DNA from: an uncultured bacterium
GTDB lineage: Bacteria; Cyanobacteriota; Vampirovibrionia; Gastranaerophilales; Gastranaerophilaceae
Direction: 5' to 3'
DNA length: 56,237 nt
NCBI GenBank assembly: GCA_902780525.1
Contig: CACZFL010000017.1
Location: 1-56,237 of the forward strand
Numbering within the stretch: the stretch's first letter is position 1; every line of letters starts with the position of its first letter. The notes under the pieces were generated by a model that saw nothing but the letters and a program-made list of their open reading frames with translations, did not search any database and was not told the DNA's origin. Shown one piece after another: positions 1 to 56,237 of the stretch. The position numbers and the translations under genes were made by a program.

Positions 1-472
1 GCGTTTCGGTTCTGTTCGCTACGAATACTTACGTATTCTGACGCTCACTTAACATCCAGCCTCTGTTCGCGTGGTCACTATTCTATTGTCAAGGTTCAAC
101 TGCTATTTACAAAAACTTTTTCTGCAAACGACTGAAATACTTTAAACTTCCTTCAGCTGCTATTTATTGGCTTCGTTTACAAGGACTTTCAACCTCATTT
201 TACATCTTATATCATCAATGAAGAAATTCAATATTTTTAATAAAAAACTATTTACATTTCGTTACATAATGATACAAGTGTAAATCTTAAATCTTTTTAA
301 AGTGCTAGTATTATATTTCGGCTTTTCAGTGGTGTCCTTCCATTTTTCAATGGCTACCGTTGGCACCTAAGTGTAAAATATTTTCTTTACGCATCATTTC
401 AACGCGCATTTTCTATTATAATCATAAAATTTCTAAATGTCAAGCGATATTTTTAAAAATTTTAATAAAAGT
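1..472. other. Gene-free left edge with hairpins
   Basis: No convincing coding frame is seen. Bases 1-80 are GC-richer than the rest and hold a perfect hairpin GAATAC-TTAC-GTATTC. Bases 302-366 can fold: GTGC at 302-305 faces GCAC at 363-366, GGT/ACC lies inside, and CCATT-TTTC-AATGG at 340-353 forms the tip. On the minus strand the stretch around 61-110 reads like the spacer next to rRNA genes (GTTGAACCTTGACAA). An rRNA operon beyond the left edge is therefore possible but not shown. No terminator with a T-tract was found for the minus-strand gene ending at 473. Confidence 0.4.
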
Positions 473-796
473 TTATAAATCCTGTTGTGAGTCGTCTTCA
501 AGCTCTTTATATTTTTTGGAATAATAGTCTATATCACAAGTATTTTCAGGAGTATGCAAGTTTAGATTTTTTGCAGATGCTGACTCATTATTTGCGCTGT
601 CCTTTTTAATCAATACTTCGGCATACGCCTTGTCTTGATTTCCCTTTATTTTAATTGTATCGTCTGTAACGATTTGTGTATTTCCCGATTTTTTATTATA
701 TTCGCCCGCAGAAACATGTTTATAAGATCCTGCATACATGCTTGCTGCAAACAAGGAATACAGAGATACTGCACCGGTTATATGTTTTACATTCAT
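473..796 (-). CDS. Small putative exported protein
   Basis: Not recognised. The protein is about 107 residues. Its N-terminus (MNVKHITGAVSLYSLFAAS) looks like a signal peptide, ending near MYAGS. The rest is polar, rich in Lys, Asp, Asn and Ser, with no known motif; the C-terminus is acidic. The ATG at 796 was chosen over an upstream GTG at 814 because AGGA lies 9 nt before it and the hydrophobic segment then starts at once. It stands alone on the minus strand, divergent from the HTH gene at 957. An exported role is inferred only from the leader. Confidence 0.5.
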   Translation of the reverse strand: MNVKHITGAVSLYSLFAASMYAGSYKHVSAGEYNKKSGNTQIVTDDTIKIKGNQDKAYAEVLIKKDSANNESASAKNLNLHTPENTCDIDYYSKKYKELEDDSQQDL

Positions 797-956
797 AACA
801 AGATATCCTATCACCTAATTTGAATCACTATTTTATATTTGGCTATTATTAAATAGGATAAATATAACAATAATTACACTAAGATTATACATTCCGATAA
901 AAAATAATACAATATATAGGTAAGCATGCTTTTGTTTTTATTGTATAAATATATAT

Positions 957-1361
957 ATGAAAAGTTTAGCAGAATATATTATTCAAAAAAGGGAAAATGC
1001 AGGTTTATCAATTACCGGACTTGCAAATAAAACCAATATAAAATTAGAAATATTAGAGGATATTGAATCAGGTAAAGAGTTGTTTTTATCCGTAACTCAG
1101 CGTCAGCAAATAGCTCGGGTACTTAAAGTATCACCAAAAGAACTTAAAGAATATGAAAGAAGTTACGAATTTCAGGAAATCTCTGATGATGTTATCGAGA
1201 ATCTGAAAACTCAGATTCTTAATCATAAAACAGATTTACGTTGTCCTCTGTGCGGAGAACCTCTTGTAACAAGGATTGCAAAAATGTACGATTTAGACGA
1301 CAACCTGGTTTTGCAGCCCAAAGCTCATTGCGTAAAATGTGTATTTCAGATAAAAGACTAA
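957..1361 (+). CDS. XRE-family HTH protein with C-terminal zinc ribbon
   Basis: Residues 1-65 form a helix-turn-helix of the XRE/Cro type: AEYIIQKRENAGLSITGLA, then IKLEILEDIESGK, then a helix ending VLKVSPKELKEYE. Residues 95-131 hold two metal knuckles, CPLCG and HCVKC, about 30 residues apart, typical of a zinc ribbon. Likely a DNA-binding regulator with metal-stabilised C-terminal domain; its target is unknown. TATAAA ends 7 nt before the ATG and there is no Shine-Dalgarno, suggesting a leaderless message. Its last 4 bases overlap the convergent ogt gene. Confidence 0.75.
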   Translation: MKSLAEYIIQKRENAGLSITGLANKTNIKLEILEDIESGKELFLSVTQRQQIARVLKVSPKELKEYERSYEFQEISDDVIENLKTQILNHKTDLRCPLCGEPLVTRIAKMYDLDDNLVLQPKAHCVKCVFQIKD

Positions 1362-1825
1362 TTATTATTTTTTTCTACGTCAAGCAATTTTTGTTTTATA
1401 TCCAACCCGGAGCCATATCCTACCAAATCACCTTTTGAGCCAATTACTCTGTGACACGGTATAAATATCGGTATCGGATTTTTGTTGTTTGCATTCCCAA
1501 CAGCCCTGCAAGATTTTTTGTCACCGATTTGTTCTGCAATATCTTTATAACTCCTTGTTTCGCCATAAGGAATTTTATACAAGCAAGACCAAACTTTTTG
1601 TTGAAAGGGTGTTCCCTTAGGATTAAGCGGCAAGTCGAATTCTTTCCTTTTCCCATCAAAGTATTCTTCCAATTGGCAAAAAGCATCATTTAAAAGTTCT
1701 GATAAAAAATATTTATCCCATTTGCCACTAAAAGTTTTTTGTTCAAATGACAAAGATGTAACAAATCCTTGTTCTTCTGTTATCGTTATAAAACCAAGCA
1801 GGGTTTGTTTTGTATAATAATTCAT
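1358..1825 (-). CDS. ogt: Methylated-DNA--protein-cysteine methyltransferase
   Basis: Suicide DNA repair enzyme that takes alkyl groups from O6-alkylguanine onto its own cysteine. The active-site motif IPCHRVIGSKG is present near residues 120-130, followed by LVGYGSGLDIKQKLL, the usual family tail. The helix-turn-helix DNA-binding part (GTPFQQKVWSCLYKIPYGET...YKDIA) precedes it. Length 155 residues fits the single-domain Ogt/MGMT type without the Ada regulatory domain. TAAAAT lies 6 nt before the ATG with no Shine-Dalgarno, so it is probably leaderless. It converges on and overlaps the HTH gene at 957 by 4 bases. Confidence 0.92.
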   Translation of the reverse strand: MNYYTKQTLLGFITITEEQGFVTSLSFEQKTFSGKWDKYFLSELLNDAFCQLEEYFDGKRKEFDLPLNPKGTPFQQKVWSCLYKIPYGETRSYKDIAEQIGDKKSCRAVGNANNKNPIPIFIPCHRVIGSKGDLVGYGSGLDIKQKLLDVEKNNN

Positions 1826-1883
1826 AAATTAATTTTAGCATATATGGTTTTTTATGTTAAAATAACTTTAAGGAGTATATTTA

Positions 1884-3422
1884 ATGGGCAAAAGAGCACT
1901 TTTAGTTTTATCATTAATAATTACATTTTGTTGTAATTGTTACGCAACAGAAAATAATAATTTAAGAACAATATTTTTGAATAATCAAGCAAATATCCTA
2001 GGAATAAATATCAGAACATTTAATGCTCTGGACCTTAACGGAAATGAACTTATTGATGAGAATGAAGAAAGCGGTAATTTTATAAACGCAATCCAAAGGC
2101 TTGATGAAATAAAAAAACTTGGCGTTAATACGATACACATTCTTCCGATCACACCCGTTGGCAAGTTAAAAGCTCTTGGTACAGCAGGCTCTTTATATGC
2201 GATAGCAGATTTTGAAGAAATAAATGAACAGTTAGTAGATAAAAACTCCAACTTATCACCAAAAGAACAGGCTAAAAAATTTATCAGTGAATGTCACAAA
2301 AGAGAGATAAAAGTAATAATAGATCTTCCAAGCTGCGGTTCTTATGATTTATATTTAAAACAACCTGAGTTATTTATAAAAGATGATAAAAACATTTCCA
2401 TCGTACCAACAGACTGGACAGATGTAAGATTGCTCAACACAGGTAACAATGATAGTTTAAATCAGGATGTACTTGATGCACATAAAAAATTTATTGATAT
2501 GATTCTTGAACTTGGTGCAGACGGAGTCAGAGCAGATGTTGCAACAATAAAACCGTCTAAATTCTGGGAAGAAATCATAAGATATACAAGACAAAAGGAT
2601 AAAGAATTTTTATTTTTGGCAGAAGCTTCAGATTCATGGAGAGAGCCTCCAAGTAAATATGCTGAGTTTACACCGTATGATGAACTTTTGAAAGCCGGTT
2701 TTGATGGTTATTATGGAAGTTTCTTTAACCTCAAAGACTGGAATGCGGAAGATTTTATCGAGCATATAAAATTTAATAATAAACTATTAAAATCTTATGC
2801 CGAGCCAAAAAGCGTAATTATGAGCTTTACAACACATGATGAAGTAAGCCCGGTAATTTTACACGGCGAAAATTTTTCGGTAATGATATCCTGGCTGGAA
2901 GCAACTCTTCCGTACAATCCATACTTTATTGACGGTTTTCCGTACGGAGATGAATATATATATCCATGGGCAAACGGTAAAGCAACCCGCACAGAAACTG
3001 ATGACGATACATATTTTGTACACAGAGGGAAATTGGACATATTTAATTTTTCAAGATGCCCTAAAGGAGGCTCAAAAGGTGTAAACCCAAGAATTCTGAA
3101 AAATGTTAAAGAGGCAGCAAAATTCCGTTATGAAAACACAGATTTAATAACAAACGGTATTTTTTCTCAATTTAAAACAAATGACGAAAAAGTTTTTGCT
3201 TATATGATGAGCGGAAAAGGTAAATATCCGGAAAGAGTTATCGTTTTAGGAAACTTGGATTTTAAAAACACAAAAAAAGATGTTCGTATAAAAATCCCAA
3301 AATTAAATAAATCTGATAAGGTGGATATTGTACATGGTGACGGAAGTCTTCAGATACACAAAAGAAAATTGACAACGGAGCTTACTCCGGGTGAAATTGA
3401 AGTAGTAAAAATAAGCAACTAG
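1884..3422 (+). CDS. Exported alpha-amylase family (GH13) glycosidase
   Basis: A 512-residue protein with a signal peptide (hydrophobic ALLVLSLIITFCCNC). GH13 motifs follow in order: GVNTIHILPITPVGK (first strand), IKVIIDLPSCGS (region I), DGVRADVA with the nucleophile Asp (region II), FLFLAEASDS with the acid/base Glu (region III) and FTTHDEVSP with the stabilising Asp (region IV). Near residue 52 an EF-hand-like loop, DLNGNELIDENEE, precedes the barrel and probably binds calcium. A beta-rich C-terminal domain ends the protein. Likely periplasmic or surface starch/glycogen hydrolysis; substrate not determined. Good Shine-Dalgarno (AAGGAG). trpS follows after 22 bases. Confidence 0.88.
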   Translation: MGKRALLVLSLIITFCCNCYATENNNLRTIFLNNQANILGINIRTFNALDLNGNELIDENEESGNFINAIQRLDEIKKLGVNTIHILPITPVGKLKALGTAGSLYAIADFEEINEQLVDKNSNLSPKEQAKKFISECHKREIKVIIDLPSCGSYDLYLKQPELFIKDDKNISIVPTDWTDVRLLNTGNNDSLNQDVLDAHKKFIDMILELGADGVRADVATIKPSKFWEEIIRYTRQKDKEFLFLAEASDSWREPPSKYAEFTPYDELLKAGFDGYYGSFFNLKDWNAEDFIEHIKFNNKLLKSYAEPKSVIMSFTTHDEVSPVILHGENFSVMISWLEATLPYNPYFIDGFPYGDEYIYPWANGKATRTETDDDTYFVHRGKLDIFNFSRCPKGGSKGVNPRILKNVKEAAKFRYENTDLITNGIFSQFKTNDEKVFAYMMSGKGKYPERVIVLGNLDFKNTKKDVRIKIPKLNKSDKVDIVHGDGSLQIHKRKLTTELTPGEIEVVKISN

Positions 3423-3444
3423 CATGTAAAGGATGATAATAACT

Positions 3445-4446
3445 ATGAAACAAAAGATTATGTCAGGGATGCGACCGACCGGAAAATTACATTTGGGACA
3501 CTATTTGGGAGTTATTGATAATTGGGTTAAACTTCAGGATGAATATGACTGCTATTTTTCAGTTGCAGACTGGCATGCTCTTACCACAAAATACGACAAA
3601 ACGGAAAACTTAAGGCAAGATATCATAGATGTTGTCATGGATTGGCTTGCATGCGGGATAGATCCAGAAAAAGCAACTATATATGTTCAGTCGCTTGTCC
3701 CTGAAACTGCCGAACTTCATATATATTTGAGTATGATTACACCTCAAAACTGGGTTGAACGGGATCCGACCTTAAAAGATATGGCTAAAATCCTTAAATC
3801 AAAAGAAGGCATGGCTTCTCAAATAAACTATGGTTTAATGGGATACCCGGTTTTAATGACTGCAGATATTCTTACATTTAACGCAGACCTTGTTCCAGTA
3901 GGTATTGATCAGGTTGCACACGTTGAACTAACAAGAGATATTGCAAGAAGATTCAACAATGTTTATAACACTGACTTCTTTGTTGAACCTCAGCCAAAAC
4001 TTAATAACTGTTCACTAATTTGCGGTTTGGACGGAAACAAAATGGGTAAATCTTTTAACAATGATATAAAAATCTCGGATACAGAAGAAATTACTGCTAA
4101 AAAGGTTATGACTGCAATAACAGACAGAAGCCGTTTAAGAAAAGACGACCTCGGACACCCTGATGAGTGCGAAGTAGCATTCAAATACTGGAAAATATTC
4201 GGCGAAGAAGCTGAAGTTGAAAAAGTGCGCTGCGAATGCGAGAAAGGTCAACGAGGTTGTGCAGACTGCAAGCGCCAGCTCGGTGCAAAAATTAACGAGC
4301 GCATGAAAGAGATTCGTGAACGCAGAAGATATTACGAAGAACACCCCGAACTTGTAGAAAAAATAATAAGAGAAGGCTCTGAAAAAGCAAGGGCAGACGC
4401 TCAAAAAATTTTAGAAAAAGTAAGAAAACTGGTTAGAATGTATTAG
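3445..4446 (+). CDS. trpS: Tryptophan--tRNA ligase
   Basis: Class I aminoacyl-tRNA synthetase. GMRPTGKLHLGHYLG holds the HIGH-type motif and GNKMGKS the KMSKS-type motif near residue 200. The anticodon-side region contains four cysteines with spacing C-x22-C-x6-C-x2-C (ECEV..., CEKGQRGC, ADC). This is the pattern known to bind a [4Fe-4S] cluster in Thermotoga maritima TrpRS. The ATG at 3445 is preferred over one at 3433 because AAAGGA sits 11 nt upstream rather than touching the codon. It lies between the amylase gene and a small orphan gene 8 bases downstream. Confidence 0.95.
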   Translation: MKQKIMSGMRPTGKLHLGHYLGVIDNWVKLQDEYDCYFSVADWHALTTKYDKTENLRQDIIDVVMDWLACGIDPEKATIYVQSLVPETAELHIYLSMITPQNWVERDPTLKDMAKILKSKEGMASQINYGLMGYPVLMTADILTFNADLVPVGIDQVAHVELTRDIARRFNNVYNTDFFVEPQPKLNNCSLICGLDGNKMGKSFNNDIKISDTEEITAKKVMTAITDRSRLRKDDLGHPDECEVAFKYWKIFGEEAEVEKVRCECEKGQRGCADCKRQLGAKINERMKEIRERRRYYEEHPELVEKIIREGSEKARADAQKILEKVRKLVRMY

Positions 4447-4454
4447 GGGTATTA

Positions 4455-4895
4455 ATGAGAATCTATAACATATCACAAATTAGTACTATTAATAGGAATA
4501 ATACTGCTTATCCCAACTTTCAAGCCGGCGTTAACAGAAAAATGGCGTCTGACCTCAGAGTTTTTTATCATCACGTATATGAATACAAAAAAGGAATACG
4601 TAATTTAATCCTGACAACAGAAAAGGCAGAATACAAAGACGCAATCAAAGAACGACTGGAAAAAGAAAATATTGCATATAAAATAGACGAAGTTAACGGA
4701 AAAAATATTAATGTATATTTTGGTGCCGATGAATGCGTAGATGTAATAAAAACACTTAATCCTAATCTTTCTGAACACACAGCGGAAGAAGATTTTATTT
4801 TAGGAATTTTTCTCGGATATGACAGAGTTAAGCAATGCGCAAGGTATATGAGAATAAAAAATGGCGACCTGAAAATAGGCAGGCACGGAGGATAA
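4455..4895 (+). CDS. Orphan protein with N-terminal NFQA motif
   Basis: Not recognised. 146 residues, basic and mostly helical/strand mixed, no signal peptide or membrane segment. The N-terminus reads INRNNTAYPNFQAGVNRKM; a closely similar short head (IQPNFQAQVSKHF) opens the unrelated-looking protein at 17120. The motif sits about 23 residues in and is followed by a helix. An AGGGGT Shine-Dalgarno lies 5 nt before the ATG. Only 8 bases separate it from trpS, so it is probably co-transcribed. A bidirectional terminator begins directly at its stop codon. Confidence 0.65.
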   Translation: MRIYNISQISTINRNNTAYPNFQAGVNRKMASDLRVFYHHVYEYKKGIRNLILTTEKAEYKDAIKERLEKENIAYKIDEVNGKNINVYFGADECVDVIKTLNPNLSEHTAEEDFILGIFLGYDRVKQCARYMRIKNGDLKIGRHGG

Positions 4896-4935
4896 AAAGA
4901 ACGGGTTTTGTGATAAATCACAAAACCCGTTCTTT
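4896..4935. terminator. Bidirectional terminator between convergent genes
   Basis: Perfect 19-bp stem (AAAGAACGGGTTTTGTGAT and its complement) with a 2-nt loop, flanked by A and T tracts. It serves the trpS operon on plus and gltX on minus. Confidence 0.93.
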
Positions 4936-4949
4936 ATTTATTATTTATT

Positions 4950-6425
4950 CTAAACAGAAACCTTAATTGCTTTTTCTGCTCTGTACAGAGATGTTTCTTT
5001 GCCTAAGATTTCCAATATACCAACCATATCAGCTCCACAAGTTCTGCCTGTAATTGCAGCTCTTACTGCCCACATAGTAACTTTAGGTTTAATACCGTCT
5101 TTTTCTTTCCAGTAAGCACGGAAGTCAGCCAGTTTTTCGTGAAGATTTTCTTCACTCCATTCCCAATCTTTTGCTTTGTTTACAAAATCAACAAGAACTT
5201 TTTGAGCTACTTCCGTATCAAGAGTTCCTGTCTGAGCCTCAGGGTCAATCTTTACGTCTTTACCGAAGAAGTAAGGAACTGCATCTGTGATATCTGAAAG
5301 AAGCGTTAAAGGTTCTCTTGTTATCTCAACCATTTTTGTATAATTAGCATCACCGAGTTCATCCAAATTGTACTGAGTTAAATACGGTTTTAATCTTTCT
5401 TTGAGTTCTTCAATCGGTAACATCTTGATATAGTGGCTATTCATCCATTTCAGTTTATCGTATTCAAAAATTGAGTTTGATGAAGAAATCTCACCGATTC
5501 TGAAGTCCTGGGCAATCTCATCAACAGTCTTAATTTCCTGTCCGTCAGAAGGTGACCAGCCCAAAAGTGCAACAAAGTTAATCAAAGCATCTGTTAAATA
5601 ACCTTCTTTTACAAAATCTGAAACAGCAGTTGCACCATGTCTTTTTGAAAGTTTGCTTCTGTCAGGTGCAAGAATCATACCCAAGTGGCCAAATCTCGGA
5701 ACTTCAAAGCCCAATGCTTCAAAGATAAGGATTTGTTTATAAGTATTTGAAATATGGTCTTCACCTCTTATTACATGAGATATTTTCATCAAAGCATCAT
5801 CAATTACAACTGCGAAGTTGTATGTCGGAGCACCGTTTGATTTCATAATTACAAAATCGCCGATAAGATTTGTATCAACGTGCAATTTGCCTTTTACCAA
5901 ATCGTCAAATTCCAATATTGAAGAATCGTGGAAAGCTTTTTGAGCCTTTGCGATATTAAATCTGATAGCAGGTTTTCTGCCTTCTGCTCTGAGTTTTGCT
6001 TTTTCGTCTTCTGTTAAGTTTTCACATTTTTTAGAATAAACATAAGCTTTTTTTGCTGCAGTTGCTTCTTCTTTTTCTGCTTCAAGTTCTTCCGGAGTAC
6101 AGAAGCATTCATAAGCAAAACCGCTGTCTAATAATTGTTGAACGTACTTAGGATAAATATCAAATCTTTGAGATTGCGTATATGGACCATAATCGCCGCC
6201 GACATCAGGACCTTCATCCCAATTCAAGCCCAATGCTTTAAGTGAATCAAAAATATTATCAACATATTCCTGAGCAGTTCTTTCGGCATCAGTATCTTCT
6301 ATTCTTAAAACAAACTTACCGTTGTTTTTCTTTGCGAACAAATAATTAAATAATGCTGTTCTTGCAGTACCGATATGCAGATTACCGCTCGGTGACGGCG
6401 CAATTCTTACTCTTACTTCTGACAT
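4950..6425 (-). CDS. gltX: Glutamate--tRNA ligase
   Basis: Class I synthetase of 491 residues. The HIGH motif is in RIAPSPSGNLHIGTART at the N-terminus. The KMSKS equivalent is DRSKLSKRHGA near residue 258. Full length for the bacterial family. Because gatA is also present (9524), the enzyme is probably non-discriminating and charges tRNA-Gln with glutamate as well; that is inference. The second ATG (6425) is taken as start since AGAAGG lies 6 nt upstream. A perfect inverted repeat of GGGGTAAATATAA sits 19 bases upstream of the start. Confidence 0.95.
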   Translation of the reverse strand: MSEVRVRIAPSPSGNLHIGTARTALFNYLFAKKNNGKFVLRIEDTDAERTAQEYVDNIFDSLKALGLNWDEGPDVGGDYGPYTQSQRFDIYPKYVQQLLDSGFAYECFCTPEELEAEKEEATAAKKAYVYSKKCENLTEDEKAKLRAEGRKPAIRFNIAKAQKAFHDSSILEFDDLVKGKLHVDTNLIGDFVIMKSNGAPTYNFAVVIDDALMKISHVIRGEDHISNTYKQILIFEALGFEVPRFGHLGMILAPDRSKLSKRHGATAVSDFVKEGYLTDALINFVALLGWSPSDGQEIKTVDEIAQDFRIGEISSSNSIFEYDKLKWMNSHYIKMLPIEELKERLKPYLTQYNLDELGDANYTKMVEITREPLTLLSDITDAVPYFFGKDVKIDPEAQTGTLDTEVAQKVLVDFVNKAKDWEWSEENLHEKLADFRAYWKEKDGIKPKVTMWAVRAAITGRTCGADMVGILEILGKETSLYRAEKAIKVSV

Positions 6426-6443
6426 AATCATCCTTCTTTCTAT

Positions 6444-6487
6444 TTATATTTACCCCTCTATTATTACACAAACAGGGGTAAATATAA
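6444..6487. repeat. 14-bp perfect inverted repeat upstream of gltX
   Basis: TTATATTTACCCCT at 6444-6457 and its exact complement at 6474-6487, separated by 16 bases. Both arms contain the GGGGTAAAT motif that recurs in many intergenic places here. It lies in the gltX 5' region, so an operator or RNA hairpin role is possible. Confidence 0.8.
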
Positions 6488-6586
6488 TACAATTTAATTA
6501 AATTTTGTTAAAAACTGAATACTTAGAAGAAATAAACATCAAAAACCTGCTAGACTTTTAAGAGCAAGATATTATATACTTATATT

Positions 6587-7384
6587 ATGCAAAAATACAC
6601 GTATCTTAATAACAGCATTCGAGAGGGTATTGTTTCACGCTGGAGCGCAAACACTTTAAAAGTATATATTGCACCCATGAATTTTTATACAAAAACCGGC
6701 GAAGACAATAAGTTCAGAAAAATGGTTATGGATGCATTTTCCACATGGACTGCGGCTTCAGGAGGAAAACTTAAATTTCATACTGTGAGCTCATATTATG
6801 ATTCACACATAAACATTGTATGGCGAAGGGTTGACAGAAAAGCTCTCGGGCATTGTCAGTTCAACTGGGAACCAAATACAAAGATTCTTTACGGGGCAGA
6901 AGTGTCAATAGGATTAACAGACGGTCGTATTCACAAACAATATGACAGCGATGCTGAAGTTTATCATACAATTTTGCATGAAGTCGGACACGCATTAGGG
7001 CTCGGACACAGCCCGTATCAGCAGGATATAATGTACACTCCTCATCAATACGGAATTTCTTCTCTTTCGGAAAACGATAAATATTCACTTCAATGGTTGT
7101 ACAGAATTACTCCGGGTACTTCGGTTAAGAAGCTTGCATCTCAGCACGGAGTACAAACTTCAACAGACTTAGATGCAGTTATTAGAAAAATCGATTCTAA
7201 AAATGAAACACAAAGTGAATCCGAACAAAGACTTCAAATAGGTACACACCGCAATCTGCTTGAAGAATCAGAAAATATAGGCGACCTCAAAAAATACAAC
7301 ATGTTGCTTCAAAACATCTCAATATCATCTGATGTTAACAATTACCTCAAACATAGCAGAATAAAAGATGATCAGAATAAATAG
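6587..7384 (+). CDS. Metzincin-type zinc metalloprotease, no signal peptide
   Basis: 265 residues. The zinc site ILHEVGHALGLGHS matches HExxHxxGxxH of matrixin/metzincin proteases, followed by DIMYTP, which fits the Met-turn. Residues 1-175 form the catalytic domain (AFSTWTAASGGKLKF is the typical early matrixin segment). The remaining 90 residues are polar and helical. No signal peptide or prodomain is visible, which is unusual for this normally secreted class. TATACT lies 6 nt before the ATG with TAGACT 18 nt further up, so the message is probably leaderless. Its stop is 8 bases from the convergent MFS gene. Confidence 0.82.
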   Translation: MQKYTYLNNSIREGIVSRWSANTLKVYIAPMNFYTKTGEDNKFRKMVMDAFSTWTAASGGKLKFHTVSSYYDSHINIVWRRVDRKALGHCQFNWEPNTKILYGAEVSIGLTDGRIHKQYDSDAEVYHTILHEVGHALGLGHSPYQQDIMYTPHQYGISSLSENDKYSLQWLYRITPGTSVKKLASQHGVQTSTDLDAVIRKIDSKNETQSESEQRLQIGTHRNLLEESENIGDLKKYNMLLQNISISSDVNNYLKHSRIKDDQNK

Positions 7385-7392
7385 AGATAAAA

Positions 7393-8574
7393 TTAATCTT
7401 CTTTAACCTCTTTTAAATATTTTACATAATAAGAAGCAAGAGCCGGTATAACACTCAAAGAAACGAGAACCGTCATAATACCGAATTTTTGGGCAACTGC
7501 ACCCATAAACGACATACATATTGCAACCAAGCCCCAGCAAAAACCATTTATAAAACCGGCAACAACACTTCTGTATTCAGGCAAAGTTCTTTGTGCCCAA
7601 ACCATTACAACCGGCTGCGCGAGCATTGTTGTAAAACCCGTTATTCCAAAAATTACCATTGATAAAACAGGGTGAACCTTATAAGTAAACGCAAACGCAA
7701 GCATCATAGGCAGGGTTGCCCACATAGAGAAATATATTACAAATTTTGAGCCCATAAGATTTTCCAGTTTTGGGCTTAAAAAAGAGCCGACTGCACCTGC
7801 AAAAATAAACAAAAACAGAGCAGAGCCGATATAGAGAGGGGAGTGCCCCATATTTTTCCACAGGAACGGAAGCAAAATACCGCAACTGTTTGCGATCAAC
7901 GATTTCATCATAGCTATAAGTATCAGAAAATCCATTTGCGTACAGGATAATATTTCCTTAAAACTTTTTAAAAACTTTTTGTGTTCAGGTTTTTTTTCTA
8001 TTAACGACAATTTAGGAACAAACAAAAACATTAACACCGCTAATGTTAAACCAATAAGTGATGTCCAGGATACGACACTTAATCCCAGATTTTGAACGAT
8101 AACGGCAGCAATTATGGGGCCAAAGGCAAAGCCAAGTGTACCAAGGCTTATGAACAATCCCATATTGTCTGAGCATATGCGGGCATCTGTTCCTGAAAAT
8201 TTATTAACAAACCCCATTGATTGAGGGTGAAAAAAACTGCTTCCCAAACTTCCAAGTATGGTACAGGCAATTAAAACAGGAATACAGGGTGCGTTTGGTG
8301 CAAGCGGAATAAATGTTGAAACAAGAATCAAACCCCAGAAAATAAAAAATCTGTGCAATATATTATCAGCCATAAACCCAAATACGGGCTGAAACATATT
8401 TGAACAAATCTGAGAAATACTTAATATAACGGTTGCTATTGCCATGGAAAAGCCAAGCTTTGCTGCAATAAACGGCATTATGGGATTCACAAAACCGGTA
8501 TAAATATCACACGCCATATGCGCTAGACATAACCATATAATAGCTTTTTGACTTTGTTTAACAGATATTTCCAT
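7393..8574 (-). CDS. MFS transporter, fosmidomycin-resistance-like
   Basis: About 393 residues with twelve hydrophobic segments. The N-terminal repeat opens with SQKAIIWLCLAHMACDIYTGF, and MQPVFGFMADN-like sequence after the second helix is the MFS loop. Overall pattern resembles the FSR (fosmidomycin resistance) branch of the major facilitator superfamily; substrate unknown. The ATG at 8574 follows TAAAAT by 7 nt and the nearest GGAG is 13 nt away, so it may be leaderless. Inner-membrane exporter by family inference. Confidence 0.82.
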   Translation of the reverse strand: MEISVKQSQKAIIWLCLAHMACDIYTGFVNPIMPFIAAKLGFSMAIATVILSISQICSNMFQPVFGFMADNILHRFFIFWGLILVSTFIPLAPNAPCIPVLIACTILGSLGSSFFHPQSMGFVNKFSGTDARICSDNMGLFISLGTLGFAFGPIIAAVIVQNLGLSVVSWTSLIGLTLAVLMFLFVPKLSLIEKKPEHKKFLKSFKEILSCTQMDFLILIAMMKSLIANSCGILLPFLWKNMGHSPLYIGSALFLFIFAGAVGSFLSPKLENLMGSKFVIYFSMWATLPMMLAFAFTYKVHPVLSMVIFGITGFTTMLAQPVVMVWAQRTLPEYRSVVAGFINGFCWGLVAICMSFMGAVAQKFGIMTVLVSLSVIPALASYYVKYLKEVKED

Positions 8575-8631
8575 AATCACTATTTTACTCCAAACCTTCC
8601 ATAATTTCAGCAGTGGAGTTATAATAAGTAT

Positions 8632-8949
8632 ATGGCTAACGATATCGAAGAAGATATAAGTTTAAAAATGGTAGGATTGGAACTTATGTTCCTTACCCCC
8701 GAAAAATACAGTAATGAAGACGGCATTACTGCTGTTGAGCTGGCTAAACTTGTTAACCTTCCTGTTGAAGAAGTCAAAAAGAAATTAAACATACTCAAAG
8801 AAAAAGAAATTGTAAGAGTAAAGGGAATTAACCCCAAGTACTGGCTGTTTGATGAATACAATTTTCAGCGTCTTGATGACGACGATGAGATATTTCACCT
8901 GCTTTGCAACTTTGAAGACGTAGATTTTGATAAATATTTTACTTATTAA
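8632..8949 (+). CDS. Small winged-helix-like protein
   Basis: 105 residues. Residues 25-65 read as a winged helix: GITAVELAKLVNLPVEEVKKKLNILKEK-like helices, then IVRVKGINPKYWLF as the wing. The tail is very acidic (DDDDE). No cysteines or membrane segment. Probably a nucleic-acid-binding or regulatory protein; no partner can be named. TATAAT ends exactly 6 nt before the ATG and no Shine-Dalgarno is present, a clear leaderless start. It abuts the convergent gene at 8950 with no gap. Confidence 0.65.
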   Translation: MANDIEEDISLKMVGLELMFLTPEKYSNEDGITAVELAKLVNLPVEEVKKKLNILKEKEIVRVKGINPKYWLFDEYNFQRLDDDDEIFHLLCNFEDVDFDKYFTY

Positions 8950-9438
8950 TTACTTTAACAAAGGTGCTTTTTTTATTATTTCCATATACTTTTTTACCAG
9001 ATTTTGAGGCATAAACATTTTTTGTGCTCCCAAAAAGCCAGTTAAATATTGTTCGCCTTTGCTCAAATTTTCAATTAAATCCTTAAGAAATATATTTATT
9101 CCCTCATCAATAAATCTTTTTCCTCTTTTGAAATGCGTAATATGAGTATTAAATTTTGCTTCCGATGTTATTACAGGTTTATCAATATATCTTTTTAAAC
9201 AGTGCTCAACTTCAATCTGATCAGCCGTCTTACCAAAACCTTTGTAGAGTTTTGGGTTTTGGTTTTTTATATACATAACATAACACCCGTGTTTAGTATC
9301 CTGGAGGTCAACATAACCTACCGGAATACGATTATCCTTAACCGTATATCTGGTAAAGTTTCCTAATCCTTTTAGATAATAGCTTTTTGACGTTACCTGA
9401 ACAGGGATTTCAGTATTTAATTTTATAGAATATACCAT
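8950..9438 (-). CDS. Conserved-looking protein of unknown function
   Basis: Not recognised. 162 residues, basic, no signal peptide or transmembrane segment. The first 70 residues are strand-rich (VQVTSKSYYLKGLGNFTRY, VGYVDLQDTKHGCYVMYIK); the rest is helical, with ITHFKRGKRFIDEGINIF in the middle. The stop codon directly abuts the stop of the convergent gene at 8632. No clear ribosome site precedes the ATG; TATAAT is directly adjacent to it. Short orphan proteins of this make-up are frequent in the window. Confidence 0.6.
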   Translation of the reverse strand: MVYSIKLNTEIPVQVTSKSYYLKGLGNFTRYTVKDNRIPVGYVDLQDTKHGCYVMYIKNQNPKLYKGFGKTADQIEVEHCLKRYIDKPVITSEAKFNTHITHFKRGKRFIDEGINIFLKDLIENLSKGEQYLTGFLGAQKMFMPQNLVKKYMEIIKKAPLLK

Positions 9439-9475
9439 ATTATATTAAAAACATCTGAATAAAAATTTTTGCTAA

Positions 9476-9505
9476 AAAAAGGATAGCGGTTAAACTATCC
9501 TTTTT
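9476..9505 (-). terminator. gatA terminator
   Basis: AAAAAGGATAG-CGGTTAAA-CTATCCTTTTT hairpin just below the gatA stop, with a T-tract on the minus strand. Confidence 0.85.
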
Positions 9506-9523
9506 CGCTTAATTTTATTAATT

Positions 9524-10987
9524 TTAAATATTTGGTAATTGCTTGTAATAATCGTGTGCCTGCTCAAATTTGTATGCAAAATTGAATAATTTTGCTTCTG
9601 CAAGCTGCGGAGCCATAATTTGTAAACCGATTGGCATACCGTCTTTATCAAAACCTGCCGGTACTGATATTGCCGGGATACCTGAGAGGTTAGCACCGAT
9701 TGTTGCAATATCAGTTAAGTACATTGCAAGCGGATCTTCGGTTTTAGAACCCAAATCAAAAGCTGTATTCGGACAAGTCGGAGCGATCAGTACATCAACC
9801 TGACTAAATGCTTTCAGGAAATCTTCATGAACAACTCTTCTCATCTGAAGTGCCTTTTTGTAGTATGCATCATAATAACCCGAACTTAAAGCATAAGTAC
9901 CAAGCATTATTCTTCTCTTAACTTCCGGTCCGAATCCTTCTGCTCTTGATTTGCAGTAAAGCTCAAGAAGGTTTTTCGGATTATCCGTTCTGTGACCGTA
10001 TCTTACGCCATCAAATCTTGCAAGGTTAGAGCTGCATTCTGCAGTCGCAAGGATATAATAAATACCGATAGAATGTTTAATGTTTGGTAATGATATCTCA
10101 ACAACTTCCGCACCCTGAGATTTATATGTATCAATAGCGTTTTGAATAGCTTTTGAAACGTCTTCGGCAAGACCTTCACCTACAAGTTCTTTTACTACAC
10201 CGACTTTCAAGCCCTTAATATCATTGTTTAAAGAATTTCTGTAGTTTTCTACAGGGAGATTCAAAGATGTTGAATCGTGGTAGTCATAACCTGATATAAC
10301 TTCTAAGAGTGCAGCAGAGTCTTCAACTGTTCTTGAGAAAGGTCCGATTTGGTCAAGAGATGATGCAAAAGCAATCAAACCGTATCTTGAAACTTTACCG
10401 TACGTGGGCTTCATACCTACAATACCGCAGAAGCTTGCAGGAAGTCTGATACTTCCGCCTGTATCTGAACCAAGAGCAAGAGCTGCTTCACAAGAGGCAA
10501 CAGATGCTGCGGAACCGCCTGATGAACCTCCGGGAACTTTGTTAAGATTCCAGGGATTGTGAACCTTTTTGAATGCTGAGTTTTCATTTGAAGAACCCAT
10601 AGCAAACTCATCTAAGTTTGCTTTACCTACTATCGGCACCAAGTTTTCCAATAATTTTTGAGTAACTGTAGCATTATATGGTGAAACAAAGTTTTCAAGA
10701 ATTTTGCTTGAAGCTGTTGTCTTTGAACCGATAAGATTCATATTGTCTTTTAATGCAAGAGGAACACCTGCGAGAAGCGGAAGTTCTTCTCCTGCTGCAA
10801 TCTTTTCATCAACTTTTTTAGCTGTTTCAAGTGCCGTATCCTCTGTTAAAGAGTTAAATGCACCCAACTTTTCATCAATAGATTTTATTCTTTCAATTGA
10901 AGCTTTTGTAAGCTCAACTGCGGAAACTTCTTTATTTTTTAGTGCTTTTGCCTGTTCCGTTGCACTTTTTTTCAATAATTCTAGCAT
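9524..10987 (-). CDS. gatA: Glutamyl-tRNA(Gln) amidotransferase subunit A
   Basis: Amidase-signature enzyme, 487 residues, that releases ammonia from glutamine for GatB to convert Glu-tRNA(Gln) to Gln-tRNA(Gln). The catalytic Lys-cisSer-Ser triad is visible as K80 in LALKDNM, S155 in GGSSGGSAA and S179 in SDTGGSIRL, matching the family spacing. GatB and GatC are not in the window, so the subunits are encoded apart. AAGGAG lies 5 nt before the ATG. Presence of GatA implies the indirect route for tRNA-Gln. Confidence 0.95.
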   Translation of the reverse strand: MLELLKKSATEQAKALKNKEVSAVELTKASIERIKSIDEKLGAFNSLTEDTALETAKKVDEKIAAGEELPLLAGVPLALKDNMNLIGSKTTASSKILENFVSPYNATVTQKLLENLVPIVGKANLDEFAMGSSNENSAFKKVHNPWNLNKVPGGSSGGSAASVASCEAALALGSDTGGSIRLPASFCGIVGMKPTYGKVSRYGLIAFASSLDQIGPFSRTVEDSAALLEVISGYDYHDSTSLNLPVENYRNSLNNDIKGLKVGVVKELVGEGLAEDVSKAIQNAIDTYKSQGAEVVEISLPNIKHSIGIYYILATAECSSNLARFDGVRYGHRTDNPKNLLELYCKSRAEGFGPEVKRRIMLGTYALSSGYYDAYYKKALQMRRVVHEDFLKAFSQVDVLIAPTCPNTAFDLGSKTEDPLAMYLTDIATIGANLSGIPAISVPAGFDKDGMPIGLQIMAPQLAEAKLFNFAYKFEQAHDYYKQLPNI

Positions 10988-11159
10988 ATCTTCTCCTTGA
11001 GGAACATTCTTAAAATAACTCCCTCATAACAAATTATAACAAAAACAGAAGGAATGAATTAAAATAAAAAAAATAGCAACGTAAATTTTTGTTAAGGAAT
11101 CGGTTATTATAAGCAAATGAAGACCTTCACATGTTTTATGAATATTGAAGGAGTGTCGT

Positions 11160-11540
11160 ATGGCAATCACAACTGAGATAACCAAACATCTTGATAACGG
11201 CTTTGTCCAAGTAGATGCTGCGGGAAAAAACGGTTACAAAAGATATTACAAAGTCCCGCAGGGAAACGCAAAAATTTTTGCTGATGAACTAAAAAAACAG
11301 GATAAAAACTTAAATATTATTTCTAACGTGACATTCTTTACTGGAATTTTTATAGGCGTACTCGGTGCAACATATTTTACAAAGAAGATGGAAAGCAAAA
11401 TGAAACAGTTTTTAATTCAAACGTGCGCCGCTATTGCAACAGCAGCATTGTCATCACTTGGTTTTAACCAATACGCAGACTCAAAAAAGGAAAACCTGAT
11501 GAGAAAACACGGTGCAAAAGAGATTTTCTATCGTGCTTAG
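11160..11540 (+). CDS. Small membrane-hairpin protein of unknown function
   Basis: 126 residues. Head of about 55 residues (GFVQVDAAGKNGYKRYYKVP then NAKIFADELKKQ), followed by two hydrophobic helices (VTFFTGIFIGVLGATYF and FLIQTCAAIATAALSSLGF) separated by a basic loop, then a short basic tail. The same plan, a strand-rich head with a conserved NG-V and VP, then a membrane hairpin, is seen in the 166-residue protein at 48055. The ATG at 11160 has AAGGAG 6 nt upstream; the frame also extends to a TTG at 11145. It overlaps the convergent yqeK by 4 bases. Confidence 0.65.
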   Translation: MAITTEITKHLDNGFVQVDAAGKNGYKRYYKVPQGNAKIFADELKKQDKNLNIISNVTFFTGIFIGVLGATYFTKKMESKMKQFLIQTCAAIATAALSSLGFNQYADSKKENLMRKHGAKEIFYRA

Positions 11541-12124
11541 TACGATAATATTTTTCTTAGTAACTCATTATAGATATCAACTGTTGCCGTACAAATTGTC
11601 AATTTTCTGTCAACAAGACTTTTTATAGTATTTTCGTAACACAAAAGAAGTGCTTTATCTAAACCGTTTTCTTCATCAATTAGTGCCGCTATCGGTTCTC
11701 TGTATTCGGAAGGACGAGTTCTGACTTCAATTTTATCGGCAAGAAAGATGATTTTTTCGAACAAAGTCATATTCAGCTTACCAATAGTATGCCACCTGAT
11801 TGCGGAAAGGATTTCCTCATCTTCAACACCAAATTCGGCTTTTGCGACATACGCTCCTGCAGGAGCATGATGCGTTTTGGGGTTGTCCAGTTCGCCTTCT
11901 TCAAGGGATATTTTTGAAAGAATCTTATACATCTCATCTTTGGGCAGACATTTTGCACAGTCATGAATTAACCCCGTAAAATATGCTTTCTCTACATCCA
12001 AACCAAATTTTTCCGCAAGTTCTTTCGCACAATCCGCAGTCCCGAGAGAATGTTCATATCTCTCGTCGTTAAGATTCTCTCTCAGCCATTTTTTTATATC
12101 TTCAATTGTATAATTTGTTTTCAA
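11537..12124 (-). CDS. yqeK: YqeK-type HD phosphohydrolase
   Basis: 195 residues. HD-domain hydrolase of the YqeK family, known to cleave diadenosine tetraphosphate symmetrically. Metal ligands are visible as H in YEHSLGTADCA, the HD pair in GLIHDCAK, and HHAPAG then WHTIGK and FLADKIE. It overlaps the end of nadD by 23 bases, so the two are translated from one message, the usual nadD-yqeK arrangement. RsfS, which often follows, is absent here. Its 3' end overlaps the membrane-hairpin gene by 4 bases. Confidence 0.9.
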   Translation of the reverse strand: MKTNYTIEDIKKWLRENLNDERYEHSLGTADCAKELAEKFGLDVEKAYFTGLIHDCAKCLPKDEMYKILSKISLEEGELDNPKTHHAPAGAYVAKAEFGVEDEEILSAIRWHTIGKLNMTLFEKIIFLADKIEVRTRPSEYREPIAALIDEENGLDKALLLCYENTIKSLVDRKLTICTATVDIYNELLRKILSY

Positions 12125-12659
12125 AAATGTATTCCCTCACTTCTTTTATTGTTTCTTCTTTTTGTTTTTTGCGTAAATCTGTTGATGAGATATCAAGCTT
12201 TTCACAATTTACAAGCTCATAATCATATCCGATGTAGTTTTCTGGGTTAATTATATCTTCGCCTCTCGGAAAAACTATAAAATGTACCAAATCTTTTAAC
12301 TCATCAACCTTATACCACGTTTTGATATTTTTGAACGCATCTGTTCCGATGATAAAATTTAATCTGTCTTTTATATTGTAAATCTCTTTAATTTTTTTTA
12401 CCGTAATAAGAGTATATGACTTTCCTTCAGATTGGTACTCAATATCAGAGATTTCAAATTTGGGGTTGTTTTCAATAGCAAGCTTAACCATGTTAAATCT
12501 ATGCTTTGCAAGGTTAGATTCAACTTGTTTGTGAGGCGGTATGTAAGACGGGATAAATACAACTTTTTCAAATCCGTAATTTTCCAGAACAAACTGCGCC
12601 ATCTTAAGATGAGCAATATGAATTGGATTGAATGTTCCCGGAAATACACAGATTGTCAT
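12102..12659 (-). CDS. nadD: Nicotinate-nucleotide adenylyltransferase
   Basis: 185 residues. Catalyses NaMN + ATP to deamido-NAD in NAD synthesis. The nucleotidyltransferase signature PGTFNPIHIAH opens the protein, YIPPHK follows near residue 42, and ISSTDLRK is the conserved C-terminal motif. Overlaps yqeK by 23 bases in one operon. TAAAAT stands 6 nt before the ATG without a Shine-Dalgarno, so the operon is probably transcribed leaderless. Confidence 0.93.
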   Translation of the reverse strand: MTICVFPGTFNPIHIAHLKMAQFVLENYGFEKVVFIPSYIPPHKQVESNLAKHRFNMVKLAIENNPKFEISDIEYQSEGKSYTLITVKKIKEIYNIKDRLNFIIGTDAFKNIKTWYKVDELKDLVHFIVFPRGEDIINPENYIGYDYELVNCEKLDISSTDLRKKQKEETIKEVREYIFENKLYN

Positions 12660-12697
12660 AACATTATTTTACAACAAATAAAACTATACTGATATCA

Positions 12698-13771
12698 TTA
12701 TGCAGGCTCTGTCCTATAAATAAAGTTTGAGTTCAGATACGGAAGAACATAGTCATCAATCTCTTTATTTATCATCTCGCCAGCCTGCGAAGGGAGTTCC
12801 CACCTTTTTTCCGTAAACTCATACCCTAATTTTTCGTATTCGCCCCTAAGCCAGACTTCGTCTGTATTCGTCTGATCACAATATTCTGTAATAAGGTCAT
12901 CCTGCAATGTTTTATAGTCTTTTACAAGATTTGCACATTTTGATGCATAATCAGGCGGCAACAACAACCTTCCGCCGTCAAATTGGTCATATACGTTTCG
13001 TGCAATCCTGACATCTTTCGGAAGCTCGATTTTTCGGAATAAAGTTTTTATATAATCCCAGTTGTCGCCTATATTCAGCGATAATGTCTGCTGAGCTTTT
13101 GCACAAACTATTGCCTGAAAACTTAAGTCTTTAACAGCAGTATAAGACTTATAATACAGCTCCCTTATACTTCCCGTATAAAGCATAGGTGTATTATACT
13201 CGAAACCTTCAAGAGGCCGGCATTCATTTTTATCGGCATCCCAGTATGTGTATGCGAAAAAGTATGCTACCATAAGATTTCTTGTAACATCAATATTGTC
13301 CGAGACAAAATTATACTGTTTGGCAATTGCCTCCATATCATACTCATATTTACAGCCCAGAACCTCAAATTCTTTTGTACGGGTATAATATGGGGTTGAA
13401 GTTATCAGACTGACAAACTCATTTTTCTTAATCCATTCAATACTGTGACGAACCCTTTCGTTACCATCAAAGAGTTCATACCTTCTTGATGAGGGCATAA
13501 ATGGGTAATCGTTATTTTGTCCCCTGAAAATTAGCGGATTAAACTCCTGCCCCGGAATAATGGAAAAATTTCCTTTTTTATTTTTTATAAATACACCCCG
13601 GACATCAGGTGAAGTAATTGTACCTTCCCTGTTTATCAGAGCAGCAGCATAATCGATTTCGTTAAGTAATTTAATATATTCGTCATACGACTGTAAAGCA
13701 GCACCTGAACTTTTTTCATCTGCAGAAATACAAAAGTTTAAACGCCCGTTGAGATTCTGAACTATTGCCAT
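12698..13771 (-). CDS. FRG-domain protein
   Basis: 357 residues. The FRG domain is recognised from LIFRGQNNDYPFMPSSRR near residue 85 and the downstream IAKQYNF...VTRNLMVAYFFAYTYWD, matching the usual QH(Y/F)G...DxT..P..AxxFA block. The function of FRG domains is not established; they occur in defence-related and toxin-like genes. The C-terminal 130 residues are charged and helical with no known motif. No signal peptide. The ATG at 13771 is preferred over one at 13792 because AGGAG lies 7 nt upstream. It stands alone on the minus strand, upstream of nadD by 38 bases. Confidence 0.78.
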   Translation of the reverse strand: MAIVQNLNGRLNFCISADEKSSGAALQSYDEYIKLLNEIDYAAALINREGTITSPDVRGVFIKNKKGNFSIIPGQEFNPLIFRGQNNDYPFMPSSRRYELFDGNERVRHSIEWIKKNEFVSLITSTPYYTRTKEFEVLGCKYEYDMEAIAKQYNFVSDNIDVTRNLMVAYFFAYTYWDADKNECRPLEGFEYNTPMLYTGSIRELYYKSYTAVKDLSFQAIVCAKAQQTLSLNIGDNWDYIKTLFRKIELPKDVRIARNVYDQFDGGRLLLPPDYASKCANLVKDYKTLQDDLITEYCDQTNTDEVWLRGEYEKLGYEFTEKRWELPSQAGEMINKEIDDYVLPYLNSNFIYRTEPA

Positions 13772-13897
13772 TATGTCACTCCTAAAACACACACTTTTAT
13801 ATTCTACTATATTTTTTGGATATTTAAAATAATAATTACATTTATTTACATAATATATTGTTAATCCCCGTCCGACTTTTTATGTTATAATCCGAAT

Positions 13898-14674
13898 ATG
13901 AAAAAGAAGAGCATTGCAGTAGTAACAGGAGCAAGCGGCGGATTCGGAAAAGAGTTCGTAAAATTATTGGTACAGGATAACAGTATCGATGAGATTTTTG
14001 CCCTGTCAAGAAGTGAAGAAAAACTTGAAGCTCTTAAAAATGAGCTTGGTGACAAAATTAAACCTTATATTATAGATTTATCGATTCATGAGAGAATAAA
14101 AGAATTCGGCAGTTATTTAGAGATGCAAAACGCAACTGTAAAAATATTAATCAATAATGCAGGTTATGCAAAATTCTGTTCATATGACGATATAAACATA
14201 GACGAAACACTTAATATGATTAATCTGAACATAAGTGGAGTTGTTGCAATGGGATTAACCTGTATTCCGTACATGGAAAAAGGCTCTCACATTTTAAATA
14301 TCGCTTCACAGGCAGGTTTTCAGCCGGTACCTTATATGAATATATATAGCGCTACAAAATCGTTTGTAAAAAATTATTCAAGAGCGCTAAATGTTGAATT
14401 AAAAGACAAGGGTATAAGCGTTACGACAGTTTGCCCGGGGTGGATGAAAACTAACCTGTATGAAAGAGGGCTTGTAGGAGCAAAAAAAGCCCCAAAAAGA
14501 TTTATGGGCATGGTTTCTCCTGAAAAGGTAGCAAAAAAAGCTCTTGAAGATGCTTACAGCAATAAAGATATTTCGGTTTACGGTCTGCACGTAAAATTAT
14601 GCACACTAATAGCAAAGCTTTTACCCGAAAAAGTTATTATGAAATGTTGGTTGCTGCAGCAGGGGATAAAATAG
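13898..14674 (+). CDS. Short-chain dehydrogenase/reductase
   Basis: 258 residues of the classical SDR fold. TGASGGFGKEF binds the dinucleotide, NNAGYA is the strand-4 motif, and the catalytic set is S in NIASQAG with Y-x3-K in YSATKSF. CPGWMKTNL follows as usual. NAD(P)H-dependent; substrate unknown. TATAAT lies 6 nt before the ATG and no Shine-Dalgarno exists, so it is a leaderless start. The next gene has its own -10 hexamer overlapping this stop codon. Confidence 0.88.
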   Translation: MKKKSIAVVTGASGGFGKEFVKLLVQDNSIDEIFALSRSEEKLEALKNELGDKIKPYIIDLSIHERIKEFGSYLEMQNATVKILINNAGYAKFCSYDDINIDETLNMINLNISGVVAMGLTCIPYMEKGSHILNIASQAGFQPVPYMNIYSATKSFVKNYSRALNVELKDKGISVTTVCPGWMKTNLYERGLVGAKKAPKRFMGMVSPEKVAKKALEDAYSNKDISVYGLHVKLCTLIAKLLPEKVIMKCWLLQQGIK

Positions 14675-14686
14675 TATAATTGTCCT

Positions 14687-15472
14687 ATGGGTTACTTTTT
14701 TGATGATTTAAAAAACAGCTTTGATTTTTTTCTGCGGAATATGATTACAATTTCGCGCAAAAACTATACTGAAAAAGGAGTTAATACTGAAAAAGTCTTT
14801 AATTGTGATGAACAAAAAAAATTATATTCATTACTGAAAGAAAAATATGATTTAAGCCCGTTATACAAGTATAATGATATAAATTTTCTTACAAATCTTT
14901 ATTTTCTTGACATTTTTGACAAATATATTTTTACTGAAAAGAGAGATGTTTCAGTACTGGATATCGGTTCAAAAAACTGGAATTATGCAGGAAGCGAATA
15001 TATATTTTTCGGCAAAAACGCTGATGAACTCTGTCTGAATGGTATAGAACTTGATGCATACAGACTTTGCACGAACCTGTATAACAGATACGAGATATCA
15101 AAGTTTTATACAAAGGAGTTTAAAAACACGAATTATATTGCAGGCGATTTTATGACTCATAACAGGCAATATGATTACATAATCTGGTTTTTACCGTTTA
15201 TAACCGAATATCCTCATATAAGATGGGGACTTCCGCTCAAATACTTTAAACCAGAAGAGATGCTTAAACACGCCTTCAAACTCTTGAACGATGACGGAGA
15301 GTTGTTGATTATAAACCAGGGTGAAAAAGAGTATAAAATACAAAAAGAGCTATATAGGGGGTTAAACATAAGTTATCAGGACATCGGCGAAGTAACTAAC
15401 GTATTTAGCCCTTTTAAAAACAAGCGTTTTTGCACAATTGTAAAACCAAGCCGAGCAAAGCCGCGAACGTAG
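14687..15472 (+). CDS. Methyltransferase-like protein
   Basis: 261 residues. VSVLDIGSKNWNYAGSEY near residue 85 resembles motif I of class I SAM-dependent methyltransferases, LNGIELDAYR follows as the acidic strand-2 site, and YDYIIWFLPF is strand 4. Substrate unknown; no signal or membrane segment. TATAAT (14675-14680) precedes the ATG by 6 nt and overlaps the end of the SDR gene, giving a second leaderless start. The last residues (SRAKPRT) are encoded by the start of a GC-rich hairpin island, so the original C-terminus may have been shorter. Confidence 0.65.
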   Translation: MGYFFDDLKNSFDFFLRNMITISRKNYTEKGVNTEKVFNCDEQKKLYSLLKEKYDLSPLYKYNDINFLTNLYFLDIFDKYIFTEKRDVSVLDIGSKNWNYAGSEYIFFGKNADELCLNGIELDAYRLCTNLYNRYEISKFYTKEFKNTNYIAGDFMTHNRQYDYIIWFLPFITEYPHIRWGLPLKYFKPEEMLKHAFKLLNDDGELLIINQGEKEYKIQKELYRGLNISYQDIGEVTNVFSPFKNKRFCTIVKPSRAKPRT

Positions 15473-15597
15473 TAAGAGTTGAGCGTGAATCAACGGAAAC
15501 GTTGGTTTTCGTTGTGAACGCGAACGGCGGCGTTTAATGTGAGGCGCTGAAAGTCTGGCAAGTGAGAGGGTAATAACCCTCGAACGTCTGGTACATA
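15457..15597. repeat. GC-rich hairpin island
   Basis: Non-coding stretch much richer in G+C than its surroundings. It contains CAACG-GAAA-CGTTG with a GNRA loop and GAGGGT-AATA-ACCCTC. It shares AACGCGAACG with 29165-29176 and GTGAGAGGGTAA with the minus strand of 16601-16612. Similar islands occur at 1-80, 28700-28920, 29050-29200 and 36105-36217. Confidence 0.6.
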
Positions 15598-15600
15598 AAA

Positions 15601-15628
15601 AAAAGACTTACCTAATGGTAAGTCTTTT
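15601..15628 (-). terminator. Terminator after tRNA-Leu(UAA)
   Basis: AAAAGACTTACC-TAAT-GGTAAGTCTTTT, a 12-bp perfect stem directly below the tRNA, with T-tract on the minus strand. Confidence 0.88.
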
Positions 15629-15634
15629 AGTAAT

Positions 15635-15721
15635 TGCTCCAGGCCAGACTTGAACTGGCACCGAGGGTGAACCCCGATTGGATTTTAAGTCCAACGCGTC
15701 TACCGATTCCGCCACTGGAGC
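15635..15721 (-). tRNA. tRNA-Leu (anticodon UAA)
   Basis: 87-nt class II tRNA read on the minus strand. Acceptor GCTCCAG pairs with CTGGAGC, discriminator A follows, and the D-arm TGGCGGAATCGGTAGACGC is standard. The anticodon stem TTGGA/TCCAA encloses ACTTAAAA with anticodon TAA. The extra arm CGGGGTTCACCCTCG and the T-arm GCCAGTTCAAGTCTGGC are standard. CCA is not encoded. Confidence 0.97.
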
Positions 15722-15777
15722 AGACGTCTCTAATAGAATAATATAAACAACGTTCTAAGTCAAACAAATTTTATAAA

Positions 15778-15807
15778 AATAGCGGCGAAACCAATTTCGC
15801 CGCTATT
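15778..15807 (-). terminator. Terminator of the YtxH/DUF948 operon
   Basis: AATAGCGGCGAAA-CCAA-TTTCGCCGCTATT, 13-bp perfect stem followed by a T-rich run on the minus strand. Confidence 0.9.
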
Positions 15808-15831
15808 ATCTAATCAATACAAATTGCTTTA

Positions 15832-16098
15832 TTAAGCTTCTTCAGGCTTATCTTTGTTAAGCATGTCCTGAATTTTACCGATAATTTCTTCACTTTTTTC
15901 CTGTGCATCAGAAATAAGTGTATCAGCTTTTTTCTTAATATCCTGAACTGTTGCATCTGTCTTATCAGCTAATTCTGATGCCATTTTACCCAGTTCTTCT
16001 CTTGTTTCTTCGCCTGACTGAGGTGCAAGAAGAATACCTGCTACGGCACCTATTGCTGCACCGATTGCAAAACCTGCTAAAAATCTTGTTACTGACAT
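15832..16098 (-). CDS. YtxH-domain protein
   Basis: 88 residues. A Gly/Ala-rich transmembrane segment (FAIGAAIGAVAGILLAPQSG) is followed by EETREELGKMASELADK and a long amphipathic helix, the YtxH pattern seen in small envelope/stress proteins. The ATG at 16098 has AGGAG 7 nt upstream, better than the frame's earlier start. It is the last of three minus-strand genes (16641, 16187, 15832) with a strong terminator beyond it. Cellular role in this organism is not known. Confidence 0.85.
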   Translation of the reverse strand: MSVTRFLAGFAIGAAIGAVAGILLAPQSGEETREELGKMASELADKTDATVQDIKKKADTLISDAQEKSEEIIGKIQDMLNKDKPEEA

Positions 16099-16186
16099 AA
16101 TATTTCTCCTTATATATTGCTTACACATATTAATTTTCTTATAATAGTGTAACTTGTGTGATAGTTTTTTTAATTAACCAAAGTGC

Positions 16187-16555
16187 TTACTTCTTTTTGC
16201 CAAAAGCTTTCAGGCCGGCGCAAAGTCCACCGAAAAATCCTTTTGCAACAGTTCCGCCTACGGTTGAAAGTTTTCCTAAAATCTTAAGCGGGGAGTTTGC
16301 AATAAACTCTTTTACCTTACTTACACCCGCATCAGCCTTTATAATTATACCGCTGACTATTTCTACCGACTTATTAACATTCTTTAATGTCGGAACAAGT
16401 TCTTCTTTTATAATTTCGGTTGTGTCATTAATATTACCGGCAAGTTTTGATAAATCGAACAAAACCTTGACGAGCATAATACCGACCAAAATTATAATAA
16501 CTCCTGTTGCATAAGCTAAAAAAGTTAAACCTTGATATAATTGTCCTATTTCCAT
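16187..16555 (-). CDS. DUF948-like membrane protein
   Basis: 122 residues. One N-terminal transmembrane helix (YATGVIIILVGIMLVKVLF), then an amphipathic region (LAGNINDTTEIIKEEL, LKNVNKSVEIV) and a Gly/Lys-rich tail. This is the build of DUF948/YtxG proteins. It lies between two YtxH genes, as ytxG neighbours ytxH in Bacillus. The second ATG is chosen for its AAAGGA spacing. Probably a membrane-anchored structural or stress protein; inference only. Confidence 0.78.
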   Translation of the reverse strand: MEIGQLYQGLTFLAYATGVIIILVGIMLVKVLFDLSKLAGNINDTTEIIKEELVPTLKNVNKSVEIVSGIIIKADAGVSKVKEFIANSPLKILGKLSTVGGTVAKGFFGGLCAGLKAFGKKK

Positions 16556-16640
16556 CATTATTCCTTTTTGTTTGAGAGTAGTTATACTGTCCCGTCACCC
16601 TTACCCTCTCACGGATGACAAAGTAAAATATTATTTACCC

Positions 16641-16967
16641 TTAGTTGTCGTGATCAAAGTTAAAATCTGATTCACTTTCAAGTTCTTTAGCTTTTCTCAT
16701 TTTCTTTGACTTAAGCATATTACCGAATTTTTTGTATTGTTTTTCCAGTTTGTATCTCAGAAGGTCGATAGATTCAAGAGCCTGTTTTTTAGCTTCATTA
16801 ACTTCAGGTGAATATTTTTCAGCCAGGTCGCAGACAGTCTCCTTTACTTTTTCTCTCATCTCTTCACCCGGTTTTGGTGCATAGAGAATACCTGCCAGAA
16901 TACCGCCGATTACACCAAAAAGAAGTCCTACTCCAAAACCTATTGATGTCTTATCATTGTCGCACAT
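16641..16967 (-). CDS. YtxH-domain protein, first gene of operon
   Basis: 108 residues. IGFGVGLLFGVIGGILAGILY is the transmembrane segment, followed by APKPGEEMREKVKETVCDLAEKY, the YtxH signature. A helical basic region and an acidic tail complete it. Paralogous to the gene at 15832. GAGG precedes the ATG. The gap to the DUF948 gene (16559-16640) contains a copy of the GTGAGAGGGTAA motif found in the island at 15562. Confidence 0.85.
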   Translation of the reverse strand: MCDNDKTSIGFGVGLLFGVIGGILAGILYAPKPGEEMREKVKETVCDLAEKYSPEVNEAKKQALESIDLLRYKLEKQYKKFGNMLKSKKMRKAKELESESDFNFDHDN

Positions 16968-17119
16968 AATATACCTCTCAATATTTTGTATTAATTCACA
17001 ACTCGTATTGTATCACATTATTTTATCAAGTTAAAGAGGCAAAATAATATTTAACCTCTGCGGGTAATATGATAGCAAAAATATTTTTTACAATTTTTAT
17101 ATAAGAAAAAGGAGATATT

Positions 17120-17512
17120 ATGCAGTCAAATTTATCAGTTAACAGAATCCAGCCGAATTTTCAGGCACAAGTATCAAAGCATTTTATTGACGATGCAAAT
17201 AAGCTTTTTAATTACAAACATATAAAAAAAGATATGAAAGTCAATTTTGATAAAAAAGTAACTGAGTTTGCCGATTATGGATATGATGAGTATTTTATCA
17301 AATACGTAAAGAAAGATATTTGCGGAAAACGTTACCACCAGCTTATTGCAGTACGCCCCGGGATGTCAGATTCCGAGGGTGCTGTTTTAACTTCAAAAGA
17401 CCAATTCCGAAAAGCTGTTGAAAAATTTACTCACATAAATAAATATGAGTTCACAAAGAAGATGGAACAATTTCAGGATACAAGATTTCCGAAATTAAAA
17501 CCGGAAGAGTAA
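17120..17512 (+). CDS. Orphan protein with N-terminal NFQA motif
   Basis: Not recognised. 130 residues, basic, no signal peptide. The start MQSNLSVNRIQPNFQAQVS carries the same NFQA head as the protein at 4455; the bodies do not align. Helices around KLFNYKHIKKD and KFTHINKYEFTKKMEQF. AAAGGAG lies 7 nt before the ATG. A hairpin followed by a T-tract (17546-17597) probably ends the message before pckA. Confidence 0.65.
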   Translation: MQSNLSVNRIQPNFQAQVSKHFIDDANKLFNYKHIKKDMKVNFDKKVTEFADYGYDEYFIKYVKKDICGKRYHQLIAVRPGMSDSEGAVLTSKDQFRKAVEKFTHINKYEFTKKMEQFQDTRFPKLKPEE

Positions 17513-17545
17513 CAGCAAAAAAATTATTATGCAGATACATTTTGA

Positions 17546-17597
17546 GGGCAGGTACACAAGGCTATAAACGATATATCCGAGGTACGGCCCTTTTATT
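17546..17597 (+). terminator. Branched hairpin with T-tract ahead of pckA
   Basis: GGGC-AG-GTAC at 17546-17555 pairs with GTAC-G-GCCC at 17582-17590, then TTTTATTTTTTT. The 26-nt inner part can fold further. Most simply the terminator of the gene at 17120, since a separate pckA promoter lies downstream. Confidence 0.6.
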
Positions 17598-17641
17598 TTT
17601 TTAGAATGAATCAAAAAAGAGTGCCTACTACATCCAAACTA

Positions 17642-17669
17642 TTGATTTTCCCTGTTTATATAGTAGAAT
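17642..17669 (+). promoter_or_regulatory. Likely pckA promoter
   Basis: TTGATT, 16-nt spacer, TAGAAT, about 45 nt upstream of the pckA start. Confidence 0.55.
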
Positions 17670-17715
17670 TGGGCATGTATAGGAACCGTTTAAACCTTAA
17701 AGGAGGGAATATAAA

Positions 17716-19314
17716 ATGGAAACTTATGGAATTGAAAAATGGGGAATTACTTCTCCGAGTGCAGTTCACAGAAACTGGACACCGGCACAATTAACAGAAG
17801 CAGCTTTAAGAAGAGGCGAAGGCAAACTTTCCGAAACTGGTGCTCTGGTTGTAACTACCGGTAAATACACAGGTCGTTCACCTAAGGACAAATTCATTGT
17901 TGATACTGAAACAATCCACAATGATATTGCATGGGGCAACGTAAACAGACCTATTTCAAGAGAAGCATTCAACTCAATCAGAGATAAAATTGCTAATTAC
18001 TTAAACGGTAAAGAAGTATTTATTTTTGATGGTTTTGCAGGTGCTGATAAAAAATACACTCAAAAATTCAGAGTAATTAACGAACTTGCATCTCAAAACA
18101 TGTTTATACATCAATTGTTAATCAGACCGACAGCAGAAGAACTTGCTTCATACGGTGAAGCTGATTACACAATTCTTTGTGCTCCGGGCTTCAAATGCGA
18201 CCCTGCAATTGACGGAACAAACTCTGAAGCTTGCATCGCAATCGACTACGAAGCACACACTATCATCATTGCAGGTTCACAATACGCAGGCGAAATCAAA
18301 AAATCTGTTTTCGCAACAATGAACTACGTTATGACAAAGAAAAACGTACTTCCGATGCACTGTTCAGCTAACATGGACCCTGAAACTCATGAAACAGCAG
18401 TTTTCTTCGGTCTTTCAGGAACTGGTAAAACAACTTTGTCAGCAGACCCTGCTCGTAAGTTAATCGGTGATGACGAACACGGTTGGTCACCTGATGGTGT
18501 ATTCAACTTTGAAGGCGGCTGCTACGCAAAATGTATCAACCTTTCTGCTGAAAACGAACCTGATATCTACAACGCTATCAAGTTTGGTTCATTAGTAGAA
18601 AACGTTATTATGAACGACGAAACAAGAGAACTTGACTTCAATGACGGTTCTTTAACAGAAAATACACGTGTAGGCTACCCTGTTACTTACATCAACAACT
18701 CAGCTATCCCTTCAATGGGCGGTATTCCGAAAGTTGTTGTATTCTTAACAGCTGATGCATTCGGTGTTCTTCCTCCAATCTCAAGATTAGACAAGAATGC
18801 TGCTATGTACCACTTTGTAACAGGTTTCACTTCTAAACTTGCAGGTACTGAAAGAGGTATTACAGAACCGGTTCCTACGTTCTCAACATTGTTCGGCGAA
18901 CCATTTATGCCGATGGATGCATCAGTTTACGCTAAGATGTTAGGTGACAAACTTGATCAATACGGAACTAAAGTTTACTTAGTAAATACAGGCTGGGCAG
19001 GCGGTTCTGCTTCTTCAGGCGCTAAGAGAATGAAACTTTCTTACACAAGAGCTATGGTAACAGCTGCATTGAACGGTTCATTTGATAACGTTGATTTCGT
19101 TCACCACGATATCTTCAACGTTGACTACCCTGTTTACTGTCCTGAAGTTCCACCGGAAATGCTTGATGCAAGAGGAATGTGGGCTGATAAAGCTGCTTAC
19201 GATGAAGCTGCTAACAAATTAGCAAAAATGTTCAACGATAACTTCGCTAAGAAATATCCGAACATGCCTGCTGAAATCGTAAACGCAGGTCCTAAACCTA
19301 TTAGTTTGGTATAG
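17716..19314 (+). CDS. pckA: Phosphoenolpyruvate carboxykinase (ATP)
   Basis: 532 residues, full length. Converts oxaloacetate + ATP to PEP + CO2, or the reverse in anaerobic fermenters. The kinase loop is FFGLSGTGKTTLS, the second metal site is LIGDDEHGW, and the substrate-binding segment GRSPKDKF is near residue 56. AAAGGAGGG gives a very strong ribosome site. Codon use is noticeably cleaner (many AAC, GAC, GGT) than in neighbours, as expected for a highly expressed gene. A separate promoter and a strong terminator make it monocistronic. Confidence 0.97.
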   Translation: METYGIEKWGITSPSAVHRNWTPAQLTEAALRRGEGKLSETGALVVTTGKYTGRSPKDKFIVDTETIHNDIAWGNVNRPISREAFNSIRDKIANYLNGKEVFIFDGFAGADKKYTQKFRVINELASQNMFIHQLLIRPTAEELASYGEADYTILCAPGFKCDPAIDGTNSEACIAIDYEAHTIIIAGSQYAGEIKKSVFATMNYVMTKKNVLPMHCSANMDPETHETAVFFGLSGTGKTTLSADPARKLIGDDEHGWSPDGVFNFEGGCYAKCINLSAENEPDIYNAIKFGSLVENVIMNDETRELDFNDGSLTENTRVGYPVTYINNSAIPSMGGIPKVVVFLTADAFGVLPPISRLDKNAAMYHFVTGFTSKLAGTERGITEPVPTFSTLFGEPFMPMDASVYAKMLGDKLDQYGTKVYLVNTGWAGGSASSGAKRMKLSYTRAMVTAALNGSFDNVDFVHHDIFNVDYPVYCPEVPPEMLDARGMWADKAAYDEAANKLAKMFNDNFAKKYPNMPAEIVNAGPKPISLV

Positions 19315-19337
19315 GAGTGGGGTAAATAAAATTGCCA

Positions 19338-19373
19338 ATAAGGTGCATCAAATGATGCACCTTATTTTTTTAT
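19338..19373 (+). terminator. pckA terminator
   Basis: ATAAGGTGCATCA-AA-TGATGCACCTTAT followed by T7. A second hairpin GTTGGGCA-AGTA-TGCCCAAC lies at 19382-19401 in the otherwise empty gap up to 19599. Confidence 0.93.
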
Positions 19374-19522
19374 TTATTATTGTTGGGCAAGTATGCCCAA
19401 CCTTGCTTAGCATACCACAAATTATTAATTTGTTGATTTTTTATTTCTTCGACATCTTCCATAGATTTAGCATGTGCATTTACACTTTATATCATATATA
19501 AAATTAGATGTTATTATGTAAA

Positions 19523-19551
19523 TTTAGTATTTTGGGGAATTAAGTTATAAT
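19523..19551 (+). promoter_or_regulatory. Likely promoter of the FMN-reductase gene
   Basis: TTTAGT, 17-nt spacer, TATAAT, about 48 nt ahead of the start. The -35 is weak. Confidence 0.45.
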
Positions 19552-19599
19552 AGTTTTTATTTAAAATAAAACAATATTAATTCAGAAGGAAAAATATTT

Positions 19600-20181
19600 A
19601 TGAAAATTTTATATATTAATGCCGCAGTCAGACCTGATTCAAGAACGAAAAGAATTGCAATGTATTTATTAGACAGAATTCCTGCCGAAAAGAAAATAAT
19701 TAATCTCGAAGATGAAGATATAAAACCATTGAATAATAAATTATTAGAACTTAGGACTAGACTTATCGCTGAACAAGACTTTAATAACGCTATTTTTCAT
19801 TATGCTAAAGACTACGTTGATGCTGATATGATTATTATTGTTGCACCATACTGGGATTTATCATTTCCTGCAATATTAAAAAACTATATTGAAACAGTTA
19901 ATGTTAACGGAATTGTTTTCCGCTATACTGACAAAGGTGATGTCGAAGGGCTTTGCAAGGCTAAAAAACTTATCTATATAACAACATCAGGCGGAAAAAT
20001 AGTTTCAGACGAGTACGGTTTTGGGTATATAAAAGAACTTGCACAAAACTTTCACGGGATAAAAGATTTTGAATACATAAAAGCGGAAGAACTTGATATT
20101 AGAGATGCAAAAGTAGAAGAAATATTAGAAAAAACAGAAAAGAAGATTGATAAAATCTTAAGTGATATCAATCAATCTTAA
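19600..20181 (+). CDS. Flavodoxin-fold NAD(P)H oxidoreductase
   Basis: 193 residues. Starts MKILYINAAVRPDSRTKRIA, the phosphate-binding strand-loop of the flavodoxin_2/azoreductase family. IIIVAPYWDLSFPAILKNYI and YITTSGG match the FMN-contact regions of AzoR-like quinone/azo reductases. Cytoplasmic, likely two-electron reduction of quinones or similar. AGAAGGA precedes the ATG. Its 3' end overlaps the convergent DUF4127 gene by 14 bases. Exact substrate unknown. Confidence 0.82.
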   Translation: MKILYINAAVRPDSRTKRIAMYLLDRIPAEKKIINLEDEDIKPLNNKLLELRTRLIAEQDFNNAIFHYAKDYVDADMIIIVAPYWDLSFPAILKNYIETVNVNGIVFRYTDKGDVEGLCKAKKLIYITTSGGKIVSDEYGFGYIKELAQNFHGIKDFEYIKAEELDIRDAKVEEILEKTEKKIDKILSDINQS

Positions 20182-21508
20182 CTTCAATTTCAAATTTTCT
20201 GTTCCAGGGGTAAATGTAATTTATGTCATATACCGGACATTCCTGACCTGCAAAGATTTTTTTCAAAACTTTCTCTTCAAACGGTTTCATCAGCTCTTTG
20301 ATATCGCAAGGTTCATTAATTTGACCTCTTACATTTGCCTGATAAGCCCAGTCATCAAGGTAACGTATAATCTGAAGTTTTTTATATGCTTTATCATTGT
20401 AGTTTTTTGCACCATATTTTACTTTTATCCCCGCAAGCAGACTTCCCAATGTGTTAGCACTTGTATTCCAGCCAGAATAACCATACTCCGGTAAGGATAA
20501 TTCAGGATTAAATAATTGGTTAACAAAACCGTTATCTCCGCCGTTAGCGTATCTTACATCCGCTACGGCATAAGGCTTTTGAGGGGGTATAAATTTCTTG
20601 TCATAAAGCGGTGTATCCCAGCCCATAACAAGTTCACCCTGTTTTTCAATAAAATTATTTACAACAAGCACAACATCTGCTTTCTCTTCCGAGTCAACGA
20701 CATTAAACCCGCCAAGCTCAAGTTGACCCAGCACGGATTTTTCAATAGAGACATCTTCATAATTCGAGATTTTGTCTTTATACTCAGGTTCTGTAAATTT
20801 GGGGAATATTTTTATTTCTCTGTTGATAGCACGAGCAAGAAGAGTAAGCGGGATTTCATCAGCTCCGGTCTTTGTCATACCGCCAAGTTCTTCAAGCTCT
20901 TTTGCCTCTTCTACATTAAACCCGAACTCTGCACAATCATCTTTTGAGAATATCAATGTATCAAACAAACCTTCCTTTTGCCAGTCAAGATACATTTTAT
21001 TAATTTCAAAATTACGTTTTCTGGTCTGAAGATAATCACGAAGTATCTCAGGCGGAATATCCGTTTCCGGTGCGTGCCACAATTTTGATGAGTTATAAGA
21101 ATATTCAAAAATCTTTTTACCCCAGTCCTTCCAGTACTCTTTTTCTTCTTCATTGTAATTATTATTAGAAATTCGCATAATGCTTGAAAAAGCATATACT
21201 TTCTTTCCTGTAATAACAGATTTTAAAGGTTCTATTCTGGCTCTGACCTCTTCAAAGCTGTCTTTTATTCTTCTTGAAGGGATTAACCCGCCGTATGCCA
21301 ATGTATCAAGAGAAAGGACAAGTGCATCCATTGGAGGTAGATGATTCAACCAGTCAAAAATCATATCCGTATTTGCATATTTTGTTAAATTTCCCAGACT
21401 GTCTCTCGGAGGAATAAATAATTCAATATCCTCATCCATTGCACAGATATCTTTTGGAAGAGTATAACATACAGGACGATCATCAATAGGAATAAAGCAA
21501 ATTCTCAT
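20168..21508 (-). CDS. DUF4127 family protein
   Basis: 446 residues. MRICFIPIDDRPVCYTLP and the LDTLAYGGLIPSRR block identify the DUF4127 family, whose biochemical function is not known to me. No signal peptide or membrane segment, so cytoplasmic here. Conserved-looking NGGDNGFVNQLF and GYSGWNTSANTLGS lie in the C-terminal half and resemble metal or substrate loops. Overlaps the 3' end of the FMN-reductase gene by 14 bases. Confidence 0.85.
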   Translation of the reverse strand: MRICFIPIDDRPVCYTLPKDICAMDEDIELFIPPRDSLGNLTKYANTDMIFDWLNHLPPMDALVLSLDTLAYGGLIPSRRIKDSFEEVRARIEPLKSVITGKKVYAFSSIMRISNNNYNEEEKEYWKDWGKKIFEYSYNSSKLWHAPETDIPPEILRDYLQTRKRNFEINKMYLDWQKEGLFDTLIFSKDDCAEFGFNVEEAKELEELGGMTKTGADEIPLTLLARAINREIKIFPKFTEPEYKDKISNYEDVSIEKSVLGQLELGGFNVVDSEEKADVVLVVNNFIEKQGELVMGWDTPLYDKKFIPPQKPYAVADVRYANGGDNGFVNQLFNPELSLPEYGYSGWNTSANTLGSLLAGIKVKYGAKNYNDKAYKKLQIIRYLDDWAYQANVRGQINEPCDIKELMKPFEEKVLKKIFAGQECPVYDINYIYPWNRKFEIEVKID

Positions 21509-21570
21509 AGTTTGATATTATCATTTTATTATAAGTTTGTAAACTAATGTAACAATATCAAAAATTTTTC

Positions 21571-21597
21571 TAAAGTTTTTATTAAATCTGCCGATAT
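21571..21597 (+). promoter_or_regulatory. Sigma-28 (FliA) type flagellar promoter
   Basis: TAAAGTTT, exactly 11 nt, GCCGATAT. This matches the enterobacterial FliA consensus (TAAAGTTT-N11-GCCGATAA) at 15 of 16 positions. It points toward the gene at 21758 with a leader of about 150 nt. Confidence 0.85.
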
Positions 21598-21757
21598 ACA
21601 TAATGTAAGTAAAGATTTGGGATTAAAACATTTATCACAGCCGATTTATATTTACAGTAAATAGCTAATATTATGAAGATGCATTTTAGCACATTTTCGG
21701 AGTGATCAACCGCAAAATGGGCAATTATGCAAAATTACCAGACGAAAGAAGCAAAGA

Positions 21758-22855
21758 ATGGTAGCAGATTTTAATGCAAAAGCAGATTTGAAAAAAGTTT
21801 CACAAACAATTAAAGATTTTGTATCTCAGACAGCAAAACTTGACGGAAACAAAAAGAGAATTGATTCAGAAAGAGAATTTTCAGAACTCAGTAATCTTCT
21901 TGCAGGAAACACTTTTTCTATGAACAAAGATGAAATGATGTATGTTCAGGGTCTAATGTTTGAATATCAAAGCAAAAAATTTGAAAACAGCGTAACAGAA
22001 AATACTAAAAAAGAAGTTTCAAAAATTGCCAAAAGAATGGGTGATAAAAAGAAAATAGATACCGATGAAGAAGCACAGGCACTTGCAATAATGCTTAGGA
22101 ATTCTCACAATGAACTTAACGCTGCAGATTTGACATACATAAAAAATATGCTGATAACAAGCGGGTACGGACATTACCTCTATGAAACACAGAAACAAGT
22201 TAATGTAATTAACATTAATATTGCTGATAATGAATCTAAACAAACAGAGCAGGATGAAAAAAAACGTGAGCTTCAAAACGATACCCCAAAAGCCGAAAAG
22301 CACGACAAACCTGCAATCAAAAAATACAGACCAAAACAGAGAACAAAATATGAAGGAAAAATTCCTGAAAAAACAACCGATAAAACCCCTGAAAAAGAAT
22401 CCGAAAAAGCAAAACCGGTCATTGCGGAAGAAGACAGGATTGAAGGACTTGGACTGGCTGACAGAGTTGTACACGAACTAAACAGTCACGTTGCGGATAA
22501 TATTGTTATTCGTGATTCACTGTCAAAAGTTAACTCCAAAAATGCATACAGCTTTGTCGGAAAATTTATCAGTGCTGCAAACAGAGGAATAAATGACGGA
22601 GTATTCAGCGTAAGAGATTTGTTTAACAAACTTACTTACAAAGATACTGTCCACATAATGACACAATTGCTCAGGCAGGCAGCAGACATAGGACTTAGTG
22701 ATACTCCCGAATTCAAAGAACTTGAATTCTGTATTAAATCTGCTGAGAGAAAAATTAACGCTAAGTTCAATGCCGATCCAGATGATTTTGAGATAAAAGC
22801 TGATGACAGAGCAATAAAAGCTCTTTATGTCAGAATGAGCGAAGAGTTGAAATAA
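21758..22855 (+). CDS. Duplicated-domain protein under a flagellar promoter
   Basis: Not recognised. 365 residues, very Lys/Glu-rich. Two tandem copies of a helical unit are visible: residues 25-75 (KLDGNKKRIDSEREFSELS... MYVQGLMFEY) and 88-138 (RMGDKKKIDTDEEAQALA... TYIKNMLITSG). A Lys/Pro/Glu-rich linker (160-225) and a helical C-terminal domain (GLADRVVHELNSHV... LFNKLTYKDTVHIM) follow. No signal peptide or membrane segment. The FliA-type promoter 160 bases upstream suggests late flagellar expression. The ribosome site is weak; a 14-codon frame starting at 21717 ends across its start codon. Confidence 0.75.
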   Translation: MVADFNAKADLKKVSQTIKDFVSQTAKLDGNKKRIDSEREFSELSNLLAGNTFSMNKDEMMYVQGLMFEYQSKKFENSVTENTKKEVSKIAKRMGDKKKIDTDEEAQALAIMLRNSHNELNAADLTYIKNMLITSGYGHYLYETQKQVNVININIADNESKQTEQDEKKRELQNDTPKAEKHDKPAIKKYRPKQRTKYEGKIPEKTTDKTPEKESEKAKPVIAEEDRIEGLGLADRVVHELNSHVADNIVIRDSLSKVNSKNAYSFVGKFISAANRGINDGVFSVRDLFNKLTYKDTVHIMTQLLRQAADIGLSDTPEFKELEFCIKSAERKINAKFNADPDDFEIKADDRAIKALYVRMSEELK

Positions 22856-22865
22856 AATAAAAAAG

Positions 22866-22887
22866 CGGCGGTCTGCTATGACCGCCG
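22866..22887 (-). terminator. Terminator between convergent genes
   Basis: CGGCGGTC-TGCTAT-GACCGCCG. The T-tract (TTTTTTATTTTAT) lies on the minus side, so it mainly ends the gene at 22916. Confidence 0.85.
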
Positions 22888-22915
22888 TTTCTCTCTCTTC
22901 TCTCTTTTCCTCTTA

Positions 22916-24004
22916 TTAAGATTTAATATTATTTTTCTGTAAATTGGATTTTAAACCCTGAGCTAAATCATGACGTCCGCTTTTTTCATAAATAGCAGCC
23001 ATTGATTCCAGGAATTTTACATTACCTATATTTGGACTTCCCTGATTTACAGGAGCTGTATTGACAGGAGTTGTGTGTTTTCTCATTGGCTGAGTAACAG
23101 GAGCTGTCATTGTTGCAACATTTTGCTGCTGCTGTAATTGTTGCTGAAGAGCTGCCTGTTTCATTTGATTTCTGAGGAGCGGGCTTATATATTGCTGCAT
23201 TCTCGGATTATGGTACTGAACAGGCTGTTGTTCGTATGGATTTTGATTTTCTTTTTTGTATGCATTTAAGCCGTAATTTACGGTTGTAAACGGTTTATCC
23301 TGAGATACGTAAGAACTTTCAAGAGGATTTGCATTTTTATACATATCAATTTCACGTTCGTTGAGGCTTTGGCTCAAACCAATTTTAATATCGGATTCTT
23401 TACGTCTGAACAACCTGATTACCGCAAAAACAAGCAAAGCTACCAAGCCATATGAGAATACTTTATTAAGTGTATCAGAAGTATCAACATCTGATTCTTC
23501 TAGACCTGAATCAAAAGAGGATGCTTTTTTTGTAAGCTTATTAAACAGAGATGAAGTTTTTGACTGGGCTGCATCTTCTCTGTAAATAGGTGCATAAGTA
23601 TCAATCGGACTGTTAAGAGTAACTTTATTCTGTGATTTGTTATTTGCAGCTGCTGCGGCAGGTAATGCAGTATCGAATGTTATACTTGCTGCCTCGGCAT
23701 TTTCTGCCTGAAAGAATATGCTGACACCGTTCGGAGTATTTTCTACCATAACTGTATCAACATTTGAAGCATTGTTATATATTGTATTTAACGTTTTTGA
23801 CGCTCTGATATTTTTCATATTAAGAGTAATTCTGTTAGAAGCCTGCACGTTCTTCTTAACATCAACCGAGTTATCAGCTGTAAGCACGATATTATAGGTG
23901 TCTTTAACAGGAACTATCTCAATTGTTTGCAAAACATTTTCAGATGCACATACTGTAAGCATTGACATTACAAAGCCAATAAATAACAACGTTTTCTTAA
24001 TCAT
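22916..24004 (-). CDS. Exported AMIN-like protein with membrane anchor
   Basis: 362 residues. Signal peptide (KKTLLFIGFVMSMLTVCAS), then an AMIN-like beta domain at 25-115 (LQTIEIVPVKDTYNIVLTA ... NRITLNMKNI ... GVSIFFQAEN), as at the N-terminus of PilQ and AmiC. A linker, one transmembrane helix near 187-203 (YGLVALLVFAVIRLF) and a Gln-rich tail (QQQLQQQQ) follow, ending in a helix LAQGLKSNLQ. The tail is probably cytoplasmic and the AMIN part periplasmic. AMIN domains bind peptidoglycan in known proteins; a link to the pilus (pilT at 41342) is only conjecture. Confidence 0.68.
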   Translation of the reverse strand: MIKKTLLFIGFVMSMLTVCASENVLQTIEIVPVKDTYNIVLTADNSVDVKKNVQASNRITLNMKNIRASKTLNTIYNNASNVDTVMVENTPNGVSIFFQAENAEAASITFDTALPAAAAANNKSQNKVTLNSPIDTYAPIYREDAAQSKTSSLFNKLTKKASSFDSGLEESDVDTSDTLNKVFSYGLVALLVFAVIRLFRRKESDIKIGLSQSLNEREIDMYKNANPLESSYVSQDKPFTTVNYGLNAYKKENQNPYEQQPVQYHNPRMQQYISPLLRNQMKQAALQQQLQQQQNVATMTAPVTQPMRKHTTPVNTAPVNQGSPNIGNVKFLESMAAIYEKSGRHDLAQGLKSNLQKNNIKS

Positions 24005-24087
24005 AAAATACTCTCTCTCCCTTATTCTCAGTGTACATGATTGGCATGCCCAATGCTATAAATCAGATGATGTAAATTTTGATTTTC

Positions 24088-24109
24088 TTATAGACCATTT
24101 GGTCTATAA
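24088..24109. promoter_or_regulatory. TetR-type palindromic operator
   Basis: TTATAGACCA-TT-TGGTCTATAA, a perfect 10-bp inverted repeat. The core TAGACC...GGTCTA resembles operators of TetR-family regulators such as NemR. It lies in the divergent gap between 22916 and 24170 and is followed by T6, so a terminator-like role is an alternative. No TetR gene is in the window. Confidence 0.55.
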
Positions 24110-24169
24110 TTTTTTGTTTTCCACCAAATAAAGTATGTAAAATTCAAAAAAAATATTTATAATTAAGGT

Positions 24170-25162
24170 ATGCGTGTTGTAGAAAGTAGCGAGCTAAGCA
24201 ATTACAAAGTTTTGCCGTTTGACTTGTTCACAGAGAACAAATCAAAAATCTTAGAAGCAGGAGAAGTTTTAACTCCGGGCAAACTTATAATGCTTAAAAA
24301 TTATATCAGAATATACGCAGAAGATTTTCTTGATGGGGAAGAAGAAAAGAAAAAAGATGAAAAAAAGAAAAATTCTTCACAAAGACTGAGAAATTTTTCT
24401 TATGAAGCGTTAGACCCACAAGATTTTAACACAGTAATTAATAAAACCTCCGCAATGCGCCAGGAAACACAAATAAAGATTAAGTATTTTTATAAACGGA
24501 TTTTTGATTTATTCATACAGGGATTTTATGATGATGGCGTTTTAAAAATGCAGTCACTTGTAAACATAATCAGAAATGAGATTTATAAAACCTTGTGCAA
24601 ATCAGGAAAAGGTTCCAGAGTAAGACTTATGGGTGAATACGAGCTTTGTCATCCGCTTAATGTAGCAATTTTATCAGGATTAATCGCAAAGAAGCTCGAT
24701 TATCCGTCACGTGCATTTGAAGAGCTTGTCCTTGGTGCACTTTTACACGATATCGGTAAATTAAGAATAGAACTTGACGGAGAATCTGCAATTCTCTCAA
24801 TGAACGAAGAAGAGCTAAAAGAACATACAACTATCGGATATAAAATGATAAAAGAAGATTTCGGACTCTCTGAAGCAATTGCAAGGGTTGCTCTTGAACA
24901 CCACGAAAACAATGACGGTTCAGGATATCCAAAAGGTTTATCTAATGATTTTATATGCGAAGCAGCACAAATAGTAAATGTTGCAAACTTTTATGATAAC
25001 ATTGCCTGCAACAGAACTCATTCGGTTGTCACAAATAATAGAGAAGTCTTAAGGGAAATGCTTGATATCGGAACACGTAAATTTTCTGCAAAAATTTTAT
25101 ATACATTTATACATATGTTCAGCTATGACGATTTGGGCGATTTCAACGATATGATGGTATAG
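24170..25162 (+). CDS. HD-GYP domain phosphodiesterase
   Basis: 330 residues. The HD-GYP domain occupies 150-315: LLHDIGKLR holds the HD pair, HTTIGYK follows, and HHENNDGSGYPKGL carries the GYP motif complete. Such domains hydrolyse cyclic di-GMP. The N-terminal 60 residues (LFTENKSKILEAGEVLTP) resemble the small domain often placed before HD-GYP, followed by a Lys-rich linker. No signal peptide, so cytoplasmic. TATAAT is 6 nt before the ATG with no Shine-Dalgarno (leaderless). c-di-GMP commonly tunes flagella and pili, both encoded nearby. Confidence 0.9.
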   Translation: MRVVESSELSNYKVLPFDLFTENKSKILEAGEVLTPGKLIMLKNYIRIYAEDFLDGEEEKKKDEKKKNSSQRLRNFSYEALDPQDFNTVINKTSAMRQETQIKIKYFYKRIFDLFIQGFYDDGVLKMQSLVNIIRNEIYKTLCKSGKGSRVRLMGEYELCHPLNVAILSGLIAKKLDYPSRAFEELVLGALLHDIGKLRIELDGESAILSMNEEELKEHTTIGYKMIKEDFGLSEAIARVALEHHENNDGSGYPKGLSNDFICEAAQIVNVANFYDNIACNRTHSVVTNNREVLREMLDIGTRKFSAKILYTFIHMFSYDDLGDFNDMMV

Positions 25163-25276
25163 AAGCAACACCGTTTGCACCATAGCGTTTTACAATTCAT
25201 TACATTTACTTTTAATTAAATATTTTTAAAATATAATTAATTCTATAAGTATAAAAACATACGAGGGAGTATAATT

Positions 25277-25873
25277 ATGCCGAATAACGAAAGTGTTGGG
25301 AAAAAAATAGTGGAAGCATTAAAGAAACAAGCTGAAAATATAGAATTACCTGAAAGTTCAGTTTTTGAAGCAGAAGACACAAATGTAACAATTCCACAAA
25401 ACGATATATTTGAAGCACCGCAAGCTGACATTTTTGCAGAGCCTGAAGTATCAGTAAAGCCTCAAAAAGCACCAAAGAGCTTCTTTGATGAAGACGAAAA
25501 TGTGCAGGAACCGTTCTTTGCAGAACCGAAACATGCTGCACCGATGACTGAAACATCAGATACATTTGAAATGCCTGCCAATATAGCAGTTCTGAAAAAA
25601 TTAATATCTCAACTGCCAAGCGGTGTATCAAGACACACAGGCGCACAGATTATCAAACAGACAATGGAAGCTCTTGGTATTTCAATGAAGAGTGTTTTGC
25701 AGGATGCACAACAGGTTCAGGAAGGTCTGAAAATTTCTGCAAGAGAATGCCAAGCTTCTATCCAGGAATACAAAAAACAAATTCTTGCACTGGAAAAGCA
25801 GTCACAGAATTACCAAAAACAGTATTCTGCACTAAATGATTTAATCAGCTTGTTTATCCAGACAACAAAATAA
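25277..25873 (+). CDS. Acidic linker plus coiled-coil protein
   Basis: Not recognised. 198 residues. The first 95 residues are disordered-looking, rich in Glu, Pro, Asp and Phe with repeated short DIF(A/E)-type motifs (NDIFEAPQADIFAEP). Residues 100-130 form a helical segment (LKKLISQLPSGVSRHTGAQ), and 140-198 a coiled coil (QILALEKQSQNYQKQYSAL). GGGAG precedes the ATG. A strong terminator follows. Probably a cytoplasmic scaffold; no function can be assigned. Confidence 0.65.
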   Translation: MPNNESVGKKIVEALKKQAENIELPESSVFEAEDTNVTIPQNDIFEAPQADIFAEPEVSVKPQKAPKSFFDEDENVQEPFFAEPKHAAPMTETSDTFEMPANIAVLKKLISQLPSGVSRHTGAQIIKQTMEALGISMKSVLQDAQQVQEGLKISARECQASIQEYKKQILALEKQSQNYQKQYSALNDLISLFIQTTK

Positions 25874-25890
25874 GAATAAACAGTATAAAA

Positions 25891-25922
25891 AAAATGGCGG
25901 TTGATAAAACAACCGCCATTTT
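25891..25922. terminator. Bidirectional terminator
   Basis: AAAATGGCGGTTG-ATAAAA-CAACCGCCATTTT with A and T tracts, between convergent genes 25277 and 25931. Confidence 0.92.
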
Positions 25923-25930
25923 TTTATACC

Positions 25931-26386
25931 TTAAACTCCACCATCTTCTTCCGCTTCTTCATCTCCGGTTGGTTTCGGAGCTGCGATTTCAACTCCCATT
26001 TGCTCTAAAGCAGCACGGGCTTTTGGCGCAAGCGCAGTTTCGGAAAAGTTTTCCAGAACAGTTTGATAACATTCTATTGCTTCTGGTTTCATTTCACGAA
26101 GTTTGTATATATTTCCCGCTTTAAAATACAAAGGCGCAAGAGATGGGTTTGATGCCATTAACATCTGGTTATCAAGCCTTATTTTTATACCTATGAGTTC
26201 TTCATTATCGGCAGGTGATAAAAGAGCTCTGCCGTATATTTTTTGAGTAAGTCTGTCTATTGTATCAGACATTTCTGCAATATCTTCTTTTGACAATTTT
26301 GCCGATTTTTTTGCAGCTGATACGTCAAGGCTTATTGCTGTTAATAATAAAAATATTGTTATGACTGATAAAATTATTTTTTTCAT
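25931..26386 (-). CDS. Exported TPR-type protein
   Basis: 151 residues. Signal peptide (KKIILSVITIFLLLTAISLDVSA), a basic stretch, and a helical repeat in which APLYFKAGNIYKLREMKPEA then IECYQTVLENFSETALAPKA fit one to two TPR units. The acidic tail (GDEEAEEDGG) is disordered. Probably periplasmic, mediating protein contacts. Faces the coiled-coil gene across the terminator. Confidence 0.68.
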   Translation of the reverse strand: MKKIILSVITIFLLLTAISLDVSAAKKSAKLSKEDIAEMSDTIDRLTQKIYGRALLSPADNEELIGIKIRLDNQMLMASNPSLAPLYFKAGNIYKLREMKPEAIECYQTVLENFSETALAPKARAALEQMGVEIAAPKPTGDEEAEEDGGV

Positions 26387-26471
26387 AATTATACCCCGTA
26401 TAAAAATTATACCCTAAGTTTATTATAATGAAAAGTTGGATTTTTCACTCAATTAAATGTATGATTATTTT

Positions 26472-27428
26472 ATGGAAAAATTAGTTTATCAAATGTTTAT
26501 TCTTGGTACGGGAGAACATCTGAACAATGCTCTTAACAAAGGTTTGGGCGGTGTAATATTTTTTACCCGTGACATTCAGTCTGAAAAACAATTTAAGAAT
26601 TTAATAAAACAAATTGTTAACAAATCGCTTATTTTCCCCTTTTTATCAATCGATCAGGAAGGCGGAAGGGTTGAGAGAACGGAAAACATCCACGAAAGAT
26701 ACCTTTCTCCAAGATTTGCTTTTAAAAATGGTGAAAGCTTTTTAAAAGAGCAGACAGAAAATATTGCACATGAACTTAGTGAATACGGAATAAACTTAAA
26801 CTTTGCACCGTGTGCAGATGTAAATACAAATCCGAATAACCCGATTATCGGAGAGCGTGCTTTTTCAGACAAAACAGAAGATGTAATAAAAGGCGTAAAA
26901 ATTGTATCAGATGTTTACCGCAGAAACGGGATTATTCCGTGTATTAAACATTATCCCGGGCACGGGGATGCCAACAGTGACAGCCACTTAACATTACCTC
27001 AGATAGATTTACCGATGGAAGTAATGGAAAAGGTTCATATTACCCCGTTCAGGGAAGCTGCAAAAAATAATATTGAAATGATAATGGCAGCACACCTGCA
27101 CTGTACCTGTTTTGATAAAGATACATTACCCTCATCATTAAGCAATAATGCGATAGGATATTTAAGGGATAATATCGGATATAACGGGGTTGTAATTTCT
27201 GATGATATGGTAATGAAAGGTGTTCAGGGTTACGGAAGTGTTGATGCCATAATAATGGGAATTGAAGCAGGGCTGGACATGTTTATTTTCAGAGACAGCG
27301 ACAAACAAACTATTGAAACTATTGAAAAAGTAATAAAAATAATCGAAAAGAGTGAACGTTTGACACAAAGAGTCAAAGAATCAAACGAAAGAATAAAAAA
27401 GTTAAAAGAAAGATTTCAGATTTTATAA
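26472..27428 (+). CDS. nagZ: Beta-N-acetylhexosaminidase (GH3)
   Basis: 318 residues, the length of NagZ. It removes N-acetylglucosamine from muropeptides in peptidoglycan recycling. Motifs: SIDQEGGRVERT near residue 65, CIKHYPGHGDANSDSH with the catalytic His loop, and GVVISDDMVMKG with the nucleophile Asp. No signal peptide, so cytoplasmic. TATGAT lies 6 nt before the ATG at 26472, with TTGGAT 18 nt further up, supporting a leaderless start there; an in-frame ATG at 26457 overlaps this -10 element. Confidence 0.92.
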   Translation: MEKLVYQMFILGTGEHLNNALNKGLGGVIFFTRDIQSEKQFKNLIKQIVNKSLIFPFLSIDQEGGRVERTENIHERYLSPRFAFKNGESFLKEQTENIAHELSEYGINLNFAPCADVNTNPNNPIIGERAFSDKTEDVIKGVKIVSDVYRRNGIIPCIKHYPGHGDANSDSHLTLPQIDLPMEVMEKVHITPFREAAKNNIEMIMAAHLHCTCFDKDTLPSSLSNNAIGYLRDNIGYNGVVISDDMVMKGVQGYGSVDAIIMGIEAGLDMFIFRDSDKQTIETIEKVIKIIEKSERLTQRVKESNERIKKLKERFQIL

Positions 27429-27438
27429 CTAAAATAAA

Positions 27439-27473
27439 AATAGGCGGCAAGACCAAAGATCTTGCCGCCTATT
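27439..27473. terminator. Bidirectional terminator
   Basis: AATAGGCGGCAAGA and its complement, 14-bp stem, between nagZ and the convergent zinc-ribbon gene. Confidence 0.92.
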
Positions 27474-27490
27474 AAAACAATATTCTATAT

Positions 27491-27778
27491 TTAGCCTTCT
27501 GCAGTTGCAGCTTTTTCAGCATCAAAACATTCTTTACAAAGAACATCTCTGCCTTGTGTCGGGTTGAAAGGAACCTGAGTTTGTTTACCGCATTTAGCAC
27601 ATACAGCATCAAACATTTTCTTCTTACCCCTTCTTTGTTGTTTTTTTGCCTTTCTGCAGTCAGGGCATCTTTTTGGCTTATTTGTTAAACCTTTTTCTGC
27701 ATAAAATTCCTGCTCGCCAGCTGTGAAAACAAACTCTGCTCCGCAATCTTCACAAATAAGCTTCTCATCTTCGTACAT
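27491..27778 (-). CDS. Double zinc-ribbon protein
   Basis: 95 residues with four CxxC knuckles: ICEDCGAEF, CPDCRK, VCAKCGKQ and LCKECFDA. The first pair, with EFVFTAGEQEFYAEKG between, matches the probable zinc-ribbon (zf-trcl) domain; the second pair matches the CxxC-x17-CxxC type. A basic linker (KKQQRRGKKK) joins them, suggesting RNA or ribosome contact. The ATG at 27778 follows AGGAG by 8 nt; the frame extends 13 codons further without a ribosome site. Function not established. Confidence 0.82.
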   Translation of the reverse strand: MYEDEKLICEDCGAEFVFTAGEQEFYAEKGLTNKPKRCPDCRKAKKQQRRGKKKMFDAVCAKCGKQTQVPFNPTQGRDVLCKECFDAEKAATAEG

Positions 27779-27898
27779 GACCGTGTCTCCTAAATAATTA
27801 AATAACCTTTGGTTCACATGTGAACCATGCCCTTTATTCTATACTTTTTTTAAACAAAGGTCAAGGGGTTGAGTGTAAATGTAACAGGCTCTTTTTGA

Positions 27899-28333
27899 CT
27901 ATTTACCGGTTGAACCGAAACCACCGGCACCTCTTACAGTATCGGTGAGTTCTGTAACCACTTCAATTTTTGCCTGTTCGTATTTTGCAATAACCATTTG
28001 TGCTATACGTTCATCTGGCTGAATTGTATATGCTTCATTTGAGATATTAACTATAGGAACACAAACTTCGCCTCTGTAATCTTCATCAATAGTACCAACG
28101 CAATTAATCAGACTGATTCCGTGCTTAATTGAAAGTCCTGAACGAGGTCTTATTTGAGCTTCATAACCGTGTTCAAGCTCAATTTTAAGCCCTGTCGGGA
28201 TAAGTTTTCTTTCTAACGGCTGTAAAGTTATTGGCTCAGATATTGCAGCACATAAATCCATGCCTGCTGCACCTTCTGTTTTGTATTCTGGTACAAATTT
28301 GTTATGTTCAAGTCTTTGTATTTTCAAAATCAT
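27899..28333 (-). CDS. dut: dUTP diphosphatase
   Basis: 144 residues, trimeric dUTPase. All five motifs are present: GAAGMDLCA (1), RPRSGLS (2), GTIDEDYRGE (3, catalytic Asp), RIAQMVI (4) and RGAGGFGSTG (5, the P-loop-like tail). Hydrolyses dUTP to dUMP, keeping uracil out of DNA and feeding dTMP synthesis. GGAG lies 5 nt before the ATG. It lies 18 bases downstream of the small gene at 28352 and is probably co-transcribed with it. Confidence 0.96.
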   Translation of the reverse strand: MILKIQRLEHNKFVPEYKTEGAAGMDLCAAISEPITLQPLERKLIPTGLKIELEHGYEAQIRPRSGLSIKHGISLINCVGTIDEDYRGEVCVPIVNISNEAYTIQPDERIAQMVIAKYEQAKIEVVTELTDTVRGAGGFGSTGK

Positions 28334-28351
28334 AAGTTCTCCTTGGATAAA

Positions 28352-28567
28352 CTATGCAGTAATAACAGTTTTTCCTTCTATAACCTGTTTCGGGAAAATA
28401 GTAAGAGTTTCAATTCCTTTTGTTTTTTCCGTTTTAACAGAATCGCTTTCCGGCTTTGAAACAGGCTCATTTTCCTCATTCATGGCTCTGAAGTTCATGT
28501 AGTTGTTTGCATACTTAATAAACAAATTTCTTCTCGAATGAGTTGATGCTATTGATGATACCTGCAT
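28352..28567 (-). CDS. Small orphan protein upstream of dut
   Basis: Not recognised. 71 residues, polar, no membrane segment. Contains NNYMNFRAMNEE, a loose version of the NFxA head seen at 4455 and 17120. Very good ribosome site (GGGGG, 7 nt spacing). The gap to dut is 18 bases. Confidence 0.55.
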   Translation of the reverse strand: MQVSSIASTHSRRNLFIKYANNYMNFRAMNEENEPVSKPESDSVKTEKTKGIETLTIFPKQVIEGKTVITA

Positions 28568-28698
28568 AAATAATCCCCCTAAAATGATAGTTTTAACAAT
28601 TATTATTGTGATTCAGAGATATATTAAAGTCAATAAAATAATAAAAGTTTGTAACAAAAAGATGTTTGTGATAGGATAATTTTGTTGAGAATTAATAT

Positions 28699-28807
28699 GT
28701 CGATGTGGCACTCTGCCGAACAAAAGCTGACAAAACGTCAGGTTTTGTTAGAGGGGAGGTATACGCATCACGAAGTGATAATTTAATATAGTTTATGTCG
28801 ATGTGGC
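28699..28807 (+). repeat. Two copies of the tRNA-Leu 5' end with hairpin island
   Basis: ATGTCGATGTGGC occurs with GTCGATGTGGC at 28699-28709 and 28797-28807, identical to the first 11 bases of the intact tRNA at 28926. Each copy is preceded by TTAATAT-like sequence as at the real gene. Between and after them are GC-rich hairpins: AACAAAAGCTGAC / GTCAGGTTTTGTT at 28719-28749, GAACGAT-TGAGT-ATCGTTC, and GGAGC-GAG-AGCTCC. The stretch 28568-28925 holds no gene. Confidence 0.75.
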
Positions 28808-28925
28808 AAGGACTCCGCAAGAACGATTGAGTATCGTTCGAAGTGGAGGGGAGCGAGAGCTCCGTTCCGCCTGTTGAGTCTAACGCTAATCGTAACGCTA
28901 ATCGATGAATGACATTTTAATATAT

Positions 28926-29010
28926 GTCGATGTGGCGGAATCGGTATACGCGCACGTTTGAGGGGCGTGTGGAGAAATCCTTGGGGGTTCAAGTCCCCCC
29001 ATCGACACCA
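28926..29010 (+). tRNA. tRNA-Leu (anticodon GAG)
   Basis: 85 nt with encoded CCA. Acceptor GTCGATG pairs with CATCGAC. The anticodon stem CACGT/GCGTG encloses TTGAGGG with anticodon GAG. The T-arm GGGGGTTCAAGTCCCCC is regular. Unlike the UAA tRNA at 15635, CCA is genomic. Confidence 0.95.
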
Positions 29011-29181
29011 TAAAGCAGATTGAGGCTTGTCCTTTAATCTGCTTTATAGTTTGTATGGGTATGGACGAGAACACCTTTTGGGGTTCAGCGCGAGTGAGCT
29101 GAGGGCGAAGGTCTTTTCTTTGGAAGAAACAGAGTTTCTGAAAAGAAAAACCGTAGACCCGTTAAACGCGAACGAGCAAGA

Positions 29182-29200
29182 CAAGTCCCCCCCATCGACA
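29182..29200 (+). repeat. Copy of the tRNA-Leu 3' end
   Basis: CAAGTCCCCCCCATCGACA followed by ACATAAA, nearly identical to the T-arm/acceptor end of the tRNA at 28992-29014 (CAAGTCCCCCCATCGACA then CCATAAA). It lies 170-190 bases beyond the intact gene, after a GC-rich stretch with a hairpin AGAAAC-AGA-GTTTCT. Confidence 0.75.
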
Positions 29201-29204
29201 ACAT

Positions 29205-29238
29205 AAAAGGAGTAATGACTAAAGTTATTACTCCTTTT
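29205..29238. terminator. Bidirectional terminator
   Basis: 16-bp stem beginning AAAAGGAGTAAT with a tiny loop. It ends the tRNA-Leu(GAG) transcript and the convergent rubrerythrin gene. Confidence 0.88.
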
Positions 29239-29275
29239 ATTTATTGAAAATTTTCAAAAAATAGTTATATTATAT

Positions 29276-29371
29276 TTATCCCTGTTGCTTAAATACACCT
29301 TTAGCACAACCACAAATCGGACATCTGTAGTCATCGGGTTCGTTATCTATTTCACCTTCATATTCAAACCC
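29276..29371 (-). other. Rubredoxin-domain extension beyond in-frame UGA
   Basis: Reading on from the UGA at 29372-29374 in the same frame gives GFEYEGEIDNEPDDYRCPIC, then GCAKGVFKQQG and a TAA. With the preceding YACSV this makes a complete rubredoxin knuckle pair, CSV-UGA-GF and CPICG, in which UGA replaces the second cysteine. The extension shows no frameshift or decay. Directly after the UGA, GGGTTTG can pair with CGAACCC 22 nt later, with AAGGTGA in the loop. Confidence 0.75.
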
Positions 29372-29833
29372 TCAAACAGAACATGCATAGACTTTTTCAC
29401 TACCGTTTACCCCGGCATTTACCCCGGCATATTTATTATAAATATCTTCTGTTTTAATCCCATGATGTTTTTCTTGAAGTGCAAAATATTCAACGCTGTC
29501 CGCTGCTTCGCTTAATCCTTTAACACGAAGCGCATCAGCAAGTTTATTTAGACTGCTTTCCCCTTTATATTCTGCTTTTGATAAACCTTTAACCAGTTTC
29601 CAAAAATCTTTTTCGTTACTCGGATATTTGCCGTTCAATGTAGCATAAAACCCTGCATGATTTACTTCTTGATTACCTATTCCTATAAATTCTTTTGCAA
29701 CTTCTTCCAAACCGAAATCTTGCGCAATTCGAGCCATAGCATAATACATCATACCGCCCATAGCCTCACCTGTTGCTAATTGTGCTATTTGCTTTTCAAA
29801 TTCAGTTCCTTTTGTTTGTCCGTATATGCTCAT
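29372..29833 (-). CDS. Rubrerythrin, interrupted before its rubredoxin domain
   Basis: 153 residues up to the UGA. The four-helix diiron domain is present: EFEKQIAQLATGEAMGGMMY, IGNQEVNHAGFYATL, and YFALQEKHHGIKTEDIY with the second E-x-x-H. Rubrerythrin reduces peroxide in anaerobes. The protein stops at KVYACSV, where a rubredoxin domain should follow; it does follow in frame after a single UGA (29372-29374). TGA is used as a normal stop elsewhere (genes at 35231 and 43983). So the gene is a selenoprotein candidate, a readthrough case, a recent nonsense mutation or a sequence error. AGGAGG ribosome site. Confidence 0.85.
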   Translation of the reverse strand: MSIYGQTKGTEFEKQIAQLATGEAMGGMMYYAMARIAQDFGLEEVAKEFIGIGNQEVNHAGFYATLNGKYPSNEKDFWKLVKGLSKAEYKGESSLNKLADALRVKGLSEAADSVEYFALQEKHHGIKTEDIYNKYAGVNAGVNGSEKVYACSV

Positions 29834-29964
29834 ATAAATCCTCCTATTTATTTTGCCAGATAATTTACACAGTTATAAGCAAGGTATTTGTGTTACGTTT
29901 TCTTTGTCTTTGGATTCCAAAATAGTAACCTCGCCATAATAGATATATACTAAAAAAATTACCC

Positions 29965-31182
29965 CTAATCGTCAAAATTACTCAGAGCTTTTACGAGTTC
30001 ATCAAGAGCAAAATTTGTTGACTGTTTATTAAGCAAAATAGCCTGAACCGTCGAGTTTACTGCAGTATTAATTTCTTTTTGCCCTCTTCTCTGCTTCATT
30101 TGAGGATAAATATGGTTTAGCTGTTTTGCACTTATTGAACGTGCTTTTGACATTTTATCAGATTCGTCGTTATAGAATTTGTCTTTAAGCGTTTCTGAGT
30201 TTGTTGCAATAATATTCGTCATTTTTGCAAGCTCAAGTTGGTTTTGGGCATTTGTCAAATAGAGACAAAACTCAAGTGCTTCTTTCTTCATCTTTGCTCG
30301 TTTTGGTATAACAAAATTCATAACAGATAAATCATACTGCCCGACAGGTCCTCTGAACTGCTCCATAACATCAGTTTGTTCATAAACAGACGGTGCATTT
30401 TCCTTAATCATGTTCAGGAAGTTTGAGCCTCCCTGATAAAAAATAATTTTGCCTGCCATATATTGTTCAAGAGCTTCCCTGTGCGTCATTGTAATTGTTT
30501 CTGGCGGAATTAAATCTTTTTCGTACAGGATTTTGAACATATTGAATACATCAGCAGATTCCTGAGAGTTAAGCTGTTTGAGTTCTGTAATTCCGTATTT
30601 GTTAAGAATTTTCATCATCGTATCATTCTCTGTAATTGTCGGAAGATACGCATAAGCTCCTGAGTTTGCTTTAATCTTTTCGGCAACTAAAGCCAATTCT
30701 TTATATGTTTTGGGTAATCTTATTATGCCTGATTTTGAGAATAAATCTTTGTTATAAATAGTGACTGCACTTGTTGCATACCAGGGAATTGAATACAGTT
30801 TGTCGTTATACATAAGAGCCTTGACAATTTCGGGACTAAAATCAGTAACAGCTTCTGGCGGAATTTCCTCAAGCGTGCCTTTTTGTGCAAGCAGTGCTGA
30901 AAAATCTGGATTAAGGTTAATCAAATCCGGCGGATTATCTGTCATTACTGCGGCAAGTGTCCGTTTTTCACCTTCGGAGAAAGGAACATCAACCCATTTT
31001 ATCTGAATATTAGGATGCTCATTTTCATATGTACGGATAATCTTGTACATATAATCAGAAAAATCACCCATTTGCAGAGTCCATACAGTGACTTCTTTTG
31101 TGCGGGCATTTTCTCTGACTGAGCAGGCAGTCAAACCCACTATAAGGAAAGTTATTATAAATAAATATAAAAATTTTTTCAT
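29965..31182 (-). CDS. ABC-transporter solute-binding lipoprotein
   Basis: 405 residues. Lipoprotein signal with lipobox LTAC near residue 20. The mature part is a family 1 extracellular solute-binding protein: VTVWTLQMGDFSDYM, YENEHPNIQIKWVDVPF, NPPDLINLNPD and YSIPWYATSAVTIYNKDLF are typical of sugar-binding components. Probably a sugar or oligosaccharide receptor on the outer face of the inner membrane. No permease or ATPase genes lie next to it. GGGGATAAA ribosome site. Confidence 0.9.
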   Translation of the reverse strand: MKKFLYLFIITFLIVGLTACSVRENARTKEVTVWTLQMGDFSDYMYKIIRTYENEHPNIQIKWVDVPFSEGEKRTLAAVMTDNPPDLINLNPDFSALLAQKGTLEEIPPEAVTDFSPEIVKALMYNDKLYSIPWYATSAVTIYNKDLFSKSGIIRLPKTYKELALVAEKIKANSGAYAYLPTITENDTMMKILNKYGITELKQLNSQESADVFNMFKILYEKDLIPPETITMTHREALEQYMAGKIIFYQGGSNFLNMIKENAPSVYEQTDVMEQFRGPVGQYDLSVMNFVIPKRAKMKKEALEFCLYLTNAQNQLELAKMTNIIATNSETLKDKFYNDESDKMSKARSISAKQLNHIYPQMKQRRGQKEINTAVNSTVQAILLNKQSTNFALDELVKALSNFDD

Positions 31183-31217
31183 TTTATCCCCTCTCCCCAG
31201 ATTTTAAATTAACCGCA

Positions 31218-31646
31218 TTATATAGGTTGTGTCAAATTTAAGTCGATATATTTAAAAGTATTTGTTATAATTCCCGGAGGGAAATTATAAACATTGTTGC
31301 AAGGTGTGATTTTTAAAATAGCATTTGTTTTGTCAATTTTTGAAATTGTTGCGAGATATTTATTCCTGTTTGCGGAAAAAATAATATATCCGTGCGAACT
31401 CTGAATTTCTTCCACATTAAACCTGTTTGCTGATATTGATGCAAGCGTCAGGTAGAAAAGTTTTTCCTGATTAACCCCAAAAATTTTTGTACAGTTTTCA
31501 AACATTATATTCTGAGAAACCGTAAGCGGATTCAAAGCAGGTTTTTGAACAGCTGGCTGCTGAGCCGTATCTGCGGCAATAACAACTTCCTCAGCAGAAG
31601 CATAAGGCATTATTAACAAAGCTAAAAGTATAAACATTTTTTTCAT
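31218..31646 (-). CDS. Small exported protein
   Basis: 142 residues. Signal peptide (KKMFILLALLIMPYASA) followed by a Pro/Gln-rich linker and a compact domain at 50-135 (NIMFENCTKIFGVNQEKLFY, GYIIFSANRNKYLATI, LKITPCNNVYNFPPGI) with two cysteines that may form a disulfide. No family recognised. It lies 35 bases upstream of the solute-binding lipoprotein on the same strand, so the two may be co-transcribed. Confidence 0.7.
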   Translation of the reverse strand: MKKMFILLALLIMPYASAEEVVIAADTAQQPAVQKPALNPLTVSQNIMFENCTKIFGVNQEKLFYLTLASISANRFNVEEIQSSHGYIIFSANRNKYLATISKIDKTNAILKITPCNNVYNFPPGIITNTFKYIDLNLTQPI

Positions 31647-31788
31647 AATTATTTCCTCACTTTATAAAATAACATATTTATAAGATTAGCAACTCATATA
31701 TTAGAACGAATTTAAAAGGGGTAAATATTTACGGGGGTCAAATAATATGATATTATAGTCATATTATATAAGTACAATGGGAGAAGAT

Positions 31789-34700
31789 ATGTTACAAGAA
31801 GCAACAAGAGCTATAAATTCTGCGTTTAACAACAGTTTTATAAAAAAATTAAGCCAGTATCTGCACGATTGTGTGAGAGAAGAGGTTAAGAGTTCGACCT
31901 TCAGAAACCTGAAAGCAGACAAGGATAACAAGTGGATTTTTCTTAACGAAAATGACACATTGTTTACAGAGGGGCTTGAATACTTAAAACTTGAAGGTTC
32001 AGATCCGAAGATTACAGAGCTTATGATTCAGGCTGACACAAGCCAAAAAGACAAATACCTAATTTACGGGTATTTATTCTTGACAGGCAAAAGCAAATCA
32101 GGAAGAAAAAATGAGTTTCTGACACCGCTTTTATACACTCCGTGCCATCTGGAAAGAAATGGCGTAAACATAAACTGTATGCTCACAGATGAGTTTATCT
32201 CACTGAATACGGGCGCACTTACGGCTTTAATGAAAAAATCTGATGATGAGGACGAAACGGAATCTTTGCTTGAAGGCTTGCTTGATGTTGTTCCTTCTGT
32301 TCCTATAACACAGGAAAAACTGGATATATTTTTAACAACCCTAAAATCAATTGTTCCGGATATTGATATTTCGCTTGATGCAGGCGGAAGAGTTGATGAA
32401 GATAATATCACAAAAGATTTTTACAATGAAAAAATAGACTCTGAAAATATTGATGAAATCATAGAAGCGGAAGAGAATGCCGCAAAAAAGGCTATCAAAC
32501 TGGAAAAAATAAATATAACAAACCAGTGTGCAATAATCCTCACTAAGCGCCCCTCCGCAACGGCAGGCGTACTCCACGAGCTTACGCAGATTGCGGAAAA
32601 ACCGAGCGGTGTATATAGAGAAACAGTGTTAAATCTAATTAATGAAGAATACACTCAGTCAAAACCGACAGATTCACAGCAAAAGACACTTGAAAACTTT
32701 TTCCCTGTAACTCCGTTGTCACTTTCGGATGCACAGCTGAACGTTGTAAAAAATGTTGAAAACTCAAGACTTGTTTCTGTTTTCGGACCGCCCGGCACCG
32801 GGAAATCGCAAACAATCGTAAACCTTGCAGCACACCTTATTGCTAATGGCAAAACCGTTCTCATTGCTTCACGTATGGATAAGGCAGTTGACGTAGTCGC
32901 TGAAAGACTTAATGAACTTGGCGCACCATTTTTGGCACTGAGAGCAGGCAGATTAAATTACCAAAGAGAACTTTCAATGCAGCTGCAAGACCTTCTTGCA
33001 GAAAAAATCGACCTGAATGAAGGCAGTGAAAACACAATGCTTTGCGATGTATCAGATATGGAAGAACTGCTTAAATCCATATCAGAAATGGAAAAGAAAT
33101 CAGAAAAAATCATTAAACTTGAAGAAGAATGGAATGGGGTTAATGAAAGAATAAAACCTGAAGAGCCTCAGCATAAAAACCATTTATATATTACTAGAGT
33201 GTTGAAGGGTGATGAGATTCAGACAATAGAATCAACTATTCATACACTTTCTGCTAATCAGGAGAAATCAGGCTTCTGGGCAGGAATAAAAAATCATTCA
33301 TCTGTAAACAACCTTAAAAAGATTTTAAACATAAAGAATTTTGATGTTAATAATGAAAACCTTTCAATACTTCAGACAGAGTTAGAATATGCAAAACTCA
33401 TTTATGAAGCAAGAAAAATTGAAACAGAGATTCAAAAGACAGGCAATATACACGTTCTTTCCGAACAAATCAGAACTCTAAAAAGAAAACAGAAAAAACT
33501 TGCGATTGATATACTTAAAAACAAACGAAGAGAAGCATTAAAAGGCTTGATGCATGATCCGGTAAAGCGTCAGAGATTATTTGTTCATTCAAAATCACTC
33601 ACGGAAAGAAAGAAAAATCTTCAGAACAGACTTCTTGAGCAGGAAGACTTCAGACCATTATTGGAAGCATTCCCCTGCTGGTGCGTTACCACATACGCAG
33701 CATCAGGTTCACTTCCGCTAAAGCCGGGGTTGTTTGATGTTGCAATTATAGATGAAGCATCTCAGTGCGATATTGCAAGCTGTTTCCCGATTCTTTTCCG
33801 AGCAAAGAAAGCTGTTGTGGTCGGTGATGATAAACAATTACCGCACTTATCATTCCTTGAAAAAGCAAAAGAACAGTCATTTATGTCACAGTACGGAATC
33901 GGTGACAGATATCAGCTTATGTGGAGATTCAGAACAAACTCAATGTTTGATTTGGCAAACTTCTATTCAATGCATCCCGTACTTCTTGATGAGCACTTTA
34001 GAAGTTTACCGCCGATTATTAGCTACTCAAATAAAGAATTTTACGGCAACAGAATAAAAGTTATGCGCAGAAACGACAATTCAAAGAAAGTTCTTGAAAC
34101 TATTGTTGTTCCTGACGGAAAAGTAGATTTTGACGCAACAAGAAACCTGCCTGAAATAGAAGCTCTGGTAAAAAGACTTCACGAAATTGTAGTTGAGGAT
34201 GAACGTAAAAACCCAGAACATCCCGTTTCAATAGGTATAATATCACCGTTCAGAGCACAGGTTGAACAGCTTAAGATATCTGTTTCACGCGTTTTATCAG
34301 AACATATGATGGAAAAACACCAGATAGAAATCGGTACGGCTCATACTTTCCAGGGTGATGAAAGAGATATTATTTTAATCTCTTGGGCATATGCTAATAA
34401 CAGCTTCCCGCAGAGTCTTATTTTCCTTCAAAAACCGAATCTGTTTAACGTAGCTATTACAAGGGCAAGAAATCAGATGATTAACTTTATATCAAAAGAT
34501 CCAAGAGAACTCCCTGAAGGAATTTTACGTAGTTATCTCGGATTCTGCTCTGAATATGAAAACAGATATGAGCTTTCAAAATCAGATGAGTTTGATGAAA
34601 ATATTTATAAAAACTCTTTTGAAAAAGAAGTTGCAGACGCTTTCAGACAAATCGGTCACAAAGTTGTATGCGGAACAGAAATAGCAGGCTTGAGCGTTGA

Positions 34701-34890
34701 CCTGCTTGTTGATGACAAGTACGTTATTGAATGTGACGGAGTTGAAGACAAAACCGTTAGCAGAGTATCAAATATGAAAAAACAAACAATCATTGAACGC
34801 TCAGGCTTAAAGGTTTCACGAATATCGTCAAGAGAATGGCAATACTCACCAAAAGCCTGTATAGACAGGATTATTAACAGTAATTTATAA
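31789..34890 (+). CDS. UPF1-like SF1 helicase fused to a nuclease domain
   Basis: 1033 residues. The N-terminal 300 residues are not recognised. The helicase core has VFGPPGTGKSQTIVN (Walker A, near 340), AIIDEASQCD (Walker B, DEAxQ type, near 655), VVGDDKQLPHL, EHFRSLPPI, IGTAHTFQGDERDII and NVAITRARNQM, a superfamily 1B set. A helical insertion separates the first two motifs. The last 100 residues look like a Vsr/DUF559-type PD-(D/E)xK nuclease: FEKEVADAFRQIGHKV, LSVDLLVDDKYVIECDG. Such fusions occur in defence loci and repair. The ATG at 31789 follows GGGAGAAG. Two DNA methyltransferases lie downstream (35231, 38353). Confidence 0.88.
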   Translation: MLQEATRAINSAFNNSFIKKLSQYLHDCVREEVKSSTFRNLKADKDNKWIFLNENDTLFTEGLEYLKLEGSDPKITELMIQADTSQKDKYLIYGYLFLTGKSKSGRKNEFLTPLLYTPCHLERNGVNINCMLTDEFISLNTGALTALMKKSDDEDETESLLEGLLDVVPSVPITQEKLDIFLTTLKSIVPDIDISLDAGGRVDEDNITKDFYNEKIDSENIDEIIEAEENAAKKAIKLEKINITNQCAIILTKRPSATAGVLHELTQIAEKPSGVYRETVLNLINEEYTQSKPTDSQQKTLENFFPVTPLSLSDAQLNVVKNVENSRLVSVFGPPGTGKSQTIVNLAAHLIANGKTVLIASRMDKAVDVVAERLNELGAPFLALRAGRLNYQRELSMQLQDLLAEKIDLNEGSENTMLCDVSDMEELLKSISEMEKKSEKIIKLEEEWNGVNERIKPEEPQHKNHLYITRVLKGDEIQTIESTIHTLSANQEKSGFWAGIKNHSSVNNLKKILNIKNFDVNNENLSILQTELEYAKLIYEARKIETEIQKTGNIHVLSEQIRTLKRKQKKLAIDILKNKRREALKGLMHDPVKRQRLFVHSKSLTERKKNLQNRLLEQEDFRPLLEAFPCWCVTTYAASGSLPLKPGLFDVAIIDEASQCDIASCFPILFRAKKAVVVGDDKQLPHLSFLEKAKEQSFMSQYGIGDRYQLMWRFRTNSMFDLANFYSMHPVLLDEHFRSLPPIISYSNKEFYGNRIKVMRRNDNSKKVLETIVVPDGKVDFDATRNLPEIEALVKRLHEIVVEDERKNPEHPVSIGIISPFRAQVEQLKISVSRVLSEHMMEKHQIEIGTAHTFQGDERDIILISWAYANNSFPQSLIFLQKPNLFNVAITRARNQMINFISKDPRELPEGILRSYLGFCSEYENRYELSKSDEFDENIYKNSFEKEVADAFRQIGHKVVCGTEIAGLSVDLLVDDKYVIECDGVEDKTVSRVSNMKKQTIIERSGLKVSRISSREWQYSPKACIDRIINSNL

Positions 34891-34894
34891 AACA

Positions 34895-34922
34895 AAAACC
34901 TCTCTTAAAAGAGAGGTTTTTT
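34895..34922 (+). terminator. Helicase-gene terminator
   Basis: AAAACCTCTCTT-AA-AAGAGAGGTTTT followed by T's, directly after the stop. Confidence 0.92.
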
Positions 34923-35230
34923 ACATATTAAAAGCCCGCAATCTGTTTGGGACAAACTACGGACTCTTTGAGGAGAGAGGAGTAGTAATTAAAACTGAGT
35001 TTTCCCTTTTCCCTGTCTCCGATATTTATTTAATGACTTGCTTTTACAAGTCAAAGATTTACCCTGAATATTAATCCCTGCATATATATTAAAAATTTTT
35101 GTCTTTAAAAATTGCCACACAAAATACCTATGTAAATAAAATGTTACAAATGGTAATCTCATCTGTTTGTTTGATTACAAGGATGGAAAAATCCTCTAAA
35201 CTTAAAATACAAATTATTATGGGGAGAGAT
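34923..35230. other. Gene-free gap
   Basis: No gene is supported. It holds a hairpin GACTTG-CTTTTA-CAAGTC near 35035-35052. From 35099 an open frame runs into the methyltransferase gene without a ribosome site; this is probably leader sequence, not coding. Confidence 0.5.
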
Positions 35231-36106
35231 ATGTCAAAATCAAATTTAAAGCTTAAACCGGCTGAAAAGAGAAATAATCTTAAAGTCGTTACCAAACCAG
35301 ATATTAAAACCACAAAGTACAGTGATATTAACCTTAATAAGTGGAAAGAATATTCTCACGTAAAAACGGATACTCTTTGGGAATTTCCGACAAGGCTGAA
35401 GGAAGGCGGACATTCTAACGAATATCACGGAAATTATATTCCGCAAATTGCACAGCAGGTTTATGAAAGATTTACAAAAGAAAATGATATTGTTTTAGAC
35501 TTGTTCTTTGGTTCAGGTACATCAGGTATTGAAGCAATAAATATGAAGAGAAGGTGCATAGGTGTTGAGCTTAAAGACGATTTGGCAGAAAAAGTTTCCG
35601 AAAAATTTACACCAAAACAACTCGTAACCGATGTTAATATAATCTGCGGAGATTCAGCAAGTGAAATTGCTAAAGAAAAAATTCAGGCAAGACTTGATGT
35701 TATGGGAAGAAAACAAGCACAATTCCTGATGCTTCATCCACCGTATGATGATATAATCAAGTTTTCTGACAAGAAAGAAGACTTATCTAACTGCTCCTCA
35801 ACAGAAGAGTTCTATGACCTTTTTGAAAAAGTTGCAAAGAACGGATACGACTTGCTTGAAAAAGGAAGATTTGCCTGCCTTATAATCGGTGACAGCTACA
35901 AGAACTCTGAAGTTCAACCGTTAGGCTTTATGTGTATGGCACGTATGATGAACCTCGGATTCAAACTTAAAGGCATTATCGTAAAAGATATTCAGGGTAA
36001 CGAAAGAGCTAAAGGCAAAACAGCTAACCTCTGGAGATACCGCGCACTTGCAGGCGGATTCTATATCTTTAAACACGAATACGTTATGATTTTCCAGAAG
36101 GGCTGA
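35231..36106 (+). CDS. DNA methyltransferase (N4/N6 type)
   Basis: 291 residues. NDIVLDLFFGSGTSGIEAI is the SAM-binding motif I in its DxFxGSGT form, GVELKDD follows, and MLHPPYDDIIKFSD carries the catalytic motif IV as HPPY. Conserved LGFKLKGIIVKDIQGNERAK and WRYRALAGGFYIFKHEY complete the fold. Amino-methylates adenine or cytosine in DNA; target sequence unknown and no cognate nuclease adjoins. The ATG at 35231 is chosen because GGGGAGAG ends 2 nt before it. The gene ends in TGA. Confidence 0.85.
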   Translation: MSKSNLKLKPAEKRNNLKVVTKPDIKTTKYSDINLNKWKEYSHVKTDTLWEFPTRLKEGGHSNEYHGNYIPQIAQQVYERFTKENDIVLDLFFGSGTSGIEAINMKRRCIGVELKDDLAEKVSEKFTPKQLVTDVNIICGDSASEIAKEKIQARLDVMGRKQAQFLMLHPPYDDIIKFSDKKEDLSNCSSTEEFYDLFEKVAKNGYDLLEKGRFACLIIGDSYKNSEVQPLGFMCMARMMNLGFKLKGIIVKDIQGNERAKGKTANLWRYRALAGGFYIFKHEYVMIFQKG

Positions 36107-36217
36107 TTTTGTGTAGAGTGAGCGTTAGCGAAACTCGAAGTAACGCGGAGCTGACGAACGATATTTTTGCGATAGCAAAAAATAGTGAGTGACAGCGTAG
36201 CGTAAAACAATAATCAG
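36105..36217. repeat. GC-rich hairpin island
   Basis: Starts at the methyltransferase stop. CTGATTTTG at its left end nearly complements CAATAATCAG at its right end. Inside are TTTTTGC-GATA-GCAAAAA and AGTGAGCGT, the latter also on the minus strand at 1-80. Non-coding. Confidence 0.6.
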
Positions 36218-36269
36218 AGGGGGGGTAAATGTATTTTGGCTGATTAAACAAAATACAAACCTATAAGTT

Positions 36270-36560
36270 ATGATAAAACAAACAAATGACGGCATACTTG
36301 TTAATATAAAAATCGTTCCGAACTCATCCAAAGACGATATTGTTTTGGAAGATGAGTTTGTTAAAGTTAAGATTACCGCCCAGCCGATTGAAGGAAAAGC
36401 AAACAAAGCATTAATAGAGTTTTTGTCCAAAAAATTTAAAATCCCCAAAACAAGCATAGAAATAGTAAAAGGTGAAACAAACAAGGAAAAAACCCTGTTG
36501 TTTAAAACTACTGATGTTGAAAAACAGAACTTAATTATTTCTTCATTGACAAAGGGGTAG
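36270..36560 (+). CDS. DUF167 (YggU-like) protein
   Basis: 96 residues covering the whole DUF167 domain: VNIKIVPNSSKDDIV, VKVKITAQPIEGKANKALIEF and KTSIEIVKGETNKEKTLLF. The PxEGKAN and VxGxxxxxK elements are the family signature. Small cytoplasmic protein; biochemical role unknown. No Shine-Dalgarno is evident. Stop codon lies inside a GGGGTAGGGGTAAAT stretch. Confidence 0.9.
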   Translation: MIKQTNDGILVNIKIVPNSSKDDIVLEDEFVKVKITAQPIEGKANKALIEFLSKKFKIPKTSIEIVKGETNKEKTLLFKTTDVEKQNLIISSLTKG

Positions 36561-36657
36561 GGGTAAATGTCAAACACGATAATTACTTACCTACAAGTTT
36601 GTTGACAAAGGGGTAAAAAAAATATAGTATTGATATTAAGAAAGCAGGTATTTTAAT

Positions 36658-36963
36658 ATGTATAAACGTTGGTATGATGTTGACCCTACAGTTAGTCTGG
36701 CAGTAAGTTTGATGCGTAATGCAAACATTCTTACGCAATACAAATGTGCTGACGTAATTGTTAAGACATCAAAGGAAAACGGTATTGATTTGTCCGAGAA
36801 TATTTTAACCGATGCTTTTTCTTATGTTTTAAGAAGATGGTACGATACAGACCAAAAGATAGCAGAAGCATTTGAATACTTAAAACTTTTACCTCTGCCG
36901 ATTCAAAAATCAGTATCGCTGGAAATAATAAACCTTTTGCAGGTCGAAGAAGAAGCCGGCTAG
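36658..36963 (+). CDS. Small protein with two RWYD repeats
   Basis: 101 residues. Two copies of a roughly 50-residue helical unit: KRWYDVDPTVSLAVSLMRNA at the N-terminus and RRWYDTDQKIAEAFEYLKLL near residue 58, each beginning with RWYD-x-D. No signal or membrane segment. Its stop is 3 bases before the transporter start at 36967, so they form an operon. Not recognised beyond the repeat. Confidence 0.7.
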   Translation: MYKRWYDVDPTVSLAVSLMRNANILTQYKCADVIVKTSKENGIDLSENILTDAFSYVLRRWYDTDQKIAEAFEYLKLLPLPIQKSVSLEIINLLQVEEEAG

Positions 36964-36966
36964 TGT

Positions 36967-38283
36967 ATGAATAATTTAATTCAGCTGATTACAAATCCTG
37001 CCTTGCTTTCTGTCGTTTTATTGTGCATTTTGTGTGTTCGCAAAATTAATGTGCTTCTGTCCATAATCATTGCAACACTATGCGCCGGTCTGATTTCAGG
37101 AATGAATATAAAACACGTTATGGATGTTTTCATTTCAGGAATGGGCGGAAACTCGGAAACGGCACTGAGCTATATTCTGCTTGGAGCTTTTGCTGCAACA
37201 ATGGCTCATTCCGGATTTACCGATGTAATCTCAAATAAAATCACAAGCCTTATTTCCGGCAAAAAATTTGTTTTATTTTCTATAATTGTATTGATAGCAA
37301 TGGCCTCGCAGAATATTATTCCGATACATATTGCATTCATCCCCATAATCATCCCGCCGCTTTTAAGCGTTATGAACAGTTTAAAAATTGACAGACGTGC
37401 GGTTGCGTGCACCCTTGCTTTTGGATTAAAGATGCCGTATATTGTTATTCCAGTGGGATTTGGGCTTATTTTCCAAAACTTAATTGCAGATAATATGATA
37501 CAAAACGGAGTGAATGTATTAAGAGGGGATATATGGAAATCAACTCTTATTCTAGGCGTTGGAATGTTAGCAGGACTGCTTGTAGCCCTGTTTATTTCAT
37601 ACAGAAAACCACGTATTTATGAAGACAAAAACATAGCAAATAATAATCTGAAAGAAGCAAAATTCAGAAAAAGACACTGGATAATAATTCTCGCAGCCGT
37701 TGCTACATTTGTTGTTCAGCTGTTTACAAAATCATTACCGCTCGGCGCACTAGTAGGGCTTGGTATTATATTTACGTGCCGTGTTATCCCTCAGGAAAAA
37801 ATGGACCACATGATGAATGAAGGCATATACCTGATGGGATACGTTGCATTTGTAATGCTTGTCGCTGCAGGATTTGCCTCTGTTTTAAAAGAAACAGGGG
37901 CCATTGAAACAATGGTTAATCTTATACTCAACTACCTGCCACAAAATATTATACTGACTTCATTCATAATATTAATATTGGGGTTATTTATAACTATCGG
38001 AATCGGAACTTCGTTTGGTACAATACCGATTATTGCAGTATTATTTGTTCCTGTATGCGTAAAAATGGGATTCAACCCTGAGCAAATAATTATTCTTATT
38101 GCTGCTGCTGCGGCACTCGGTGATGCGGGTTCGCCTGCATCAGATACAACTCTCGGACCAACTTCGGGGTTGAATGCAGACGGGCAGCATAATCACATTT
38201 TTGATACGTGTATTCCGACATTTTTGCATTTTAATACGGCTTTAATACTTTTTGCTTTAATAGGAATATGGTTCTTTGGATAA
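36967..38283 (+). CDS. Na+/H+ antiporter-family transporter
   Basis: 438 residues with about eleven transmembrane segments. SGMGGNSETALSYILLGAFAA near residue 60 and ALGDAGSPASDTTLGPTSG near the C-terminus match the NhaC/YuiF branch of the ion transporter superfamily. Substrate may be sodium or an amino acid; the family is broad. Inner membrane. Translationally close to the RWYD protein (3-base gap). Followed by three tandem copies of a 13-bp repeat. Confidence 0.85.
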   Translation: MNNLIQLITNPALLSVVLLCILCVRKINVLLSIIIATLCAGLISGMNIKHVMDVFISGMGGNSETALSYILLGAFAATMAHSGFTDVISNKITSLISGKKFVLFSIIVLIAMASQNIIPIHIAFIPIIIPPLLSVMNSLKIDRRAVACTLAFGLKMPYIVIPVGFGLIFQNLIADNMIQNGVNVLRGDIWKSTLILGVGMLAGLLVALFISYRKPRIYEDKNIANNNLKEAKFRKRHWIIILAAVATFVVQLFTKSLPLGALVGLGIIFTCRVIPQEKMDHMMNEGIYLMGYVAFVMLVAAGFASVLKETGAIETMVNLILNYLPQNIILTSFIILILGLFITIGIGTSFGTIPIIAVLFVPVCVKMGFNPEQIIILIAAAAALGDAGSPASDTTLGPTSGLNADGQHNHIFDTCIPTFLHFNTALILFALIGIWFFG

Positions 38284-38310
38284 ATAAGGGATAACTATCA
38301 GGGGATAAAC

Positions 38311-38349
38311 ATTAGGGGTAAATATTAGGGGTAAATATTAGGGGTAAAT
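38311..38349 (+). repeat. Three tandem 13-bp repeats
   Basis: ATTAGGGGTAAAT repeated exactly three times at 38311, 38324 and 38337, with a degenerate copy just upstream (ATCAGGGGATAAAC). The last copy provides the GGGG ribosome site of the methyltransferase gene at 38353. Confidence 0.95.
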
Positions 38350-38352
38350 TTA

Positions 38353-39789
38353 TTGGTAAAAAAAGAAACTCAGATAAAAAGCATTGAAAGAATGAAAAAA
38401 CACGGTGAAGTTTTGACTGCATCGAAAGAAGTTGAGTCGATGCTCAGCTTAATTGAAAAAGAATTTGACGCACCTGAAAAATGTTTTCTTGAGCCTGCCT
38501 GCGGTGACGGGAATTTCTTAACTGCAATCCTCAGAAGAAAACTTAAAAAGGCAAAAGATGAAAGTTCTTTATTTTCTGCACTGAATAGCTTATACGGAAC
38601 AGATTTGCTTGAAGATAATATAACATATGCTAGAAAAAGACTTTTTGAGCTTTGGACAGAAAAATATAAAACAATACTGAAAAAAGATCCCGACAAAAAT
38701 GTTATACAAAAAGCAGAAAATATCCTTACAAAAAACATTATTCATGGTGATTTTTTAAAAAATGATAATTTTAAAAACCTGAATATTGATGTTATAATCG
38801 GTAATCCTCCCTATCAAAAGGTTGACGGGGGCGGAACAGGTGACAGCGCAAAACCGATTTACCAATATTTTATAAGACGCGCAAAGGAGCTTAATCCAGA
38901 CTACATCAGTTTTATAATACCTTCACGCTGGATGAAAGGAGGAAAAGGGCTTAGAAATTTCAGACATGAAATGATAAATGATACAGGTATAAAAATTATT
39001 TACGATTTTGAAAACGGACAAATCTGTTTTCCTGATTTACATATTGACGGCGGTGTCTGTTATTTTCTGCGTGCAAAAAATTACCACGGAAAAGTTGAAT
39101 ACCACCATTTTGGACTTGACGGAACAGAAAGAATTACAAAAAGGTACCTTAAAAACAAATATACGGATACAGTAATTCGTGACTACAGACAGGAATCCAT
39201 AATAAAGAAAACATCAAAAATAAAAACAGAAAAGTTTTCATCAATAGTATTGTCAAGAAATCCGTTCGGTTTTTATGCAAACCTGTTTAATACACCAGAA
39301 CGTTACCTCGACATTAAAGTCAGTAATTCCAAGAAGAACGGTTATTATAAAATTTATGGCGTAAAAGGTAAAAAAGGAAGTTCAAAAAGAACAACCGGAT
39401 ATATAAATCCGTCTGATGTCACAAAAAATAAAACCTCTGCACTAAGCTATAAATTATTTTTTTCAAAAGCCTATACAAGCACCTCTACCGTACCGCCAGA
39501 GATAATACTTGCCGAACCAAAAGAAGTCTGCACCGAAACATTTTTACAGATAGGCAAATTTTCAGATAAAACAGAAGCAGAAAATTGTCTGAGCTATATT
39601 AAAACAAAATTTTTCAGAGCCTTGTTGTTCTTCAACCGTCACTCATTGAATATTTCAAAAAAATCATTTGAACTTATTCCGATACAGGATTTTACTGAAG
39701 AATGGACAGATGAAAAACTATATAAAAAATACGGATTTGAACAAAACGAAATTGATTATATTAACTCTGTAATCAAACCGATGAGTTAA
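38353..39789 (+). CDS. Eco57I-like adenine-N6 DNA methyltransferase
   Basis: 478 residues. FLEPACGDGNFLTAILRRKL is motif I and DVIIGNPPYQKVDGG holds the NPPY catalytic motif IV, followed by YISFIIPSRWMKGGKGLRNF and DGGVCYFL, as in Eco57I-type enzymes. The C-terminal 250 residues (SIVLSRNPFGFY, AEPKEVCTETFLQIG) resemble the target-recognition part. No nuclease domain, so a lone methylase or part of a split system. A TTG start at 38353 is inferred from GGGG 8 nt upstream; an internal ATG 13 codons later is possible. Confidence 0.87.
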   Translation: MVKKETQIKSIERMKKHGEVLTASKEVESMLSLIEKEFDAPEKCFLEPACGDGNFLTAILRRKLKKAKDESSLFSALNSLYGTDLLEDNITYARKRLFELWTEKYKTILKKDPDKNVIQKAENILTKNIIHGDFLKNDNFKNLNIDVIIGNPPYQKVDGGGTGDSAKPIYQYFIRRAKELNPDYISFIIPSRWMKGGKGLRNFRHEMINDTGIKIIYDFENGQICFPDLHIDGGVCYFLRAKNYHGKVEYHHFGLDGTERITKRYLKNKYTDTVIRDYRQESIIKKTSKIKTEKFSSIVLSRNPFGFYANLFNTPERYLDIKVSNSKKNGYYKIYGVKGKKGSSKRTTGYINPSDVTKNKTSALSYKLFFSKAYTSTSTVPPEIILAEPKEVCTETFLQIGKFSDKTEAENCLSYIKTKFFRALLFFNRHSLNISKKSFELIPIQDFTEEWTDEKLYKKYGFEQNEIDYINSVIKPMS

Positions 39790-39871
39790 AAATTTTTATA
39801 CATTTTTTTTAGTTATACAATTATGCTTTTTTTTGATATTATAAAAATAAAGAAGAAGGGGATACAGTATT

Positions 39872-41242
39872 ATGCGCCAAAGACCGGAAGAACAGGACCA
39901 ATTTGAACGCCGCCACAATTTTAATGCGGTAGAAAGTAATTTAACTCCAGAACAGGTAAAAGCAGAATCTTCAAGATGCCTGAATTGTAAAAATCCGAGA
40001 TGTGTACAGGGTTGTCCCGTTAATATACAGATTCCTGATTTTATAAAAGCATTAAAAGAAGACAGACTGGAGGATGCAGGTGAAATAATTCGAAAGACAA
40101 GCATGCTTCCATCCGTTTGCGGAAGAGTCTGTCCCCAGGAAAGACAATGTGAGGGTAATTGTGTTTTGGGTATAAAAGGTGAAGCTATTGCAATCGGAGC
40201 ATTGGAAAGATATACCGGTGACAACACAACAGCAAAAGAACCTGAACTTAGCCCATCAGGCAAAAAAGTCGCTATTGTCGGTTCTGGCTGCGCAGGAATA
40301 ACAGCCGCCGCAGATTTAAGAAAAGCCGGACACGACGTTACCATTTTTGAAGCATTACACAAGTTCGGTGGAGTACTAAGATACGGCATACCGCCATTCA
40401 GACTTCCGAGAAAAGTGTTGGACAGAGAACTCGAGTCACTGAAAAAAATGGGAGTAAAATTTGAAAAGAACGTAATTGTTGGTAAATCAATAACATTACA
40501 ACAGTTAAAAGATGACGGATTTGATGCAATATTTATCTGCTCAGGCGCAGGACTTCCAAAAATGCTCAATATTCCGGGTGAAAACCTGAACGGGGTATTT
40601 TCCGCGAACGAGTTTTTAACAAGAGTTAACCTGATGCAAGCTAATGATGACACGACTGCAACTCCGCTTAAGACAGGAAAATCAGTTATAGTAATAGGCG
40701 GCGGCAACGTTGCCATGGATGCCGCAAGAACTGCAGTAAGAGTCGGATTTGAAACAGTTTACATTATATACAGAAGAACTGAAAAAGAACTTCCGGCAAG
40801 ATTAGAGGAAATTAGACACGCAAAAGAAGAAGGTGTTCAATTCCTGTTTTTAAGAGCACCTAAGCAAATTTATGAAAAAGACGGGTGTGTAAACGGCATG
40901 CAATTTGAAATAATGGAGCTTGGAGAGCCTGATGAATCAGGAAGACAGGCACCGGTCGGAACAAATGAATTTGTAGATATTGAAGCAGATACAGTTATAG
41001 TTGCGCTCGGAACAGGACCTAATCCGATTATACAAAAGTCAGCCGCATCGGACGGAATTAATTTTGAAACGGACAGAAAAGGTTATTTTGTAGTTAACAC
41101 AGAAACAAGAGAAACTTCTATTCCCCAGATTTATGCAGGAGGTGACGTTGCTCCTGTCGGGGAATCTAACGCAATTAACGCAATGGGTGCGGGGAAAAAA
41201 GCAGCTAAAGCAATAAATGAATATTTAAGTAAAAAAAACTAG
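39872..41242 (+). CDS. gltD: Glutamate synthase small-chain / NfnB-like flavoprotein
   Basis: 456 residues. N-terminal iron-sulfur domain with CLNCKNPRCVQGCPV and CGRVCPQERQCEGNC, then an FAD site VAIVGSGCAGITAAADL and an NADPH site VIVIGGGNVAMDAART, and a final YAGGDVAPVGE. Matches the homotetrameric GltA/GltD type and also NfnB/SudA. No large glutamate synthase or NfnA gene adjoins, so the exact reaction is open. Transfers electrons between NADPH and iron-sulfur/flavin partners in the cytoplasm. GAAGGGG ribosome site. Confidence 0.88.
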   Translation: MRQRPEEQDQFERRHNFNAVESNLTPEQVKAESSRCLNCKNPRCVQGCPVNIQIPDFIKALKEDRLEDAGEIIRKTSMLPSVCGRVCPQERQCEGNCVLGIKGEAIAIGALERYTGDNTTAKEPELSPSGKKVAIVGSGCAGITAAADLRKAGHDVTIFEALHKFGGVLRYGIPPFRLPRKVLDRELESLKKMGVKFEKNVIVGKSITLQQLKDDGFDAIFICSGAGLPKMLNIPGENLNGVFSANEFLTRVNLMQANDDTTATPLKTGKSVIVIGGGNVAMDAARTAVRVGFETVYIIYRRTEKELPARLEEIRHAKEEGVQFLFLRAPKQIYEKDGCVNGMQFEIMELGEPDESGRQAPVGTNEFVDIEADTVIVALGTGPNPIIQKSAASDGINFETDRKGYFVVNTETRETSIPQIYAGGDVAPVGESNAINAMGAGKKAAKAINEYLSKKN

Positions 41243-41271
41243 TCAAAGCTACTTAAATATCGTTAAAATTG

Positions 41272-41300
41272 TTTACAAAGATACAAATCCGTGATATCAT
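41272..41300 (+). promoter_or_regulatory. pilT promoter
   Basis: TTTACA, 17-nt spacer, TATCAT, both hexamers 5 of 6 to sigma-70 consensus, about 40 nt upstream of pilT. Confidence 0.7.
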
Positions 41301-41341
41301 TTTTGATGTAGAAGAGTGCTAATTTAGAGAGGCAATTTATA

Positions 41342-42412
41342 ATGCTTATAGAAAAATACTTGGAAGTTGTAGTAAAACAAAGAGGTTCAGACTTACATAT
41401 TTCTGCCGGTCTTCCGCCTGTTGTACGTATAGACGGTAACTTACAGAGAATGGATGTACCTGCTCTGAAACCGGAAGAAGTTGAATTATTACTATTTCCA
41501 ATGCTGAATAAAGAACAAAGACGTAAACTTGAGCAAGATTGGGAATTGGACTTCTCATACGGTATTCAAGGTTTAAGCCGATTCCGTGTAAACATATATA
41601 AAGACAGAGGAAATTATGCAGCAGCATTTCGTGTAATTACATCAAAGATTCCATCATTCCAGGAACTTGGCTTATCGGAAACAGTTAAGAAAATTTCTGA
41701 AAAGCCGCGCGGACTTGTTTTGGTAACCGGACCTACAGGTTCCGGTAAATCAACTACGCTAGCAGCAATGATTAACCATATTAATGAAACACGTTCTGAG
41801 CACATTCTTACAATTGAAGACCCTATCGAATTTATTCACCCTTCAAAACGCTCAATTATCCACCAGAGAGAGTTGGGACAGGATACAAGAAGTTTTGCAA
41901 ATGCGCTTAAATCTGCACTACGTGAAGATCCGGATATCATTCTGGTAGGTGAGATGCGTGACCTGGATACAATAAGATTAGCACTTACTGCTGCTGAAAC
42001 AGGTCACTTGGTATTTGGAACATTGCACACATCTTCTGCTTCACAAACTATTGACCGTATCATCGATGTATTCCCTGAAGGTCAGCAGCAACAGGTTCGT
42101 GTACAGTTATCTAACTCTCTTGTTGCAGTATTTTCACAAACACTACTTCCGCTTTTACAACCTGACGGAACAAAACAGGGACGTGTAATGGCACAGGAAG
42201 TTATGCTTGTTATCCCTGCGATTGCAAACCTTATCCGTGAAGCTAAAGCAGCACAGATTTATTCTACAATGCAGACTAATGCAGGATTCGGCATGCAAAC
42301 ACTTGAAATGGCTCTGAAAGATTTATATCTTAAGAAAAAAGTCACTTTGGAAGATGCTCTTTCACGATCAAGCCGTCCTGAAGAGTTTAAACGAGGATTA
42401 CAAAATACATAA
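41342..42412 (+). CDS. pilT: Type IV pilus retraction ATPase PilT
   Basis: 356 residues. The N-terminal PAS-like domain (SDLHISAGLPPVVRIDG) is followed by Walker A GPTGSGKSTT near residue 133, the Asp box ILTIEDPIEF, Walker B DIILVGEMRD, the His box TAAETGHLVFGTLHT and the PilT-specific AIANLIREAK. Hexameric motor that pulls in pilus fibres, driving twitching or DNA uptake. No other pilus gene adjoins. It has its own promoter and terminator. Confidence 0.95.
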   Translation: MLIEKYLEVVVKQRGSDLHISAGLPPVVRIDGNLQRMDVPALKPEEVELLLFPMLNKEQRRKLEQDWELDFSYGIQGLSRFRVNIYKDRGNYAAAFRVITSKIPSFQELGLSETVKKISEKPRGLVLVTGPTGSGKSTTLAAMINHINETRSEHILTIEDPIEFIHPSKRSIIHQRELGQDTRSFANALKSALREDPDIILVGEMRDLDTIRLALTAAETGHLVFGTLHTSSASQTIDRIIDVFPEGQQQQVRVQLSNSLVAVFSQTLLPLLQPDGTKQGRVMAQEVMLVIPAIANLIREAKAAQIYSTMQTNAGFGMQTLEMALKDLYLKKKVTLEDALSRSSRPEEFKRGLQNT

Positions 42413-42421
42413 TAAAAAAAA

Positions 42422-42448
42422 GCGTCTGCAAAGCAGACGCCTTTTTTT
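42422..42448 (+). terminator. pilT terminator
   Basis: GCGTCTGC-AAA-GCAGACGC followed by C and T7. Confidence 0.95.
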
Positions 42449-42529
42449 GTACGATTTATCTATCATTTTTGCTTAAATTATGGTATGCTTAAAAGCGTAT
42501 AAGTATTAAATAAAAAGAGGAGAATAGAA

Positions 42530-43855
42530 ATGGAATTGATACATGCTTTTGTATCAGCGCATAATGTAATAATATCAGCCGGCTTGCTGATATTAGCATA
42601 TGTATTTATTGCGACTGAAAAAATACCGAAAGTTACGATTGCTCTTCTTGGAGCAGGTATTACAATTTTTCTGGGACTCGTCAGTCAAACAAAAATGAAT
42701 GGCGAAGAACTTAACCCGCATTACTTTATCAATTTTGTTGATTTTAACGTAATATTCCTTCTTGTTTCTATGATGATTATAGTTAATATCTCAACAAGAA
42801 GCGGAGTATTTACCTGGATTGCAAATGAACTTTTGAAAGCGACAAAAGGACATCCAATCAAAATTTTAATTGCACTCGGTTTATTTACGGCAACAACAAG
42901 TGCATTTTTGGATAACGTAACAACTGTTATTCTGGTTTTGCCGATTACATTTGCTATTGCAAGAAAGCTGGAAATAAATCCGATGCCATATCTGCTTACT
43001 GAAATATTTTCATCAAATATCGGCGGCACGGCGACATTAATCGGTGATCCGCCAAACATTATTATCGGAAGTGCAGCAGGTTTTTCATTTATGGATTTTA
43101 TCTGGAATTTAACTCTTCCTGTTGTTGTAATAATGATTATAGTTTTAGGCATTTTGACACTGATATTCAAAAAACAGCTTCATGCAGATGCTGACAAAAT
43201 GGCTGAAGTTGCAAACCTTGACAACTCAAAAACAATTACGAACAAAAACCTGATGATACGTTCAATGTTGGTATTAGGTTTAGTAATCCTCGGATTTGTA
43301 ACACACGATATTACTCATATACAAACGTGTATCGCAGCAATGCTCGGAGCAAGTGTACTGCTATTGTTTGAAAAACCGACTGACATACTGAGAGATGTTG
43401 AATGGAACACAATCTTCTTCTTCATCGGTTTATTCATAATTATTGGCGGTGTTGAGGCTTCCGGCGGTATCAGATTAATGGCTGAATGGATTTTAAAGGT
43501 TACACAAGGCTCACAGGAAGCTGCTTCAATGCTTATTTTATGGGCATCAGGAATTATATCAGGTGTAATTGATAATATTCCTTATACGGCAACAATGGCT
43601 CCAATGCTAAGCGTAATCGAAAAATCAATGGGAGCTGAATATACATTCCCGCTCTGGTGGTGCTTATCAATGGGTGCTTGTTTGGGCGGCAACCTAACTA
43701 TTATCGGCGCAGCTGCAAACGTAATTGTTTCAGAAAATGCTGCTGCTGAAGGTCACCCGATTGCATTTTTAAAATTCCTTGCATACGGCTTTGCAGTCGT
43801 TGTAATATCTCTTGCAGTCTGCACAGCATACATTAAATTTATGTATCTTGGATAA
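42530..43855 (+). CDS. ArsB/NhaD-superfamily permease
   Basis: 441 residues with ten to twelve transmembrane helices in two repeats. Signature pieces are FTATTSAFLDNVTTVILVLP, SNIGGTATLIGDPPNIIIGS and the second-half counterpart SGVIDNIPYTATMAPML ... LGGNLTIIGAAANVI. This is the ArsB/NhaD (SLC13-related) fold; ions such as Na+/H+, arsenite or dicarboxylates are possible substrates. Inner membrane. GAGGAG ribosome site; strong terminator afterwards. Confidence 0.85.
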   Translation: MELIHAFVSAHNVIISAGLLILAYVFIATEKIPKVTIALLGAGITIFLGLVSQTKMNGEELNPHYFINFVDFNVIFLLVSMMIIVNISTRSGVFTWIANELLKATKGHPIKILIALGLFTATTSAFLDNVTTVILVLPITFAIARKLEINPMPYLLTEIFSSNIGGTATLIGDPPNIIIGSAAGFSFMDFIWNLTLPVVVIMIIVLGILTLIFKKQLHADADKMAEVANLDNSKTITNKNLMIRSMLVLGLVILGFVTHDITHIQTCIAAMLGASVLLLFEKPTDILRDVEWNTIFFFIGLFIIIGGVEASGGIRLMAEWILKVTQGSQEAASMLILWASGIISGVIDNIPYTATMAPMLSVIEKSMGAEYTFPLWWCLSMGACLGGNLTIIGAAANVIVSENAAAEGHPIAFLKFLAYGFAVVVISLAVCTAYIKFMYLG

Positions 43856-43868
43856 TAAATATAAATTA

Positions 43869-43909
43869 AAAAGAGAGGCGGATGGCATAAAGCCATCCGC
43901 CTCTCTTTT
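43869..43909 (+). terminator. Permease-gene terminator
   Basis: 18-bp stem beginning AAAAGAGAGGCGGATGGC, 5-nt loop, T-tract. Confidence 0.95.
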
Positions 43910-43982
43910 TATCATCTGTTTGGTTGATGTCTGATGAGTTAAAATCCTCTATTATATGTATGGAATATAGTAGGGATGAGGT

Positions 43983-45083
43983 ATGACAGACTCAATATTC
44001 TTTGATGACTTATATAAACAATTTGGCTGGTATGATTCTTTATTCACGCCGGTTATAGAAGAGTGCAGCAAACAATTCTTCTTTAACGGATTCAATTACA
44101 GACTTGTATCAATAAGTACTAATATGAACGTACTTGCTCAGAATGATACATTTTTTGTTACCAAAGTAAAAATTAACTCTAAGAATGATGTTTATATAAG
44201 AATCTCACAGGAAGCTATCAATGTTATTTTGGATAAAGTTCTTGGAAAAAATAACAGAAAGTTTGAGCTTACTGAAGTATCAGAGCTGGAAGCAAGAATT
44301 ATTACTGCGTTTAATGATTCATTGTATGAGTCTATTAAAGATAATTTCTCTGTAGAACCTCATAGAAGGTACAACGAAATTGTACACTTAACTTATTACG
44401 TAAAAAGTGAATCATCAGATACAGCAGCAAAATTCATTATCTCAATGCCGAAGGATATTTTAAATCCAGAGACAAAAGATACAACATCTGCGCATTTTAC
44501 TGATATGGATTTTATGGATTGCCTTGTAGATGCCAATATTCTCATTGGTACTACAGCATTTCCTGTTGCGGACATTAAACATTTAGAGCCCGGTGATGTC
44601 GTATTGTTTGAAAAAAGTAATTCATCCGAGATGACACTTCTTATGCCGGATAGCGAAATAAAATTTAAAATTAAACCAAACTCAAGAATAGTAGAACCAT
44701 ACGATACTGCAACAGGTATCGGAGGGGTGGAGGATAATAATATGAATGAATCTAATTTATGGGACAGCATTCAGGTAGATATGTCTGCCGAATTTGATAA
44801 AGTAAAAGTTCCTCTTGGAGAACTGAAGAGCATTGAAGAAGGACTTATTGTAGATTTGTGTTCGGTATATGATAACAAAGTATCCCTGAAAGTCAGCGGC
44901 AAACTTGTTGCTTCAGGCAATCTTGTTATAATTAACGATCGTTTCGGTGTAAGAATTGAACAGGTATCACAGTCAAACCCGGCAAACAGCTATAGTCCGC
45001 AGGAAGGTGATAGAGCGCCGGAAACAGGAAACGGAGAAGATTTCGACTACAGCGATTTTGAAGTCGAGGAAAAACAAAGTTGA
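43983..45083 (+). CDS. FliM/FliN-like motor switch protein with two SpoA domains
   Basis: 366 residues. The first 170 resemble the FliM middle (CheC-like) region (ELEARIITAFNDSLYESIKDNF). Residues 180-240 form one SpoA domain (VDANILIGTTAFPVADI...LEPGDVV) and 260-330 a second, closer to FliN (KVPLGELKSIEEGLIVDL ... GKLVASGNLVIINDRFGV). The tail is acidic. Usually FliM and FliN are separate; the double SpoA layout recalls SctQ of injectisomes. It heads the fliO-fliP-fliQ-fliR cluster, so it probably forms the switch/C-ring. Ends in TGA. Confidence 0.8.
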   Translation: MTDSIFFDDLYKQFGWYDSLFTPVIEECSKQFFFNGFNYRLVSISTNMNVLAQNDTFFVTKVKINSKNDVYIRISQEAINVILDKVLGKNNRKFELTEVSELEARIITAFNDSLYESIKDNFSVEPHRRYNEIVHLTYYVKSESSDTAAKFIISMPKDILNPETKDTTSAHFTDMDFMDCLVDANILIGTTAFPVADIKHLEPGDVVLFEKSNSSEMTLLMPDSEIKFKIKPNSRIVEPYDTATGIGGVEDNNMNESNLWDSIQVDMSAEFDKVKVPLGELKSIEEGLIVDLCSVYDNKVSLKVSGKLVASGNLVIINDRFGVRIEQVSQSNPANSYSPQEGDRAPETGNGEDFDYSDFEVEEKQS

Positions 45084-45089
45084 TTTTAA

Positions 45090-45113
45090 GGTAAATATTA
45101 TTAAATATTTACC
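45090..45113. repeat. Inverted repeat between switch gene and fliO
   Basis: GGTAAATATT-ATTA-AATATTTACC, a perfect 10-bp stem carrying the GGTAAATATT variant of the recurrent motif. Confidence 0.8.
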
Positions 45114-45163
45114 AGTAGGTTATAGGGAGCAACACGACTCCGAATAAAAAGAGGATAGTACAA

Positions 45164-45592
45164 ATGGGATATATTACAAATTTTATCGTTTATACGCTTG
45201 CCATGGTTGGGGTAATTGTTGTAGCTTTACTTGTATTCAAAAATGCAACCTCTGTGGGCGGCGGAAAAACATCCAAATACTTAAAAATAATTGACTCAAT
45301 ACCATTGGGACAGAGAAAAAGCATGTTTATAATATCCACAGGAAAAGAACAATTCCTTGTAGCAAGCGACGTTAATAACACTTCACTAATCTCAAAAATT
45401 GAGAATGTAACTTCTGTTAACACAGAATCATTGAATAATATTCAGCCTGCAAAGACATCTTTCAGCGAAACTTTAGGTAATTTATCCAAACAAAGTTATA
45501 TTGATAAAAAAGATATTGGAATAAAATCCAGTGCATTAAATAAAAAAACAAGCAACTCGGTAATTAAAAACTTTGCGAACATTTTAAGATAA
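45164..45592 (+). CDS. fliO: Flagellar biosynthesis protein FliO
   Basis: 142 residues. One N-terminal transmembrane helix (YTLAMVGVIVVALLVF), then a small domain with the FliO pattern LKIIDSIPLGQRKSMFIISTG and EQFLVASDVNNTSLISKI. The last 55 residues are polar. FliO is an assembly factor for the flagellar export gate and is absent from injectisomes, which argues that this cluster is flagellar. It directly precedes fliP. Confidence 0.83.
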   Translation: MGYITNFIVYTLAMVGVIVVALLVFKNATSVGGGKTSKYLKIIDSIPLGQRKSMFIISTGKEQFLVASDVNNTSLISKIENVTSVNTESLNNIQPAKTSFSETLGNLSKQSYIDKKDIGIKSSALNKKTSNSVIKNFANILR

Positions 45593-45620
45593 ATTTGTCC
45601 GCTCAAATAAAGGAAATATA

Positions 45621-46259
45621 ATGGATACAGCATTACAAAATATGAACCCTGTTTTACAACTGCTTACGGTAATGACATTGTTTTCACTTCTGCCGTTTGT
45701 ATTTTGTTGTATGACATGTTTTTTAAGATTTACTATCGTTTTTTCACTGCTTAAAACAGCAATGGGTGTACAGGTCCCGCCGGCAATGGTAACTATCGGA
45801 CTTTGTATGATTTTAACATTTTACACGATGGGCGGTGTTTTTCAGCAGTGTTATGAACAGGGCTCGGTTCCCTATCAAAAGAATCAGAATCTTATAATGG
45901 CTGTTGATACGGGTTCAAAACCGTTAAAAGAGTTTATGCTTAAACAGACAAGGGAAAACGATTTGGCATTTTTTGTTAATCTAAAATACAAAACTCCGCC
46001 AAAATCACCTGATGTTCTGACTATTTGGGAAGTCGCACCTGCGTACATTTTAAGCGAACTTAAAACAGCATTTGAAATAGGTTTTATTGTATTTGTACCG
46101 TTTATTGTACTAGACCTCGTTGTAGCGAATATATTACTTGCCTTAGGTATGTTTATGTTATCGCCGACAATTATTTCTCTGCCGTTTAAACTGCTGATAT
46201 TTATTGCTGTTGACGGTTGGGCACTCATTGTACAGGGGCTGGTACAAAGCTACAATTAA
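45621..46259 (+). CDS. fliP: Flagellar export gate protein FliP
   Basis: 212 residues with four transmembrane helices. TCFLRFTIVFSLLKTAMGVQVPP and FEIGFIVFVPFIVLDLVVAN followed by LSPTIISLPFKLLIFIAVDGW are the family signatures. It lacks the cleaved signal peptide of typical FliP and in length resembles SctR of type III injectisomes. Forms the export gate with FliQ and FliR in the inner membrane. AAAGGAAA ribosome site; fliQ follows after 17 bases. Confidence 0.92.
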   Translation: MDTALQNMNPVLQLLTVMTLFSLLPFVFCCMTCFLRFTIVFSLLKTAMGVQVPPAMVTIGLCMILTFYTMGGVFQQCYEQGSVPYQKNQNLIMAVDTGSKPLKEFMLKQTRENDLAFFVNLKYKTPPKSPDVLTIWEVAPAYILSELKTAFEIGFIVFVPFIVLDLVVANILLALGMFMLSPTIISLPFKLLIFIAVDGWALIVQGLVQSYN

Positions 46260-46276
46260 TAAAAGGAATATTTTAT

Positions 46277-46771
46277 ATGATAGAAGTATTAACAGAATAT
46301 TTGGCAAAAGGTTTTATGGCAATGTTATCTATATCAATGCCATGTGTACTCACTGCGGCAGCAATCGGTTTGGTAGTCGGTATCATACAGGCGGTAACAC
46401 AGGTTCAGGAGCAGACAATTGCAGCTGCGCCAAAGATTTTTATGGTATTTCTTGTAATCATTATTGGCGGAATGGGATTCATTAAATTACTGACAAATCT
46501 TTTTATGGACGGAATGAATCTTGCATTTCAGACTGTTCCGAAGGAAGACAACTTTGTTTTGCCCGCAGATTATTACAAATACACAACACCTTTTGAAAAA
46601 GAAATGAATGGTGACAAGTTTAAAAATATTCCTAACGTAAAAGAAGTTATGAAAAATCCATCCAAGGTTCCTTATATTGACAGAGAACAAAAAATCAAAT
46701 ACACACCTGCTCCGAAAGCACCAATGCCAAAAGGTAACTTTGTTGAGATAAATAAAATGCTCGGAAGATAG
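46277..46771 (+). CDS. fliQ: FliQ with a long C-terminal extension
   Basis: 164 residues, against about 89 for ordinary FliQ. Residues 1-88 are normal FliQ with two helices (MLSISMPCVLTAAAIGLVVG IIQAVTQVQEQT and FMVFLVIIIGGMGFIKLL). The extra 75 residues are polar and Pro/Lys-rich (VLPADYYKYTTPFEKEM, PAPKAPMPKGNFVEINKML). The extension has no recognised domain. Start at 46277 follows AAAGGAA by 6 nt. Gate component of the flagellar exporter. Confidence 0.9.
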   Translation: MIEVLTEYLAKGFMAMLSISMPCVLTAAAIGLVVGIIQAVTQVQEQTIAAAPKIFMVFLVIIIGGMGFIKLLTNLFMDGMNLAFQTVPKEDNFVLPADYYKYTTPFEKEMNGDKFKNIPNVKEVMKNPSKVPYIDREQKIKYTPAPKAPMPKGNFVEINKMLGR

Positions 46772-46782
46772 AGGTAAATATT

Positions 46783-47259
46783 ATGATAAAAAAATGCCTT
46801 CTTACAGCGCTGAGTATAATTTTAACATATCCTGTTTTTGCTTATGAAGACTGTATAATTACTACAAACGGAAAACTCACTGATATAAAAATTCAGTATA
46901 ATGATATTATTGATGTTTATCCGCTTGTAACTTTAATGAATGATAAAAATACACTTATAGTACATCCACTTAAAGAAGGCTGCACAAAATTCAGTATTGT
47001 TAAAAACGACAAAGAAAAAATTATATTTGATGTAGAAGTAAAGGACGAAGGTACGGTGATAAGTCAAACAGAAGGTTTTGATGTATTGGCGATTGATTGT
47101 CCGCCAAATGCGTACGAATATTTGTTTGATTTAGATGAACCTCCGGGGGTAAATATAACAGAAGGAGCAAACATAACAAAAGAAGAGATAAATACTTCAG
47201 ACGCAGACAGTTATATAAAATACTTAGATGAACCGCCGGTGCTGAGAGGAGAAAATTAA
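46783..47259 (+). CDS. Exported protein inserted between fliQ and fliR
   Basis: 158 residues. Signal peptide (KKCLLTALSIILTYPVFAY), then a beta domain at 20-90 (GKLTDIKIQYNDIIDVYPLV, NTLIVHPLKEGCTKFSIVKN, KIIFDVEVKD) whose layout resembles the secretin-associated 'pilus assembly N-terminal' domain. The acidic, Pro-rich C-terminus has two LDEPP motifs. Ribosome site is GAGGTAAATATT. Its place inside the export gate cluster suggests a periplasmic role in flagellar assembly; that is inference. Confidence 0.68.
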   Translation: MIKKCLLTALSIILTYPVFAYEDCIITTNGKLTDIKIQYNDIIDVYPLVTLMNDKNTLIVHPLKEGCTKFSIVKNDKEKIIFDVEVKDEGTVISQTEGFDVLAIDCPPNAYEYLFDLDEPPGVNITEGANITKEEINTSDADSYIKYLDEPPVLRGEN

Positions 47260-47266
47260 GCAAAAT

Positions 47267-48043
47267 ATGGACCAAATTGTAAGTCAAATATCAATAATGT
47301 TTCCTGATTTTGCCCGCTGGTTTTCGGCAGGTTTTATAGTCTTTGCAAGACTTCTGGGTTTTATAAGATTTGCTCCTGTATTTAACAGAAAAGAAATAGC
47401 GGGCATCGTAAAACTTGCTTTTGCGTTTATTTTAACAATGATTATTACTCCGCTAATTAAACCCGGAAATCCTCCTGCTGACTCATTGTTACTGCTTTTG
47501 GTATTGAATTTTGCCGCAGGCGCTATTATTGGTTATATTGCCCAAATAATTATTCTTGCAATAGAAGCCGGCGGAGATATGATAAATACTCAAATGGGTT
47601 TGTCTTCTGCAATGGTAATGGACCCTTCAACAAACAGCCAGACTTCCATTTTGAGCCGTGTAATAACACTTTTGGGACTTGTAATTTTTATGGAAATCGG
47701 CGGATTTTACTGGATTATTAATGCCTTAATCAGAAGCTTTGAGATATTTCCTATATATGCCGTTGTGATTCCTCTTGAAAAAATTATAAACCTTGATTAC
47801 CTCATAACAACAACCTCAAACGTGCTATATATGGGTTTACAAATCGCCGCTCCAATCCTTTTGGCAACTTTGGGACAGGATATTATACTTGGTGTAATTT
47901 CTAAAACAGCACCACAGGTAAACGTATTTCAACTGTCATTCCTGTTTAAGCCTGTACTTGGAGCTGCAATAATGATATGGATATTACCTATGCTCATCAA
48001 CGTAATATCAGAATTCTTTACAACATATTCAAGCATTTATTAG
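47267..48043 (+). CDS. fliR: Flagellar export gate protein FliR
   Basis: 258 residues with six transmembrane helices. FIVFARLLGFIRFAPVFNRKEI near the N-terminus, GGDMINTQMGLSSAMVMDPSTNS in the middle and LIRSFEIFPI match FliR/SctT. Third gate component after FliP and FliQ. FlhB and FlhA are not in the window. It starts 7 bases after the exported gene's stop, so the cluster is a single operon from 43983 to 48043. Confidence 0.92.
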   Translation: MDQIVSQISIMFPDFARWFSAGFIVFARLLGFIRFAPVFNRKEIAGIVKLAFAFILTMIITPLIKPGNPPADSLLLLLVLNFAAGAIIGYIAQIIILAIEAGGDMINTQMGLSSAMVMDPSTNSQTSILSRVITLLGLVIFMEIGGFYWIINALIRSFEIFPIYAVVIPLEKIINLDYLITTTSNVLYMGLQIAAPILLATLGQDIILGVISKTAPQVNVFQLSFLFKPVLGAAIMIWILPMLINVISEFFTTYSSIY

Positions 48044-48054
48044 GGTAAATATAA

Positions 48055-48555
48055 TTAAGCCTTCTTATCTAATACGGGCTGAATATCGAGTCTGGAAAGA
48101 TTTCTTGAAGCAAGAGCAAACTGTATAGAACCAGGAGGAGATGTGACACCGAGCGATGCTGCAAAACCTGCTGATAGTCCGGCAACAATACCTGCAACAA
48201 CTCCAAGAATTTTTTTTGTTATTGATGTCGATTTTCTCAATAGCACAATCGGTAAAACAGCACCTGCAATACCGCTTGTGGCAACTATACCACGCCCCAG
48301 ATTTCTTCGTTTTGTAATAGCTTCTTCTGAGGAGTTTGCCTTAACAAAAGCCTGTATTTTTGGTGCCGAATCTAAAATCTGCTTATAGGATTCTTCAAAA
48401 GTATCCACCTGTTCGAAGGGAACAGAAAGTTTCCCTGCTTTGTTACCTTCCGAATCAATAACATTATAAAGTACTCTGCCATTGGGTAAATTGCCGGCAC
48501 GAAGAATATTTCCGTAAGAATTTGGTCTTATATTTCCGGATATTGCATTAACCAT
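48055..48555 (-). CDS. Membrane-hairpin protein of unknown function
   Basis: 166 residues. Head of about 85 residues (LPNGRVLYNVIDSEGNKAGK, LSVPFEQVDTFEESYKQIL), then two hydrophobic helices (GIVATSGIAGAVLPIVLL and ILGVVAGIVAGLSAGFAASL) around a short basic loop, and a polar tail. The plan matches the protein at 11160. No family recognised. GAAGG ribosome site. It converges on fliR, 11 bases apart, and borders the prophage. Confidence 0.65.
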   Translation of the reverse strand: MVNAISGNIRPNSYGNILRAGNLPNGRVLYNVIDSEGNKAGKLSVPFEQVDTFEESYKQILDSAPKIQAFVKANSSEEAITKRRNLGRGIVATSGIAGAVLPIVLLRKSTSITKKILGVVAGIVAGLSAGFAASLGVTSPPGSIQFALASRNLSRLDIQPVLDKKA

Positions 48556-48692
48556 AGAAGCACCTTCACTCTATGTTCATTATAAACATTTTTATCAAAA
48601 AAATCAAGATTTTTATATGAATATTTTTTTAATATTTGGATACTATAACAGATTTTGTACATTTTTACTAAATTTTTGTAAAATTTGTGTTC

Positions 48693-49991
48693 TTAACCTT
48701 TTAATCTCCAGTAATATTCAACCAAATAACTTACGGCATCAAACGGATGTTCAAGAAATTTTGCTTCTCTGCTGGTTTTTATCTGCGTATGAGTCGGAAC
48801 ATCAACCATCCCTGTTCCTTCTTTAAAAGAAAGATTATAAATATTATAAAGAATCCATTTACACCTTCTCGGATCAATGAATAAATGTCTTTCTCCGTTT
48901 GAGTTTTTAACCCGTGCATTAAAAGCCGATATACGGTTCATTATAGGTGGGTTATAATTTCTTAGGCGAAATTTTACTTTTTCGTATCCATAGGAAGAAA
49001 GCGCATTTTTAATGATTGCATAATTTGTGTACTCACTCTGAGTACTTCTGTTATCTCCTGATGCATCACCGTTTATTATAATTTCTGATTTATGTCTGGG
49101 GTATCTTCTAATGAACTCTTCGATACATTGCTGGGTTGATGTGTTTTCTATAACGATTTCATCAAAAAAATAAACATCATCTTTGTCCCTGTGTGCAAGA
49201 GCCCAGCACATAGGGTCAACGTTAAAGTCACATGTTAAATGCAGAGGCAGGTTAGGATTATATTTAAGCAATAGTTTATTCTCTTCACCAAAACCTTTAA
49301 CAACAAGTCCTGAAGAATAATCGCCAAACTCACCGAGAACATTTATTCTGTAGTATTCTTCATCAAAACTTTCTTTCATCGATTGAACAAAATGAGGGGG
49401 AAGATAAATGTTATTAGTAGTAGGGGCGATAATCAGACGGTAATTTTCTTTTGAATGTTCGACAAACCTCTGCCAAATCCAGCCTTTATCACCCTGAGGG
49501 TTTGTATGTCCGAAAAGACGATACCTAAAATCCACCCAATTTTTACCCCTGTATGTATTCCTCAATCGTCCTAAAAGCTGCTTAAAAGAAGAATCCGATA
49601 TTTGTGAGGCCTCTTCAACTTCCGCCCAGTGTAAGTTTAGAGACTTAAATTTTTCAGGGTCTTCAAGTGCAGAAAAAAGTATTTCTGAGCCATTAGAAAA
49701 TTTTATTGTTTTATCAATCTTATTATAAGTATAGTCTTTATCCTGAATAAAACCGAGCGCCTCAAGATGGTCTAAGTATGCAACAAGCGTTGTTTTTCTC
49801 ACAAGTTCATATTCTTTAGCGCCGACTAACCCCTTTGAGCCCGGATATTTCATCGCAAGCAAAATCCCCAAAAGAGAACCGCACCAGGTTTTACCGCTCC
49901 CGAAACCGCCCTGATATATGGCTACGTCAAGAGCGTTTGAATGAGGAATCTCTATAAACTCTCTTTGTTTATCCAATAATTTATAAATCAA
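48693..49991 (-). CDS. terL: Phage terminase large subunit
   Basis: 432 residues. The packaging ATPase has Walker A YQGGFGSGKTWCGSL near residue 30 and Walker B LHWAEVEEASQI near 125. The RNase H-like nuclease has TCDFNVDPMCWALA near 250 and IINGDASGDNRSTQ near 300. The start is a TTG with GGGAGG 5 nt upstream. It is the last gene of the minus-strand phage block, whereas TerL often heads the morphogenesis genes; the small subunit is not seen. Confidence 0.93.
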   Translation of the reverse strand: MIYKLLDKQREFIEIPHSNALDVAIYQGGFGSGKTWCGSLLGILLAMKYPGSKGLVGAKEYELVRKTTLVAYLDHLEALGFIQDKDYTYNKIDKTIKFSNGSEILFSALEDPEKFKSLNLHWAEVEEASQISDSSFKQLLGRLRNTYRGKNWVDFRYRLFGHTNPQGDKGWIWQRFVEHSKENYRLIIAPTTNNIYLPPHFVQSMKESFDEEYYRINVLGEFGDYSSGLVVKGFGEENKLLLKYNPNLPLHLTCDFNVDPMCWALAHRDKDDVYFFDEIVIENTSTQQCIEEFIRRYPRHKSEIIINGDASGDNRSTQSEYTNYAIIKNALSSYGYEKVKFRLRNYNPPIMNRISAFNARVKNSNGERHLFIDPRRCKWILYNIYNLSFKEGTGMVDVPTHTQIKTSREAKFLEHPFDAVSYLVEYYWRLKG

Positions 49992-50045
49992 ATTAACCTC
50001 CCTGTATAAAAAACGAGGGATATTATTATCCCCCGTTACATCAAA

Positions 50046-50507
50046 TTATTTACTCCAGCCGCAAAAAATCGTCTGATATAACGCAACCGAATTTTTCATA
50101 AAAAACCGCTTTAAAAAATAAACACCGCTGCTTTCGAGAAGTGCATTAAAAACATCCGTCGAAAAACTTCTGTCATTTTTAATATATTCATGGTGTTCAC
50201 ATAAAACATCATGAATCAGAGCCGGAATAAGAAATCTGTTATCATAATTAGAGCCTATTATACGCCAGAAAAATCTGGGTACGGAAGCTCCGTCATAACA
50301 ATAGCCTTTTGGGATACTAAAAATGTATTCTTCATTTTTTCTTATATCTTTTAAACGTACAGATAATTCTTTCCTGCAAATAAACGGATATTTTTCTATG
50401 ATTCTTTTTTCTTCTTTTGTCATTGAAGGAATATAATATCTGACACCAACCGAAGGCCGTTTATCGAAATATATTCCGGCTTTTGAGTTCAAATACCAAC
50501 AGAACAT
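50046..50507 (-). CDS. DUF1353 phage protein
   Basis: 153 residues. IPKGYCYDGASVPRFFWRII and FLIPALIHDVLCEHH are the DUF1353 signature, with conserved His/Asp suggesting a metal site. Common in phage late regions; function not established. GGGGAG ribosome site. It sits between the tail-fibre-like gene and terL. Confidence 0.85.
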   Translation of the reverse strand: MFCWYLNSKAGIYFDKRPSVGVRYYIPSMTKEEKRIIEKYPFICRKELSVRLKDIRKNEEYIFSIPKGYCYDGASVPRFFWRIIGSNYDNRFLIPALIHDVLCEHHEYIKNDRSFSTDVFNALLESSGVYFLKRFFMKNSVALYQTIFCGWSK

Positions 50508-50510
50508 ATT

Positions 50511-52301
50511 TTAGCTCCCCTGAGAAGTTCTCTGAATAATCAGTTCACGCAGTTTTTCTATCATCCCGTAAATATCACCCATAGGCAGAGTAAAGTCACT
50601 GCTGCCTAGTGTATAATACGGAGCATAACCGAATTGTTCATACATATCTTTTACCCTTTCACGATAGATACTGTCTGCAACCTTACTGCCTGTCTTGCTT
50701 TGCGTGTATGGTATTTTAAGGCAGGGCTGGTAAACGAGGTCACCGTCAACGTAGATTTTGAAAGAGTTGAGGTCAATTTCATTAAGGAACGGATATAAAC
50801 TTCCGTGAATACCTATTGTCATATTTTTAACGGTAGATAACGCTGATATTACCGTATCAGATATAATTGTCGGCGTTGTGGTTGTATAGTTAGCATCACC
50901 TTCTTTTTTGTAAGAGACAGAAGCCAGTTTATTTGTAATATCAGCAGACAAAATTAAATCATATATGCCAACACCCGGTATAGAAAAAGTATTGTCAATA
51001 AAATAAAAAGCGTTGCCACCGTAAATACCGCCCCAAAAAGCAGAACCTCCGTAAGATGATATTACTTGCAGGGTACTCAAATTATTAAGATTTGCTTTTA
51101 TGTGAATATCAATTTTTTTTGCACTTGTAAAATCTATACTTTTTTGAATATAATTACTACTGCTAAACCCACTCGCAATCCCATCCGCGCTAATCGTAGG
51201 TGTACCAACAACAGTATAATCATCAGGCTTAATTGTATCTATACCTGTTTTATTACCTGAGAATAAAATTTTACCGTCATTAATAATTTCAACGTATTTC
51301 AAATCCCAGTCTGCATTTGGAGACATCCAAGGTACTCCGCCAAAAATAATCGGATTTGAGCAAGAATATGCCGTACTTGTATTACTGAATATTTCCGTAC
51401 CGTCACAGGTTATCTTATAAGTTCCTGTACTTGCTGTATAACTAACGACAAAATTATGAAATACTCCTGAGGTGATTACAGAAGAAATTCTACCAAAACT
51501 ACCACCTATAACCCATTGTAATACAAAATTTGTACCATTAATATTGTTTACAATAATCTGGTTACTATTGTCATCACCGTTAAATCCGATAAAACAAGGA
51601 TTTGCACCACTTGAAGATGTGTGGTTATCACGAAATCTTAATTTAATAGTCCAGTCTTTGCTTCCGTCAAGGACAACACCTGTGCTGACACGTTGGGTAT
51701 ATGCTGTGGCAGTTAATATCCCGTCATCCGTAATAGTAGGTGAGCCTGATACCGTAAACTTAGAACGGTCAAAGGTTGAATGGGCATACCTCCTGATATC
51801 ATTAAGCACCTCCTCGTCAGATGAAACAGAGCCGGTTAACAGCCCCTTGGATTGATTAAGATGATCTGTGCTGACTCTGTTATCAACAGTTCTTTGAGCC
51901 TCTTGTGCATAATCATGAGCCTGATTAACATAACTCTGTCCGTTTGTTCTTATACTGCTTATTGCCGCGTTTAAAGAACTGTTCAGACTGCTTTGAATAG
52001 AGTTCTTTTGTGTGTTTAAATCGTTTATTGCCAAACTTTTTGCAGCCGATAGTCCGGAAATAGATGTATTGTAAGAGTTTGTTATTCCATCTGTTGCCTG
52101 AGCATAAAAAAGCTCCAACCCTGTTTTATAATCCTCTATATCATTTTTCCATCCTCTAGCAGCTTCTTCGCTTTGAGCTGCCTGCAGGGCACTTGCAGCA
52201 GCAGAGTTTTTGCTGTTTTCCAGTTCATCAATAAATAGAGGCTGAACATCAACATACAACCTCAAATCATCGTCTTCCATATATAAATTGTTTTGCGCCA
52301 T
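50511..52301 (-). CDS. Phage tail-fibre-like protein with tandem LamG-like domains
   Basis: 596 residues. The first 170 are a helical, Ala/Ser/Asn-rich stalk (SAAASALQAAQSEEAARGW). Two concanavalin/LamG-like beta domains follow, about 186-370 (FTVSGSPTITDDGI ... GSKDWTIKLRFRDN) and 372-560 (YTVVGTPTISADGI ... SIDFTSAKKIDIHIKANL), each opening with the same TxxGxPTIxxDGI phrase. The C-terminal segment (YRERVKDMYEQFGYAPYYTL) may be a trimerisation part. Probably the receptor-binding fibre. Its ATG overlaps the previous stop as TAATG. Confidence 0.78.
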   Translation of the reverse strand: MAQNNLYMEDDDLRLYVDVQPLFIDELENSKNSAAASALQAAQSEEAARGWKNDIEDYKTGLELFYAQATDGITNSYNTSISGLSAAKSLAINDLNTQKNSIQSSLNSSLNAAISSIRTNGQSYVNQAHDYAQEAQRTVDNRVSTDHLNQSKGLLTGSVSSDEEVLNDIRRYAHSTFDRSKFTVSGSPTITDDGILTATAYTQRVSTGVVLDGSKDWTIKLRFRDNHTSSSGANPCFIGFNGDDNSNQIIVNNINGTNFVLQWVIGGSFGRISSVITSGVFHNFVVSYTASTGTYKITCDGTEIFSNTSTAYSCSNPIIFGGVPWMSPNADWDLKYVEIINDGKILFSGNKTGIDTIKPDDYTVVGTPTISADGIASGFSSSNYIQKSIDFTSAKKIDIHIKANLNNLSTLQVISSYGGSAFWGGIYGGNAFYFIDNTFSIPGVGIYDLILSADITNKLASVSYKKEGDANYTTTTPTIISDTVISALSTVKNMTIGIHGSLYPFLNEIDLNSFKIYVDGDLVYQPCLKIPYTQSKTGSKVADSIYRERVKDMYEQFGYAPYYTLGSSDFTLPMGDIYGMIEKLRELIIQRTSQGS

Positions 52302-52672
52302 TAGTCACCCTCTACTTTCTTCGGATAAACAGTAATGGTATTTACTCCTCCGATTTCTTCCGATCCGACGGTTAACGTTTCCTCTCTCTGAGTTTCGCTG
52401 TCACAGATTTTTAAACCGTAATAATAAACCGCACATGGCTCATCTTTTTTAACGGTAAACCTATCGGTATAGTCTCCCGTAAGCTGAAATATTACGTATG
52501 ATTCGTTATTACTGTCTACGGACAACTCGCTTCCCACAGGTTTTCTGTTTTTATCCTGAACAGCGAAATACACGGTAAAATTTTTATTCGGGTTTAGTCC
52601 TCTTATGGCTATAAGACCGCTATCACCCTGTATCATTGAAATATTGCCGTTTTTATCAATTTTAAATGCCAT
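52301..52672 (-). CDS. Small phage structural protein
   Basis: 123 residues, beta-rich: MIQGDSGLIAIRGLNPNKN, FTVYFAVQDKNRKPVG, CAVYYYGLKICDSETQREET. The layout resembles N-terminal domains of baseplate upper proteins. The stop codon shares one base with the fibre gene's ATG and the start overlaps the upstream gene by 11 bases, so all three are translationally coupled. Confidence 0.65.
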   Translation of the reverse strand: MAFKIDKNGNISMIQGDSGLIAIRGLNPNKNFTVYFAVQDKNRKPVGSELSVDSNNESYVIFQLTGDYTDRFTVKKDEPCAVYYYGLKICDSETQREETLTVGSEEIGGVNTITVYPKKVEGD

Positions 52673-53159
52673 TGTTGACTTCCCCGCTTTCTGTTCCCCT
52701 AAAGTCTTTTACTGTCTGAAACAGACATTCCTGAACAAACTCAGATGTTGCTTTTTTGTTTTCCTGCAAAGATTCCATATATTCATTATCAGGTTCCCTT
52801 GTAAAATCAGGGGTTTTGTAAGTGATTATTTTCACATTCTGCCCAATTTCCATGCCGGCTTTTATCGGCAATAATAAATCAGCAAGAAAATCCTTCACAG
52901 ATCCGTCTTTCATTGTCACTTTTCGTCTTATCCAGCCAAGCGAAGTCAGAAAGAAAGATTTTTCAAACTCTTCTTTTCTTTTTTGTGATTTTACTTCCTC
53001 TATATTATCAACAAGTGCAATCTGCCCGTCTTTTATAACAAAAAATTCTTTGTTTTCTTCAAAAGATTTAAGTGTGCAGATATTTGTAAACAGACAGTCC
53101 GCAGCATACGCATAATCCGCATAATCGTATATATTGTTATTTTTTATTCTGTAAAACAT
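52662..53159 (-). CDS. Phage protein of unknown function
   Basis: 165 residues. Not recognised with certainty; SLGWIRRKVTMKDGSVKDFLADLLLPIKAG in the middle is reminiscent of phage tail-associated proteins of the DUF4376 kind. No membrane segment. Overlaps its downstream neighbour by 11 bases. Confidence 0.6.
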   Translation of the reverse strand: MFYRIKNNNIYDYADYAYAADCLFTNICTLKSFEENKEFFVIKDGQIALVDNIEEVKSQKRKEEFEKSFFLTSLGWIRRKVTMKDGSVKDFLADLLLPIKAGMEIGQNVKIITYKTPDFTREPDNEYMESLQENKKATSEFVQECLFQTVKDFRGTESGEVNNGI

Positions 53160-53162
53160 TTT

Positions 53163-53669
53163 TTAATCTCCTTTCATAGGATAAAAGTAATATGAACCTG
53201 ATGTTCTGCCGGCAGTAACAACATCACCGGCACTTACTCTGAATACCGAGCCTGAATAAACACCGTATCCGCCTGAGTATCCGCAATGCCCGTGAACAAT
53301 TTTTTCGTTTACATAGACATAACTCATATAATCCATACCGTTTACACCTGCATATACATATCCATCAGCTTCTGCTGTATAAGGCAAGGTTATGCCTACA
53401 CCTCTTGAATAATCAGGTGCGTTATTCTGTGAGGTAAAATCTTCCCTCAAGTCTTCCAAATCATTTTCCAAATCATCAATATCCGAAGATAAACCTGATA
53501 TCTGCTCAGAAAAAGAACTGTTCATTCCCGAAATATTTGAATATATGCTTGTAGAAGTTGAAACAAGGTTATTTGCTACTGTTGTAACCCTGTCGTCTAA
53601 GTATTCAAAGTTATCGTTCATTGTTTCCGAAGACGCCAAAGAACCGTATTCTATATTTATTAAAGGCAT
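53163..53669 (-). CDS. Phage tail-associated protein with coiled coil
   Basis: 168 residues. An N-terminal segment (INIEYGSLASSETMNDNFEYL) is followed by a coiled coil (SGLSSDIDDLENDLEDLRED) and a Gly/Tyr-rich beta domain (GYVYAGVNGMDYMSYVYV, CGYSGGYGVYSGSVFRVSAG). The build suggests a trimeric fibre or tip. Gaps of 1 to 3 bases to its neighbours. Confidence 0.65.
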   Translation of the reverse strand: MPLINIEYGSLASSETMNDNFEYLDDRVTTVANNLVSTSTSIYSNISGMNSSFSEQISGLSSDIDDLENDLEDLREDFTSQNNAPDYSRGVGITLPYTAEADGYVYAGVNGMDYMSYVYVNEKIVHGHCGYSGGYGVYSGSVFRVSAGDVVTAGRTSGSYYFYPMKGD

Positions 53670-53670
53670 T

Positions 53671-53910
53671 TTATCCCCTTTCTTTAATTAATGTGTCATA
53701 AATTTTATCAATCTTTTTATTAATATCAGTTAACTGCTCTTTAACAATCTGAAATTCTGATTTTGTAATATAAATTTTTGATATTTCAGATAGTATTTCT
53801 CTGTGTGTTTGCTCGAGCATCTGAGGTGTTACAAAAAGGTTGTACTGAAAAACTATTGCAAGCCCTAAAACAAGCAGAGGTGCGTACTTATATAAAAATT
53901 CCCTGTCCAT
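53671..53910 (-). CDS. Small phage membrane protein, holin-like
   Basis: 79 residues. One N-terminal transmembrane helix (YAPLLVLGLAIVFQYNLFV) and a coiled coil (EFQIVKEQLTDINKKIDKIY). The size and plan fit holin- or spanin-like lysis proteins, but nothing else confirms it. No endolysin gene is in the window. Confidence 0.55.
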   Translation of the reverse strand: MDREFLYKYAPLLVLGLAIVFQYNLFVTPQMLEQTHREILSEISKIYITKSEFQIVKEQLTDINKKIDKIYDTLIKERG

Positions 53911-53919
53911 AGAACCTCC

Positions 53920-54537
53920 TTAAACAGATGTAGTAATGGCTGATATTATTACAGGGAGAATGTCGTTTAGAATATCCCTGGTGCTGTTTTCTCCCGATGT
54001 TGTTGAAGTATATTTTGTTGCATTTCCGCTGCTTGCTTTGAGGGAATGATTCTGCATATTCATCAGATAATTTGCTCCGAGCATATAATAATTTAGAAGA
54101 TTAGATAAAGTCTTTGACGTTTCTGATTGAGAGTTTGCCAGCAATTCATTTGCAAAATTTGAAACAGAAGCAACATTTTGATTTAACAGATTTTTGTATA
54201 AATCATTCGCCTGTGAAGAGCGAAGCATATTCCTGTTTGAAAGAGTACTTATAATATCGTTTTCAAGACTTTTTCGTGTTTGTCCTGAAAGAGTATCTGC
54301 AAAAGCCTGCAATTTGGCTTTATTTTGTGTGGAATTCAAGTTCGGCTGTAAATATTCATTTAGCAGAGAATCTATATTATTATTTACAAAATTATAAACA
54401 GAATTTAGCGCTGTACCTTTCTGGAACCCTGCTAATGTACCTCTATTATCTGTTTTTGAATAAGCATACGGATTTGATGTTGTTGTATTTCCGTAAACTG
54501 TACTTGAGACGGTTGATTTATTGGAAGAGCTTCCCAT
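53920..54537 (-). CDS. Phage virion protein, possibly ejection-related
   Basis: 205 residues, low-complexity Ser/Asn/Thr start (SSSNKSTVSSTVYGNTTTS), then helical (KLQAFADTLSGQTRKSLEND, SNRNMLRSSQANDLYKNLL), with a hydrophobic C-terminus (ILNDILPVIISAITTSV). Position next to the tail protein in a podovirus-like block suggests an internal or ejected virion protein; not recognised by family. Confidence 0.5.
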   Translation of the reverse strand: MGSSSNKSTVSSTVYGNTTTSNPYAYSKTDNRGTLAGFQKGTALNSVYNFVNNNIDSLLNEYLQPNLNSTQNKAKLQAFADTLSGQTRKSLENDIISTLSNRNMLRSSQANDLYKNLLNQNVASVSNFANELLANSQSETSKTLSNLLNYYMLGANYLMNMQNHSLKASSGNATKYTSTTSGENSTRDILNDILPVIISAITTSV

Positions 54538-54552
54538 TTTTACTCCTTTCTT

Positions 54553-56088
54553 TTATATCGTTTTAATCTTAATTTTCTCAAACTCTATGTTTTTAATACA
54601 GAAATCATCCCCCCGATTTTTTGTAAACAAAGATATCTGAAGAGTTCTAAAAAACGCTGTAAGCAATTTTTTGACCGAGTTTAGTTCTTTGAACGGAAAA
54701 TAAAAACTATCCCAGTACCCTTTATCGAAATATAATAAACTGTTATACGTTTTTCCTTTTATGTATCTGGTTTTAAGAGTAGATGCGTCATAGTTTTTAA
54801 TGTATTCGACATAAAAACTATTGTTGTAATACATATCCAGAGTTACCTTTGGAGGATAATTAACTATCTTAATAGCGTTTTCGCTGCCGAGATTAAACGG
54901 CGTACATTTGTAAAAGGAAGGTATGTACTCACCGTCAAAAGTATCTGAGGCGTATTCAAGATAAATTTTTTTACCAGCAGAATACAATTTTCCTTTAATA
55001 ATACCAAAACAGTTAATTTTTTGTGACTTTCTTTTTACCCAGGTTTTTCTGAGGTAATCATATATCATAATAACCGAATATTCAGAATCCTTATCGGGAA
55101 TCAAAAACCAAACTTCATTTCTGTCAGATGTAACAACGGATAATGTTTTTATAAACTCAGCATCACTAAAAGATATATTACACAGTTCATCCTGTACATC
55201 AAGAGCTATGTTTTCACCTAATGTTTTATCTCCATTAACCGCCTGACGAAAAGAATATACACCCTTTTTCGTATCGTCATAAAAATAAAGCTCGGTAGAA
55301 TGAAATACCATTGCATTATTACCTGAACACCCCCCGGGGAATTCCATAGTTTTTGAAAATACTCCCTCTGTTTCAGTAACAATACATGAGGAATCTTTAT
55401 GAAAAACCGCGATTGCTCCAAGATAAGGAATTACTGCGGTAATGTTTTTTACAAACTCAATATACCCTGCAGATGTAACTATACCGGCATCAGAAGTTGA
55501 AAAATCATAAATATCCTCCTGAACGGAATACCACAGAACCTGATTTGAAAAAATCCACAATCTTCCGGCATAAACAACTAACCCTAATCCTTTTACGGTA
55601 CGTCCATCAGTATCAGTCAGATTCATCATTATAACTTCATCAAGTTCTCCATTTACGTATTTGCCCAATTCGATCGATAAAACTTCTTCACCGTTAGAAA
55701 AAACAAACAAATCACTCCAGCCCTGAGAGACATCACAGGCAGATGATTTTCCTGTTACCGATAAGTTTGACACTTTTTCTGTAAGAATATCCGCATCTTC
55801 GTTAAAAAGATATATTTTCCCTTCAGATTCACTTTCCGTATGAACGAAGAAATACTTTTCACCCTTTTGAACACTCTCAAAAATATTAATTACGGTTTCA
55901 TCTTGAGGAATAGTATCACAAACCGCAATATTACCTTTTGATGTGCGTATTCCGACACCGGAGTTTACACCTGTTGAAAAAAGTTCGACATTCTGTATAT
56001 CAGAGGCAGTAACAAGCGACGAAGAATATATTGAAGACGTTCTGTTTATTCCGGAAAAATTATTACAGATTAAACTTATTCTTTGCAT
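54553..56088 (-). CDS. Podovirus tail stabilisation-like protein
   Basis: 511 residues, beta-rich throughout. The central part (YLGAIAVFHKDSSCIVTETE, FHSTELYFYDDTKKGVYSF, WFLIPDKDSEYSVIMIYDYL) looks like the beta-propeller of P22 gp10-type tail/stabilisation proteins. First gene of the minus-strand block, preceded by an AT-rich divergent promoter region. Its role would be closing the portal and connecting the tail; family assignment is from pattern only. Confidence 0.6.
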   Translation of the reverse strand: MQRISLICNNFSGINRTSSIYSSSLVTASDIQNVELFSTGVNSGVGIRTSKGNIAVCDTIPQDETVINIFESVQKGEKYFFVHTESESEGKIYLFNEDADILTEKVSNLSVTGKSSACDVSQGWSDLFVFSNGEEVLSIELGKYVNGELDEVIMMNLTDTDGRTVKGLGLVVYAGRLWIFSNQVLWYSVQEDIYDFSTSDAGIVTSAGYIEFVKNITAVIPYLGAIAVFHKDSSCIVTETEGVFSKTMEFPGGCSGNNAMVFHSTELYFYDDTKKGVYSFRQAVNGDKTLGENIALDVQDELCNISFSDAEFIKTLSVVTSDRNEVWFLIPDKDSEYSVIMIYDYLRKTWVKRKSQKINCFGIIKGKLYSAGKKIYLEYASDTFDGEYIPSFYKCTPFNLGSENAIKIVNYPPKVTLDMYYNNSFYVEYIKNYDASTLKTRYIKGKTYNSLLYFDKGYWDSFYFPFKELNSVKKLLTAFFRTLQISLFTKNRGDDFCIKNIEFEKIKIKTI

Positions 56089-56237
56089 TTAACCTCCTTT
56101 CTTTTTATTAATTTTTTTTGCATAAATCCCGTTTTTTTAAATTTAATTTTACATTTCTTAACAATTTGGACTAAAAAAGGCAATTTTTTATTTTTTATAT
56201 ACTTTATATATATGTAAGCGATATTTAAGGAGAGTAA
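56089..56237 (+). promoter_or_regulatory. Divergent promoter region and ribosome site for the next gene
   Basis: Very AT-rich, with TATACTTTATATATATG-like sequence and, in the last 12 bases, AAGGAGAG as a Shine-Dalgarno. A plus-strand phage gene should start within a few bases beyond the window. Confidence 0.6.

Follow-up and report, generated by a model that had tools for sequence, protein, structure and literature searches.

A UGA codon at a metal-binding cysteine position of a Gastranaerophilales rubrerythrin gene: probable recent nonsense mutation rather than selenocysteine

Does an in-frame UGA that stands exactly where a rubrerythrin should carry a metal-binding cysteine specify selenocysteine, or is it an ordinary stop? 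The question is raised by a contig (CACZFL010000017.1) from an uncultured bacterium of the Gastranaerophilaceae, a lineage known from animal guts. This stretch of 56,237 nucleotides, hereafter the window, is contig 17 of a draft genome of 2.09 Mb in 35 contigs that is 98.6% complete.

The stop codon, the frame and the predicted product

The rubrerythrin gene lies on the minus strand at positions 29833-29276, with its start codon ATG at 29833-29831 and an AGGAGG sequence upstream. The in-frame TGA is codon 154 (29374-29372, minus strand) and occupies the position of the second Cys of the first rubredoxin knuckle (C-S-V-TGA-G-F), the frame reading ...KVYACSV-TGA-GFEYEGEIDNEPDDYRCPICGCAKGVFKQQG-TAA. 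A UGA at a metal-binding Cys, followed by an intact frame to a TAA at 29276, is what the first-pass annotation had claimed from the sequence, and both points were confirmed: the TGA is followed by 31 open codons (29279-29371, minus strand) that encode the remainder of the rubredoxin-like domain, CPICGC included, and then by the TAA that closes the ancestral frame (29278-29276, minus strand). The spacing of 20 residues given for CPICG holds when counted from the first Cys, and the motif starts 17 residues past the TGA. Three of the four rubredoxin Cys positions are still present in the DNA; the ORF itself stops at codon 153. Apart from the observed change, 91 one-step stops are possible at other codons of this gene, four of them at other Cys codons, which means that 5 of the 92 possible one-step stops hit a metal Cys exactly. 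By this count, a nonsense change landing on a Cys would be uncommon, yet unremarkable after the fact.

The 153 codons before the TGA (29375-29833, minus strand) encode the diiron domain and a linker. A profile search matched this 153-aa form to PF02915 with 35.4 bits (cut-off 22.8). The diiron domain of a two-domain rubrerythrin is thus present; a four-Cys rubredoxin-like domain is absent from the ORF. With the stop read through, the rubredoxin-like tail scores 19.1 bits where Pfam requires 26.5, and the NCBIfam rubrerythrin equivalog is missed by a wide margin (38.9, cut-off 200). Among 38 aligned sequences, E92, E121, H59 and H124 are invariant and E23 and E56 nearly so; we take these residues to be the iron ligands. 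Compared with a classical two-domain rubrerythrin, the locus is thus alike in its diiron domain, in the rubredoxin-like tail encoded after the stop and in its full-form close homologues, but differs in that the second knuckle Cys codon is TGA and the tail lies outside the ORF.

Structure prediction gave the 153-aa form four helices (12-39, 43-66, 74-104 and 108-135) arranged as a bundle, with 120 of 153 residues at pLDDT of at least 90 and residues 141-153 disordered, and its best solved structure matches were sulerythrin (TM-score 0.60, E 4.7e-4). According to excerpts of the published accounts, sulerythrin is a rubrerythrin without rubredoxin domain (PMC5114695), rubrerythrins of this kind are functional elsewhere (PMC5114695; PMC3317640), and one of them, ferriperoxin, is a working peroxidase (PMC3317640). 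As far as the model goes, the likely product here has 153 residues, lacks the rubredoxin domain and keeps the predicted sulerythrin-like four-helix bundle; such a short form could retain the diiron site, with another protein perhaps serving as its reductant. No 153-aa entry was present among the best 120 of 259 matches to this form in a protein database that is clustered at 90% and so is uninformative on the occurrence of a short allele elsewhere.

Other features surround the stop. The linker between both domains contains a 12-bp tandem repeat coding AGVNAGVN (29406-29430, minus strand). On the 3' side of the TAA there is a strong hairpin with 18-nt arms (29203-29240, assigned to neither strand; z = -3.96 for 29190-29275), which a terminator scan did not flag. 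Further on, a tRNA-Leu(GAG) gene occupies 28926-29010, and a 20-nt direct repeat (28995-29014 and 29188-29207, 95% identical, 193 bp apart) copies its 3' end, a pattern like that at the border of an integrated element. The window from about 48000 to 56237 holds minus-strand ORFs that resemble, by eye, prophage terminase and structural genes. Another tRNA gene, tRNA-Leu(CAG), adjoins three 165-nt copies, 97-98% alike and with a spacing of 137 bp, at positions 542-980 of L118 (genome G000, contig C14).

Decoding of UGA and the search for selenocysteine

The genome encodes RF2, and its prfB gene carries a CTT-TGA-C site after a Shine-Dalgarno-like AAGGAG, which is the arrangement of RF2 autoregulation by UGA. 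Three of the 120 listed relatives of this RF2 protein carry an organism name, two of them Candidatus Gastranaerophilales and the third Acinetobacter, which we regard as a mislabel. The stops of 59 long, largely non-overlapping ORFs of the window, the rubrerythrin ORF included, are TAA in 38 cases, TAG in 16 and TGA in 5. The first-pass statement that UGA is a normal stop elsewhere was borne out, since TGA is indeed the last codon of the ORFs with ends at 36106 and 45083; moreover, each of the four further long ORFs in the window with a TGA stop has a Pfam match, in one case with nearly full-length coverage. On the prfB frameshift site and the TGA ends of other genes, we rejected a genome-wide code change. 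The genome yielded 40 tRNA matches from a scoring that covered 150 of 173 candidates (there is, for instance, no tRNA-His among the typed ones), and none of them has a UCA anticodon; two of the 40 escaped ARAGORN and were assigned by eye to Ser-GCT and Val-TAC. A pattern search for a UCA tRNA gave 20 matches against 26 for a control pattern, and none of them folded as a tRNA. These searches lend no support to a suppressor tRNA. A bypass by frameshifting was discarded as well, as a +1 shift at GTT-TGA runs into a TAG after eight codons (by eye).

For selenocysteine, the first-pass annotation had pointed to selA, selB, selC and selD as the genes to look for, and had named their absence, together with Cys in all close relatives and no readthrough peptide, as the outcome that would count against this option. 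This is largely what we obtained. SelA had no match in the source genome, and the best matches of SelB (97.8 bits, cut-off 242), SelD (33.5 bits, cut-off 125) and tRNA-Sec (43.7 bits, cut-off 47) all fell below their cut-offs, the last one being typed as tRNA-Ser; the weak SelB and SelD matches probably stem from other translation GTPases and from a protein of the ThiL type. SelA was detected in one of 57 neighbourhood genomes, and this sole carrier (L124 in genome G056, 450.9 bits) belongs to the same class and to another order, so that selenocysteine may be used close by within the class.

A stem after the UGA had been likened to a bacterial SECIS. The pairing of GGGUUUG with CGAACCC is indeed present (29336-29371, minus strand), with 7 of 7 pairs and AAGGUGA in the loop, but its proposed role did not hold. 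The fold after the UGA has a z of -1.18, with 23 of 200 shuffles equally good or better, and the stem recurs among 44 Cys-coding copies, with all seven pairs in 4 of the 44 and at least five of the seven in 38 of them, as the GF and NEP codons lie opposite one another. The stem carries no signal tied to UGA, and we judge it to be a coding by-product. On the machinery search, the codon survey described below and this stem control, we rejected selenocysteine: the 98.6% complete draft gave no sel match above cut-off, no UGA-specific SECIS stem was found, and none of the 44 other distinct copies has TGA at this codon.

In the literature, one Melainabacteria protein was named with Sec and no other species there had any (PMC9529120, excerpted text), and Cyanobacteria appeared to lack Sec use (PMC9312934, excerpted text); the word 'rubrerythrin' is absent from the latter paper. 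Judged by titles and the starts of abstracts, no paper on a seleno-rubrerythrin was present among the matches listed for rubrerythrin and selenocysteine, and a search pairing Gastranaerophilales with rubrerythrin returned none.

The same codon in relatives and damage across the order

An alignment of homologues at the UGA codon, also suggested at the outset, gave a uniform answer. In 44 other distinct copies, a count that includes some distant rubrerythrins and omits identical sequences, the equivalent of codon 154 is TGC in 38 and TGT in 6, and TGA in none. At the protein level, Cys was present in 119 of 120 homologous proteins (the best 120 of 349), and the lone exception, P0047, ends in the linker and is without rubredoxin domain. 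The intact protein P0002 is 96% identical, has Cys at the codon and is identical over the last 31 residues. The linker with the 12-bp repeat differs in length in P0002, and it is there that P0047 ends. The closest relatives by contig are mainly from ruminant gut assemblies (we take RUG to denote rumen genomes). No relative of the gene was found in a scan of viral contigs, and viral spread was discarded.

Comparison of the stretch after the TGA with 14 relatives detected no frameshift and no further stop. When this copy was compared with the relatives, the tail exceeded the diiron part in its ratio of nonsynonymous to silent changes in 12 of 14 cases; the relatives compared with one another showed the same in 73 of 91, so the ratio says nothing on this copy. 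Erosion after the stop was accordingly rejected, the tail being no more changed than it is among relatives. The TGA is either young or an error.

Across the order the gene is patchy, with 29 copies in 28 of 383 genomes. Five of the 29 copies are damaged, and three of these have internal stops, our own copy included. L144 (genome G286) has a stop at codon 15 and otherwise shares 98.9% identity with P0120, an intact public protein; on this evidence it would be a second very young nonsense allele, or an error. L148 has a stop at codon 79, a Trp position, L150 is frameshifted, and L149 has lost its 3' end together with the rubredoxin domain. Outside the 383-genome set, L101 is without the first 88 codons (1529-1813) though its contig continues upstream, and in L103 (3001-3140) the initial 37 residues run straight into the final dozen, through either an internal deletion in the gene or a join made in assembly. 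The damage count leaves out L102, a planctomycete record whose copy is frameshifted.

The genome's own reverse rubrerythrin, which is of similar length, served as a control and was searched in the same 383 genomes, of which 358 had a match. No internal stop was present among the best 150 of the more than 358 copies, four rows flagged '1 TAA' proving to be normal gene ends; the genomes with weak best matches G328, G278, G315 and G381 fell outside this check and could hold broken reverse rubrerythrins. Internal stops in 3 of 29 copies against 0 of these 150 best-scoring control copies gave p = 0.0039, and p = 0.024 without our own copy. When the rate was set at the control's 95% upper bound (2%), the probability was 0.019 for 3 of 29 and 0.105 for 2 of 28, with our own copy left out. 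Since base errors should hit the two genes equally, we favour real mutations under weak constraint. This is a statistical argument that draws on the better-scoring control copies, and it could be weakened if accessory genes are covered less deeply.

Dispensability of the gene is suggested by the 5 damaged copies among 29 and by its paralogues, and the stop is absent from its close relatives (the 44 copies surveyed). Besides this gene, the genome has a reverse rubrerythrin (L125), a further rubrerythrin (L126) and a rubredoxin (L127). The rubredoxin gene lies near an ORF that resembles, by eye, a flavodiiron protein. In Clostridioides difficile, two reverse rubrerythrins are mutually redundant, according to the excerpted text of PMC7482061. 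None of seven window neighbours had a match at any of the 27 relatives' loci (E 1e-6), where the flanks extend a few kb at most, as expected for a patchy gene that comes and goes without shared neighbours.

Weighing the explanations

Among the options listed by the first-pass annotation, the best fit is a recent nonsense mutation, given that the gene has been broken independently elsewhere in the order; selenocysteine is not supported, and no mechanism for programmed readthrough was found. We therefore consider that the UGA is probably an ordinary stop that arose by recent mutation in a patchy and probably redundant rubrerythrin gene. Ribosomes would terminate at codon 154 and be released by RF2, and the product would be a 153-residue diiron protein lacking the rubredoxin domain from which the diiron site would receive electrons. 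This protein would be idle, or would be reduced by the separate rubredoxin of the genome, and the reverse rubrerythrin and the other rubrerythrin would cover the loss. As in other nonsense alleles or early pseudogenes, there is a single stop, the ribosome-binding sequence and the downstream hairpin are intact, close relatives are intact and independent breaks occur elsewhere; what differs here is that the stop happens to coincide with a metal-binding Cys and spares the whole catalytic domain. Points against this explanation are the exact position of the stop, the lack of any decay beyond it, the confinement of the control to its best 150 copies and the probability of 0.105 at the control's upper bound with our own copy left out. 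A base-call or assembly error, with Cys as the true codon and the gene intact, is the main rival, one that we regard as clearly less probable. The genome is a draft in 35 contigs, the intact P0002 has an identical tail, the stretch past the TGA shows no erosion, and accessory genes may be covered less deeply and be more error-prone. Against such an error stands the absence of internal stops from the best 150 control copies of a gene of similar length in the same genomes, when the rubrerythrin gene has three internal stops in 29 copies, plus a frameshift and a truncation.

The stop may alternatively have been kept because a sulerythrin-like form without rubredoxin domain works with a separate rubredoxin, which we consider improbable. 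The 153-aa form is predicted to fold, with sulerythrin as its best solved match; L149 and P0047 also end near the domain border; a separate rubredoxin gene is present; and domain-less rubrerythrins work elsewhere (excerpts of PMC5114695 and PMC3317640). The damage in L144, L148, L150, L101 and L103, however, costs the diiron domain and points to plain decay, and the intact tail leaves little time for selection. The likeness to sulerythrin and ferriperoxin lies in predicted fold and length, whereas those proteins form stable lineages and ferriperoxin is a tested enzyme (excerpted text of PMC3317640); here the short form is seen in one genome, and intact relatives keep the domain. It is equally improbable that the rubrerythrin of gut Gastranaerophilales repeatedly sheds its rubredoxin domain (our stop, L149 and P0047) to become a sulerythrin-like peroxidase driven by free rubredoxin; if this were true, domain loss by a stop codon would have been caught in the act. 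Low-level or programmed readthrough of the UGA, giving a short and a long form, would account for the intact downstream frame and is very unlikely, since the TGA occurs in one genome only among the copies read and no UCA tRNA was found. Near-cognate insertion of Trp at the UGA would, in addition, ruin the rubredoxin metal site. Selenocysteine at the rubredoxin site, for which a UGA at a Cys position with a stem after it had spoken, is the least credible of all, as no machinery was found, SelA occurs in a single neighbour genome outside the order and the stem is common to Cys copies.

The case is thus most likely an ordinary one, in which a recent mutation has damaged a gene that is probably spare. 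It does away with a tempting selenoprotein call in a lineage in which no SelA was found (1 of 57 genomes, outside the order). It also offers a cheap test of recoding against decay, in which the same codon and gene are followed across the order with a sister gene as the error control. That an accessory peroxide-defence gene has been broken repeatedly is, finally, a small observation on redundancy in gut anaerobes.
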